Shown: positions 1-64,000 of the stretch, piece after piece
Numbering within the stretch: the first letter of the stretch is position 1
How the letters are laid out: every line of letters begins with the position of its first letter
From: Anaeramoeba flamelloides
Lineage: Eukaryota > Metamonada > Anaeramoebidae
DNA: 64,000 nucleotides
Direction of reading: 5' to 3'
NCBI GenBank assembly: GCA_027625915.1
Contig: JANTQA010000015.1
Location: 2,480,001-2,544,000 of the forward strand
Notes under the pieces: model-generated
Seen by the model: only the letters and a program-made list of their open reading frames with translations
The model's database searches: none
Told to the model about the DNA's origin: nothing
Made by a program: the position numbers and the translations under genes

Positions 1-1005
1 TTTCAAACGAATAACCCAAAACAATTCTCCAATCAGCTCTAAATATTTTTTAAATTTACTTTTACAAGTTTGAAAGGTTTTGAAACTTTGAACTTATTCT
101 TGAAAAGATGTATAAGCTATTTTTTTATATAGAATTCTCTTTCAAAGATCTTTTAAAAAATTTATTTGTGTTTGTATTGATTTTTAACTTTGAAATGAGT
201 AATTTTTTTGTCCAATTTCCTCAAAAAGAATATTCTTTTCAAGAACTGAAAGTTCAATAACATTACAACACAACATTCTCAGAGGTAGAACGATGACCTG
301 TAACTCCCAGAATAACAATAAATTGAATTAAGAACCATCTGAATTTAATATTATGTAAGAACTGAAATCGAAGAGTATATCCGAAAAGAATACGATTTCA
401 AGGAAAATACAAAATGTTTCCAAAATTTCTTTCTGATTAGATTTTATCATAAATTTAAACATTATTTTAAGATAAAAAAGCCATTTGAAATTCTCAGACA
501 AAACTGGGCCATTTAAAATACCCTTTTACCACTAACCCCTCTCACTTTCTACTTGATAGTTGCACACACCCACGCACCCTCACACACATAAACATACAAA
601 TTACAACCAATTCAAGAATATTTTACTATAAAGAGAAAAGTTTCGGATAAGAAAATTGCATTTTTAATTTTTTTTTTGATTATTTTTAAATAACAACAAA
701 AAAAAATTATAGAATTGAGAAAAATTTAGACTTTTTTTTGATTTAGTTATTTTTTATTTCATTTTATTTTTTGATTATTATTAATTTTTTTATAAAATTT
801 ATATTTCAGTAAAACTTTACATTTTTTTTTAGACACAAAAGTAGGGTGTTAAAATAAAAAAAATACCTATTTTAAAATACCAAGAAGTTGAAAAACATTA
901 CAATTAAACTTATTTTCAACTAAGGTATTATACAATTCACATGTAGTTTTTTTTAAACAGAACTTTAAAAATATTCTCAAAATAAAGAAATTAACCACCC
1001 CATAA

Positions 1006-1049
<44 letters not shown>

Positions 1050-1069
1050 TATATCTCCAATAATTATAA
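1..1069. other. AT-rich spacer at left edge
   Basis: No gene is recognised here. The stretch is AT-rich with long A and T runs. A local C-rich, G-poor patch lies at about 520-600 (many CCC and CACAC runs). A TA dinucleotide microsatellite occupies about 1010-1047 and accounts for the short open frame on the minus strand in this area. Confidence 0.6.
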
Positions 1070-1264
1070 TACAGTCAGTTCCACCATTAGTACACAAACT
1101 TTCAACAAAATTTAAGGTACAAAAAAATCTCATATTAAAGCATATTTTTCAGAATTTTTTTTTATACAAATTATTTTACCAGAATTTGAATTTTGTGCTA
1201 TAAATTATAATTTTTTATGACTTAATTCCCCTTCAAAATTTATACCTTAAAAGCAACACAGTAT
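1070..1264. mobile_element. Family A foldback element, copy 1
   Basis: This is a roughly 195-bp near-palindrome, TA-flanked, whose ends start with ACAGTCAGTTCCAC on the left and a related inverted sequence on the right. The interior motif AAAAAATCTCA followed by AATTTGAATTTTGTGC is shared with copies near 20.05, 29.16 and 48.06 kb. The size, TA flanks and CAGT-type ends resemble a miniature Tc1/mariner-type element without a transposase. This copy is the most degenerate at its right end. Confidence 0.55.
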
Positions 1265-1329
1265 ATAATCAAAATAAATATTTTATCAAACTATTAGGAT
1301 AGGAATCGATAAATATGCGAAAAGTATAT

Positions 1330-1850
1330 AAACTCTAAAATCGACCCTTTTTGTCAAAAAAATCATGATATTGATCACTTCATATTTCGATGTAAAAAAT
1401 ATGAAAAAAAAACTTGAAAACTATGCAAAAATTAACCCAAAAAATCAAAAATTTTTACTTTAAAAGATTGTTGTTAATAAAAACACTGGTGAATCGCCGA
1501 GGGAAACAAAAATAAAAGAATTTTATTACATTATTATAAAATATTTCCTGAACAAGATGACTCAACATGTTTTCACAAAAAAAAAAGATGTCAAATTCAA
1601 TTGATTTTGGATCACACAATCACACACAAATTCATCCCAATTCCAACAACTCTAAACCTGTTTTCTTATCTGATTTTGTATCTCTCTCGTTTTTTTTATT
1701 CCTCATTGTTTATTCTTTCATTTCTTTTTATTGTGTCTCTTTTTTCCACCTTATTTTCAAAAACTAAACAAAGTTCAAAATGTTTCCAACTATTGTGTAT
1801 ATTCACTTCTTGAATCAGAAGTTACTAATTTAGCCACTTCGAAATTCTCT
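1330..1850 (+). repeat. Family H dispersed repeat with coding relic, copy 1
   Basis: This roughly 500-bp region matches the minus strand of 11275-11800. At 1467-1572 one frame reads as a peptide beginning IVVNKNTGESPRETKIKEF, which aligns with IVVNEDTGELLREINIKEF in the other copy. An earlier frame at about 1338-1400 contains a C..H..DHF..RCKKYE pattern resembling the zinc-binding tail of retroelement reverse transcriptases. Frames shift and stops occur between these segments, so it looks like a decayed protein-coding element rather than a working gene. Confidence 0.45.
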
Positions 1851-2157
1851 CTTCGATAGATAGAGTACTTTTAAACACTCAACCTAGAACAGAGTATCCG
1901 TAAAACGCTATTTTAGAGATACTTTTATTCCATCATGTGAATCTTGAAAAATTCACTATATTGATAAATTCAAATAAATGCCTGAAAAATTTTTTGCTTC
2001 ATTTTTCATTCTACTAAATTTATTTTACCCAAAGCTTTGAATAAATCATTTGATTGTCTTAAATGCGAAGAAATTTTGTAAAATGTGTTGATCTTCAAAA
2101 TGTTCTTTGCCAAGAACTGCTTTATAAATATCAAAGATTTACAAAAATGTAAATTGA

Positions 2158-2604
2158 CACGACAAGAATAGCACAATCCATACAAATACTTTCAAGACTT
2201 TTTCGAACTTTCAGACTGACAGTCTGCAAGATTTCAGTCTCTGATATTCTTTCATATTGTTTCAATTTTCCAATACTTGATACAAACTTTTGTAAGCCGA
2301 AAAAAGGGTTAGAAATAATAATTAACAAAAGATAGCATTTTGAATTTAATTGAAATTTTTGAAAGTTATCTAAAAAAAAAATATTTGGAAACTTTCAATA
2401 ACCTGAAACTCTTTTTATGAAAACCAAAGATTGGAAAGTTGTTTCAATTACATGTTTTTAAAAGTTTGACTTGTAAAAACTTTTAAATTGAAAGTTGTTG
2501 CATTGTGATCTTGTGATTACCTTCAAAATTTGGAACAATTTCAAAAAAACAAAGTGTTGCTAAGGAAAAAAAGTGACTACAATTTTTGTGCTATTCTTGT
2601 CGTG
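2158..2604. mobile_element. Family L element, 447 bp, with 19-bp terminal inverted repeats
   Basis: The left end CACGACAAGAATAGCACAA (2158-2176) is repeated exactly in inverted orientation at 2586-2604. The interior has no convincing gene; the 65-codon open frame on the minus strand lies within the repeat. A second copy, in opposite orientation and with one damaged end, lies at about 50600-51050. The 60 bp around 2197-2256 match that copy at nearly every base. It has the form of a non-autonomous DNA transposon. Confidence 0.65.
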
Positions 2605-2895
2605 TGGAAGCAAAAATTTTCAAACATTTTTTTGAATTGATCAGTAATTTGAAAATTTTTTTGCGCCTGTTATATAAAATGACATTGGATAATTGTAAAG
2701 GTGATTTAAATTGAAAATGACATAGATTGTGCCATTAAAGATAATGATCCGCAAAATATTTTGTGTGAAAAAAAAAAAAAAAAAAAACACCAAATTTGCT
2801 TTTAAAAATTCATTATCAAATAAACAATAAAAAAAAAAAAAAAATAATAATAGTAATGTTCATTAAAATAGCAAAAATATCATTATTGATTTTTC

Positions 2896-4226
2896 TTACA
2901 ATTGCTTTGATAATTGAGAGATCTTTATCTTTTGTTGGTATGCGATTTCGAGTAATTTTTTGATGTGTTCTTTTTTCTGTTCAATTTCTTTTTTTATTAG
3001 ATTATTTTCATTGTGTATTTTCTCAAGAAAAATCGGCGAATTTGTGTCAATGTCTTTTTGTTGATTTTGAAAAAGTAATTGATTAAATAATTCCAGTTTT
3101 TGGCCTTCGTTCTCTTTCTTGTTTTCCTTTTCGGTCACTTTCTTTTGTTGTGGCTGTGTTATTTGTTTCATTTTTAAAACTCTTGATTTTGGGAAACGTA
3201 CTGAGACATCGGGCGATTCCTGTGCATTGTCTATGTGCTCTCTGTTATCTGTTCTTTGGAAGATTACAGACTCCAAGCCGGCACTTGAACGAGAAAGTTT
3301 GTCATCGAGTGGGTTCACAGATAAAAAATTTTGATTGATTTTTTTTTCTATTTGGTTAGATCCTTGGTTAAAGAGATCTAGAAAGGGGTTTGAGTTTTTG
3401 TTGTTATTTTTCTGCTCTATAATATTTTTTGTTGAAAAAAAAGGAAATTGTTTTTTTTTTTTTTAATTTTTATTTTTGCTTGAGTGTAAAAGATAAAGAA
3501 TTGTCGCTCACAAAATTTTGTTTTTTGATCCTTTTCCCAAATACTCGATTAATACCAAATTTAAAGATTTGATGTTATTTGAAAGAAGAGTCAGGGATCC
3601 ATGTTTTGATCAAGAAAAGGCAAAAAGAAAAAATAAAAAAAAAAACGATCAAATTTGGTTGGGATGCTTATGTCTTGGTGAATTTTTTTTTCATTTATTC
3701 TCAAACTAGCCGGTAATTTTGAAAATGTTCTAGGGTTTTCCAACAAAACCAAAACTTTATTAGCTTATTTTTTACAAATCTTAAAAAGTCAAATAACAAT
3801 AACAAGAACCCAAAGAGAATTAAAAACAAATGAAATCAAAGCGTTACTTGTTTTCGACAGTTTTCCAACAATACAAGTTGTTCCAATTCCCACTTCTCCA
3901 GAATCAACATTACTTTGGATCCTTCGTGGTTCAAAAATTACAGAAGAATTATTAGTATCGGAAAACAGAGAAGTTGTACGTTGATTCTCATCGATTTGTA
4001 TTTTTGGTTCGTAATATGGGCTGTTTGTACCCAAGTTTAATTTGGTTCTTGGCGAATTAACTTTGAGTAGTTGGTGTTTATTGTTTTGGTTGTTCCTTTG
4101 GTTTGGATGCACAGATATTGAATTTTCTTCTTTTTTTTGAAAAAATGAACGTGTTTCCATATTGCCACCTCTAATAACTGAGAAAATACCCTCGTCGCTG
4201 CTGGAATCAGAATAGCTATTACTCAT
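2896..4226 (-). CDS. Hypothetical charged coiled-coil protein, two exons
   Basis: I do not recognise this gene. Exon 1 is 4226-3848 and starts MSNSYSDSSSDEG. It ends at a GTAACG donor. Exon 2 is 3416-2896, begins after a TATAG acceptor, and ends in TAA. Splicing removes 431 bp, keeps the frame (phase 1) and gives 299 residues. The N-terminal half is polar and disordered, with Ser/Asp, Asn/Gln and Pro, and the junction region is Asn/Lys-rich. The last 90 or so residues are strongly charged with a heptad-like leucine pattern, suggesting a coiled coil. There is no signal peptide or membrane helix. The exon joint is inferred from matched phase and consensus splice sites. The alternative is two unrelated short frames. 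Confidence 0.55.
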
Positions 4227-5211
4227 CCTGAATTTGGATAATAATTGTCAAAAAGTTGGTTTTGGAAACTAATGACAAACAAAAAAAATAAAAAATAAAT
4301 CTTTTACTATTTACTTGATTTTGAAAAAGTCTTTTTAGAAAATACAAATTGGGTTCTTTTAGGAACCAGAAACCAATGAAAAAAATCTAGTTGTAAAAAT
4401 AAAACAAGAATAAAAACAATTTTTAAGTATCTTGAAATTGATAATATAGTAACCCAAACTGCCCAGCTCAGAGCCTATCAACAATGTAACATATAAAACC
4501 TGTGCTTTTTGTTTTACTACTTGTTCTGATATAACATCTATTTAAGTACCCAATAGTATATCTAAGTTCAATTATATTTTGAGGAAAACGCATTAATGTT
4601 TTGAGAAAGTTTTAAATTAGGAATGAATTTTTTTCTAAATTTTTCATAATATTCTATAATTTTTTTTTGAAATTATTTGTTTTTTTTATATGTACAAATT
4701 CTAAAGAAAAATTTATTCGATTTTTTCATATAAAATTTTTTATTTGATACTTAATTTTTAGAATTTATTTTTTAATAATAGAACTTTTAGAAACTAATAT
4801 GATAAGTTCAAATAAATTGAATAAAATTTTTAGATCAATTTTTAATTTTTGAAATTTTGTTGCTTAACCTTAAATACAACTCAAGAGAAAAAATTTTTTG
4901 AAACCAAAACAATTTTAAAAAGTTATCTTAGCATTTAAATCAATAAAAAGCTTTTTTCAAAACATTTGTAGCAAAATTTCAAAAATGGAAACAGAATTAA
5001 AAATTTTTGGATATTTATTTCAATTTATCAGTATGATTTTGAATTATTGTTTATTACCAATTTATTGTATTGGTTAACACCTCAGACATCTAAGAAAGAG
5101 AAATACGGGCTTTTCTTTTAAGAATGAGCTTTACAAAGTTTTCAAGGATTGTTTGAACAACAGTAGATTGTTTTTTTCACCTTTTTTTTTATTTGAGGAA
5201 AGCTAACTGTT
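4227..5211. other. AT-rich spacer
   Basis: No gene was seen. The segment near 4977-5040 resembles half of the family F foldback (a TTTATCAGTA end is also seen near 44.18 kb). The minus-strand promoter of the upstream hypothetical gene should lie just right of 4226, but I could not identify a defined motif. Confidence 0.5.
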
Positions 5212-5560
5212 ATATAGCAGTGCAAAAATACAGAACAAAATACAGGATTGAAAAAAAATACCAGATCTGTAAAATTATCCCTGAATAATTTTTTAAATGT
5301 TAATATTAGTAAAATTGTTGTGTAATTGTAAATATTTTAAAACCAAATTCTTTTTGTAATTTTTCAATTTTTTTAAGAACTGGGTAGTAAGCCGACCTTA
5401 AGTTCATTAAAATGAAAAATCTATAGAATAATCCCTTAAAGGTTTGATAGTCAAAGTAGATCTACCCATTTTGAACAAAATATTGAGTTTTCTTTTGTTT
5501 TGCTATGGATTTGGAAAATCATATTTTTATTAATCCTTTATGATTAATTAACTATAATTT
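5212..5560. repeat. Family G element, degenerate copy
   Basis: The left edge TATAGCAGTGCAAAAATAC and the following AATATTAGTAAAATT match the left end of the better-preserved element at 50096-50585. Part of the interior (about 5385-5470) matches the reverse complement of that element's right half. The right end is not recognisable here. Confidence 0.4.
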
Positions 5561-5918
5561 TGAACAAGTGTAATTTGATAAATAACCATTTAAATCAAGT
5601 CCATTGTTAGAATTTTCAGTGTTTGATTCTTAAAAAAAAATGTAAAGTTTAATTAAGGACAAAAAATTCCAAGAATATGAAAATATAACCTCAACAAATA
5701 ACTTTTTATTTTGATTAATTCAAAATCGTTAATCAATAATACAATAACAATTATTTCAACAGGGTTAGTAAAACTAGCGAAGAAAAATAACAATATAATT
5801 TTTCGTTTTTTTTTTCAATTTTCAAATATTTTCAAACAAATAAGATTAATTCAAATTAATAATTTCAATAAAAAAAATAATTATAAAAATATTATCAACA
5901 AATTTTTTTTTATTGTAA

Positions 5919-6129
5919 TACAACCAACTCCACTTTTAATGTCAAGAAATTGTACGAAAAATAAGGCAAGATAAAAATTTCAAAATTTAAGTATAAAGAT
6001 ATGTAATTGAGATAATAGTAAAATAATTTGTGGTAAAAATCACTATAATTATTTTCTGTATCCGATATTTTATTATACCTTAATTTTTATTGAGTTTTGG
6101 TACCTTAAAAGTGGAAAAGGTGGTATTAT
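5919..6129. mobile_element. Family A-like foldback element, copy 2
   Basis: The left end TAATACAACCAACTCCACTT and the right end, an inverted match running through CTTAAAAGTGGAAAAGGTGG, form a roughly 210-bp palindrome-like element. The CTCCACTTTTAA core matches the other family A copies, but the interior is divergent. It has no coding content. Confidence 0.4.
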
Positions 6130-6915
6130 TATTCAAATTGTTAAATATTTTCACAATAAATACAAGTATTTCTAACTAAACTTCATTACACACAAAGGAG
6201 CCAGCCAAAAATGAAAAATTTACTTTTTTTAAAGATCAACCAAAAGAAGAATTGTTTAGAAATTAGAGAAATAATAAACTTTGAATTAGAGCCGATAATC
6301 ATAAATGAAATACCTGAACAAACTATAAATTTCAAAAAAAAAAAATAAAAATCTTAAAATAATTTTTGAGCCCCTTTCATTGGAACTTCTTATACACAAT
6401 TTCTCAATTTCCTTAGGAAATTAAAATTGTTGAAAATAAGATTTTTTATTATAAATTAAAGATAAAAAGTAAATGCAAATATTCACTTTAATTAATGTTA
6501 ATTTGGAGTTTCAAATATTTTTTTTTCAAATTTAATTTTTCAAAAAAAAAAAAAAAAAAAAAAAAAAAATAAAAGCAAAAAAAGTTAAAAACCAAAAAAA
6601 AAAAATATACAAAAAAAAATTTTTTTGATCTAAATATTTTAAAATTTATTTTGAGAAGAATAATGAATTAAAATCATAGAATATGTACTATTTCTTCAAT
6701 AAAACTAGACCCCTTTGACTGAAAAAGAGTTTTGTAACAATTCTAATGAATTAAAAAAATTAACCAAATTACAAAATTTAATAATAATTGTATGTAGTTG
6801 ATACTCTTAACAATTGAAAAATACCACTCTGCATAACGACAAATATATTTGAAAGGATTTAATTTTTCATTATATTTCAATCAATTTCATATTTTTTTTT
6901 TTTTTTAAATGAAAT
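6130..6915. other. AT-rich spacer with poly-A tracts
   Basis: No gene was seen. It contains a long A run at about 6541-6569 and further A/T runs near 6594-6630 and 6890-6906. Confidence 0.5.
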
Positions 6916-7980
6916 TAAACTCAATTCCAAAAAATGGGACACAAAAAAAATTACATTATTAAAAATATACTCCAAAATACATGATATTCGAACATTAAAA
7001 TAATAAAAGACCCAAAAATATTTAATTAATACTATTTATATATTTTATAGTAAATTTAAAATTCAATTCGAAAAATAAAAAAGAAAAAATAAAAAAAAGT
7101 GTGCCCCTATTTTTGTAACACGGTTACCAAAAAATCCATTTATATTGAAAGAAAAATTAATAAAAATTATTAATAGATTCAGCTTGTCTTTTGATAACTA
7201 AATCTATCCTTTTAAATATAGAGTTTACTAATTATCTTAGGTTTCCCAACTCAAAGTATTTCATACATTAGTAGTGAAAATTTTAATAAATTCTTCTTCG
7301 TTTTTTGGTTACAATTTTTCAGCCGAGTATCCATAAATTCCCAATTGAATTTAAATTTGTGGAATTGGGGGTCAAGGGTCCAGAACATTACATCCCCGAT
7401 TTAAGTAAGTTTGAGTTTTTTTTTGAGGTATGTGGACAAGCTCCATCCTTTTGGAAAATCCATTTCAACTCACTATATTCTGAATTAGCGAGTTGAATTT
7501 CCTTTGATTTTTTTGATAATATCATTAATAATACATTCAGTATTCACACTTCCATTAATAATAATAAGGTCTGTTTGTAGGCCATGTGTCCTAGCACATC
7601 ATATCATGATTTTTTTCAAAAAAATTTTTTCTCGAAAAAAAAAGAATCTTTTTTCTTTTTGAGAGAAAAAAAAAAAATTTTTTTTGTGATCAGAATGAAA
7701 ACTTTTAAATTTCATTTTAAAGTGATTTTGAGATTTTCGAAAAGTTTTGAAAAAAAAAGAAAATTTTTTTTTCAATTGAAAAAAAAGAATACAAAAAAAA
7801 TCAAAAAAATTATTGAAAATCAAAAATCAAAAAATAATGAAAAAAAAGTATAGATAATTAACTTTAAAATTATTTACATTGATTGTTAATATCTAATGTT
7901 TCTATTTAAGAGTTAAATATCACTTTTCTTGGAATTAAATTGATTTTGAAGGTGTGCCCCAATTTTTGGAATTGAGTTTA
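6916..7980. mobile_element. Family J element, about 1.07 kb, terminal inverted repeats
   Basis: The left end TAAACTCAATTCCAAAAA followed by ATGGG(A)CACA is repeated inverted at 7953-7980 with one or two differences. The interior holds a GC-richer patch at about 7310-7500 with a 63-codon open frame (7305-7496) that resembles no family I know. At 7600-7850 alternating A and T runs create overlapping open frames on both strands, which I do not consider genes. It is probably a non-autonomous DNA transposon. Confidence 0.5.
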
Positions 7981-9075
7981 TAATAAAATTTCAATAAGTT
8001 TCTAATTTGAGGAATTATGATGAAAAATTCAAGAGATATTTCAAAAAAAAACATCAAATATTTAATAAAAATTATTAAAAAAATATATATCTTTTTCTTA
8101 AAAACCTATGAATCTAGTTTTTTTTTATATTTTTTATGTTTATTTCAATTTTTTCAACCAAAAAAAGTTACATTTTAGAATATTCTTTTGGGTGACAAGC
8201 CACCCCATTGAATATGGATCAAATTCATGATAAGTGATTAGACCCATATAAATTATTTATTCTAAAACTAAGTTGGGATAATCAAATTGAATAACCATTC
8301 ATCAAAAAGATTGACCAATAGAAAAAAATTGATGAACCATTTTAATTGTAATGTAGTAGTGAGATTAAGAAAAATATTAAATATTTTTACTAATCTCATT
8401 TTTCACCAAACAATAAAGATATCTAAAACTGAAATTTCTCAAAAAGGATTAATATCCATTATTAAAACCTTAAATCTAATTTAACATGAATGGGTTTATC
8501 ATAATAACAAAAAAATTGAAAAAATTCAATTTTACTAAAAGTTCACAATATAAAAATTCAAATTAGTTTTCATAGAAAATGCTTAAATTGCAGTTTAATT
8601 TTTAAATTCTATTTTAATTCTAATAATTAATCTAATTTTAGAATTTGGTTTTTGTTCTCAAATGAACAAAAAAATATTTGAAAATGATTGAAAATGAGAA
8701 CTTTTCCTACTAATTTACATTCAAAATTGATTTGACATTTTTTCGAAAGAATCACCTTTTTTGTCTTTCTTATGAAAAAAAAACTGTTTAAATCCAAGAA
8801 AAGAAACCAATAATTTGCATTTTATCTTGATAAAACCCCCCCTTTTGCCAAAATTTGTTGAAATGAAAAGTTAATTTTCTAAATTTATCATTTAATAAGG
8901 ATTCGAACGAGAAAAAAAGTTTTATTTGTAAGGAATTTAATAATTATTGATTTCTGTTATTTGACAAACACTAAATTAAGGATCTTTATTAGAGAAAATA
9001 ATGTCTTTTTGATTTGATCTTATCTATTTTTTAACAATACCATTTTTTTCTCTTTTTCACTACAATTAATTTAAA
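7981..9075. other. AT-rich spacer upstream of the EF-hand gene
   Basis: No gene was recognised. A 65-codon open frame at 8287-8484 lacks any family feature. The last 80 bases before 9076 are T-rich and end in ACTACAATTAATTTAAA directly before the ATG, plausibly the promoter and 5' leader. Confidence 0.5.
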
Positions 9076-10128
9076 ATGGGAGGGCTTTTCTCAAAAGATG
9101 ACGAATTAACTCAAGAAGATTTGGAAGAACTTCAAGAAATGTCTAATTTCAACCAAAAACAAATAAAAAGATTGTACAAAAGATTTAAAAGACTAGACAA
9201 AGATGGATCTGGTTCGATCACATTAGATGAATTTTATTCAATTCCAGAATTGGTAATGAACCCACTTAACATTCGTGTCATTGGGTTATTTGATCCTGAG
9301 TGTGAGGACGTTGAAAAAGTGAGTGTAAATTTCAAGCAATTTCTAAAAACACTCTCTGTGTTTAGTCCTAATGGAAGCAAAGAAGACAAGCTTAAGTGTA
9401 AGAATATTTTTCTTTTTCTTTTAAAAATTCTTGGCATTTAGATCTCTTTTGAAATTCGATCAAACAAAAAGAAAAACCAAAAACCTAAAACAAAAACAAA
9501 AATTGACAACCAACCTAAACAAAAATTCACTTCCAACCTACAAATTTATCTCTGGATAAACAAATCATAAAAAAAAAAAATTCCCTTTACCAAACATTCT
9601 TACATTTCCCTTTTCTTTTGAAACAAAAAGACGCCTTCAAAGTGTATGATATTGCAGGTGATGATTTAATTGATGAGCACGAATTATTTTCATTATTAAA
9701 ATTAATGGTTGGTGAATCTATAAAGACTCATGAAATCTTATATATTGTTGAGAAGGTTATTGAAGAAGTAGACACAACAATGGATGGTTGCATTAGCTTT
9801 AAAGAATTTTGCAAGTAAGTGTTTTTCTTTTTAATTTATTCCTTCTTTTTCTTTATTTTTTTTTTATGGGTTGGGGATTAGCTTATACCCCTGAATTCCC
9901 GAAAATTAAAGAGTGTTTTTAATGAGGATTAGTTATAATATGCAATTTTATATGGTTCAAGTGACATTGGAAATGCTATCTCTTTTAAAAAAGCACCTCA
10001 AAGTTGATCTTATCAATTCTGAAAAAGATATTTGTGTAATTGAAAAATATAAAGAATTACAGAATATTTTCTCTATATGTCAAGATAAATTTAAAAGTTT
10101 GAATTACAATCATTCAGAAGACACCTAG
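9076..10128 (+). CDS. Calcineurin B-like EF-hand regulatory protein
   Basis: This predicted Ca2+-binding regulatory subunit is of the calcineurin B/CHP type. It would regulate a calcineurin-type phosphatase at membranes. Exon 1 is 9076-9397, intron 9398-9630, exon 2 9631-9814, joined in phase 1 so that the segment reads KLKYAFKVYD, as expected for the family. The protein starts MGGLFSKD, a good N-myristoylation signal (Gly2, Ser6). EF-hand 1 (DKDGSGSITLDEF) is canonical. EF-hand 2 (starting DPECEDVEKV) is degenerate. EF-hands 3 (DIAGDDLIDEHEL) and 4 (DTTMDGCISFKEF) keep several ligand residues. The 3' end is uncertain. An AAAG acceptor at 9911 keeps the frame and adds about 72 residues to 10128. 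An ATTAG acceptor at 9881 instead gives the short tail NLYP and a TGA at 9892-9894. Calcineurin B is favoured over other EF-hand families by the overall alignment. Confidence 0.75.
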
Positions 10129-10149
10129 GCTGAAAAATACTTCACACTT

Positions 10150-10410
10150 ATACTGGCATTTGAAATTTAAATGGGAATAAAATTTCAACTGATAATCTTT
10201 TTTTCCATTCTTCTAAATTCTTTCCTTTAGATTTTTTAATTCATCCAAATACTTGATACCAATACACACAAGAAACAAAATAAGGCCCAAACAAATAAAT
10301 AGAAAAAACAAATAACAATCTATTTCTTAAAGAAAAAATATAAAAGAAAAAGTAAAATCTGAAAATGAAGTAGAAATTTTTTCCCATTTCTTTATTCAAA
10401 TTCCAGAATT
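10150..10410. repeat. Family F foldback, copy 1
   Basis: The left arm TACTGGCATTTGAAATTTAA and an inverted right arm ending near AAATTCCAGAATTT (10398-10411) bracket about 260 bp. The same arm motif (ACTGGTATTTGAATTCTAAA) bounds foldbacks at 51060 and 51612, and single arms occur near 4.99, 22.74, 44.15 and 49.62 kb. It has no coding content. Confidence 0.4.
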
Positions 10411-10432
10411 TAATTGTCCTTAAGGACTATCT

Positions 10433-10529
10433 AAAAAAAAAGCCACCACGAAGCATTTCTGGATCTAAAGAGATAAAGGGCATAATTCTACAATATTTGA
10501 CACAGAAATCATCGTGGTGGGTTTTTTTT
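10433..10529. ncRNA. Candidate structured RNA or hairpin with GC-rich stem
   Basis: CCACCACGA (10443-10451) pairs perfectly with TCGTGGTGG (10512-10520). Inside it ATTTCTG (10455-10461) pairs with CAGAAAT (10503-10509). Outside it an A run (10433-10441) faces a T run (10522-10529) across one mismatch. The loop is about 40 nt. A 12-bp palindrome GTCCTTAAGGAC (10416-10427) lies just upstream. The closing T run could end a polymerase III transcript on the plus strand. I cannot match it to a known RNA family; it could also be a small foldback element. Confidence 0.35.
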
Positions 10530-10654
10530 AAGATAAACCTTAAAATGTGTCCAATAGCTAAAAAAAATACAATTTTTTGATTTTTTTTCCGTTTTTCCCT
10601 GGTTGAATCTTCTTTATTTTGGGAAGAAGAGCTACAAGGGAAGAAGAGTTACAA

Positions 10655-11178
10655 AGGAAAAAGATCAAGTGGTTACTTGCTAATACTGTGATACTGAAGC
10701 ACGAAAGTATGAGCAACTTGAAAATAAAAACTAAAAAGCAAAGGGTAAAAATGAACAAAGGTTTAAAGCAAATCAGATCAAAAAAAAATTAGAAATTACA
10801 ACAATTAAATAAACAATTCCCAAGTGAATATTCATGATCAATTATAAATCAACTTAAATCAACCAAAGGCATCGTGTCTGTGATTTTGGGAGTATCTTAA
10901 TTAAAGAGATAGCATTGTTTTTTTTTTTTTTTTTTTTTTTACCAATTGCTTCTTATAAATCCTTTTTGAAATTTTAATTTTTTTTTTCTTTTTTTTTCCT
11001 TTTTTCTTTTCAATTTTTTGCTTTTGTTTTTAAACAAAAAAAAAATTGGGTGTGTTCTTTCCCTTGAAAAATCGTGAAATCTATGATTTTACGCTTAAAT
11101 TAACTATGGAGAAATTTAAGTAAAAGGACATTTAGAGTGTAATTTACATCTTCTTCCATCAATAATAAAAATACAATT
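10655..11178 (+). repeat. Family D dispersed direct repeat, copy 1
   Basis: About 520 bp starting near CAAGTGGTTACTTGCTAATA is repeated in the same orientation at 30860-31365. Shared blocks include AACTTGAAAATAAAAACTAA, a long T run followed by ACCAATTGCTTC, and GTGAAATCTATGATTTT. I saw no terminal inverted repeats and no open frame, so the element type is unknown. Confidence 0.55.
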
Positions 11179-11274
11179 TTTTTCGAAAATTAAATTTTGA
11201 TTTATCAAGATTTTTTGAATTGGATTTATTTTTAAGAATCTAGTTTTAAAAAACACTCAATATATATGTTAAAT

Positions 11275-12068
11275 GGATACTTTTGAAGTTAATTAATTTG
11301 TAGCTTCTGATTCAAGGAGTGAATAAACACAACCACAAGAAACATTTTCAACTTAATTTAGTTTTCAAAAATAAAATTGAAATAAAGAGGTACAAAAAAA
11401 AAAATGAAAGAATAAAAAATGAGTAATAAACAAAAAAAGAATGAATTAAAAAATCAGATAAGAAAAATGTTTCGAGTTCTTGGAATTAAGATGAATTTGT
11501 GTGTGTGACTATGTGATCCCAGGATAATTTATATTTTGGATATTTTTTCCTTATAACATTTTGAGTCATATTTTTCAGGAAATATTTCATCATAATGTCA
11601 TAAAATTCTTTTATGTTTATTTCCCTCAGCAATTCACCTGTATCTTCATTAACGACAATCTTAAAATCAAAATCTTTGATTTTTTTGAGATATTTTTGCA
11701 TTTTTTTCATATCTTTTACAGCACTATTTGAAGTGATCAATATCATCAATTTTTTTCGACAACACAGGCATATTTTGGAATCTACCCTCACCCCCCCCCC
11801 ATTTATATATGTGTATTTTTTTAAACCATTTGAAAATTTTTTTAGTTCAAATAGAGTTACAGCACGATTTCTAGTTTATTTGTGGTTAATTCTCCCTAAA
11901 TTTGTCTATAAATTGATAAATTTTAAGATATCTTTCTAATTTCTGATTTTCTTCTTCTTTTAAGAATTTAGCTTTGTCTTTTATTGACTGAATATTGAAT
12001 TTTAGTTTATTTTTTTGATTTCTTCGTTTACTCATATTTACCCGTTCTATTTTTTCGTTTTCATCCAT
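11275..12068 (-). pseudogene. Family H repeat, copy 2, with degenerate coding sequence
   Basis: On the minus strand, 11791-11486 is open for about 100 codons and 12068-11886 for 60. The second begins MDENEKIERVNMSKRRNQKN and looks like a charged N-terminal exon. The downstream frame carries CLCCRKK and then IVVNEDTGELLREINIKEF, matching the relic at 1467-1572. Another frame preserves IDHF...CCKRYEKN, so the ancestral protein probably had a zinc-binding tail in a different frame and has since been shifted. A run of about ten C (11788-11800) interrupts the region. The roughly 500-bp similarity to 1330-1850 extends into the flank, which argues for a dispersed element. Function is not assignable. 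Confidence 0.4.
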
Positions 12069-12454
12069 TTTTAAATCTTCAAATTATGAATTGGAGTTTA
12101 TTTTAGTATCAATATAAAAACCATAATGCTTAACTATTCTAAGCTTAATGATTTATAATTTCATTAATACATAGAAAAAATTATTGAAAATTGGAGTAAA
12201 CACACATTTTGAATTCAAACCTGTTTTATTACCAATATTTATTTACAAGAAAAAATAAAGAAAAGTTAATAATGAATAAATGTTAACGAAATGATTTTTG
12301 AAAACATTTGTAATTTTTTTAATATCATTATTTTCATTAATTTAAATGAAATCCTGATAAAATGTTTTATTTTTTAATTGTTAGGTGTGATAATATTTTG
12401 GAAATTGAGTTTAATTTCAGTTATTAATTCGATACATAAACAATTTCCAATAGG

Positions 12455-12523
<69 letters not shown>
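12455..12523. repeat. TG dinucleotide microsatellite
   Basis: About 34 uninterrupted TG units. It is the only long GT/CA tract in the window, whereas TA tracts are common. Confidence 0.95.
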
Positions 12524-12526
<3 letters not shown>

Positions 12527-13769
12527 TTATTTCAAAATATCTTGGTTAAAACCCAATTCTAAGAAAAATTCAACAACAACCAAAAATATTTATTCACCAT
12601 TTAACAAGTATTAACAATCCACTTCGATGTTAGTATGGCATTTCTTTAATAAAAGATATCAGAAAGTTTTGTATCTCAATTTTAATGATCTTTTTTTTAT
12701 TATATATCTTCACTAATATAATATACTTTATTATTATTATTATTATTATTATCTAAACATATATTACTTTCCCTCTTTATTATTATTTTTCTATTTTTTA
12801 GTGCATTAAAAGATGTTGATCTTGAAGAAAAAATGTCCATAAACATTTAAGAATTAATATATTTTTAGAAATATCTATTTATACTTTAATTTATTTCAAT
12901 TAAAAAGAAACTTAAAGAAAATTTATAACTAGTAATAAAATTTATTTTGATACCTACTAATTTTTTTCATCATTAATTTATTATTATTGTCATATTTTTT
13001 TTCTTATATTACCTTTTTTTGCTGTTTAATTTTTTTATTATTTTGACGAAAATTTTAAAATAAATTTTATTATTTTTCTTTCTTTTCAAAAATCAAAAAT
13101 AAAACGCTTTTATCCATTTAAAACAATTTGAGAAAATAGTATATATATATATATATATATACACATACATACATTAGGAGATTTGTGGCAATTTTTTTTT
13201 TCTTCCTTAAAAATTATCATTTTTTGGGTAGATTATTAATTTTTAAAAATTAGTTTCTGAGCACCCCTTTATATAAAAATAATTATTTAGATAATCTTTC
13301 AAAAATATTATATTTGGATTTATATTTTTACTTATTATGACTAAAAAACACATTTACATTTATTTATTTTTGAAGAGAGAAAATTACCTTTCTGATTTTT
13401 GTCGGTTGGTCTTTTTTAATTTTTGTTTTGATTAGAAAATAGATAAATTTTCGAAACAAATCAAGAATAATAAAAAAAAAAAACCTTTATATTTTCCAGA
13501 ATTTAAAAGAATTAAGTAAAATTATAAAATTTATCCAATTCTTTAGAATTCAAAAAAAAAAAAACACCTTTAACTTTTCGTGAGTTTTCTGAATATTAGG
13601 AAAATCAAAAAAAATTACAATAAAACATAAATCCTCGATACAGGTACTGTTTGGGTTTTTTTAATTTTTGTTTTGATCAAAAAATTGATAGTTTTTTAAA
13701 ACAAAAAAAGTATGAAAAAAAAACCGACGTTAGCTTTTCTTGAGTTTCTTCTTATTTATAAAATCAAGA

Positions 13770-13990
13770 AATTTTCGTTAGGTTTTTTTGATTTTTCTAA
13801 TAAACGGAAAATCAATAGATTTTCGTTAGGTTTTTTTCAGTTTTAGATTTTATTTGGAAAACCGATAGATTTTCGTTCGTTTTTTTTTACTTTAGAAATA
13901 AAATAGAAACCCCAAAAAAAACCTAGAACAATTTAACAGATAAAACACAAAATTCAAGAAAAGTACCGTTAGGTTTTTTTTTAATTTTAG
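13770..13990. repeat. Degenerate tandem repeat, about 45-50 bp unit
   Basis: The phrase GATTTTCGTTAGGTTTTTTT (or close variants) recurs at about 13774, 13818, 13868 and, as CCGTTAGGTTTTTTTTT, at 13966. Each copy is followed by ATTTTAGAAATAAA-like sequence and a Trp/Asn-poor A-rich segment. It is non-coding. Confidence 0.4.
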
Positions 13991-14989
13991 AAATGAATAG
14001 AAAATTCATTAACTTTTCTTTTCATTTAAAAAATTAATAAAAAAAATCACTGCTAGCTTTTTCAAAATTTATAAGAATTGAGTTAAATCTTTTTATTTTA
14101 CTTCATCCATTTGAATTCGGACTAAAAAAGTAACTGAAATATTTATCACAAGGTATTTTCTTCTCTATTTTAGTTTTTATGATATGTACAGTATTTTTAA
14201 CATTTCTAGTTATTATCTTTTAACATAAATATCTAAAGTTGAATTAAAATTATATTCAGCCTTCCGATTATTTTGAATTTTTTTACATGATAAACAACTT
14301 TTTTTTCTCAACTATACACTTTTAAAAAAGGTGGTGATACTGCTATAAACAATTTATAAAATGGCCTCAACAATTTTAAGTACTGCAATTTTGATTCTAT
14401 CGCAAATAAACTTTATTACATGTAGATAGATTAGAGGAAGAATTATTATTGTTAAACGTAAAATTCCTCATTTGATTTTTTCATAATAGCGATAAGTTTA
14501 ATACAGTTTGTTCTCAAAATAATAGTTCAATTTATAAAAAATATTATTTTTACTAATTTAATCAAATAAAATATTCTTTATTTTTTCATATTTTTTTTTA
14601 TTTTTTTTAGAAAAACAATTTAAAAAAAAATGTTATAAAATTTAAATTAATCAAAAGAAAAGTAATAATTTGAATATCTTACAAAATCAATACAGTTCTT
14701 AAAAAAAAAAACAAAAAATATTATAATCAATATTTTCATTTACTAAAGAAATCGAGAAATTTTAGTTACAAAACAGTCCAATGTAAGAGATTATATATAT
14801 ATATATATATGTATATATATTAACATTGTGTTTTTATTTTCGTAAATTTAAAGTTTTCTCACTTATTTATTTTATGAATATCAACCCAACTCTGATTTTA
14901 ATTATTTCTAGTATTTCGAAACAATCATTTGTTGGAATATTATTGGAAAAAAGTGAAAATTTCATTTAAAAAAAAAATAGAAAAATATA

Positions 14990-15092
14990 TAAAATGTGAT
15001 TATTGTACTCAATATTATGAAAATATAAATCATCTCATTTAGTACTGTAAAAGATATAAATGTATCAGAATCAAATGGAAAAAAAAAAAAAT
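14990..15092 (+). pseudogene. Relic with retroelement-like zinc knuckle
   Basis: One frame reads KCDYCTQYYENINHLI, an in-frame TAG, then YCKRYKCIRIKW. The C-x2-C-x8-NHLI-x2-C-x2-Y spacing resembles the zinc-binding segment after the reverse transcriptase domain of non-LTR retrotransposons, and it echoes the CKRY/CKKY motif in the family H relics. No reverse transcriptase domain is visible nearby. It is annotated as a fragment only. Confidence 0.3.
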
Positions 15093-15629
15093 TAGTCAAA
15101 AATTCTAGATTAGAAACTATACAAAAAATTTATTCTTAGAAAAAATACAAAGAAAATATTCAACAAGAATAAGAAAAATTATGAAATATATTCCTCTTGT
15201 TGGGAATTTTTCATCAAAGCTCTTATGGTTAGAAAACTTATGGTAATAAAGAAATAATAATGATAATAAAGTGAAAACAAAAATTACTTAAAATAGTAAA
15301 AAATATATTTATTCGGACACATAATACCCAACTTTTCAGAGAGTTGTGTCACACCAATTATTAATCACAGATTGTGGAATTTTTATCCACACTCGAGAAT
15401 CTTTCCATCGCCCCCCCTGTTAATTCAGGACACGGATAGTTTCTATTTTGGCGATGAAAATGATAATATTATTTTTTATACATATTTATATTATTTTTCT
15501 TTTTAGCTCTCTCTTTTTTATTTTGATAAATTTTGGTTAATTATTCTTTTTTATCAATAAATGAAGAATGATACATTTTAATGATTAAAACTAAGAAATT
15601 TTTAATGTTCGGATATACTATATAAAAAA

Positions 15630-15673
<44 letters not shown>

Positions 15674-15919
15674 ATTCTTTTTGAAAAAGAATGAAATCTT
15701 TTGAAAAACCAAGAAAATTTTTAATCATCTTGAAAAATATTTAATTACTATTTTTTATTATTGAATGTGCATTTGCAATTTTTAATTCTAAAATAATTCT
15801 TTCAAAGATAATTCCTTATAAATAATACCTATTAGAACCCTTTGATAACTATTCAAATTATAAAAATTATTTCAAAGACACTTAGATTACTTTGGGATTG
15901 TAAGGGATTTTAAAATATA
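15093..15919. other. AT-rich spacer
   Basis: No gene was seen. There is a slightly GC-richer patch at 15310-15460, including CATCGCCCCCCCTGTTAATT, and a TA tract at about 15637-15666. Confidence 0.5.
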
Positions 15920-16280
15920 TAAGCTATTTCCAAACAATTGGAATAAATTTATTTTAAAATATATATATCAAATCAATCTTTAAAAAAAGTATTTAAACAT
16001 CCAAAAATAATTAACTGCCTTTTTTTAGATTATTGATAATGATTCAATTTCCTTTCTTAGTATTGTATTACATAAATAAAAGATATTGAATTTTTGATAT
16101 CTAAACTATTTTTCATAAATTATGACTCACTTTATAATGTTAATGGGAGTTGTTTTGAGGGTTTATTCCAGTATTCTTTGCAAAAACTATTTTCAAATTT
16201 TTGGAATAGAATCATTTTTTCTAATTTTGCAAATTTTAGTTTTGCTTTTTCAAATTTTTGTTTTTCTTTTTCTTTTTCTA

Positions 16281-16313
<33 letters not shown>

Positions 16314-17108
16314 CTTTTTTTTTTTTTTTGTAAAAGATCATGTGGAAAAAAAAAAGATATCTTCATAAAGAAAAATAATCACTCAGAAAATTGAGACTAT
16401 GTAATGTCTTTGAAAATGGATTTAATTATACATAAAAAATCTTGCTATTCAACTTTTTTCAGTGAAAGTTCAGTAATAAAAAATCCGTAATGCTCTTTTC
16501 AAAAATTGTGACTCACTTTTTTTTAGTTTTTGGTTTTATTTTTTTTAATATTTAATATATCAGGCTTTTATAGATTTAGATGGACATAAAAGTGAATTAC
16601 AAATCATATTTAGTTATTAATTGTTCTTGATACTAAAGTATATATTTTTTTTTTTCAATTTATTTTTTCAGGTGAGTCACAATTTTTGAAAAAGAGTTTA
16701 TTTTATCTGATATTTTTTTAACTACTGAAAATTTGTGTTAAATTATTTTCTTTTTGATCCAAATAATTGTTTTCATAACTTTTTTAATCTCAACAAAATT
16801 TTCAAAAAGAATTAAAAATATATAACTGAATTTTATTATTTCAAAAATCATTTGTACCCTTTCCATCTTTCCAGTTTTTTATTGAAATTGGTTGTATATA
16901 GTTTTCTCCGAAAAAGGTGCTATTTTTTAATCGTTTTTAAGAAATATTTTACCAAAAATATTTTGAAATAAATACCTTAGTCATTGATTCAATTGGTATT
17001 AATATCTAACTTAATTTGGTATTATCAATTAACGAATACATCCACTAACAAAGATGATTTTTTATTAATTGTAAAAAAAAAAAAGCCCACTTCTTTAGAA
17101 ATACCTTA
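15920..17108 (-). mobile_element. Family C element, copy 3, interrupted by a family B element
   Basis: The two halves, 15920-16101 and 16701-17108, together match the reverse complement of the intact family C element at 17301-17888. The outer ends are TAAGCTATTTCC on the left and AAATACCTTA on the right, matching the family's terminal inverted repeats. The break falls at the family B insertion, so this copy was resident first. Confidence 0.6.
16102..16700 (+). mobile_element. Family B element, copy 1, nested in family C
   Basis: 599 bp with ends TAAACTATTTTTCATAAATT and, inverted on the right, TAAACTCTTTTTCAAAAATT followed by GTGACTCACC. An extra internal copy of the end motif (CAAAAATTGTGACTCAC) lies at about 16500-16516. 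A second full copy lies at 27485-28090. The interior T-rich open frames on both strands arise from a poly-T run (about 16286-16330) and are not genes. It appears to be a non-autonomous DNA element. Confidence 0.65.
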
Positions 17109-17300
17109 TTATTAATTATTAGTAATAAAATCGTAAGAGATTTTTTATTTCTAAAATTAGGACAACGACTAAATTAAAAAAAAAATATTTTCAATTTTTG
17201 AAAGGGGGTATCCCCTAAACAATGAAACATAATTTATTATTTATAAATCAAAGATTATTCAACTAAAATTTTTTATTTCTGTGAAATATTTTTATTCAAA

Positions 17301-17888
17301 TAAGGTATTTCCAAAAAAGTGGGGCATTTTTTTTTACATTTCATAAAAAATCATTTTTGTTCGTGGAGGTATTTGTTAATTTACAATACCAAATTAACTT
17401 TAATATTAATACCGATTGAATAAATGGCTAATGTATTGATTTCAAAATATGATGGACGAAATATTTCCAAAAAATGAAAAAAAAATGAACACTTTTTTTG
17501 GTGAAAACAATGTACGACCAATTTCAATCCAAAACTGGAAATATGGAAGCCATACAAATGATTTTTTAAATAATAAAATGCATTTATATGTTTTTCAACA
17601 CGATTTGAAATTTTTTTGAGATTAAACAAGTTATGAAAACGGTTTTTTTCGATCAGAAAGAAAATAATAAACACCGATTTTCACCCCTAAAAAATATCAG
17701 ATAAAACCGAGATCATAATATTTAATATCTTTTATTTATGTAATACAATACTAAGAAACAAATTGAATTATTATCAAGAATTAATAAATGGTAGTTAATG
17801 ATTTTGAATGTTTAAATACTTTTTTGAAGATTGAGTTTAAAAGATATATTTTAAAATAAATTTGCCCCACTTTATTGGAAATAGCTTA
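17301..17888 (+). mobile_element. Family C element, copy 1
   Basis: 588 bp with left end TAAGGTATTTCCAAAAAA then GTGGGGCA, and an inverted right end (TGCCCCACTTTATTGGAAAT then AGCTTA). The interior matches 29992-30579, for example around TACGACCAATTTCAAT. The 97-codon frame on the minus strand is within the repeat and is not taken as a gene. Confidence 0.7.
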
Positions 17889-18171
17889 TAGTTGTTTTTT
17901 AAAAGTGTGACAAAAGCGTTTACAAAATTTTCTCAAAATAGTTGTATTTGAACTTTAATAACTGTATAATAGATAAATTTGAAAGCTTTTGTGTCACAGT
18001 TTTTGAAATGGCTTTATTTAAAAACAGTTGAAAAAATTAAATAGAACTATTTTCATGATCTTTTTTAAAAACTTTTTTGTTCACACTTTTTTAAAACAGC
18101 TTGATTTGTGCAACTTAAACAAGTCTTGCACTCAATTTCCTTTTTAGTTTTTCAAAATTTAATAATCCAAT

Positions 18172-19329
18172 TTAGTCAAGTAATTGTGATATTAATTCCC
18201 AAAAGGCACTTGGTTGGTCTTTCATGATCATATGACCCGCATTTAATATTTTGTATTTTGTCAATTGTTTTTCTTCAAGTCTCAAAGACAATTTTTTATT
18301 TTCACTCTTCTCGCCATAAATATAAATCTTTTTGTTTATCGCTAATTTGCATAACAAATCGAATAATTCCTCAGAGAAAGATACTTTGACCAAGTCAATA
18401 CAACTACAAAGAAAGCACGTGGGGGAACAAAGTTTTGCCATTTTTCCCCATTCTTCGTCAATCAAAAGAAAGTTATTGAGATCTTCCTGGGTAAATGTTT
18501 TATTTTTTTTGTAACTGTCAACAACTCTTTTTGATAAAAAGGAATCATTTGCGATCAAATTGCCTTCGACGGAAAAGTATTGTAGCTGTACAGTGCTATT
18601 TCCTTGGAAGTGATTCATTAACTTTTCTATTAAAAGCAAACCAATCCCTCCTCCCATACTGTGTCCAATAATGGATATTGTTGTGATCGGATCATTAATT
18701 CGAAACGTATTTAATAACAGGTCTTTTAAGAGTTCTGCTTGTTGGTTCATCGAGTAAAGTAAAAGAGATTGCTCAAAGCTCAAACTTGTGTTTTTGTTTA
18801 ACTGTGATTGACCAAAACCAACGAGATCAACGAGCACTAAGGAATATTTCTTCAAAAGGAAACTTTCAAAATCTTGTGTTTCGCTAAGGAAACTTGTTGT
18901 GTTGCAGCCGAGGCCATGGATGAGAAATAATAAATGGTTGCTTTCTTCTACAATGCTCTCAAGGTAATGCAACTTCTGCTTTTGACCTTCAAATTCAAAC
19001 TCATAATATTTTGATTGCATTAATGCCTGATGAAAAAATAATTTCTGAAAAAGAGGAAAAAAAAAAAATGATTTTTTAATCTCTTTTTTAAGGGCTATCA
19101 GAATATGTTTGACAGTGGGTCTTATTTTTGGAATAAACACCCAAATTGTTGAAGTAAAATAGTATTTAGTCAATAGGTCTTGTAAAAATTTAAAATTTTG
19201 TTTTTTTGGAAAAAAAATTTGCAGTTCAGGATGATAACCCTTTTTGAAACAAATTTCAGATCTTTTCAATTGTTTAATATAATTCATATTGTGAATTCGA
19301 AAAAGAGTATTTACAACTTTTTGGTTCAA
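18172..19329 (-). CDS. Alpha/beta hydrolase-fold protein
   Basis: This is a predicted serine hydrolase (esterase, lipase or acylase type); the substrate is unknown. The recognisable domain starts at the internal Met at 19020 (MQSKYYEFEFEG) and spans 282 residues. It has an oxyanion strand LIHGLGCN (about residues 33-40), a nucleophile elbow GHSMGG (Ser121), an EGNL strand (about 152-155) typical of one hydrolase subgroup, and a C-terminal His in GHMIM (His263). The acid is probably near YGEKSE (about 235-240). The frame stays open for 103 codons upstream to 19329, but that part has no recognised domain. It contains a T-rich tract ending in CTTTTTCAG that could be a splice acceptor, so the true 5' end may be an unseen exon. 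It ends in TAA. There is no signal peptide on the domain itself. Neighbours are unrelated. Confidence 0.75.
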   Translation of the reverse strand: MNQKVVNTLFRIHNMNYIKQLKRSEICFKKGYHPELQIFFPKKQNFKFLQDLLTKYYFTSTIWVFIPKIRPTVKHILIALKKEIKKSFFFFPLFQKLFFHQALMQSKYYEFEFEGQKQKLHYLESIVEESNHLLFLIHGLGCNTTSFLSETQDFESFLLKKYSLVLVDLVGFGQSQLNKNTSLSFEQSLLLYSMNQQAELLKDLLLNTFRINDPITTISIIGHSMGGGIGLLLIEKLMNHFQGNSTVQLQYFSVEGNLIANDSFLSKRVVDSYKKNKTFTQEDLNNFLLIDEEWGKMAKLCSPTCFLCSCIDLVKVSFSEELFDLLCKLAINKKIYIYGEKSENKKLSLRLEEKQLTKYKILNAGHMIMKDQPSAFWELISQLLD

Positions 19330-20048
19330 TTTAATTTTTTCATAATTTCTTGAAAACCAAATTATAACAGTTTTTTTCCAAAAACATTCTATCTAAACTA
19401 ATTATCTTTATTTTTTAAATTCTGGAAAAGAATTTCACCCTAAGGCGTTTTCTTTCGGCTCTCTATAGTTTAAAAGAATCGAGTAAAAATAATTTGATTT
19501 TTACTCAATTCTTCGGAATTATAGAAAATCTAGTGTACTATTTTCGGTTTTCAAGGTTAGAAAAAAATGAGTAAAACTGTCTGTGATCTTACTAAATTAT
19601 TTTGAATCCTCAGAAAATTAGGACACTCCCATTAGGTTTTTTTAATTTTTTAAATAAATTGAAGAATTAATAAATTTTCGGTTTATTTCAAAAAGCAAAA
19701 CATAACTAGGATACCGAATAAGTATCATCAGTTATTTTTTCGGTATTTGATTTTTGTTAGACTGGTAATACGTTTCCAAAACTATTAGTTATTATCTATT
19801 CAAAAGAATATCCTAAAATTTAATTAAAGTAAATAAAATTGTTACATCTTCTAATTAACATTTTTTACTAAATAAAAACATTTTTTCTAAAATAAATAGT
19901 TCTAAAATCTTGGTACTATTAACAACGATAAATACAATATTCCCAATATATTTTGAGTCTTGGAATGTTGTTTATATTGTGAATGCATGGGATTATCTCG
20001 TAAAAAAGTTTAATAGAAGTCTAGCTTTATCTATAACAAAATTTTCAG
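19330..20048. other. AT-rich spacer with dispersed repeat
   Basis: No gene was seen. The part at about 19440-19850 is related to 13.4-14.3 kb (shared TAGTTATTATCT and AAAGAAT.GAGTAAAA blocks). Confidence 0.45.
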
Positions 20049-20246
20049 TACAGTTAGTTCCACTTTTAAGGCACAAACCGCAACGAAATTTAAGGCACAA
20101 AAAAAATCTCAAATTAAGGCACAAAATTCAAATTCTAGGAAAATAATTTGTATAAAGAAAATTCCAAATTTTGTGTCATAATTTGAGATTTTTTTGTGCC
20201 TCAAATTTCCTTGAAAGTGTGTGCCTAAAATTTTCAACTGACTATA
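20049..20246. mobile_element. Family A foldback element, copy 3
   Basis: 198 bp. The left end TACAGTTAGTTCCACTTTTA continues into AGGCACAAA, and the right end is its inverted partner through TGTGCCTAAAATTTTCAACT and GACTATA. The interior repeats GGCACAAAAAAAATCTCAAA in both orientations, so the whole unit can fold on itself. It is the best-preserved copy together with the one at 48.06 kb. Confidence 0.6.
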
Positions 20247-21780
20247 ATAATCTTTTACAATAGTGAAATAGATTTTTCGAGACGGGAATTTTGTTCAAAA
20301 AATCAATTTTAAATCGTTCAAACATTCATAATTAATTGTAAAACCTAAGTAAGTATACAAATATATTTACAATCTTAAAAAAATTCATAAATTACAAATC
20401 ATCAAAAAATTTCAATATCTGAACAATATTATTCTAATTAATTTTCTTTTTGAATTCCCAAATAAAATTAAATCTGTTTCCTATCTTTTCTCTCTGTTAT
20501 CCAATTAATGGAAAAAATACAAATAATTTTTTTCAAAATTACAATTAAAAAATAAAGAAAAATTGTAAATCACAAACCGAGGGCATATATATTTTTATTC
20601 ATGTTCTCTGAATTTGCCAGCCTTTGATTTAGAAATTTGGCTTGTTATATATATATATATAATTAAATTTTTAACAAACATTAAAAGTCACTTCAAGAAC
20701 CATACAAAATTTATTTTCTAAGAGAATTGTAATGAAATGTTGTGTAGTGGTATAAATAGCCCATTTTTACAACCTTTAACCCGTTACAAAAATTTAACTC
20801 ATGTTTTATTTTCATATTTGGGTATTTAAAGTGAGGAAGGCAAGATTATTTCTTGGTTCATATTTAAATTGACTTTAAAGGTTAGATCCTTTATTAATGT
20901 AAATGACCTAAAAGATTAAATGCTCTTGTTTCAAAAAATTACATTATAATAACAAAATTTGTGAAATTCAATACTTTTTTTATAAGTATTCCAAAAAGTA
21001 AATTTTTATCATTTTTTTGTCAAAAAATTACATTATAATCTTGCAGTATCTTCATAATTTTTTAAAAAAAACTCAATTAAAAGAGCCCCATTTGTTGTTT
21101 ATGTGCTGTTGTCATATCATTTATTTATTTCTCCAGTTCGTCAATATTTTTTGATAACGTTAAATTTATGTATTGGGTTTAAATAAAAAATACAGGCTAT
21201 TCACACCGCTGTGAAAAGAAAAAATGTCTAAAAAGTTTATAAATTAAAGAAAATACAAAATATTACTAATTTTTGGTTTTTAAGGGATTTTAAAAGTAAA
21301 ATAAATAAATTGATCGCAAAAAAAACTTTCTGTATTATTGAACTTAAGGGTCTAGTCATTTACCATGGAAATGCACCATACTCGAGGGGTGACCTGAGAC
21401 CCAAAAGAGTATTGTGAAATGTCCCTTCTTTTGGTTGGCAAAATTCAAATAACAAAAAAAAAATATCATTGGATCTCTTTTACAAAAAGTTCAACGAAGA
21501 AAAATAAGTCCAAAAGAGTTCTCAATTTCCAAAAATCAATATTTAAAAAAAAAAATTCATCTTTACTCATTTTAAATTTCCAAATGAGGTTAAATTTCTT
21601 TAATTTAAAACAAAATGCTTTCTTGTATTTCGCAATCAATTTTATTCGATTTAGTCTGATTTGTGGTCATTTTGTAACCCTCTAAATTTGACCAAGTAAG
21701 GATTATGTAATATTTTTATGATAAAAATAACTCATTTGAAAAATGAAAAAAAAAGAAAAAAAAAGCTATCGAGATCTCAA
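20247..21780. other. AT-rich spacer, no convincing gene
   Basis: A perfect TATAAATAG lies at about 20751, and a GC-richer patch (ATGCACCATACTCGAGGGGT) lies near 21371. The 88-codon frame at 21419-21685 is Lys/Asn/Phe-rich without any family feature. I do not call a gene here. Confidence 0.4.
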
Positions 21781-21882
21781 AAAGTGCCAAAGAGCGACAC
21801 TTCAAAACTGACATTGTTGTTTTCAAAATTGTATATTCTAACCATTCTAATTGAAAATTGAGTGTCCCTCTTTCGTGCTTTT
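21781..21882. repeat. Small foldback, about 100 bp
   Basis: AAAGTGCCAAAGAGCGACAC (21781-21800) is closely matched in inverted orientation at 21861-21882 (GTGTCCCTCTTTCGTGCTTT). The loop is about 60 bp. No other copy was seen in the window. Confidence 0.4.
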
Positions 21883-22894
21883 TTCTAAAATTGTCCTCAT
21901 TTTTGGTTGTTGATTTTTGGAGATCGATCGTAAATCATAGGTTGGTTGGTTTTTGATTAATGTTAGGCCCTCAATAAAATTATTAAAAAGTTTTTTTATA
22001 TTTCTGAAATAAAAAATTTCACTGTAATGACTCGGCCCTTAACAAGCTAAATTTAAAAAAATCTTTTTTTTTGCATCTTTTTTCTCTTACTTTTTTTTTT
22101 ATTTTGAAGTTTATTTGAACTGTTGCATTCTACTCTTATATATATAACATATATCAGAAAGTAAGTGTAACAAGAGGGTTTTAATTTTCACAAATTTTTC
22201 AAGGTAAATTTTGGATTGGGAAAGAGAAAATATTGATTTTATTCCAATTAACAAATTTTAAAAACAAAACCCTAATTTTTAAGGGACTAGTCTCTATTAT
22301 TTTTTTTTTTTTTGACCTATTTCTAAAGAAGAAAGTCTAATCTAGAAACAAGTTTGTTATTAAAAATAAACATGGTTTTTCAAATCTAAGTTATTTACAA
22401 AAAAGTTTCTCAATCTCTATTAAATTTAGGCAAAAAAATATAATAGGGATTAGTACATTAAACAAAACAAGATTTTTGAACTCAACACTCTAAAAAGTCA
22501 ACAAATTTTATTTGATTTTTTACAGTAATATTCACTAACCAGAAAATTCTGTGAGTCTTTTCGTTGAAGATTATTAACTTTAATTCAAATACCAGTATTG
22601 CATAAAATGTCTAGTTTTGTATTTTTGTTTCATAAAAGGCAAATTTTTACTTCGTTTTCAATTTCCTTTTTCAAATAGAGATTCAAATTACAACCTACTT
22701 CTTTGAGAGCTCTATAAATAAAAGAAAAATTGGAATATGAAGTAAAAATATTTCCTATTTCTAATTCAAATTTCAGTAGACCTTTTTTGGTTTTTTGTGG
22801 ATTTGGTTTGTTTCTTGAAAAAAAACCTCACTATATGGTTTTTATTAGTTTTTGTTAGATGAAAAAAAAAGAGTTGAAAGATCTTTAAGAACAC
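21883..22894. other. AT-rich spacer
   Basis: No gene was seen. Around 22640-22790 there are arm-like sequences of the family F type. A minus-strand open frame at 22766-23017 overlaps the tandem duplication upstream of eRF3 and is not taken as coding. Confidence 0.45.
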
Positions 22895-23117
22895 AAATAT
22901 GGGAAAACTTAAATTAGTAGTAAACCAAAAAGAACTTTTTGGGAGATTGTATTGGACTACAACGAACTTGGAGAAAAATATATCCGTCCTTCCATCACTT
23001 TGAAAATTTGAAATCAATTTTAACCTTATAGGAATTGGAAACTAAAAAGAATTCTGTTTGTTTTGTGTTGGAAGAGATTCAAAAATTTCCCAAAACAGTT
23101 TTTTTTTTAATTAGGTG

Positions 23118-23125
23118 TGACGTCA
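23118..23125. promoter_or_regulatory. TGACGTCA octamer (CRE/ATF-type), copy 1
   Basis: A perfect 8-bp palindrome, TGACGTCA, the classic binding site for bZIP factors of the CREB/ATF type. It lies in unit 1 of the duplication, about 500 bp before the eRF3 ATG. Function is inferred only from the motif. Confidence 0.4.
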
Positions 23126-23450
23126 CAGAAAAGATAAAAACAACAAAAAACCTTCCAAATCCCAAATCCAGTCCAATTTGTCATTTAAGGATTTGAGAAA
23201 TCAGTTGATTGAAATCACGTATACCCAGTATTTAACCTCACACTAAAATTTTAACAATTCAAAAGGAACTTTTCTACAGGTTCGATTTGAACAATGATCT
23301 TTGAGAAAAATATTTCAGTTCTTCCATCAACATGAAAATTTGAAATCAATTTTAACCTTATAGGAATTGGAAACTAAAAAGAATTCTGTTTGTTTTGGAT
23401 TGGAAGAGATTCAAAAATTTCCCAAAACAGTTTTTTTTTTTAATTAGGTG

Positions 23451-23458
23451 TGACGTCA
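23451..23458. promoter_or_regulatory. TGACGTCA octamer (CRE/ATF-type), copy 2
   Basis: A second perfect TGACGTCA at the equivalent place in unit 2, 170 bp before the eRF3 ATG. It is preserved in both units although flanking bases differ (CACAG versus GAGAA after the site). Confidence 0.45.
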
Positions 23459-23627
23459 GAGAAAAGATAAAAACAACAAAAAGCCTTCAAAATTCCAAAT
23501 CCAGTCAAATTTGTCAATGAAAGGATTTGAGAAATTATTTTTTTAAAAACAAAATGACGTGTTTCAAATTTCATTTTTTTAAAAATATTAATTATCTCTC
23601 TTACAACCAAAAAAAAACAACCAACAA

Positions 23628-25206
23628 ATGTCTAAATTATTAGATCGTCTCCCTATTGAAGGAAAGAAACTTCAAGAATATTTTCAAAAGCCACACATTA
23701 ACGTTGTCTTTATTGGACATGTCGGTAATTAAACTTTTTTTTTTTTTTTTTTTTTATTTTTCAATTCTAATTCATGTGACCATTCGCAATTTTTAAATAT
23801 TTTATCATTCATAGACTCTGGAAAAAGTACAATTGCAGGGCATACCATGGTTTTGACTGGAAACATTGATCCTAGGATCCTTGAAAAATTAGAAAAAGAA
23901 GCCCAGAAGAAAAACAGACAATCATGAAAGTTTGCCTATATCATGGATTTAACAGAAACAGAACGACAAAAAGGAAAAACAGAGGAGGTCGGACAAGCTT
24001 ATTTTGAAACTAAACATCGAAGATTTACAATTCTCGATGCTCCAGGTCATGGATCTTTTGTTCCCAATAGTAACTAATCAATATTTCAATTTTACACATA
24101 CAAAACAAAACATCTTTTTCTTCTCTCTCCAAAAACATCAAAAAAAAAAAAAAAAAAAAAAAAACTTTGGTTTAGTGATCGGAGGAGCAGCACAAGCCGA
24201 TGTTGGAGTCTTGGTAATTAGTTCACGTAAAGGCGAATTTGAAACAGGATTTGAAAAAGGAGGTCAAACACGCGAGCACACGATCTTATCCAAAATCATG
24301 GGAATTGAAGATTTGATTGTTGTTATTAACAAGATCGACGACAAGACTGTCAAGTATTCTGAAAAGAGGTACCAAAAAATTGTCAACAAGCTCAAGCCAT
24401 TTTTAAAAAGGGTTGGATACGATGTGAAGAATCGTGTCAAATTTTGTGCGATTTCTGGCATGACTGGCGAGGGTATGAAGGAGCCACTTGATCAAAAAAA
24501 GTGTCCCTGGTATACTGGCAAGACTTTATTGGAAGAACTTGACTGCTTAGAGCCGCCAAAGGACTTGTCTGGAAAGCCCACCCGAATGACGATCATTGAC
24601 AAATACCGAGCATCTGGTGTGATTGCTTATGGCAAGATTGTATCAGGGAAGGTTTCAAAAAATGAGCCTTACCTGTTGATGCCACTTATGCGTAAAGTTA
24701 CGATTGCGGGTATGACAAACCAAGAGTATCCCGTTGAAGAGGCGAGAAGCAACGAAAACACTAAAGTGAGACTTAAGGGTGTTGAAGAGGAGGAATTTAA
24801 AGTTGGGTATGTCCTTTCCTCGGTTGAGAACCCCGTGCCGGTAAGCAAAAGCTTTTTAGCGCAAGTTAACCTTTTAAAGCACGAGTCCATTATTTGCCCT
24901 GGCTACCAAGCCGTTATGCATTTGCATTCAACAACAATCGAGTGTACATTAAGTAAGTTTCTTGCTGTTGTCAATGTTAAAAAGGAAAAGGTAATTGAAA
25001 AAAATCCCAAATTCATGCTTCCAAACCAGACAATAGTTATCAAAATTGAAGTTCCTGTGCCTATTTGCCTTGATATATACCAAAATAATAAACAATTGGG
25101 AATATTTACCTTAAGAACCATGGGGAAAACCATTGCAGTTGGCAGGGTCACACATATATTTAATAAAAAGAGATCAATGAAAAAGAAAAATATCAAAAAA
25201 AATTAA
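23628..25206 (+). CDS. Eukaryotic release factor 3 GTPase with in-frame TGA
   Basis: eRF3 is the GTPase partner of eRF1 in translation termination. The exons are 23628-23724, 23815-24069 and 24176-25206, with introns of 90 and 106 bp, both phase 1. Splicing restores GHVDSGKST (P-loop) and PNMIGGAAQADVGVLV. Other motifs are KGKTEEVG (switch I), DAPGH (G3), NKID (G4) and SGMTGEG in the G5 region. Domains 2 and 3 follow (EEEEFKVGYVL, IICPGYQAVMHLH) and end in FTLRTMGKTIAVGRV, giving about 460 codons. The N-terminus is short (about 24 residues before the GTPase strand), without a long prion-like or PABP-binding extension. At 23925-23927 the codon is TGA, exactly where family members have Trp (NRQS-TGA-KFAYIMD versus NRESWY-AYIMD). 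It may be a sequencing or assembly change, a pseudogene mutation, or a read-through site. Everything else looks intact. It ends in TAA. Confidence 0.85.
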
Positions 25207-27484
25207 ATCAAATTCAGATCTTATCACTAAAATCAAATTGGTTTCTAAACAAAATAAAAAACAAAAATTCTAAATTTATGATTTTAACATTGACATTTAA
25301 ACACCACACCTTTCCAAAAAAATGGTGTTTATTTTTATGATCCCAATCAAAATATTACTAATTTCTGAAATTTAAATTAACGCCTCTTTCCAACATCTTA
25401 TGAGATCTGACTAAAGTCCTTTTTATTTATAGGTTTATTTTTATAAATAAATTGGTTTTTTAATATTTCGGATGACGGAAAATGTTAATTTATTTTCTCT
25501 TGTAATAGGATTTACTTATGATACTTTTAATATATTTTTACAATAAAAATATTTTAATAATTTTTTTTTTTTTTTTCTTTTTGATGCCTTTGAACGTTAA
25601 TAGAAATGTCAATTCCAGAGACCTTAAGACCCATTTTTTAAATTTTAATAGAGCTGTTACAATTCTACTGTGAAAAATTATAAGATATACAGATCGATTG
25701 TCTATTATAAAATTATATTTTATGAAATAGAAAATTCAATGTCTATCATATCCTAAAAATTTCAACTTCTCAAAATTCATCAGAGAATTTTGTTTTTTGT
25801 TAAAAACGTTCACAAAAATTCAATTTTCATAAGGAACGAAATCACTGAAACTTGATAGTCTTTTTAGATCCTTGTTTTTCAATAGTTTAAACCATCGATT
25901 TTTCCAATTTTGGAAAATAAAGAACCTCATTAATAGAAGTATTTTTATAAATTTGTTTGTCAATATCAAAAACTAAAAAATGGATTAGATAATTTTTTTT
26001 TGTTCTATTATAAAATTTTATCGTTAATGATGTACTTTCATTACCCTTTATTTTTATTTTACCTGGGTAAAACATTATGTGATAGAAAACCAATTTCTAT
26101 GTAATAAAAATTTTCTTGAAAGGTTGGATCGTCTTATTAAAAATCATAAACAGTTATTCTTCATTTTATTGGTCTATTAGAAGTTACACAAACTTTTTTA
26201 TCAGATGTAGTTTTTTGAATAAATAACGAAATTGTTTTTTATTGCATTCATGATATATAATAATACACCTTAACTTTCTAGTTGCCGCAATGCCATTCTA
26301 ACTTCAACACGAAACAGTTGATTTTTTCTACAAAAATATATTGACTTATTAAGTTCTAGACTCTCAAAGAAATTAAAAAAAAAGGGGGTATCAAAAAAAA
26401 AAAAAAATGATAATTTACTAATATCTACAATTAAAATTTCAGAAAAATAATATTAAAAAAATAAAAAAAAAAAACTATTAATAAATTTTTTTCATTTTTT
26501 TATAGTTTTTTTTTTTTTTTTTTTGACCTTTTTTTTTTGAGATCTATTATTAAATCCAATATCTTTTATATTTTCAGATCCTATTAATATTATATTTGGA
26601 AATTATTGTAAAAAATTATTACTATAAATGTTCTCTGAATATACTATTTTAGAGATCCTGAAATATTTTTTTTCTAATAATAAGCCTTTTCCAAAATTAT
26701 AATTTAGAAAAAGAGAGTTTGAACTTAATATAAACCCCAATTCAAAATTTTTAACATACCAAAATTTGATTTGTTAAAAAAAAAACTTATTTAATCAATT
26801 CAAGAAGATTTACCAAATTAGAACCATTTTCTAATTGGAATGTTAACACTTTTTTATAAACTACAATACTCACAAAACAATAAATAAATAATTATCAATA
26901 CAAATAAATCAAGATTGTGTTAAAAATTTTGGAGAGAGCAAAACAAAAAAATAAATTGGTAAATTTGTTTGAAAATCTATTTGGAATACTGATCGATCAA
27001 ATGGTTAGATACTACCAACTAATTTTATTTGGGTTCTTCTATTTAAAAAGAACCGAATTGTTACATAATATCAACAGTTCGAAAAAAAATTGACTCAACT
27101 AAACAATTTTAGTAATTAAAAACTGAAATGAAAAATAAAACTAAAAAAGATGAACATTATTTTTTATATTTTCCCAAAATCAAAATTTATTTCAAATTTC
27201 AATGAAAATGTATTATTGTGATTGTTTGCACTGTTTTAAGTGTATGGAAAATTTTGAATTTTAATTTAATATAAGTCACTATTAACTTATTTTTGATCTT
27301 TTTGAAAATAATTTATTATATGTTTAAATATAATTACAAAAATATTTATGTTTTTTTTAATTGGTTATATTCTTTTTTTTTACTTGTTTTCATTTTTTTT
27401 TTCTTTCTTGAAAAAAGTCACTAACTTTTTAATACTTCACATAATAATAAATGATATTTTTTTAGCTTCGAAAAATATTGAATA
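25207..27484. other. AT-rich spacer
   Basis: No convincing gene. A polar 68-codon frame on the minus strand (26093-25887) is too short and unassignable. Long T or A runs lie at about 25560-25575, 26395-26407 and 26508-26524. Confidence 0.45.
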
Positions 27485-28090
27485 TAAACTATTTTTCAAA
27501 AATTTTGACTCGCTTTATAATGTTAATGGGAGTTGTTTTGATGTTTATTCCAGTATTCTTAACAAAAAATATTATAAAATGTTTTGGATCAGAATCATTT
27601 TTTCTAATTTTGCAAATTTTAGTTTTGCTTTTTCAAAATTTTGTTTTTCTTTTATTTTTCTTTTTCTTTTTCTTTTTTTTTTCTTTATTATTTTTTTTTT
27701 TTTAAAAAGATCATGTGATAAAAAAAAGAGATCTTTGAAAAGACAAATAATCACTAAGAAAATTTCGACTATGTAATGTCTTTGAAAATGGATTTAATTA
27801 TACATAAAAAATCTTGTTATTCAACTTTTTTTCAGTAAAAGTTCAGTAATAAAAAATCCGTAATACTCATTTCAAAAATTGTGACTCACTTTAATTTAGT
27901 TTTTGGTTTTATTTTTTTTTTAATTCGAAAATATATCAGGCTTTTATATATTTTGAATGACTTAAAAGTGAATTATAAATCATATTTAGTTATTAATTGT
28001 TCTTGAATACAAAAGGATATATATATATATATATATATATATTAACAATTTATTATTTCAGGTCAGTCACAATTTTTGAAAAAGAGTTTA
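27485..28090 (+). mobile_element. Family B element, copy 2
   Basis: 606 bp, same orientation and organisation as 16102-16700. The left end is TAAACTATTTTTCAAAAATT, the right end inverted (CACAATTTTTGAAAAAGAGT then TTA). An internal end-motif copy lies at about 27872-27888, and a TA tract at about 28018-28041 replaces a T run of copy 1. Reading frames in the T-rich part are not genes. Confidence 0.65.
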
Positions 28091-29157
28091 GTTTCTAGTT
28101 AATAAGCTTGATTTTTTGATAATAAAAGTATATTATTATTTTCTAATGTTTAAAGTATTATTTGAATTATTGAAAACTTTTTTAAATACGTTACTTGACT
28201 GAAATTAAATAAAGTCAAGAAAATATATCTACCTTCGAAAAGTGTTATTGTTATGTTTTATTTTGAATTAGATAAATTAATTTCCTTTTACAACCCTTAG
28301 TTTTTTTAAAAAAAATTAAAAATTTAAAGTAAATTTCTGAATATTTCTTTTTATTTCTTAGATTCAAAAAAAAATTATGGGTTATCTATGGATTTTTCAT
28401 CATATTTAAATTTTTTTTAATAATTTCAATAAAGAATCATAATTCTCTTTGCCATAGGAGAATGACAAGATAAATTGCAAGTCTTTATTTCGAATAATTT
28501 CTTTGATATTATTCAAATTATTTTTGTTAATTTGAATTGATTCCTGAATCCACAAACTTTCTGTTTTTTTATTTAGAAAGTATAGTCTCATAAAAAATAT
28601 TAATATCTTCATCTGTATCTAGGTTCAAATATTTTTTGCATAAATTCTAAGATTTTAATTTTAATTTATTATTTTCATAAACATAAGAATATTTGTTTAG
28701 ATAATTTTTGAAATTTCTTAATTTTAAAATTAAAGTTGAATACTACCTATTCTAGATATTTTTTTTCATTAGGTTTTTTTTTAATTTTTGAAATAAACAG
28801 AAAATTATTGAAATTTTTTTCTTTATTTCTAAAATTAAAAAAAAATGTCTTTAGCTTTTCTATAATCCAAAAGAATTGAGTAAAATCTATATATTTTCTC
28901 GATATTTTAAAAATTCAGAATTGTTAGGTACTTCACGATATGATAATTTTTAGGTATTAATATTATATCTAATATTTTTTAAATTTTCTTGACTTTTCTA
29001 TCCATGAATATTTTGATTATTTGATTTTACCGATATGATTAAGATTCAGTTTTAATAATTTTAATTTTTCTATTGTCAAGTAATATTCTCATTATCTTTT
29101 TTTTCTTTGAAAATTTTTAATTTATTGAAATGTCTTCAAAACACATTTTTTTCTAGA
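28091..29157. other. AT-rich spacer
   Basis: No convincing gene. A minus-strand 68-codon frame (28612-28406) ends in SFSYGKENYDSLLKLLKKI, which looks protein-like and may be a relic, but I cannot assign it. 28740-28930 carries the dispersed repeat also seen near 13.5 and 19.5 kb. Confidence 0.4.
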
Positions 29158-29362
29158 GTAATTTCGACTTTTAAGATACATATTACGAACTAAATTTATG
29201 GAATAAAAAAATCTCAAATTTTGTCACTAAATTCAAATTCTAGTAAAAGAATTTATATAAAAAAATTTTCAAAAAATTTTCAAAAAATATAGTTTAATTT
29301 AATTTTTTTTGTTCTTTAATTTTCCTTGAAAGTTTATGTATAAAAAGTGAAACTGATTATAT
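29158..29362. mobile_element. Family A foldback element, copy 4 (degenerate)
   Basis: The ends TTCGACTTTTAAGATACA and, inverted, TGTATAAAAAGTGAAACTG match the family A terminal repeats with changes. The interior AAAAAATCTCAAATTTTGTC is shared with the other copies. Confidence 0.4.
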
Positions 29363-29991
29363 ATTTTTTTTAATTGGATTTCTTTATTATTTTATAAATT
29401 GTTTTTTTTAATTAAATTTTTGCTTATGTTTTAAAAACTATTCTGGAGAATGTAGATTAAATTTAAATATTTTATAACTTTTTTCATTATCTAAATATCA
29501 ATGGAGTCAATAATTTTTTGATTTATATTAATTAAAAATGATACAAAATAATAATTGAGTAATAAAGATTGGTTTGAAATTTTGTAATTTTTTTCTCTTG
29601 GGTAAAATTTTTTTGGCTAAAAAAAGTCTAATTTTTTATCAACTATTTTTTACTTTTTGAAGTTTTTTTAAAAAATATTTTTCTTTTTCTAACAAGAATG
29701 TAAAATATTTTATTTCTAACAAATGATTTGATTTTAATATTTTATCAATCTTTGGGTTCATTCCATATTCATCGATAATTTTATTTAATATTATTAATTT
29801 TTTAAAAATTCTGACTTCACCTATTCCATTATCAAAAAAACACGATCTACAAATATATGATCATTTTTTACTCTATTTTTCTTTTATTCTTTTAAAAAAG
29901 AATACTCTGGTTTACTAACATATAACCAATAATATTTTAATAACTAAATATTTTTTCTTTCGAAATGTTCCAAAAATAATACAAATAGAGA

Positions 29992-30579
29992 TAAGGTATT
30001 TCCAAAAAAGTGGGGCATTTTTTTTTTACATTTCATAAAAAATAAACTTTTTTAGTGATTTTAATCATTAATCAACTATACCAAATTAAGTTTAATATTT
30101 ATATCGATTAATTCAACCACTTAAGTATTTAATTCAAAGCATGTTAGTTGAAATATTCCCAAAAAATGAAAAAAAAAAATAACACTTTTTTTGGTTAAAG
30201 TAATGTACGACCAATTTCAATAAAAAACCGGAAATATGGAAAGGGGAAAAATGATTTTTTAAACTATCAAATGTAGTTATATGTTTTTAATTCTATTCTA
30301 TAATTTTGTTGAGATTATACAAGTTATGAAAATAATTTTTTGATCAAAAAGAAAATAATAAACACCAATTTTCATACATAAAAAATATCTGATAAAATCG
30401 AGATCATAAATTTTGATATATTTTATTTCTGCAATACAATACTAAGAAACAAATTGAATTATTATCAAGAATCTATAAATGGTGGTTAATGATTTTATGT
30501 ATTTGTTTCCTTTTTTGTAGAATGGGTTATATAAATATATTAGAAAATAAATTTGCCCCACATTCTTGGAAATAGCTTA
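29992..30579 (+). mobile_element. Family C element, copy 2
   Basis: 588 bp with left end TAAGGTATTTCCAAAAAA then GTGGGGCA, and inverted right end TTGCCCCACATTCTTGGAAA then TAGCTTA. The interior is homologous throughout to 17301-17888. Confidence 0.7.
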
Positions 30580-30859
30580 ATTATTTAGAAAAACACTTTT
30601 TAAGAACAAATAAGAAATAAGTATAATAACAAACATCAAATCATAGTAGAGGATCAGTATGAAGTAAATCTAATCTTTCAATAGATTTCTTTGAAAAATT
30701 GAAATAATAAAATTCTTAGAACACTGTTTGAAATAAAATCAATGTTCATTTTGATTATTTATTTAAGATCAAAGAAAATGCCAAAAGAAATTAATATGAT
30801 TTTTCATATTTTTCTATTTTTCATAAACTGTATTTTCTTTTATATTAATAGAAAAGAGT

Positions 30860-31365
30860 TAAAAAAAATCAAGTGGTTACTTCCTAATACTCGGATATTG
30901 AACCACAAAAATATGGGTAACTTGAAAATAAAAACTAAAAAGTAAATGTAAAAAATGACCAAAGGGAACAATATAATCATAGAAAAAAGGAAAAAAAGAA
31001 AGTTTTCAATTAATAAACAACTACATACAAGTGAACATTCATGATAAATTATTAAATTAAATCAACCAAGAGTATTGTGGTGTTCTTTTGGGAGTACATA
31101 ATGAATTGAATATATTGGTTTTTTTTTTTTTTTTTTACCAATTGCTTCATTAAACCCTTTTTAAATTAGATTTTTTTCTCTTTTTTTCTTGTAGATTGCA
31201 TGAATTTTTTTTTTGCTTTTTCATCTAATTAAAAATTTTGAGTATATTTGTTCCTTGAATGATCATGAAATCTATGATTTTCCCTTCAATTTCCTTTGAG
31301 TAAATTTAAGTAAAAGAATATCAAAAATATTATTTTACATATCTTCAATAATAATGAAAAATCAT
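30860..31365 (+). repeat. Family D dispersed direct repeat, copy 2
   Basis: Starts CAAGTGGTTACTTCCTAATA and follows the order of 10655-11178, including AACTTGAAAATAAAAACTAA, the T run followed by ACCAATTGCTTC, and CATGAAATCTATGATTTT. The nature of the element is unknown. Confidence 0.55.
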
Positions 31366-31917
31366 TTATCTTGAAAAAAGACTTGTTTGTTTGTATTTAA
31401 ATAATAATTACACAGATTCCATGAATTTCATTCAAATTGTATTTAATAAAATAATTTTAATTTTCATTTTATACTCTTCTTTTCTTTTTTATTTAGTAAA
31501 ATTTCTTTGATTACTCCTTTCTCACAATAAATAAATAAATAAATAAATTTTCTTTTAATTTCAAAAGATTTTAAATATATTAAATAGCAAAATTTTAATC
31601 TCAAAAAATCAATTAAAATAATAAAAACAATATTTAATTAATCTTAAAATTATTTTATTTCTTTGTTTGTTTTATAAAAAAAAAATATTGAAAGATTGAT
31701 TTGTAACAACCGAAAATAAAAAAATGAAAAATTAAAAAATAATAAATTTTGAATTTTTAAAAATTATTTAAAAAAAAAAAATAAATGGGTATTGTACATT
31801 TAAAATTATTGTAATTGAAAAAAAATAAATATAATGAAAAAAAAGCAAGGTGTTCATAAAATTGCAATAAAAAACAAAAACAAAACAAAGCAAAACAAAG
31901 CAAAGCAAAACGGGTGT
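31366..31917. other. AT-rich 3' flank of the TOR gene
   Basis: No gene was seen. Contains an AAAT tetranucleotide run (31529-31549). Immediately downstream of the TOR stop (plus strand 31866-31911) is an ACAAA/GCAAA repeat tract. Confidence 0.5.
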
Positions 31918-33936
31918 TTACCAAAAAGGGCACCAACCTATATAACTTTGTGATAAATTTTCGATTGAAATTGCTTCATCAATTAACATTTGAACTTGTT
32001 TTTTTAACTTTTAAATTATTTATTTGGTCAAAATCATTTCCTGTTAATTTATCTTGTATTCTTTTCAATATCTGTCTAGCTTTTTTATTTTCCACTTGTT
32101 TATTATTGATATTAATATTAATATTAATATTATTCTTATTTTGATCATTAACCTTATTATTTTTGTTTGTATTTTTCTTTGATTTCTCGTCATCTTCATT
32201 ATTCATTTCATTTTGCTTTTCATTATTGTTAATATCGATTATTTTCCAGCCAATTAAAGGGTCGTGTACGAAAGCCTCGAGCATTACCATTAAGGAGTCT
32301 TTATTTTCTCGTAATAGCTTCATTACATTCTCACAGGTGTGTCTAAATGTGCCTTCGATTCCGGATATTTCCATTGCGTTAATTAGCATTCTTGTCAGCC
32401 TGAAGGGGATCTTTTCTGGTAATTGTGATCGCACTCTTGTGACTTCAAAGCAATCGCCAAAATCGATATGTATTATTTTTGCGTTAAACTTCTGCATCAT
32501 CAGGTTTCGGGGGTGCCTGTCACCCAATCCTAGAATGTAGCCGACCATTGACATCAGTGCCAAGCTGGTTGAAAAATTTGTGCGTCTCTCGAGCCAAGAT
32601 TCTGAATTTAATGACCTTAGCCAAAGCACTTTTTTAATTTCATCACCTTTCGTCTGCTCCAAAGATCTTGTAAAAATTTCAATTTTGTTAATAGTGGGCA
32701 GTTGTTCTAAATTACTCGTTATGTCTTCAATGATCTTTTTTTCAAAATCTGGATGAATATTACGATTTTTTCTATAATTGTGTACCAATTCCGAGAGCGT
32801 GTTGCAATGAGGAACCCATTCAATTAAACCCGAATCCGTCGATAGCGGTGTTACGGAATATTTGGTAATTTTGATATGCTGCCGATAAGTTATTGGATTT
32901 TGGTTCAAAATGGTATTTATTAAGCCAAATAGCTGGTTCACTCTTTCGTCTAACCGAATGTCCTCGTGGGCCTTCAATAAAAATTTGTGCGTTTTTCCAT
33001 TCGTGCTATTTATTATTTTAATTTTTCTCGGCTTTTGCTTTGATCTTATTACATTTACAATGGGACAAAATTCTTTAATTTTAATAATCTCCTTCCCTGG
33101 TTTGTACGTACCCGGGATGGCCAATTCCAGGTTATTAATTTTTTGTAATTTTGGGCTTATATATTCGAGCTTTAATGAATTCAGATATATTAATTGCTTT
33201 CTAATTTGCTGAAACACGATACTATATAGGTTCCATGCCTGGGTTAAAAGCCCAAGATCTGGTTTTTTTAAATACTTTTGACAAAATTCTTTCGCTTCAA
33301 TCAAATACCTCCCATACTTTTGGATAAATGAGACTTCTCTCATGGTAATTGGCACGTTAGAAATCATTTCATGCAACGGTTCTAAAATTAAAATCATTCC
33401 AAAATGATCATTGTTAATAAAATATGCCTCGGATGCCTCTTCTAAGCCAGCGTACCATAATTCTTCCCATAACGTTACGATTTTATTCAATTCATTTGAA
33501 ACCATTTCTGCTTCGTTTACTAATTTTGGTGAGTGCCTTTTCATTTTTTCTAATAATAATTTTGAAATATTTTTTAATTTTTTATTTTTTTTATTCATAT
33601 TTTTTTTATTTTGTTCTTTTTTCCGATTAGAATTAGAATTAGAATTAGAATTAGAATTAGAATTAGGATTTAATTTGGATGCGGATTCTGGTTCAGATAC
33701 TGATTCTGATTCTGAATTTGTATTGAAATCTGAATCAAAAGATGTTGAGGTTGAGGAACTTAATGATGAACTTGAATTGATAGAAGATGTAGAATCATCA
33801 TCGTCATCATCATCATCATCATCATCATCATCACCACCACCATTATTATTATTATTATCAGTATTATCATTTGAAATATTATTAAAGTTATGTTCTATAA
33901 TTGATTTAAAAAATAGACTCTCGTCATTATCATCAC

Positions 33937-33970
<34 letters not shown>

Positions 33971-36900
33971 TTGTTCTTCGTTTCCTTTAATTCTGTTTTC
34001 ATTTAAATATAAATCTTCGTCTGGATATATTTTCTCTGTTGAATTTGGATTTATTTTTTTTTTAAAATTGAATTTTTTGTGTTTCAAATTGGTTTTTTTA
34101 TTTGGGTCTCTATTTCTATTTCTATTTCTATTTCTATTTTTTTTTTTTTTTGTTAAAAAGTTTAGAGAATTGATATTCTTTTTTTTATTTAGCCATTCGT
34201 TTTTTCTTTTTAAAGATTTTAATCTATTTTTAGTTTCATTTTCTGAAATATTAAATACTGTTAGCGGGTAAATCAAGGCCTGTGGATGAACTTTACCAAC
34301 TTCGTTTAGTATATAACTGATAGTTTTTTTAAAGGGTATTGCGGAAGAGTTAATTCTAGCAATAATTTGAGGGATGACTTTCAGCCAAGTGTCAATTGAA
34401 ACCGATTTGAAATGATTTAAAATTGTCTTTCGAACAATTTGAGAGGAATTAAATTCGAACCATAAAGTCAATAATCTTAAAATGTCTTGAATAGAATTTG
34501 GGCCAGAGTTCAATGATATTGAATTGAAAAATCCTTTAATTGCATTTATTAAATAATTTTGCAAGCTTTTATCCTGGAAATCAATATTAGTATTTTGATT
34601 GTTATTATTTAATAATTTTTTTTTTTTATTAAAAATGATTTGGAAATTTAGAAAAGCCCAGCTATGCCAAGATTTATACCATTTTTTATCATATTCGGTG
34701 GAAATTTGAAATAATTCTAAAGCCTGTAAAATATATTTTTCGTTATAAATCTTGTTTCCTTTGCTTGTCGCTGTATTAATATAAGTGTATCGATTATTAG
34801 CGTTATCATGTATGTCATTATCATTATTAGGATTTGAATACAGGTTTAGTATCCAATTACCCAACGTTAAGAAATATTTTGCCCTTAATTTGGAATTTTT
34901 TTTCGCCATCCCATCGAGATCTACAGACAATAAAGATTGTTCTTTTAACATTTCCTTTTTCTTTTTTTCCTTAGATTTAATATTTTTATACACTAATTTA
35001 AATTCCTCCATTGTAGATTGCGGCAAAAAAATATCATTTAATAATTTTTTATTGAGTTGATCCTTAATTATAAACATTTTATTAAATCGATCAATATTAT
35101 TAAAATTATTGAATATCTTTTTTTTGATTTGATTGTTTTTTATATTGTTATTACTACTATTTAATTTTTGTTTTTTTTTTTTCCAAATTTGTTTAATTAT
35201 TTTTGTTTTTAATTTTTGTTTTCTTTTTTTTTCAATTAATTTCGAAATTGATTTTTTATTTTGTTTATTTAATTTAATTCTTTGTTTTTTTTCAATTTTT
35301 TTAAAAATGCTTTTTTGTAATTTTATTTGTTCAAAATGTGAAGGCGATGGTATTTTTTTACATAATTCTAATAAATATTCAAAAGATTTATTTTTTTCTC
35401 CTTTTTGATATAAAATATTTAAATATTCTAATAACACTTTAGGGTAATTTATTAGATTAAATTTATTAAAAATATTTACCCTATTATTTGAACTGCCGTT
35501 ATAATTATTATTATTATTATTATTATTGTAATTTATTAAATTAATAACACTTGTTTCAGCCAAATTATAATTTTGATTTTTCTTTTTAGCTAATTTGCTA
35601 AATTTTAACCAAATTTCAATATTTTCATTTGGTGGTACAATAATTGAATGGATTGATAAAAATTTCCCCCATATGTTGTATTCCCTTTTACAATTAAATA
35701 ATCGTTTTTTCCAATTTTTTTTAATTTGCTTAACCAATTTCAAATTATTATTTTTTTTAGCAATTTTAAATTTAATTAATTCTTCTAATTCGACCAATTG
35801 TTGAAGCAATACTATTTTGTTATAAGATCTCGAATAAGATTCATTTATTAAAGCAGCGTGTTTTTTTGTAATGAGTTTTCTAATTAAATTAATTATATTT
35901 AATGCTTGGTTATATTTTTGTTTTACTATCTTTAATATTGATTTAAAAAACAGTCTTTCAATCAAATTGTTTTCAATAAATTTTAAATATTTTTTCATTT
36001 CTTTGAAATCTTGAATATGTAATGATGCGTTAGTAGCTAGAGGAGCAATTAGTCTTTTTAATTTTAAGTTTGAATTGTCCCAAATTTGTTTAGTTTGTTT
36101 AAATAATTCCTTCCATTCCCCCAAGGAATTTAGGCATCTAAATATCCCAATAATTATTTTGTTTTGATTTAAATTCATATCTTGATTATTTGTATCTGTT
36201 AAATCATCCTTAAAATTAATATTATTATTATTAAATTGGTTGTTATTCAAATGGTTGTTATTCAATTGGTTGTTATTCAATTGGTTGTTATCCAATTGGT
36301 TGTTATTCAATTCGATTAAATCAATTTTATTTTGATATTCCTTTAAAGCTTCATCCCATTTATTTAATTCTTCATACCAAATCTCCTTCAATTTAATCTT
36401 TAAATTCTTTTTAGTATATTTTATTATACCAACAGACACGTTTGGCTTTTCCAGTTGGTTGTTTAATTGTATTAATTTTTCAATAGTTTCTTGGTTTTTG
36501 TTTGATTGGAATTCAATTTCTTTATAATATAATGCCTTGGCAAAATTATTACATTTCTCTGCAATTTTACTTATATTCTTTAAAGGTATTTGTTGATCAA
36601 CTTGCCCCATAAATTCAAATAAATTCAATAATATATTTAAAATTGAATTAGGAATTTTGTTTTCATTGATTAATAATTCTAATATCTTGATTAATTCTTT
36701 TTTATTTTGTTGATTTAATTCAACCCAGCAACTTAAAAATGCACTATTAAATATTTCTTTACTTAATGTAATATCCGTTTGGATTAATGTAGAGCAACTT
36801 CTAATAATTGGGGATGGTGATTCAATAAATAATTGGATTGAAAATTGCCGAAACCATTCTTCCCATTCTTCTTGATTATAATAACTTTCAATTAGCCAAG

Positions 36901-39900
36901 TATTCTTGAGATTATTTTCATTGAAATCTAATTTATCTAATTTAATTAGATTATAATTATTCTTCGGATCATTATTTTTTTTGATCAAATTGGTTTTGCC
37001 CTGTTGGTCATGCAAATTATTTTTATTATTATTATTTGATTTATTTACATTACTATTTTGATTATTACTATTATTACTATTGGCATTATTATTTGGATTG
37101 TTATCTTGATTTTTTTGGCTGTTCTTGGAATTAATGTTTTTGTTAATAGTGTTATTAGTAGCATAGTTATTAATATTATCATTACTGTTACTATTTTCAT
37201 TGTTATTAATTTGCTTATTATTATTGCTTTTACTTTTAATCGAGAAAAATTTTTTTGAACTGTTGGTGTGTGTAAATGGCGATTCGAAAGAATTAAAAAA
37301 ATCTTGTAAAGAGTTCATACTATAATTATCATTTTCAAGATCATCTATATAATTATCATCATTCTGATTCATGTTATTATTCATATTCTTTTTATTTGAC
37401 TCGTTTTTTTCATTTTTATCAAATTCATTCGTGCTTTCGTTACTAAGTGTATTCGTGTTTTCATTTTGATGGTTTAATAATTGTAATTGAGAATAAGTGG
37501 AAAATTTTAAAAATGTTTTTGGGTGATCATTATTTTTTTTGCTATCATCATTTTTTTCAAAAAATTCTTGATTTTTATTGAGTTTGTTTATTAAAATGGA
37601 ATAAAAAGGATGAGTGATTTTTCTTTTTTGTAATATTTTTTCAATTAGGGGGATAAAAATTATAAAATCATTTTTGAATTGTATGATTAATTGGCATAAT
37701 GTTTGTAAGCCGGCAGTTTGCAATTCCCTTTTGTCAGTGTCTATTAATCTAGAAAGTGGATGAACAAGTGTCGAAATATATGAAGATAAATTTAAATTAT
37801 TTGATAGCGCGCCAATAGTCACCAGTGACGTTATTCTGACATTTAAGGGGGCTTCATTTTTTTCAAATAATTTAATTATTTGTGGGAAAATTAGGTCGAT
37901 GTAGTCTTCCAAATTGGATTCAAAAAATTGAATTGTATTTAAAATCTTGATTGTGTGTTGGAAATTTTTACTATTATCATTTTTAATGACTTGTAACATT
38001 AATGGTAAAATCTTGGGTAAATATATTTTGGATTGTTCTAAATTTAATAATGAGATTTCTACTATTAAATCTAAAATATAAAACAATAATTGATTAGACC
38101 AAAATTTAATAATTATTTTAAAAATTTGTTTTAAATTCGAAGCTATTTGTTCTTTTACAATGTTTATAATTATTTTTAACTGCTTTAATAAAAATATTCT
38201 AAATAGTGTTTCCCCTTTTCTCATTTTTTGAATGAAAATTGGTAAAATTATTGGCAAGAATTGAATTGAATTTTTTTTAATTATTTTTAAGATCATTATT
38301 AATGTTCTAATAATAATTTGATAATGTTTATTTAGTGATTTTTTTTTCAACATTTTAATTAAACTTGAAATTGTTATTCTTAAAGAATAATTGTCATGAT
38401 CTAATTCAATGCCAGGTAAAATGTTGTTTAACTGGTTTAAATTTTTTTTTTCTAATCGTTTTTTATTTAATTTTTTAATTGTTTTTATTTTTTTATTTTT
38501 GGTTTCATTGAAATTGTAATTGTTGTTGAAATTGTTGCTTTTGTAATTATTATTATTGGTGGTGGTGGTGCTACTGGTGCTGTTAGTGATGATGTGGGTG
38601 TGGTTGTTGTTGGTGTGACTTTTGCTATACCTTCTTCTTCTGCTGCTGCTATTATTATTATTGTTGTTGTTGTTGTTGTTGCTGTTGCTGTTGCTGTTGT
38701 TGTTGTTGTTTTTGTTGTTCTTATAATTGTAATAATGATTATTATTCAGATTATTATCATTGTTATTATCGTTGTAATTGTTATTATTATTGTTGTTCTT
38801 ATTTTTGTGTATTTTTCTTTTGTTCATTCCATAATTATAATTATTATTATTGTGATTTTTTTTTTCTTTTTGTTTAATAAATTTTTTTTCATAATTAATT
38901 TTATAAATAAAGGGATCAATTGCACCAAAGAAACCAATTATTTTTAAAATGGTTTTTTTAATTTCAAATTCCTTTTTATTCTTATAAATATTATTTAAAA
39001 TAATAAATATTTCTGGGTATTTAGTCATAATTTGAATAAAATAACTAGTTTTCTTACTCAGTTTCAAAAATGCTTTTAAAATATTTAATAAATTAACAGT
39101 TGATAATTCTTCTTTCAATAAGATTATTATTTGATCTATTAATTTTTCTAAATATTTCTTTATTATTTTTTGAGAGATAATTTTGCTTAATTTGCCAATT
39201 GAATATAGCAATTGTGAGATAATTGTTGAATTCTCTAAAAATGTATTATTAAATTCCAAATTTAATTCGTTTATTAATTTTTTTAAAATTAAGCCACTAT
39301 ACGGCCTGAGTAATAATTGCATTGTTGAAATAATATGGGATATTAATTTTATTGTTTCTAATTTTGTTTCCCATTCAATAATATATTCGAGATCAATTAA
39401 CAATTTTAATAAAAATTTTCTTAATGGTGAAATGATCAAAATTGAATTAATTTTTGATAATTGCCCGAGAATTGTAAGAACCAAAAATCTAATTTCAAAG
39501 CATTCGTCATTCAAAAGAAAAAATATTGATGAAAAATGAATTGAATTTAATAATTTCAAATTTAGACATGGCTTGAATGATTGGAAAATTGTTAGTCTTA
39601 CTTTTAAATTGTTGTCAGTAATGCCAACTACTAATAAATTATTTAATATTTGATTCTGATCTTCGATAATGATTCTTTGCAAATAATTTTCGTTTTTTAA
39701 TTTTATTTCTTGAATTTTTTTTTCTTTCTTGAATTTTTTGATATCAATTATCTTTGATAATTTTCTTTTCTTATTTTGTTTTTCTTTTTCTATTTCTCCT
39801 TCTTTCTCTATTGCTATTTCTCTTTCTGGTTCTATTTCCCTTTCTGGTTCTATTTTTCTTTCTGGTTCTGTTTCTCTTTCTAATTCAAGTTTCTCTTCTA

Positions 39901-42900
39901 ATTTCTTTGCTTCCTGTCTTTTCATTTCTTCCTCTTTCAATTTTTTTTGCTTTTCCATTTCAATTTTTTTTTCATTTTCATTCTCAATTTCAATCAATAC
40001 TTGAAAGCAAACAATTGCAGTGATTTTTTTGATTTTAATTGGATACCCATGAAGAAATTTAATCAAATATTTTTTACATAATTTTAATAATAAGAAATTA
40101 TTAAATTTAAATAACTTTATACAATAAATAGTGTAATAAATTTGTTCAAAATTAGTATCATTATCATCGTTATTTGTTGATAATTTTAAAGAGTTTTTTA
40201 AAATGAATTTTATTTGAATAAATAATTTGCTTAATAAGATTTCTTTGTGGCCTGGTAAATTTTCAATTAAATTTTTAAATACATTAATTGTTAATTCATT
40301 AAATTTTAATTTAAATAATTTATCAAAAATTTTGTTTTTTAAGCATCCCTTTAATATTTTTTCTCCCAAGCTTTTTGATAACATACCTAAGCATACGATA
40401 CTTGTCGGACAATAATTTTGTTCGTTGGTGGGATCTAACGATTGCCCTATGCGTCTTAATGTTGGTGGAATATGTATTTCAAAGCCATTTTTGACAATCA
40501 ATGCTATAGATCCTAAGCATTGATAAATATTTGTTCTTTCAAATGGATATTGCTTGAGTGATTTAATAAGATATTTTACTATTTTGACTAGATTTGTATT
40601 TCCATTAAAATTTGAATCATGTTTGATTAGAAATGGTATTAATTTTAATACAGTCTTTCGTATTTCTGAGTTTGAATGGTTTTTATATTTCAATATCAAA
40701 TTGCAGATTTCATTATAATATTTTTCTAGTAAGAATTGGGTGTTGTTGAAAATTTCATAAAATACTAATAATGAACCATGAATGGAATGTGTGTTATTTG
40801 ATTGGAAGCCCTATAAGTTTGATTTTAAAGAATTTATAATGATGTTTTTGTATTAAAAAGATTTCAGTTCAAGTTTTTTTTTATTGTAATTTACAATTTT
40901 TTAAAATATATATATAAGATTATTAAATCCAAGTTAAGGTCTTAATGAATCTTTAATTAGATTAACAATGGTGTCTATATTTTATGATATTTTTAAAAGA
41001 TTGAGTTTCAAAAATTTGATTCTCTTCTTTCTGATAAAAGGGTGTTAAATTGGGTTAACGTCTTTTTTTATTTTTTATTTTATGACAAAGAGAAATAACA
41101 TATCTCATTCGATACTGAAATTTTTGATCTTGAGAAAACTACACACATCATTACTCAAGTCTTGGTGCCTCTTTAATATATGTGTTAGTTCATTCTTATT
41201 AATAGGTGATGTGTTTTTGGGTTTTTTGATCTTGTGAATTTTTTTAAAATAAAATTTTAACTTTTTTATAATAATCATAATTTTTTTAGTTTTTGTTAAG
41301 AGTAGTTGTTTTTTTTGAGAACAACAAAAATCTTTTTTGTTTTTATTTTTTTTGAGAACAACAAAAATATTTTTTGTTTTTACTTTTTTTTCGAAATTTT
41401 GATTTCATTCAAAAAAGTCACTTTTTCAAAAAGTCTTTGATTTTAAATTTTCTGATTTTGTGATTGTTCCAAATTAAACCAAAAGTTGTTTTAGAAGTAA
41501 AGTCTCAAGTACCAATTTTTTTTTTTGTAATTAATGATCGTTAAAAAAAATATATTTCATGAAAATCGGTTTCCTTTTTAGAACTATTTTTGACTACTTT
41601 GATAAGTAAAATTTTTTTAAAATGATCAATTTGAGTTGAAAAAAACAGGTATTCTAAAGAAAAGGGGTTTTTGTATCTTGGTAAAATAGAAGAAGAAAAT
41701 TTTTTTTCAAGTTAATTAAGGATTAAAAAAATCATTTTGCTCTACATTTGGTTTATTGCTCATTATGATACTCAAATCATTTTTTTTGGGGTTTACAATT
41801 ATTTAGTTTTTCTTAATAGAATTTGTACCTTTTACATTATTTTTTTAAAAAAAAAAAAGCAAAATTGGGTATTTCAAGACAAAGAGGAAGAAAAAAAGCA
41901 AAGCTAAAGACAAAAAATTGTCAGTAGAAAAATTTGGTAACATAAATCAAAAGTCAATTAAAAAAAAAACATAGAAAAAATTCATTAACAAAACCTTTTT
42001 TAAAAAACATTTTTTAAAAAATTGAGATTGGATCAAAAGAAGGAGTAATTGAACAATTCCAAAATAAACCAAATTGAAATAAATGTCAGCATTTTCTTCA
42101 CATCCGAACAAAGGGTCTTTTTAACCCCCTAGTAAACGTACTTACAAATAACATACTTGTTTTTGTTGTCACAGAACTGGTATGGCAAAATTTTGCATAG
42201 GTTGTTCAAGAAATTATCAATAAAAAATTTGAGTACATAAGCACTGCTTTTAATATCACTACAAATCGATAAAATAGAATTTTAATTTAGTTAATCACCC
42301 TTTACGTATTTCCACTTTTGACTTTCTTTTTTTTCGCTTCTCTTATGATCTTTTATCAGGAAATGATTTTATTTATTCACTTCACCTAATATAAAAAAAA
42401 TAAATGAACACAAAAATCAAAGTATCTCAGAAAAAAAAAAAAGTTTTTATCAATTTGAACTTTTATAAAAATTAATTTTTAAAATTTTATTGATTTGTTG
42501 TCAAGATTTTTTTTTTTTAATTATTTTGAACAAGTTTGGCTGATCAAGCTTATGAATGAAAAGATCATATTGTGTAACAATTGACATTTTAATGATGATA
42601 ATGTTGTTTTTTAATCTTTGACAGTAAAAATGAAATTAATATATTTCAAAGTTGATCTTTTGAGATATCTCAGGGTAAACCCCTAATGAGATATTTATGA
42701 AAAAAAATCAATGATTTTTGTTTTTCAACTTGCTTGAATAAGACTATTGAAATTGCTAAAATTATTTGTGTTTAAAATTAAAATTGTTTGTAAAGGAATA
42801 TCAAATTAATGTGGTGTCTTTGGTAGTTTGTTCTATCAATATTACACCAATTTCTAAAATATTATGATCTGAAAAAAACATTACTTTTCATTTTTTTTTT

Positions 42901-45364
42901 TTTTTTTTTTGTTAGAAATTCAAAGTATTAGTTTGAGAGAAAAAAGAATAAATACTTTTTAGGTTAGAATTTGAAGGTTTAACTTGATGATATTTTTGAA
43001 TTTTCATTTTAGGTTCGTTGAAAAAAAAATCCATTTTTCTTTTTTTAATAAAAATAATATTTAATTTGATTGTATTATTTTTCTTAAATTTATCTTTTGT
43101 CTATACTTTTCTTTTGATATTATTTTGTTATTTTATTCATTTACTTTTATAAATAAATAAATTGTTTTTTGGGAGATGTTTTTTCGATCCAACTCTTCCT
43201 GTTAGACTTGAAATTAGGGTTTTTAAGTTTGTTTAATCCTTTGAAGCTGTTTCCCGATTTTTGAAAAATACAACAATGGACAAAGGTTTGAGAATTCAGT
43301 GGATCATAATTTCTTTTGAATTTTTTTTTGAATATTCATATGTGGGTGATACAATTTCGGAACCTTTTACTTTTTTTTACATTTTCTCAAATACCCATAT
43401 ATTGCAATTTGAAATTTTTAATGTAATTCTTGATATTTTTTTTGTTTTTCAATTTCAATTTGAAATTCCTCATTTTTTTTCAATTTTTGGATCAAATTAG
43501 AGGAAAAAAAAAAAAGGAGATCAACAACGGTTTCAAGAAATATTATTGTTGAATATTCAATTTTATAGAATTGAAGACAAATTAGACAAATCCTTTCTAA
43601 TGATCTAATATTTTGGAAAATTGAAAAAAGAATTTGAAAGATCTATACTCAATTAGAACGAGTTATCAATTTGGAAAATTTTTAATTTTTTGATTTCCAT
43701 AATTGTGAAACTATACAATTTGGGAAAACAATATTCATTTTTTTTTTTTTTCAATTCTCACTTGAAATTGAATTCTCAAATTTTTATGCACTACTGTGGA
43801 TTAATTTTTCATAGGTTTCAAATCTCTAAAAAACAAAATGTTAAATTTTAAATAAACAGAACCTGTTTCATTTCTTTTTCAATGATTTTGGTGAAATTTG
43901 CAAAAAAAAAATTTCTTTTGAGTTTTTTTGATTTGTTTTAATCTACCGATAAATTCAAATATATTTAATTAAATTTTTAGTTCAATTTCCTAATTTTGTA
44001 CTCTCATTTCTCAACTTTTAAAACGACTCAAGAAAATGAACCTTTTGAATCACAAGCAAATTTTACATAGTTTTTTAACATTTAAAAGAATAAAATGCTT
44101 TATTCAAAGTTTGTATAAAAAAATTTGTAAAATGGAAAATGAAGTGAAAATTTTCAGATATTTATTTGAATTTATCAGTAATCTCCAAGATCTTAATAAT
44201 TTGGGTTTTTAAAATGTTTCTAATTAAAAAAAATAATTCAAGTTCAAAAGGTTCATTCAGACTTTTAAATTCTAGTTTTAAAATTTTTAATTTTTTCAAT
44301 GTTAATATGGAATAGATAAATTAGTGTGAGTCAATTTACATTTTTAATTGATTTGTAAAGTTGTTATGCTTTTTCCAGAGAATTTTCATGAAGGATTATT
44401 TTGGGGAATTGAATTAAAATCTTTTTAGCATCTTTTTGAATTTACCAGTATTCGTTGTGTTGTGAATTAATTTTTATCTTTAAAAATTTAAACAAAATGA
44501 TTGCAATCTTACATTCATAAAGCAATTTGTTAAAGGGAAAAATGTTTAGTCAAGATACTAATTCAATTGTTTGCCATTTTGTAGTGATTTTAAGTTGAAA
44601 TTAGTTCTCTTGTTGAATTCAAATTAAAAAAATTTATAGTCTATCCCAAAGTTTAATAGGGAAAAGCTGATTTAGTGTGTGAAATAATTTCATTATTAAT
44701 CCCTTTTGGGTTGATTTGTTTTGTAGAGATCTTTGTCTATTTTCGGCTCATAATAGCAACAAAATATTTGAGAAACTGAAAAAAATTTTTCATAGCATAA
44801 TAGGAAAATGATAGTAACTATTGTGAAAAAAATTGGGTTACATTGAAATCTTTTTATGAATTGAGAAGTCGAAAATTATGAAAGAACAAGTAAAAAAAAA
44901 AAAAACTTTTCCTTATTTAATTTTATACCCATTTCAAAAAAGTGAACACCAAAAGTTTGAAAAAGTGTTGTTCAAACGATTTGAATTGTTCTTTTAAGCC
45001 GTTTGGAGTAACACTTTTTCAACCTTTTTGTGTTACTCACTTTTTGAAAACAGTTGCCTTTTCTTTTTGTTTTTTTTTTTTCTTTTTTTTTTCAAATAAA
45101 AGACAATGGGTGAAAATCAATTTGTTAGACCAAGTAACTTTTCTAATTCGCTTTTTTGAAAATAAATTATACAATTTTGAAGATCTTATTTAGAAAAAAT
45201 AGGATTTGAATAAAATTTTGGGAAAGATTATAACCATTTAAAACCAACAAAGCCCAAAGAAAAAAAGGCAACCATAAATTGAAATAAATAATAAAGCCTT
45301 TTTAAAAAAGAAAAAAGTTTTTGAAATTTCACAAAAAGTTGTGGGGGTATTGAAAGAAATAGAA

Positions 45365-45401
<37 letters not shown>

Positions 45402-46125
45402 AGAAAAGAAAAATAATGCATTAAATTACCTTTTTGAGGTTGACAAAAATTTTCTCGAACCATTGTATTTTGATTTTTTCGTTTCTTGTTTTCACCAATT
45501 TGAAAACATTCCCAAGGAAAGTTACAATTATTTGGCGAGTTGGCAATGAACGATCCCAGATCCCTAACCAAATACGATCAAATATTATGGGGATGTGTGA
45601 ATAAATTTTGATTTCGCAATGCATTGTTATCTGTAATAGCAAAAGGCCAGCAAGCATTCTTTTGTGCTGCTTTCGTTCGTCTTGAAGATAGTTCAAAGCC
45701 TCTTTTATTTGGTATTCCACGATGCTGTGTGTTGTGGTGCCGCCAATTTTAATCAATTTACCAAAGATCTGTGAGCAATACTTCAACAATTCCACATTCT
45801 CACCCGTTAATGCGATTCGCAAATAACTCCCAAACCGAGCGTACATTTCAACCTCTTCACGAGAGGAAACGTCCAACAACTGATCAATCGCCTGGCAGGC
45901 ACCCATTACTTGGTTTGTGTCTTGTGAATTGACTAGAGTGCTAATCGTTGCAAGGATTGATTGCAATAATTTTTGAAAGGATTCTGTTCCTAATTCCCGT
46001 TCTTTTTGGATCACATCTTCTTTTAATCGGATGCATGCTAATTTTCTTTCTTCAAAAGATCGTTGAGTTAAGGAACTTTTTAGTTTTTGGCAATATATTT
46101 GATCCTTGCTCGGTTTTGAGTTCAT
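31918..46125 (-). CDS. TOR: TOR (target of rapamycin) PI3K-related protein kinase
   Basis: This is the central growth and nutrient kinase. Exon 1 is 46125-45430 (232 residues, N-terminal HEAT repeats). A 4,619-bp GTAATT...TATAG intron follows (phase 0). Exon 2 is 40810-31918. The joint reads KK|GFQSNN...[10 protein letters not shown], matching the family. The total is about 3,195 residues, long because of Asn-, Asp- and Ser-rich inserts. The order is HEAT repeats, FAT, FRB (about 2650-2770; the Ser in MVSNEL and the Trp and Phe in [12 protein letters not shown] that contact rapamycin are kept), kinase (about 2840-3090; [25 protein letters not shown]), FATC. The FATC tail ([12 protein letters not shown] at 31918-31920) lies one base out of frame: a run of seven A at 32000-32006 must be read as six. 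Without that correction translation stops early, at a TGA with its last base at 31979, after SSNVN. It may be a homopolymer error, a frameshift mutation or slippage. Confidence 0.93.
33600..34010 (-). repeat. Coding microsatellites in TOR (poly-Asp, Ser-Asn)
   Basis: Within TOR exon 2, just before the FRB domain, GAT/GAC runs encode two poly-Asp blocks (about 33795-33832 and 33942-33971). An AATTCT-type repeat (about 33628-33668) encodes alternating Asn-Ser. These inserts sit in the loop region between the FAT and FRB parts. On the plus strand they produce long Ser-rich open frames that are only shadows. Confidence 0.8.
38535..38880 (-). repeat. Coding poly-Asn/Ser tract in TOR HEAT region
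   Basis: AAC/AAT runs with AGC and ACC stretches encode a mixed Asn, Ser, Thr, Arg insert of about 110 residues between HEAT segments of TOR. The plus-strand complement reads as a Val/Ile-rich open frame that is not a gene. Confidence 0.8.
40811..45429 (-). other. 4.6-kb intron 1 of TOR
   Basis: The donor GTAATT (45429) and acceptor TATAG (40811) join two parts of one conserved TOR reading frame in phase 0. The other introns I could define are 90-706 bp, so this one is exceptional. It contains a foldback at about 44932-45050, family F-like arms near 44.15 kb, a tandem GAGAACAACAAAAAT repeat at about 41310-41400, and a short Cys-rich open frame on the plus strand at 42155-42223. No complete gene is convincing inside it. 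Confidence 0.85.
44932..45050. repeat. Foldback in TOR intron 1
   Basis: The left arm (44932-44978, TTTCAAAAAAGTGAACACC through GAAAAAGTGTTGTTCAAACG) pairs with the right arm (45000-45050) with a few mismatches. The loop is about 20 bp. It explains the plus-strand open frame at 44942-45193. Confidence 0.5.
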
Positions 46126-46798
46126 GAGAAAAATGATTTATTCAAATTTGAAAATAAAACGTTATGCTTCTTATTTTTGTGGTGAAATGGTTTTAAAATT
46201 TGTTTATGTCTTTTTTGTGTTTTTTCCTTTGTAATTAATTAATTTGATTTGTTTTTTCGGAAGTTTTGTCAGTATTTGAAATCGGAAAAAAATTTGTTTC
46301 CTATTTTTCATTTTCTTGAAAAGTTTTTCGATTAAATTCATTTAATCCAGAATTGTTATTTTTTTTAGGACTTTGAGGGTGTTTTTTATGATTGAAACTA
46401 TAGTTAGTTTTTGGTTCTAATCCAATTAAGAAAATAGTTAATTTCATATTACAGAAGATTAAAACAAAAAAAAATTATCTTTTTTAATTTAATAAGTTAT
46501 CGATTGAGACGTTAGAAAATCTTATCCGATCAAACTTTTATTTTTGTTGGTAAATTAGATAAGAAATCAATTTGAACTACCAATTTAAATTTTGATACAT
46601 TCAATTCTAATGTTTTTATCGAATGATAAGCCAATCTGAAAAAAAGTACTTTTTATAAAATAATGAACTAGTTATTAAAAACTGAAGAACTCTGACCACA
46701 ATTATTATAAGTCAAAAGTCTTTGCAATTTATATCTAACACTTCTTGTTATTTGGAAAGATAAATTTTGTATTATTTCAGAATTATTGACCCTCTAAA
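46126..46798. other. Spacer 5' of TOR (minus-strand promoter side)
   Basis: No gene was seen. The TOR leader and promoter should be within the first few hundred bases right of 46125. I see no defined element beyond AT-rich sequence. Confidence 0.45.
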
Positions 46799-47210
46799 AT
46801 AAAACCATTATGATAAGAGTGTTTAAATCAAAAAATTGTTAAATTAAATTCAATATCTCTTGAGATCCAAAAGAACTATTAAATTTCAATTTTTTATGAA
46901 TTTGAAATATTGACTGGTAAGAAACAATAATTGTCGTTAGGTAGTGTGTTCCACAACCTAACGATTTTTATTCTAAGCCATGTATTATCTAAAACCCAAT
47001 AAAAACCTTTTTGAAAAAATCAAGTCTTAGCAATAATAATTGGGTTGTGGTTTTTAGTACCCACTTCCAATTATAAAATGAAGAATCTAATCAAACAAAT
47101 TCTTAATTCCGTAAAATTTCAAAATTTGATAGTTCTTCTGGATCTCAAGAGATATTGAATTTAATTTAACATTCTTTTGATTCAAATACGTACATCAAAA
47201 TGGCTTTATC
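46799..47210. mobile_element. Family K long foldback element
   Basis: About 410 bp with arms of roughly 110 bp. The block GTTAAATTAAATTCAATATC followed by TCTTGAGATCCA on the left (from about 46839) is repeated almost perfectly inverted on the right (47137-47171). Similarity continues outward through AAA(A/G)CCATT. The centre has its own perfect short hairpin, CGTTAGGT...ACCTAACG (46934-46962). It has no coding content. Only one copy is in the window. Confidence 0.6.
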
Positions 47211-48057
47211 TTCGAGATCCTCATTAGAAATTTAGGAAAAAATGTACCAGAAAAAAATACCAACGTAATTTTTTATGGAATAACTTTTTAAAAATGAAAA
47301 ATAAAATCATTTAATATAATAAAAAAGAAATAACAGTAAGAAAAAAAAAGGAATTCAACATGATAATAGTTTTTCTAATCTTATCTTTTAGTAAGGATTT
47401 TTATTTGGTCGTTCATTCATTAAAAATTTGTTGAAAAAAATGTATATTTTTGAGATCTCCTAAACCATAGCCATTCTCAAGGTTTTGAAAATAAAAGAGA
47501 TTTAATTTTTTTTTTGATAATTTGATTGAAAATAATATAAGGAATATTTCTTTGTTGCTAAATTGTTTCTTTTTTTAACTAGCTTTACTTCTTAGTTTTC
47601 AGTTTTCTGTGATTCTGTTTGTGTATCCAATAAAAAATCTTTTGAATTTTTTTTTTTTTAATTTTACTTTTTTACCTGAATGAGGTTAAATATTATCAAT
47701 TATTATTTTTTTTTTTTTTTGTTAATGGACTAATCTCGATTAAATTGTTTTACCCAAATTTAATATAGATTGTGAAAAAAAAAATTGCAATCACTTAGAT
47801 TTGAAAAACTCCTTTTTATTTTCAATATTAAACATATTTTTAGTGAGGTATCTTTATTTGGAAATTGGTAAAAAAAAAAAAAAAAAAAAAAACGAACCCT
47901 TAAAAAAAATACTCTTAAAAATTCCTTGAAAATAACAAAGTAGGGTTAGAGTTGTTTAATAACTTAGTCAATTTAATATAAAAATTTTTACAAAAAATTT
48001 AAAAAAAGGAAATTCAAATTACTAAAAATTATATCTTAATTTCTTTAGATTTTTATA
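47211..48057. other. AT-rich spacer
   Basis: No gene was seen. Long T and A runs lie at about 47649-47660, 47706-47720 and 47871-47892. Confidence 0.45.
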
Positions 48058-48256
48058 TATTCAGTTCCACTTTTAAGGCGCAAAAGTTCTACGAAATTTA
48101 AAGCACAAAAAAATCTCAAATTAATGCACAGAATTCAGATTCTAGTAAAATAATTTGTAAAAAAAAAAATTCTAACAAATTTTGTGCTTTAATTTGAGAT
48201 TTTTTTTGTACCTTAAATTTTGTTGAAATTTTGTGTTATAAAAGTGGAACTGTATG
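48058..48256. mobile_element. Family A foldback element, copy 5
   Basis: The ends TCAGTTCCACTTTTAAGGCG and, inverted, TATAAAAGTGGAACTGTATG are nearly perfect, and the interior AAAAAAATCTCAAATTAATG is mirrored by TTTAATTTGAGATTTTTTTT. The whole 199-bp unit is a palindrome. It is non-coding. Confidence 0.6.
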
Positions 48257-50095
48257 TATATTTTAAAAATGTATATAGATATGCAACATATAAACTTTGT
48301 AAATTAATTACTTTTTAAAAAATAAACATGCCAGGGGAAAAAGATAGTTCGAATTTCATTTTCGGATTTATTTTTTTCTTTTTACTTGATTGAGCTTTGT
48401 TTTTTTTTTTATTTTTGAGATTGCATTTTTACTTTTATTCTTTCCATAAAATGACTCAGATTTCGAAATGTGTGTTTATAAATTTGAAAAAATTTAAAAA
48501 ATGGTTTGATCATCGTTGAAAAAAGAAAAAAAAATACGCTCTTATAGCTCTTGATCTCTTTTTGTTTCTTTGTAGATATTGTTATTGAAAAGGTTAGTAA
48601 TACGAATAAAGTTATGAGCAAAAGCTTGAAAATGTTAATGAAAAATAAAATTGTAGATTATCGAAAATACATGATAAAATAAGGGTGGGGTGAAAAAAAA
48701 ATGTAAAGGCATTTTCATAATCTATTGAATACTGTAATTCATAATCTAAAATATTACAAATTTTATTTTGATTTTTTTTTTTATAAAAAACAGTTCTCAA
48801 AATATTATATCCATACTTTAAACAACAATAAATAATTATTTTTGACATTATTTTGTATTTTCTTTTTTTTTGTTTTTTTGATTGTTTTTTTAAATCTAAT
48901 TTATATGCAAATTTTTTTTTTATTACAAGATCAATAGTCATTTGGTAAAAAGGTATTATTTAAATGTTACTGAAAAAGCAAAAATGATTGTAGTGGTATC
49001 ATATTGAATCCTATTGTATTTTTCTTGAATCTTTTAATTGAAGATCTAGATAAACGTTGTTGTTTTGCTCAATATTTTTATCAAGAATTTGGGTTTTTCT
49101 ATTTTTAAGAAAAGCTATTGATTGGTTAGTTTTGTTTCAAATATATATCAAGTATCATTTTATGTATATTATTCTACTTAATATTTATTGTTTTTTTTCA
49201 AAGTTCAATTATAAATAATAATTGATATTTAAAAAAAATGTTGGGAAACTGTGACTCCAACAAAGTTTAATTACACTTTTTAAACTATAAATGATTCACA
49301 AAAAGTGAATAACAAATCGATACCAAGAATATATAAGAGGAAATAATAATTACTTCATTTTAATTGTTTGAATTTAAATAAATCAGAGACAGCTAAAATT
49401 AAATCCGTATTTCTCAAATACCTAAAGTCTAGTGATAAAACTAGCGGTTGTTTTTAACATTCAGCCATTGTGAAAATTTAACAAATCATTATTGTTATTT
49501 GTATTATTAATGGGAAAAAATTTTTCACAGATTTTTCGATAATTTTCTTTAATCAATTTAGGTTCTCAAAGAAGTAGGTTTGCATTTGAAAGCTCTCTAT
49601 TTTGAAAAGAAAAATATGAAAAAGAAGTGAAATTTTTCCCCATTTGTAGTTCAAAAGCCAGTAAAATATTATTTTCATGTGGATTTAAAAGAAACATATA
49701 AATATTCTGGCAACAACTCATAAACAAGAAAGGAAGCTATTTAAATATACTGTTAATTGTAAAATAATATGATCAAAATTTTCATAAAGTTTTCCAAAAT
49801 AATCACATACCAAAAATTAAAATAAATCAACAAAAGTCCGCAATTTTCTCAATGATGAGAATGAATAATTTAAGCTGGTTTTAAGAATTAAAATTTTGAA
49901 TGTTACCATGATTTTTAAAATCTTTTTTTTGAAATTTGAATGAAAATTTTGTTCCTTTTATTTTGTAACTAATAGTATAGTAAAAAAGAATTATGGGGAT
50001 ACTAAAAGATTAAAAAGTAATTTCTTTGCAGAAAAAAGAGATAAAGATCTGTTTTTGGATTTCTCTCAAAGAAAATCCATTTTAATTCTTAAAGT
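48257..50095. other. AT-rich spacer
   Basis: No convincing gene. Two overlapping minus-strand frames (48941-48612 and 48621-48409) are Lys/Phe-rich and lack a good start for the second. A single family F arm lies at about 49619-49672. Confidence 0.4.
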
Positions 50096-50585
50096 AGAGC
50101 AGTGAAAAAAATACCGGACATGAAAAAAATCCTGGACAAGATTTTTAATTGTGAATATTAGTAAAAATTGATGTGTAATTTCATTTATTTACAATCAAAT
50201 TCCTTTTTTTAAGAATCGAACTTTTTCAATTATAACTCCCCCACTCATTAGAATGGTGATTGATGAAACCACACTTGTTCAAAACACCATTCAATCAATC
50301 AAAAAACAAGAAGAAAAATTATCATTTTCCAAACTCAAGTAAACCTCAATAAAACTCAATTATTTTTCAAAAAAAGTTGATCAACATATGGCTATCAAAC
50401 AATTACTCGAGTATTCTAAAGACACCTTACTTTGATGGACTTTAGGTAGGTTTATTACTAATCTCATAAAAAAATTGGTTATAATAAAGATTACATTGAA
50501 ATTAGACAAAAATTTTACTAATACTCGCAATTCAAAATCTTGTCCTAGGATTTTTTTCATGTCTGGTATTTTTTTCCCTACTATA
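50096..50585. mobile_element. Family G element with about 75-bp terminal inverted repeats
   Basis: The left end AGCAGTGAAAAAAATACC then GGACATGAAAAAAATCC is matched inverted at the right (GGATTTTTTTCATGTCTGGT then ATTTTTTTCCCTACTATA). Pairing continues inward for about 75 bp (ACAAGATTTT, then ...TATTAGTAAAA). It is TA-flanked. A degenerate relative lies at 5212-5560. It ends directly beside the family L copy. Confidence 0.65.
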
Positions 50586-50599
50586 TGTCAAAACCACAT

Positions 50600-51050
50600 G
50601 AAAAAAATGTCACAAAAATTGTAGTCACTTTTATTTACTTGTCAACACTTTATGTTTTTTTGAAATTGTTCTAAATTTTGACAGAAATTATAAGATCAAA
50701 ATTCAACAATTTTCAATTGAAAAGTTCTTACAATATAAACTTCTAAAAAAATGTAAATTAAACAACTATCGACTTTTCATAAAAAGAGTTTCAGGTTTTT
50801 GGAAGCTTACAAATATTTTTCCTTTCAATAACTTTCAAAAATTTCAATTTAATTCAATATGTTCTCTTTTGTAAATTATTCTTTTTTACTCTTTTTTTTT
50901 AGCTTATAAAAGATTTTATCAAGTATTTGAAATTTGAAAAAATATGAAAGAATATCAGAGACTTAAATCTTGCAGGCTGTCAGTCTGAAAGTTCGAAAAA
51001 GTTTTGAAAGTATTTATATGGGTTGTACTATTCTTGTTTTGTAAATCCAA
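50600..51050. mobile_element. Family L element, copy 2, inverted
   Basis: The reverse complement of this segment matches 2131-2600. The stretch 50941-51000 matches nearly every base. One terminal repeat survives in altered form (ACTATTCTTGTTTTGTAAAT near 51028) and the other is lost next to the family G element. Confidence 0.55.
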
Positions 51051-51059
51051 TTAATTTAG

Positions 51060-51230
51060 TTACTGGTATTTGAATTCTAAATGGGAAAAAATTTTCATTT
51101 CCTTTTTCATATTTTTCTTTTCCATACATTGAGAATTTTCAAAGAGTGTTGTGATTTGTGGCTTTGTTTGAAAAAGGAAATTGAAAATCAAGTGAAAATT
51201 ATTTCAATTTCTTCTACAAATGCCAGTAAT
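51060..51230. repeat. Family F foldback, copy 2
   Basis: TTACTGGTATTTGAATTCTA at the left and the inverted arm ending CAAATGCCAGTAAT at the right enclose about 170 bp. An overlapping 73-codon plus-strand frame is explained by the repeat. Confidence 0.45.
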
Positions 51231-51435
51231 ATTTTTTTAATCATTAACTTTCATTCAAGGAATCACCTGAAAATCCAATACGGATCTGAACCAAGACTGT
51301 AACGGTGTCTTTCTATATTCAAATCCCCTTACCTGAAAAAAAAAGAGTTAAATTTTTGTACGGGGTTAGTGTTTGTTAAAATGTATAATTTTCCTCGCAT
51401 TAGGATAATTCACATTTACCCAAATTAATAAAGAT

Positions 51436-51540
51436 TTTTATAAGATGATAAACATTCCAGAACTCCAAATTCTTTGTGCCATTTTATTCATTATAGTTCT
51501 TGTATTAGGTTATTTAAAACTCTCTAGTTGCATAAAAAAG
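51436..51540 (+). CDS. Possible first exon with membrane anchor (low confidence)
   Basis: From the ATG at 51446 the frame reads MINIPELQILCAILFIIVLV then LGYLKLSSCIKK, ending at AAAAAG|GTAAATAGG, a good splice donor. It looks like an N-terminal signal anchor exon. I could not find a following exon; a family F foldback starts about 70 bp downstream. It may be a relic of a disrupted gene or chance. Confidence 0.2.
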
Positions 51541-51611
51541 GTAAATAGGTGAATTGAAATAAGAGACGGTTAAGAATTGTATCAAATTTCTTTTCTAATC
51601 AACTTCTTGTC

Positions 51612-51779
51612 TTATTGGTATTTGAATTCTAAATGGAAAAAATTTTCATTCATTTTCCAATTTCCTTTTTCAAACAGAGTCACAAATTACAAACTTCTTT
51701 GAGTACTCGATTTATTGAAGAAAAAAAACAGAAAAAGAAAGTCAAAATATTTTCCCGTTTAAATTCAAATAATGTAATG
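51612..51779. repeat. Family F foldback, copy 3
   Basis: The left arm TATTGGTATTTGAATTCTAA is nearly identical to the copy at 51060, and the inverted right arm ends near TTCAAATAATGTAATGG. Two copies in the same orientation lie within 560 bp. Confidence 0.45.
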
Positions 51780-52670
51780 GACGAAAAGGTGGTCTCAAGC
51801 AAGAAAGAAAACCACAATATTTTCATGGTAATAAGGGTTCTTTGAAGAATGATGACCTTTATAGTTTGGTAACAGTCAAAAAAATAATTAAAACGAGAAA
51901 AACTCTGTTTAAAATTGAAAAGAAAAGTTTTTGGCTTCGGAAACCTCTTTCAAAAATTAAAAAAAAAATAATAGATCAAATTTTCTAAAACTGTGAAAAA
52001 ATTTCGCAAGTTGTAAAAAGCAAATCAAGACTACCAACCAACAAATATAAACAAATTGACTTACTAAGTCAAATTATTAATGTTATTCTTTTTTTCAAAT
52101 AATACAACTCCTTTTTTCAGTTAAACATTTCAGTTTATAAAGTTCTACAAGCTTTTTGTTTTGGAAAATTTCAATTTTTTCAGTTTCAACCCCTACCATT
52201 GAAAGGAAAGTTTTTGATTGGAGTCCCTTTCAAACTCTCTCGGATTCATTAAAATAGTTGAAAAAACCTTTAACCAAATCAAGAAAAAGTTGACAAAAAA
52301 TAACAAACTTTAATTAAAATCAAACCAAAACAAACTCCTTTACATGGGTTTTCTTCAACTGCCATTTTCATGAAGGTAAAAAAATAATATGAGAATAATT
52401 TCCCTTTCAAAAAAAAATAATTCTATAAAGTTAATCACAAATAACCCAAACAAGTTCCACAACTTTTGTTGTTTGATTTTAAACTTGTATTTTCATCATT
52501 TTATAAAATTCTATCAAATCTCAAAATATTAGATCTTTGAAAAAATAAAGTCAAAATTCAAGACAAACAATACAAAACCAAAAGAAAACTCGAGTTAAAC
52601 AAAATCCATCAAAAAGTTGTCATTTTTTTTTTATTTGTGTTTTTTTACTTTTTTTTTTTTTTTTTTTACA
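51780..52670. other. 5' flank of the giant cytolinker gene
   Basis: No separate gene was seen. The final 60 bases before the ATG at 52671 are almost pure T (52650-52667), which opens a Phe-rich in-frame extension (52617) that I exclude from the protein. Confidence 0.5.
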
Positions 52671-55600
52671 ATGTCTAGTTCCAAAGACATTTATAATCTT
52701 CCGAGGGAAGAACTTCCCAAATGGATTAAAACACAAATTAAAGTTTTTTCAAAATGGGTAAATTTGCATTTGTCTAAACGAAGCCTTGGTGTTGAGGACA
52801 TTCAAACAGATTTTAAATCTGGTGCTAATTTGATAAATTTGATCGAGATACTTAGTGGCGAAACGTGTAAAAAAAGATGGTCTAAAAAGCCTCGATTCAC
52901 AATTCAGTACAGAGAAAACGTTTCAATAGCACTTGATTTCTTGGTCCAAGTTAAAGCATCTAAAACTGGCCTTGTGAATGTTGGTTCAGCTGGTAAATAT
53001 ACAATTATTTTTTCAAAAAAAAAAAAAAAATTTTTTTTTATTATTTTTATTTATTTTTTTTTTTTCTTCTAAAAACTTCCTTTTGAGAGATTTTTTCTAC
53101 TTTTAAGTTTACCAAATTCTTTTTTTGATCTTTTGTTTATGAATAAATTTTTTTTCTGATTTACAAACTTGGTACTTTTTTCACTTCATTCTAAAAAAGG
53201 TTCCTCTTTTCGTTCTCAGATTTACACCATTTTCATTTATTAAAAACCTTTTTATGGACTCGAACGGTTTTAATAAACATGGTTTGGAAAAAAATAAAGT
53301 AAAAAATAAAAAAGATCTAAATTTATTTGTAATTTCTCATACAGCCATTTCCAAAAGTGAATCCAACAACTTTAAAAAATAACTCAAAAATAGTGAGAAA
53401 GAAGAAATTGAACAACCTGTCAAACACTTTTTAAAACCTCTTGTTTTTTTCATTTTGAAACACAATTTTTTTCCTTTAGACCACTTTGTATTCGTTTCAT
53501 AAAAATTTTTCAATACAGCTACCTTTTTGTAAAATCAACTTTCCAGAATTGAAGTGAAAAAAAAAAAAAAAAGGATGTAATTTTCTCAAAGATTTCAAAA
53601 TAAACACCTTTTTGAAAAAAAAAAAAAAAAAATAATTTATACTTTTCCAAACATATCCTTTTTCTTCAAACAACAAACCAAAAAAAAAAAAACAAAAGAT
53701 ATTACTGAAGGAAATTTAAAAATCATCTTAGGGCTTATTTGGATCTTAATTAATAGATACCAAGTTTCTTCTGATAAGAATTCCAACAAAAAGACTAGTG
53801 GGCAAAAAGAGCTCTTAAACTGGATCAAATCGAGATGTGAAGGAAACGAAGACGTGATCATTGGGGGTTTTAAAGACAGCTTCTGCGATGGTAAAGCGTT
53901 TATTACGTTAATTGACAAGCAGAAACCAGGGCAATTAAAAAACACTGACAATATGGAAGACGAAGAGAGGCTAACTTATGCCTTTGATCAAGCCAAGGAA
54001 CTAATGGAGATACCAAAATTATTAGAGCCATCTGACTTAACTGGAGAGGTTGATGATCTATCTGTCATTACCTATTGTTCTTACTACCGCAATTACAGTT
54101 TAGAGAATGAAGATGAGGAACAGGCCGAAGAAAAGAATGTTCCAGAAAAGATTAGTGGTGTTGAATGCATTGAAAGGCAATGTGATTCGCTTCGAATTCA
54201 ATGGGAGGAACCCGAGGAAAAGGAAAACAAGGACATTAAGGAGTATTTTGTCAAAGTCTTGAGAAAGGATAGCAAATCGAAGCCGATTGAACTTAGAACC
54301 ATTGATCCTGAAGTTCTCATTGAGGGATTAGGATCAAATGAAGAAGTGGTCATCACTGTTTGCGGCATTAACGAGAAGGGTGAAGAAGGAGATGAATCAA
54401 AGCCCTTAAAGGTGAAAACCCTGGGCGACGCACCCAAGCCCATCAAGAGCATTTCCTTATTAAGCAAGGTAGCATCAAGAATTGTTGTCAAATGGGAGAA
54501 ACCAGAGAACAGTGGAGGCAAAATTGACAATTACGAAATTGAAATCATCAAGCTCGATGAGAACGACGACGAAGAAGAGCCCATCGTTGCAAATAGCGAT
54601 TCCGAATTATTCAAAATCTCAAATTTGAAACCCTTACAAAAAACCAAAGTTAGAATTAGAGCACACAATGACATGGGCTTTGGCGAATGGTCGGAGCCAT
54701 GTCTGTTTCAATCGTCAAGTGACATTCCATCACAAGTTGAAAACATATATTTGGAAACAGAAAAGACCACAAATGAAAAATTGGTTGTCAAATGGGATCC
54801 ACCAAAGGATAACGGCGAACCAATTGATTATTATCAAGTCAGCATCAAGTCTGGCCAAAGTAAAAAGCCCAAGGTTGTTAAAACAAAGGAACCAATTGTT
54901 GAAATATCTGATTTGATGGTAAACAAAAAAGTGGCAGTTTTAATTAAGGCACATAATGATAACGGATTTGGCAAGGAATCCAAGCCATTTAATTGCCTCA
55001 CAAAAAGTGGTGTACCATTAAAAGTTGATCGTATTTTCTGCTCCAAATTCCAATCAACTAAATTGGATTTGATGTGGAATTCGCCAAAGGACCAAGGATC
55101 GCCAATTGATAAATACAAAGTTGAAGCTATTCCACAAAAATCTCAAGAAAAGGAGAAAAAAGGCAGTGGAAGTGACAGCAGCAGCAGCAGTAGCAGCAGC
55201 AGCAATGACAGTGGTATTGGCAGTGATAGTGAGAAAGTAAAAGAAAAAAAAAAGAAAAAAGAAGACAAAGATAAAGGCGACGAAATAAAAATTTTTGAAT
55301 TTAATGATCCTAAAGGATTGGTAGAAGATCTAAAGCCAAATACAGAGTATTTAATTAAAATATATGCCCACAATAAAAATGGCTTTGGAGAAGCAAGCGA
55401 ACCAAAGGCTTTTAAAACATTAAGTTACATTCCCGATCAAGTCAAGTCAATTAGATGTGTTGAAAAGACTTCAAAGGAATTAACATTAAAATGGAAAGAA
55501 CCAAAAACAAATGGATCTGAAATTGATTTTTATCAAGTAGAAATTAATTTAATTAAAAATGAAGACGATATTGATCTTGATGATGATGATGATGATGTTA

Positions 55601-58600
55601 AATTAAGCGATGACGATTTTGATGAAGAATTTAAAGATGAATTTAAAGATGAATTAAATGAATTAAATGATGAGGAAGCCCAACAAATTATTTTAAGAAG
55701 CAACGAACCAACAATCCAAATTCAGGATTTGGAACCAAATCGTGAATATGAAATTAAAATCAAAGCACATAACGAAAACGGGTACAGTAAAGAAAGTGAA
55801 CCCAAAAAATATGCGACTGTCGGTGATGTACCAGATAAGATCGATATTGTGGATTGCTTAAGACCCAAACCAAAATCCTTTGTCTGCCGATGGGACGAGC
55901 CTAATGAGAATGGTTCGTTTATTGACAGCTATGAAATTGAAATTTTGAATTTAACCAAAAAAGAAAAGTCAAAGGAAAACGAAATTGAGCCCATGGTTAT
56001 TTCCACTGAAGAAACCATGCTCATTATTAATGACTTGGAACCAAATCAAAAATACGAGGTTAAAATTAGAGGACATAACGACAGTGGCTTTGGAGAATTT
56101 TCTGATCCTGTAATTGTCAAAACACCATCCGGCGTACCAGAACAGATGGGATATATTGAATGTGTTGCAAATGAAGCAACCAAGATCAAATTAAAATGGG
56201 ACGAACCCGAAAGCAATGGATCACCAATTGATCGATATTATCTTCAAATTTCGCAAAAGGACAGCACCGATGAACCAAGAATGGTACAATGTGAAGAAAA
56301 CGAAATTGAAATTGATAATTTGGATTCAAATAAAGAATATTCAATTACAGTTACTCCACATAACGAAAATGGCTTTGGTTTAGAATCAGAGCCAACAATA
56401 ATTAAAACCAATACATCAATACCAAGCCAAATAGACTTTATTGAGTGCTATGACACCACTTCAAAATCAACAAAAATCAAATGGGAGGAACCCGAAGAAA
56501 ATGGAGGCGAAGATGTCGATTATTATGAAATTAAAATTAAATTAAACGAGAAAAATCAAGACGAAACAGAAAATGAAAAAAATAAACCAATTATAATTAA
56601 ATCTGAAACAAATAATTGCGAAGCAACAGATTTGTTACCGGGTAAAAAATATACAATCAAAATTAAGGCACATAATGGTAATGGCTATGGCAAAAAGTCT
56701 GATCCTAAGCAATTTAGAACAGAGACTTCAAAGCCAGATCAAATAAGTGAAATAAAATGCGTTGAAAAGGGACCCAAGAAATTAAAATTAGAATGGGAAC
56801 AACCAGAATCAAATGGCCCAAGAATTGATTATTATGAAATTGAATTAATTGAAAAAGATAAAAATAATGAAGATGATGAAAAAAAGAAGAAAGGTAGCGA
56901 TGGAAGCAGCAGCAGCAGCAGTAGTAGTAGTGACAGTGGCAGTGATAGTGAGAAAGAAAAAGAAAAAAAAAAAGGAAAAGGAAAAGGAAAAAAAAAAGAA
57001 AAAGTTAAAAAAATAAAATCCAATAAAAATAATATTAAAATAGAAGATCTCAAACCAAACACTGAATACGAAATTACTGTTAAAGCACATAATTCAAAAG
57101 GATTTGGTGAGCCATCACCAGAATTAAAAGTCAAGACTGAAGGCGATGTACCAGAGCCCATTAAGAATCTTAAATTGGATGAAATTGAATCTTCAATAAT
57201 TCAATTAGAATGGAACGAACCTGAAGATAATGGTGAACCAATTGATTATTATCACATCGAATTATATGAATTATTTAACAACAACATTAATGATGATGAG
57301 AATGATTTTGATGAAGGTGAAATAAATGACGAAATTGACGCAATAACCTTACAAACTGAGGATTGTAATTTAAAAATTGAAGATTTAAAATCAAATCACA
57401 AGTATTTGATCAAAATTAAAGCACATAATGAAAATGGATTTAGCAAAGACAAATACCAAAAATTTAATACATCTTCAAGTAAACCCAACCAAGTCGAAAA
57501 AATTAATTTCCTTGATTTCCAACCAAATAAAATTAGTATTGAATGGGAAAAGCCCAAAGATAACGGCGATCCAATTGATCATTATAAAATTGAACTAACA
57601 AAATTAAATGACTATGATTCCAAACCTGAGGTATTTAAAACACAAGATTTAGATTTCACATTTGAAAATTTGGAACCAAACGAGGATTATTCTATTACCA
57701 TTCAAGGACATAATAGCAATGGGTATAGTAACAAATCAAACCCTGAAACTGCAACCACTGAAGCAGATAAGCCAGATCCAATCGAAAAAATCGACATTAA
57801 GGAAATTGAATCTGAATTTATTGATCTTGAATGGGAAGAACCCAAAAGCAATGGTGAGCCAATTGATTATTATCAGATTGAATTAACTCCAAAAATCAAT
57901 AAGGACGATGAAGATGAAGATGAAGATGAAATTGTAAAGAAAATTAAAGCATTACCAAAGACAATCAAAACACAGGATCCCAAATTGAAAATCGAAGATT
58001 TGAAACCAAATAAGGAATATGAAATCAAAATTAGATCACATAATAAAAAGGGATTCAGCGAAGAAAGCAAACCAATTGAATTTAAAACAATTAGCAAAAT
58101 GCCCGATCCCGTTGAGATAATTGAATCAAATGGAACAACATCAGATCAAATTAATTTAGATTGGAAAGAACCAAATGACAATGGATGTGAAATTGATTTT
58201 TATCAAATTGAAATTAAAAAAAAAAATAATTTCAATGAAGAAGAATTGGAAAAGGAAAAGAAAGATAAAATTGAACCATTAATTTTCAGAAATCAGGAAC
58301 CGTTTATCATTATTGATAATATGGAGCCAAATACTAAATATGAAATTATTGTCAAGGCACACAACGAAAATGGGTTCAGTAAAGATAGTAAAGTCAAAAA
58401 AATCACGACAGAGGCAGATGTACCTAACCAAATCGAAGATTTTGAATTTAGCGATGTGGAACCAGAGGAATTTGAAATTAAATGGGAAAAGCCCAAAGAT
58501 AATGGCGAGCCAATTGATTTTTATGAAATTGAACTTATAGAAAACGAAAACAAAGATGATGAAGATGATGACAATGATGATGATGATGATGATGATGACG

Positions 58601-61600
58601 AAGAACAACGCTCTACCATCCTAAAGAGTGAAAAATGTAAATTAAAAATTAAAGATTTAATTCCAAATCAAAACTATTCGGTCTCAATTCGTGCACATAA
58701 CGAACTTGGATATAGTGAGAAATCAATAGTAAAGGATATTACAACCACAAGTAGAAAGCCATACAGCGTCGATAAAATTAGATGCATTGACCTTCAGCCA
58801 GATTCAATGACAGTGGAATGGGAAGAACCCGAAAACGGTGGTTTACCAATCGAACATTATGAAATTAAAATCTTGAAAAATAATGATAAGGATAACGAAA
58901 GAACTATTAAATCTGAAGACAACCAATTCAAAATTGAAAACTTGGAACCAAACCAAGAATATACAATTACTATCAAGGCTAAAAATGAATTAGGCTATAG
59001 CGAACCCTCAAATGAAAAAAATTTGAATACAAACTCCGATATCCCGGAGAGTGTTGAAGAGATTAAATGCACAGAGAAACATCCTAATTCCTTGATCATC
59101 GAATGGGAAGAACCAAAAGATGGTGGTTTACCAATTGATTATTATGAAGTTGAGATAATTCCCAAAAAAGATGAAAATGAAGAAAATGAAGAAAATGACG
59201 AAGACGAGCCAATAACTTTGCAAACTGAAGATTGTAATTTAGAAATTGAAGATTTAAAACCAAACCAAGAATATGAAATTAAAATTAGGGCTCATAATAA
59301 CAAGGGTTTGAGCGAAGAAAGTGAAAGTTTTACTTTCAAAACAGAAATCGACTATCCAGATCAAATTAAAGATATTGAATGTCTAAATATTGAATCTAAA
59401 TTAATGCATATTCAATGGGAAGAGCCAAATGATGGTGGCTCACCAGTTGATTATTATGAAGTCGAAATAATCCCTAAGTCTCTTGACTATTTTGATAATG
59501 TTAGTGATCAAGAAACAGATGAAAAAGAAGAAAAAGATAATAATAGTAGCAGCAGCAGCAGTAGTGATAGTGGAAGCAGCAGTGATAGTGATAGTGGCAG
59601 TGGCAGCGATAGCAAGAAGAAAAAGAAAAGGACAAAAAAGAAAAAGCAAAGAAAAATAGTTAAAACCACTGAAGATTTAGATTTGGAAATTGAAGATTTA
59701 AAACCAAATAATGAATATTTGATTACCGTTAGGGCACACAACGAAAAAGGATTTGGAAATAAATCAGATCCTATCTTGTTAAGAACTAACACCGATGCTT
59801 CGGAAAAAATTAAAGAATTAAATTGCGGTGAAAATGGACCTGATTTTATTCATTTAACTTGGGAAGAACCAGAAGACAATGGCGAACCAATTGAATATTA
59901 TGAAATTGAATATTTTCCTGTGGATGATGAATCAGAAAAAAAAACAATTAAAACTAACAATCCAGAAGCAGTATTAAAGGATTTAAAAGCTAATACCAAA
60001 TATTCAATTCAAGTTAAAACACATAATAAACTTGGGGACAGCGAACCATCACCAGAACAAATAATCAAAACTGATACAGCACAACCAGAGCAAATCAAAT
60101 CAGTTAAATGTGTTGACTTCCAGTCTGATCAAATGACATTGGAATGGGAAGAACCAGAAGACAATGGCTTACCAATTGATCATTATGAAATTGAAATCAT
60201 TCAAAAAAAAAAAGAAGACGAAGATGATGAAAAGGAAAATGAAGAAGAAGAAGAAAAGGAAACTGATATAATTGTATTAAAATCTGATGAACCAAAAATA
60301 AAAATTGAAGATTTAAAGCCAAATCAAGAATATGAAATTAAAGTTAAAGCACATAATGAAAAGGGATACAGCGAATCATCACCAGAAAAAATTGTCAAAA
60401 CTAATACACATATCCCAAAAAATATTGAAGAACTCAGGTTAATTGAAAATTTACCAAACTCCCTAAAATACGAATGGGACAAACCTGAAGATCATGGATC
60501 ACCAATTGATTATTACTTGGTTGAATTTGCAAAAATTTCCAAAGATCAAGATGACGATGATGAAAATGAAGAGAATGAAAATAATGAAGATGACGATGAA
60601 CCAATATTTATTAAATGTAATGAGCCATTATTTGAAATTAAAGAATTAAAGCCAAATAAAGAATATGAAATTAAAGTTAAAGCTCATAATGAAAATGGTT
60701 TAAGTAATGAGGCTACAGTAGAAATAATCAAAACAGATACAGATGCCCCAGAATCTATTGATAAAATCAAAATAAATGAAATTGATCCTCGCAATATTGA
60801 GATTGAATGGGAAAAACCCAAAGATAATGGTGAGCCAATTGATTATTTTGAAGTTGAATTAATCCCAAAAAATGATAATGAAGATGAAGAAAAGATCGAA
60901 ATTGAACCAATTGTATTAAAAACCGAAGAACCAAAAATACTTTTAGAAGACTTAAAGCCAAATCAAGACTATCAGATTAAAATTAAAGCACATAACGAGA
61001 AAGGATTTAATGAAGAACCATTCACTGAAAACATTAAAACTCAAAAGGATGTGTCCGATAAAATTGAGGATATAGATTGTGGTGAAGTTGGTCCAAATAG
61101 TATTGATATAGAATGGATAGAACCTGATGATAATGGTGAACCAATTGAATATTTTGAAATTCAAGTAACACCAAAAAAAACAAAATCAAAAAAAGAAAAA
61201 AAAAAAACAAAAAAGAAAAAAGGCAGCGATAGTAATAGCAGCAGTAGCAGCAGCAGCAGCAGCAGTAGTGATAGCGATAGCGATAGTGATAGTGATGATG
61301 ATAATGACAATAAAAAAGCGCACAAACCAATTATTTTAAAAACTAACCAACCAAAATTCCACCTCGAAAATTTGGAACCAAATACTGAATATGAAGTTAA
61401 AATTAGATCACATAATGGACTTGGGGACAGTGATTTTAGTGAACCATTAATGGTCACAACCCAAAAGGATGTCCCAAGCAATATCCAAGAGATTAGATGT
61501 GATGATTATAAGCCTACCACATTGGCCTTAAGTTGGGACGAACCAGAAGACAATGGCGAACCAATTGACTTTTACGAAGTTGAAATTATGGATAAAGATG

Positions 61601-64000
61601 AGAAGGAAAGCGAACCATTGGTAATCAAAACTAATGAGCCAAATTACATGCTAGATAATTTAGAGCCCGGAAAGGAATACGAAGTTAAAGTTAAAGCACA
61701 TAACAATACGGGACTAAGCAAAGAACCAACAAAGAAGACCTTTAAGACATCCTCGGGCGAGCCAAACAAAATTAAGAAAATCGATTGCACAGATGTGGAT
61801 TCTGACAAATTAACCATTGAATGGGAGGCACCTGAAGATAATGGCTATCCAATTGAAAACTATAAATTGACATTGACAGATACCAAAGATAAAAATGCAG
61901 AACCCATCGAGGTGAAATTAAGTCCTGAAGAAAATAAATTCACTTTTGAAGGTTTAAATCCCAACACTGGCTATAAATTAGATATCCAATCCAAAAATGA
62001 AAATGGTTATTCTCCAAATTCAGATAATCTTGTTTTCAAAACTGGATCAACACATCCCGAAGGAATAGAAAAAGCAAAACCAGTTGAAATCGGACCTACG
62101 CATTGCAAACTGAAATGGGAAGAACCAGATGATGGTGGTAGCCCAATAGATTATTATGATGTTCATATTTATGATCAAAACGAAATAAATCAAAAAAAAC
62201 AACAACAGGAACAGGAAGGAGAAGAAGAAAAGGAAAAAGAAGAAGAAAAGGAAAAAGAAAAAGAAAAAGAGGGAGAAGAAGGGTTATATAAAGGAATTGA
62301 ACCAGTTCTCTCCTTAAGAACACCTAAAAGCAACATTCATATCCCATTATTAGACCCCAACACTCCATATGTAGTTAATATCAAGGCCCATAACGAAAAG
62401 GGATATAGCAAGGATTCCGAAGCTACAAAATTCTCAACCAAGAAGGATAAGCCTCAAAGAATTAAAGATGTTAAAGTTAAAGAGACCGACAATAGAGGAG
62501 AAATTCAAATTTCATGGGATGAACCAAACAATAACGGATCTCCAATTAAGCATTATGAAATCCTGGTGAATGATAAAAAGACATACAAGACACCTGCACC
62601 AACAATCTTTTTACAAAAGTTAAAAACATTTGAAAATTATAATATCAAAGTTCGCCCAATAAATGGTATTGGTAAAGGTGACTATTCAGATCCAATTAAC
62701 CATTTCCTAAAGGACTCTGATCCTAAGATGCTATCAAAAAACGTCTCTGCTGAAATTTCCAATCAGGTTCAAAAAATTCTTGACGAATTTAAAGTGCCAT
62801 TTAGTGTAAATGAAACAGCATTTGATAGTAAAAATAATCATGCAACATACCAATTTGGTACAAGAAAGATCAGATTAAGAATCCTTGAAGGATTTGCAGT
62901 GATTCGAGTCGGTGGTGGATATATGACATTTAAAGAATTTGTGAAAAAAAATGCTGGTCCAGAGGTTAGGATTTTAAAGAAAAAGGGCATGGGTGTTTCT
63001 GTTTTGCAGGGATCAAAGAAAACTTCGAAGGCAATAGGCGATCTTCCACCTGAAGAAGTAGAAGTCTCTTCAGCTATAGAGGAAATGGGAGAACAAGTCG
63101 AGGTATTAAGCACCCGAAATAAACTTTTGGCAAAGGCAACTAACCAAGAAGCACAAGAAACTGAAGAAAAGCCAAAAAAAACGAAAACTAAAGGCAGAGG
63201 TAAAAAAGTAGCCAGAGGAAGAGGAAGAGGTACCAGAGGAAAAGTAAAAGGAAGAGGAAGAGGAAAGAAAGTTGGAACACCTAAAAAGACAACTACAAAA
63301 CCAAAACCTAAAGAAACTCCTTCAAGTACAAAAAAAACCAAAGTTACTGTAAAAGGGAGAGGAAGAGGAAGAGGTAAGAAAGTTGCAACACCTAAAAAGA
63401 CAACTACAAAACCAAAACCTAAAGAAACTCCTTCAAGTATAAAAAAAACCAAAGTTACTGTCAAGGGAAAAGGAAGAGGAAGAGGTAAGAAAGTCGGAAC
63501 ACCTAAAAAAACAACTACAAAACCAAAACCTAAAGAGACTCCTTCAAGTATAAAAAAAACCAAAGTTACTGTAAAAGGAAGAGGAAGAGGAAGAGGTAAG
63601 AAAGTTGCAACACCTAAAAAAATAACTACAAAACCAAAACCTAAAGAGACTCCTTCAAGTACAAAAAAAACCAAAGTTACTGTAAAAGGAAGAGGAAGAG
63701 GTAAAAAAGTCGGAACACCTAAAAAGACAACCACAAAACCAAAACCTAAAGAGACTCCTTTAAGCACAAAAAAAACTAAAGTTACTCCTTCAAGTACAAA
63801 AAAAACCAAAGTTACTGTAAAAGGAAGAGGAAGAAGTAAGAAAGTTGCAACACCTAAAAAGACAACCACAAAACCAAAACCTAAAGAGACTCCTTTAAGC
63901 ACAAAAAAAACTAAAGAGACTCCCTTAAGCACAAAAAAACCAAAAAGTACAAAAAAAACTAGAGGAAGAGGAAGAGGAAGAGGAAGAGGAAGAGGAAAGA
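52671..64000 (+). CDS. Giant CH-CH / 26x FN3 / GAR cytoskeletal linker (partial, 3' end off window)
   Basis: This is a predicted intracellular actin-microtubule cross-linker. Exon 1 is 52671-52992, intron 52993-53698 (706 bp, phase 1), exon 2 53699-64000, open to the window edge (at least 3,541 residues). The start MSSSKDIYNL is chosen because upstream codons are a T-run artefact. Residues 14-130 form a CH domain (KWVNLHLSKR, DFKSGANLINLIEIL, then NVGSADITEGNLKIILGLIW across the joint). Residues 136-241 form a second CH domain (LLNWIKSRC, FCDGKAFITLID). That is the tandem actin-binding arrangement. Residues about 255-3112 hold 26 FN3-like repeats of about 110 residues each (EWEEP..NG.PIDYYEIE, DLKPN.EY.IKI.AHN..G). 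At about 3123-3204 a GAR/Gas2 domain (TYQFGTRKIRLRI, VIRVGGGYMTFKEFVKKN) should bind microtubules. A Lys/Arg/Gly repeat tail follows. There is no signal peptide or membrane segment. Acidic and Ser-rich loops interrupt several FN3 repeats. Confidence 0.9.
55160..55270 (+). repeat. Ser/Asp then Lys/Glu insert in FN3 repeat 4
   Basis: AGC/AGT and GAC runs encode a poly-Ser block with Asp and Gly, followed by a Lys/Glu-rich block, placed in the loop after the YKVEAIP strand. Equivalent inserts occur in repeats 9, 17 and 22. Confidence 0.8.
56870..57020 (+). repeat. Ser/Asp then Lys insert in FN3 repeat 9
   Basis: Poly-Ser with Asp ([19 protein letters not shown]) followed by a Lys/Gly/Glu block, located after the YEIELIE strand, the same position as in repeats 4, 17 and 22. 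Confidence 0.8.
59515..59660 (+). repeat. Ser/Asp then Lys insert in FN3 repeat 17
   Basis: Poly-Ser/Asp/Gly followed by Lys/Arg-rich sequence, located after the YEVEIIPK strand. Same composition and order as the other three inserts. Confidence 0.8.
61165..61325 (+). repeat. Lys, Ser then Asp insert in FN3 repeat 22
   Basis: Here the Lys block comes first ([19 protein letters not shown]), then poly-Ser, then alternating Ser-Asp and Asp/Asn. It is placed after the FEIQVTP strand, the same loop as in repeats 4, 9 and 17 but with the order of blocks reversed. Confidence 0.8.
62740..62995 (+). other. GAR (Gas2-related) domain region of the cytolinker
   Basis: The protein segment contains VQKILDEF, TYQFGTRKIRLRILEG, and VIRVGGGYMTFKEFVKKN, the hallmark order of the GAR domain that binds microtubules in Gas2 and spectraplakin proteins. 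The zinc-coordinating Cys residues of animal Gas2 are not present here. Confidence 0.8.
63170..64000 (+). repeat. Coding tandem repeats in the basic tail, 111-bp unit
   Basis: The unit encodes about 37 residues: VTVKGRGRGRGKKVGTPKK, then TTTKPKPKETPSSTKKTK. The phrase GTTACTGT recurs at 63343 and 63454, exactly 111 bp apart, and later units are close copies with small length changes. The last 40 bases of the window are a pure GGAAGA repeat encoding Arg-Gly. The RGRGKK cores resemble AT-hook or RGG-like basic motifs, and in this protein they more likely add microtubule affinity. Confidence 0.85.

Follow-up and report, generated by a model that had tools for sequence, protein, structure and literature searches.

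We analysed a 64,000-nucleotide stretch of the Anaeramoeba flamelloides genome (254 Mb, 76 contigs), corresponding to bases 2,480,001-2,544,000 of contig C1 and hereafter referred to as the window, and found that its forward strand carries a two-exon gene whose predicted product (3553 aa, 406 kDa) has the domain order CH-CH, 26 FN3 repeats, GAR (Pfam GAS2) and basic tail (Pfam and own HMM). Exon 1 (52671..52992) holds the ATG start and most of CH1 (Pfam CH, 38.3 bits; cut-off 26), as supported by the open reading frame (ORF), Pfam and the splice model, and is conserved in paralogs on contigs C30 and C48; both the start at 52671 and the N-terminal position of the CH domain agree with what had been claimed for the locus. 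The exon is followed by a phase 1 GT..AG intron of 706 nt (52993..53698), which splits an Asp (GAY) codon after NVGSA, at NVGSA/DITEGNLKIILGLIW, inside CH1 and near its end, so that exon 1 alone cannot encode the whole domain. Exon 2 (53699..64000 in the window) supplies the end of CH1, CH2, the 26 FN3 repeats, GAR and the basic tail, and CH2, the repeats and GAR lie in a single uninterrupted frame. The original prediction had sought the 3' end beyond the window, and the adjoining genome stretch indeed shows the frame continuing to a stop at 64036-64038, just outside it.

The window also contains an uninterrupted TOR kinase ORF on the reverse strand (31979-40810; 2943 aa), with FAT, FRB, PI3/PI4 kinase and mTOR domains and long asparagine-rich inserts. 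An eEF1A-like translation GTPase lies on the forward strand (23953-25206) and likely has upstream exons, since its GTPase-profile match begins at position 86 of 188. The tRNA scan and the Rfam scan of the window were both empty.

The second CH domain (53803..54093, forward strand; ORF residues 75-171) scored 62.1 bits against Pfam CH (cut-off 26), and the CH1-CH2 pair resembles solved actin-binding domains, with 47 distinct PDB sequences matched at E <= 1e-10. The top match was 5nl7 (E 8.6e-41), annotated as a putative calponin homology protein, which we take to be Entamoeba alpha-actinin; the list then continued with alpha-actinin (7aw8, E 2e-34), spectrin, plectin and filamin, and MACF1 stood lower (4z6g, E 1.1e-30, one of the 47). 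The N-terminal tandem CH therefore looks like an actin-binding domain, and by this resemblance it would bind F-actin. A genome search with CH2 exceeded 100 bits at the C1, C30 and C48 loci alone, the other 39 of 42 matches reaching at most 64.4 bits. Two actinin-like Anaeramoeba loci were inspected (L033 and L042), and in both the break between the CH1 and CH2 ORFs coincides with that of the linkers, a comparison of ORF break positions rather than of splice-site models. The C1 and C30 linkers each have another CH-pair gene at a distance of some 80-90 kb from their CH1 exon, at C1:2442496 (CH2 ORF of 2367 aa) and C30:2546353 (2369 aa), and this proximity suggests that the two linker loci sit in old duplicated segments.

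Between the CH pair and the C-terminus lies the rod (54142..62706, forward strand), in which Pfam recognised 26 fn3 stretches (1078 bits) and our own HMM 26 domains at ORF residues 188-3042. It is acidic (net charge -257 over 2860 aa), with D/E/S-rich insertions in several repeats, and each repeat shares just 34-56% identity with its best internal match. The 24 Pfam families reported at E <= 0.1 for the window ORF included no plakin, spectrin-repeat, EF-hand, protein-kinase or I-set family, and the Ig-like ones among them overlap the FN3 repeats. By best match, repeats 1-11, 13 and 14 of C1 pair with C30 repeats at an offset of +3 and repeats 20 and 22-26 at +4, while 12, 15-19 and 21 fit neither; reciprocity holds for 18 of the 26 best matches. 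With C48, order is kept only by isolated repeats and, among the final four, by 23, 24 and 26, which pair with 16, 17 and 19. From this pairing, both ends of the rod appear to be mostly held and part of the middle turns over. The FN3 array may act as a long spacer.

The GAR domain (62716..63012, forward strand; Pfam core 62827-62952) comes directly after the last FN3 repeat, its match starting 4 residues past the last FN3 match, and scored 24.8 bits against a GAS2 cut-off of 21.3. We identify it as a GAR on the combined evidence of Pfam, a PDB profile search and structure-model matches: its predicted model has the GAR fold, and the top four structural matches at a second look were all GAR entries; a plain Foldseek search with the model gave no significant match. 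It is followed by a K/R-rich repetitive tail (63013..64000 in the window, running to the stop outside it; 340 aa, 35% K+R, pI 11.7). The tandem CH, the 26-repeat rod and the C-terminal GAR with its basic tail, as read in the original prediction, were all confirmed by these profile searches, and both the scores and the recurrence of this order and intron position in two paralogs (C30 and C48) rule out chance domain calls.

We further examined the GAR loci across the genome. A search with the GAS2 model matched 5 loci of 9 candidates scored, and the C61 GAR as query matched all 10 candidates scored, both counts being lower bounds. The genome thus holds at least ten GAR loci, all ten of which were scanned: three encode CH-CH-FN3n-GAR and seven encode a predicted transmembrane (TM) segment followed by FN3n-GAR. 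Counted with our own profile, which gives more repeats than Pfam where the two were compared on other members (Pfam counts: C34, 13; C61, 17; C48, 17), the CH-CH class has 26 (C1, the window), 30 (C30) and 19 (C48) FN3 repeats, and the TM class has 56 in the main frame (C11), 19 (C34), 18 (C61), 5 + 14 in two frames (C75), 35 + 3 in two frames (C1b), 27 (C70) and 26 (C41). The gap between the last FN3 and the GAR match is 2 to 4 residues in nine of the ten loci and 134 in C61. The GAS2 cut-off was passed in 7/10 loci, as a genome match or as an isolated domain (C48: 26.2 bits isolated, 20.6 in the full ORF), and C1b (17.6 bits), C70 (19.4) and C41 (17.7) fell below it.

The ligands of the GAR zinc site are cysteines. 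This cysteine site is absent here, since each of the ten GARs holds at most one Cys (none in 8/10, including the window GAR; one in 2/10). We then mapped the tubulin-contact residues of GAS2, as given in the available text of PMC12084551, onto the ten GARs by alignment columns. R252 (R) and the GGG hairpin (G254-256) are present in all ten, and position W257 is aromatic in all ten (W in one); K237 is basic in nine, K266 is K in eight, R242 is basic in seven and Asp in C1b, C70 and C41, and H267 is H in three. The main tubulin-contact residues are thus kept across the family, including R252 and the aromatic at W257, for which the R252E and W257E mutants of GAS2 showed the greatest binding loss among the mutants tested (PMC12084551). 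The tail after GAR is basic in all three CH-CH members (28-38% K+R), and GAR with this tail may bind the microtubule lattice.

The three CH-CH genes, on three different contigs, share one intron position and phase, with intron lengths of 706 (C1), 3119 (C30) and 212 nt (C48). Differences between C1 and C30 are highest at third codon positions, both in the actin-binding domain (72/44/134 at positions 1/2/3) and in GAR (17/10/50). In a tree of the last FN3 and GAR, one branch (91/90) sets the three CH-CH members apart; the tree is unrooted and poorly resolved, with only one of its seven inner branches starred, and would allow either that an FN3-GAR gene acquired the CH pair once or that the change ran the other way.

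All seven TM members contain a strong hydrophobic segment (KD19 3.07-3.49), predicted as a single TM helix. In six of the seven it lies upstream of the first FN3 in the same frame, with no later window >=2.0, and in C11 it is in a different frame from the rod. Basic residues follow the segment, least clearly in C41, and these members may thus be single-pass proteins with a cytosolic rod. Genome CH searches found no CH match near the seven loci; a weak CH1-profile match (11.4 bits, domain E 0.0023) at the C11 3' end, in a different frame, was taken as chance. The ectodomains of C70 and C11 gave no Pfam match over the cut-off. With CH-CH at three loci and a TM helix at seven, one rod-plus-GAR module appears to bear either an actin or a membrane anchor. 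Several side observations concern these loci. In C11 (L011 965-2572), the TM frame (536 aa) and the rod frame (5956 aa) differ and meet in a lysine-rich low-complexity tract, reflecting an intron, a sequencing error or a real break. The C1b locus (L053, L054 and L060) encodes segments of the A. flamelloides protein P0001, an NCBI model that combines the TM-FN3-GAR gene with an ORF some 7 kb further upstream and is possibly an annotation fusion. Further long FN3 ORFs lie outside the ten GAR loci, at C70:2267458 (2932 aa), C26:6096237 (1653 aa), C48:11522436 (5091 aa) and C1:12343571 (1658 aa).

We next compared the protein with known systems. Like the spectraplakins (MACF1/ACF7, dystonin and Shot), it has an N-terminal tandem CH, a very long rod and a GAR near the C-terminus, and it probably also bridges actin and microtubules. 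Its rod, however, consists of 26 FN3 repeats; given the lack of a plakin, spectrin-repeat or EF-hand match, where spectraplakins have a plakin domain, a spectrin-repeat rod and an EF-hand pair before GAR, and the absence of a cysteine zinc site, it is not a spectraplakin by membership. The earlier likening of its two ends to those of spectraplakins therefore holds for the ends and does not extend to family membership, although the protein probably works like one. Alpha-actinin, filamin and spectrin share the CH1-CH2 pair, whereas the Anaeramoeba protein lacks spectrin-repeat and EF-hand matches and gains a microtubule-type end. GAS2, GAS2L1-3 and amoebozoan CH-GAS2 proteins share CH plus GAR and the main tubulin-contact residues; GAS2 carries a single CH, of type 3, with a hinge linker (PMC12084551), whereas the protein described here combines a CH1-CH2 pair with an FN3 rod of 2860 aa. 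In the VRVGGGFMKFEDFVKK stretch, the GAR core of the Polysphondylium violaceum GAR protein CYY_004667 (P0014; 816 aa) is almost the same as the C61 core, and the match covers 30% of the query region at 76% identity. P0014 also has a weak PH match, below threshold at 22.4 bits (cut-off 25.1), and matches neither FN3 nor CH. The titin family comprises giant Ig/FN3 proteins with a kinase domain and a long intracellular FN3 array. The long tandem FN3 array inside the cell is a point of likeness; membership was rejected, as neither a kinase nor an I-set is among the 24 Pfam families listed, and the protein has CH-CH and GAR.

The domain order had been put forward as new, and our searches agree with this as far as they reach. 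The window GAR had no match at E <= 0.01 among 59 candidates scored from 5.8 billion proteins, and the C61 GAR retrieved P0014 alone among 67 candidates scored. The CH2+FN3 region gave 13 matches among the best 2427 candidates by shared words, comprising P0001 from the same genome, FN3-bearing proteins, mostly animal, and two spectrins; none of the 13 is listed with both CH and FN3. No FN3-GAR or CH-FN3 protein from outside this genome appeared in these protein searches, which argues weakly for absence elsewhere, because close paralogs such as C30 were also missed. Among the matches listed from open-licence PMC, titles and abstract starts described neither CH-FN3-GAR nor TM-FN3-GAR. A survey of spectraplakin-like proteins, with a data set centred on Amorphea, reports in the text available GAS2 with CH in Amoebozoa, Fungi and choanoflagellates, GAS2 in one alveolate, and a single occurrence of fibronectin, in another context (PMC9145010). 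The window gene is not a lone case, being one of at least ten GAR loci, of which seven have a membrane helix and no CH found nearby. Likewise, the proposed reinvention of a linker by a protist stands for the assembly with its FN3 rod and not for the binding modules, since both ends are homologues of known domains.

Separate CH and GAR transcripts, the outcome that had been named as fatal to the original prediction, are unlikely because the intron splits CH1 and CH2-FN3-GAR is one frame, and we reject this artefact. More broadly, a gene model that wrongly joins the CH exon to the FN3-GAR frame, or a misassembled rod, is very hard to credit: the model is built from DNA sequence only and repeats can confuse assembly, but order, intron position and phase are identical in 3/3 CH-CH loci, the best internal matches of the FN3 repeats reach only 34-56% identity, and much of the repeat order is common to C1 and C30. 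We also consider it quite improbable that the protein is a diverged true spectraplakin, in which FN3 repeats took over the middle of an ancestral CH-CH-spectrin-repeat-GAR protein. Homology of both ends to spectraplakin ends speaks for such descent; against it, the window ORFs have no plakin, spectrin-repeat or EF-hand match, seven genome relatives are FN3-GAR without CH, the CH1/CH2 ORF break recurs in the two inspected actinin-like loci, and alpha-actinins rank above MACF1 in the PDB list of the CH pair. The shared break, this ranking and the CH-less relatives instead fit a fusion in which an FN3-GAR gene received an actinin-type CH pair.

An actin-anchored elastic rod or scaffold, in which a divergent, zinc-less GAR caps the rod or binds a partner other than microtubules, is unlikely but deserves more weight. 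The scarcity of cysteines, the window score just 3.5 bits above the cut-off and the Asp at R242 in 3/10 GARs would suit it. Yet R252, the GGG hairpin and the aromatic at W257 are kept in 10/10, the first and last of these being the positions where mutation costs GAS2 most binding; a basic tail follows GAR in the three CH-CH members, and the dictyostelid P0014 has the same core and passes the Pfam cut-off.

Taken together, we consider it likely that the gene encodes a giant cytosolic cytolinker, belonging to a family with an FN3-rod-GAR module on an actin or TM anchor. In this linker, CH-CH would grip F-actin, GAR and the basic tail would grip the microtubule lattice, and the 26 FN3 repeats would set a long, perhaps extensible, distance between the ends; in the TM members a membrane anchor would take the place of the actin grip. 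The family may accordingly tie microtubules to actin, or to the plasma or symbiosome membrane. In Anaeramoeba, microtubules radiate from an acentriolar centrosome and the symbiosome compartments are connected to the plasma membrane (PMC11550330), so that either type of tether could plausibly be of use; the main text of that study, as available, contains neither fibronectin nor calponin. More tentatively, and with somewhat less than even confidence, we suggest that a two-anchor family of microtubule tethers evolved from one FN3-rod/zinc-free-GAR module, bearing either an actinin-type actin anchor or a TM anchor, and that the TM members physically link microtubules either with the plasma membrane or with that of the symbiosome, which houses sulfate-reducing symbionts.

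If the linker reading is true, neither spectrin nor plakin modules are needed to build a giant actin-microtubule linker, and such a linker exists in Metamonada, outside the Amorphea lineages central to the survey as available (PMC9145010). The membrane-anchored sister proteins suggest a direct membrane-to-microtubule GAR tether, of which no description was found among the matches listed. These TM members may provide testable candidates for how the amoeba positions its symbiosome and microtubules.
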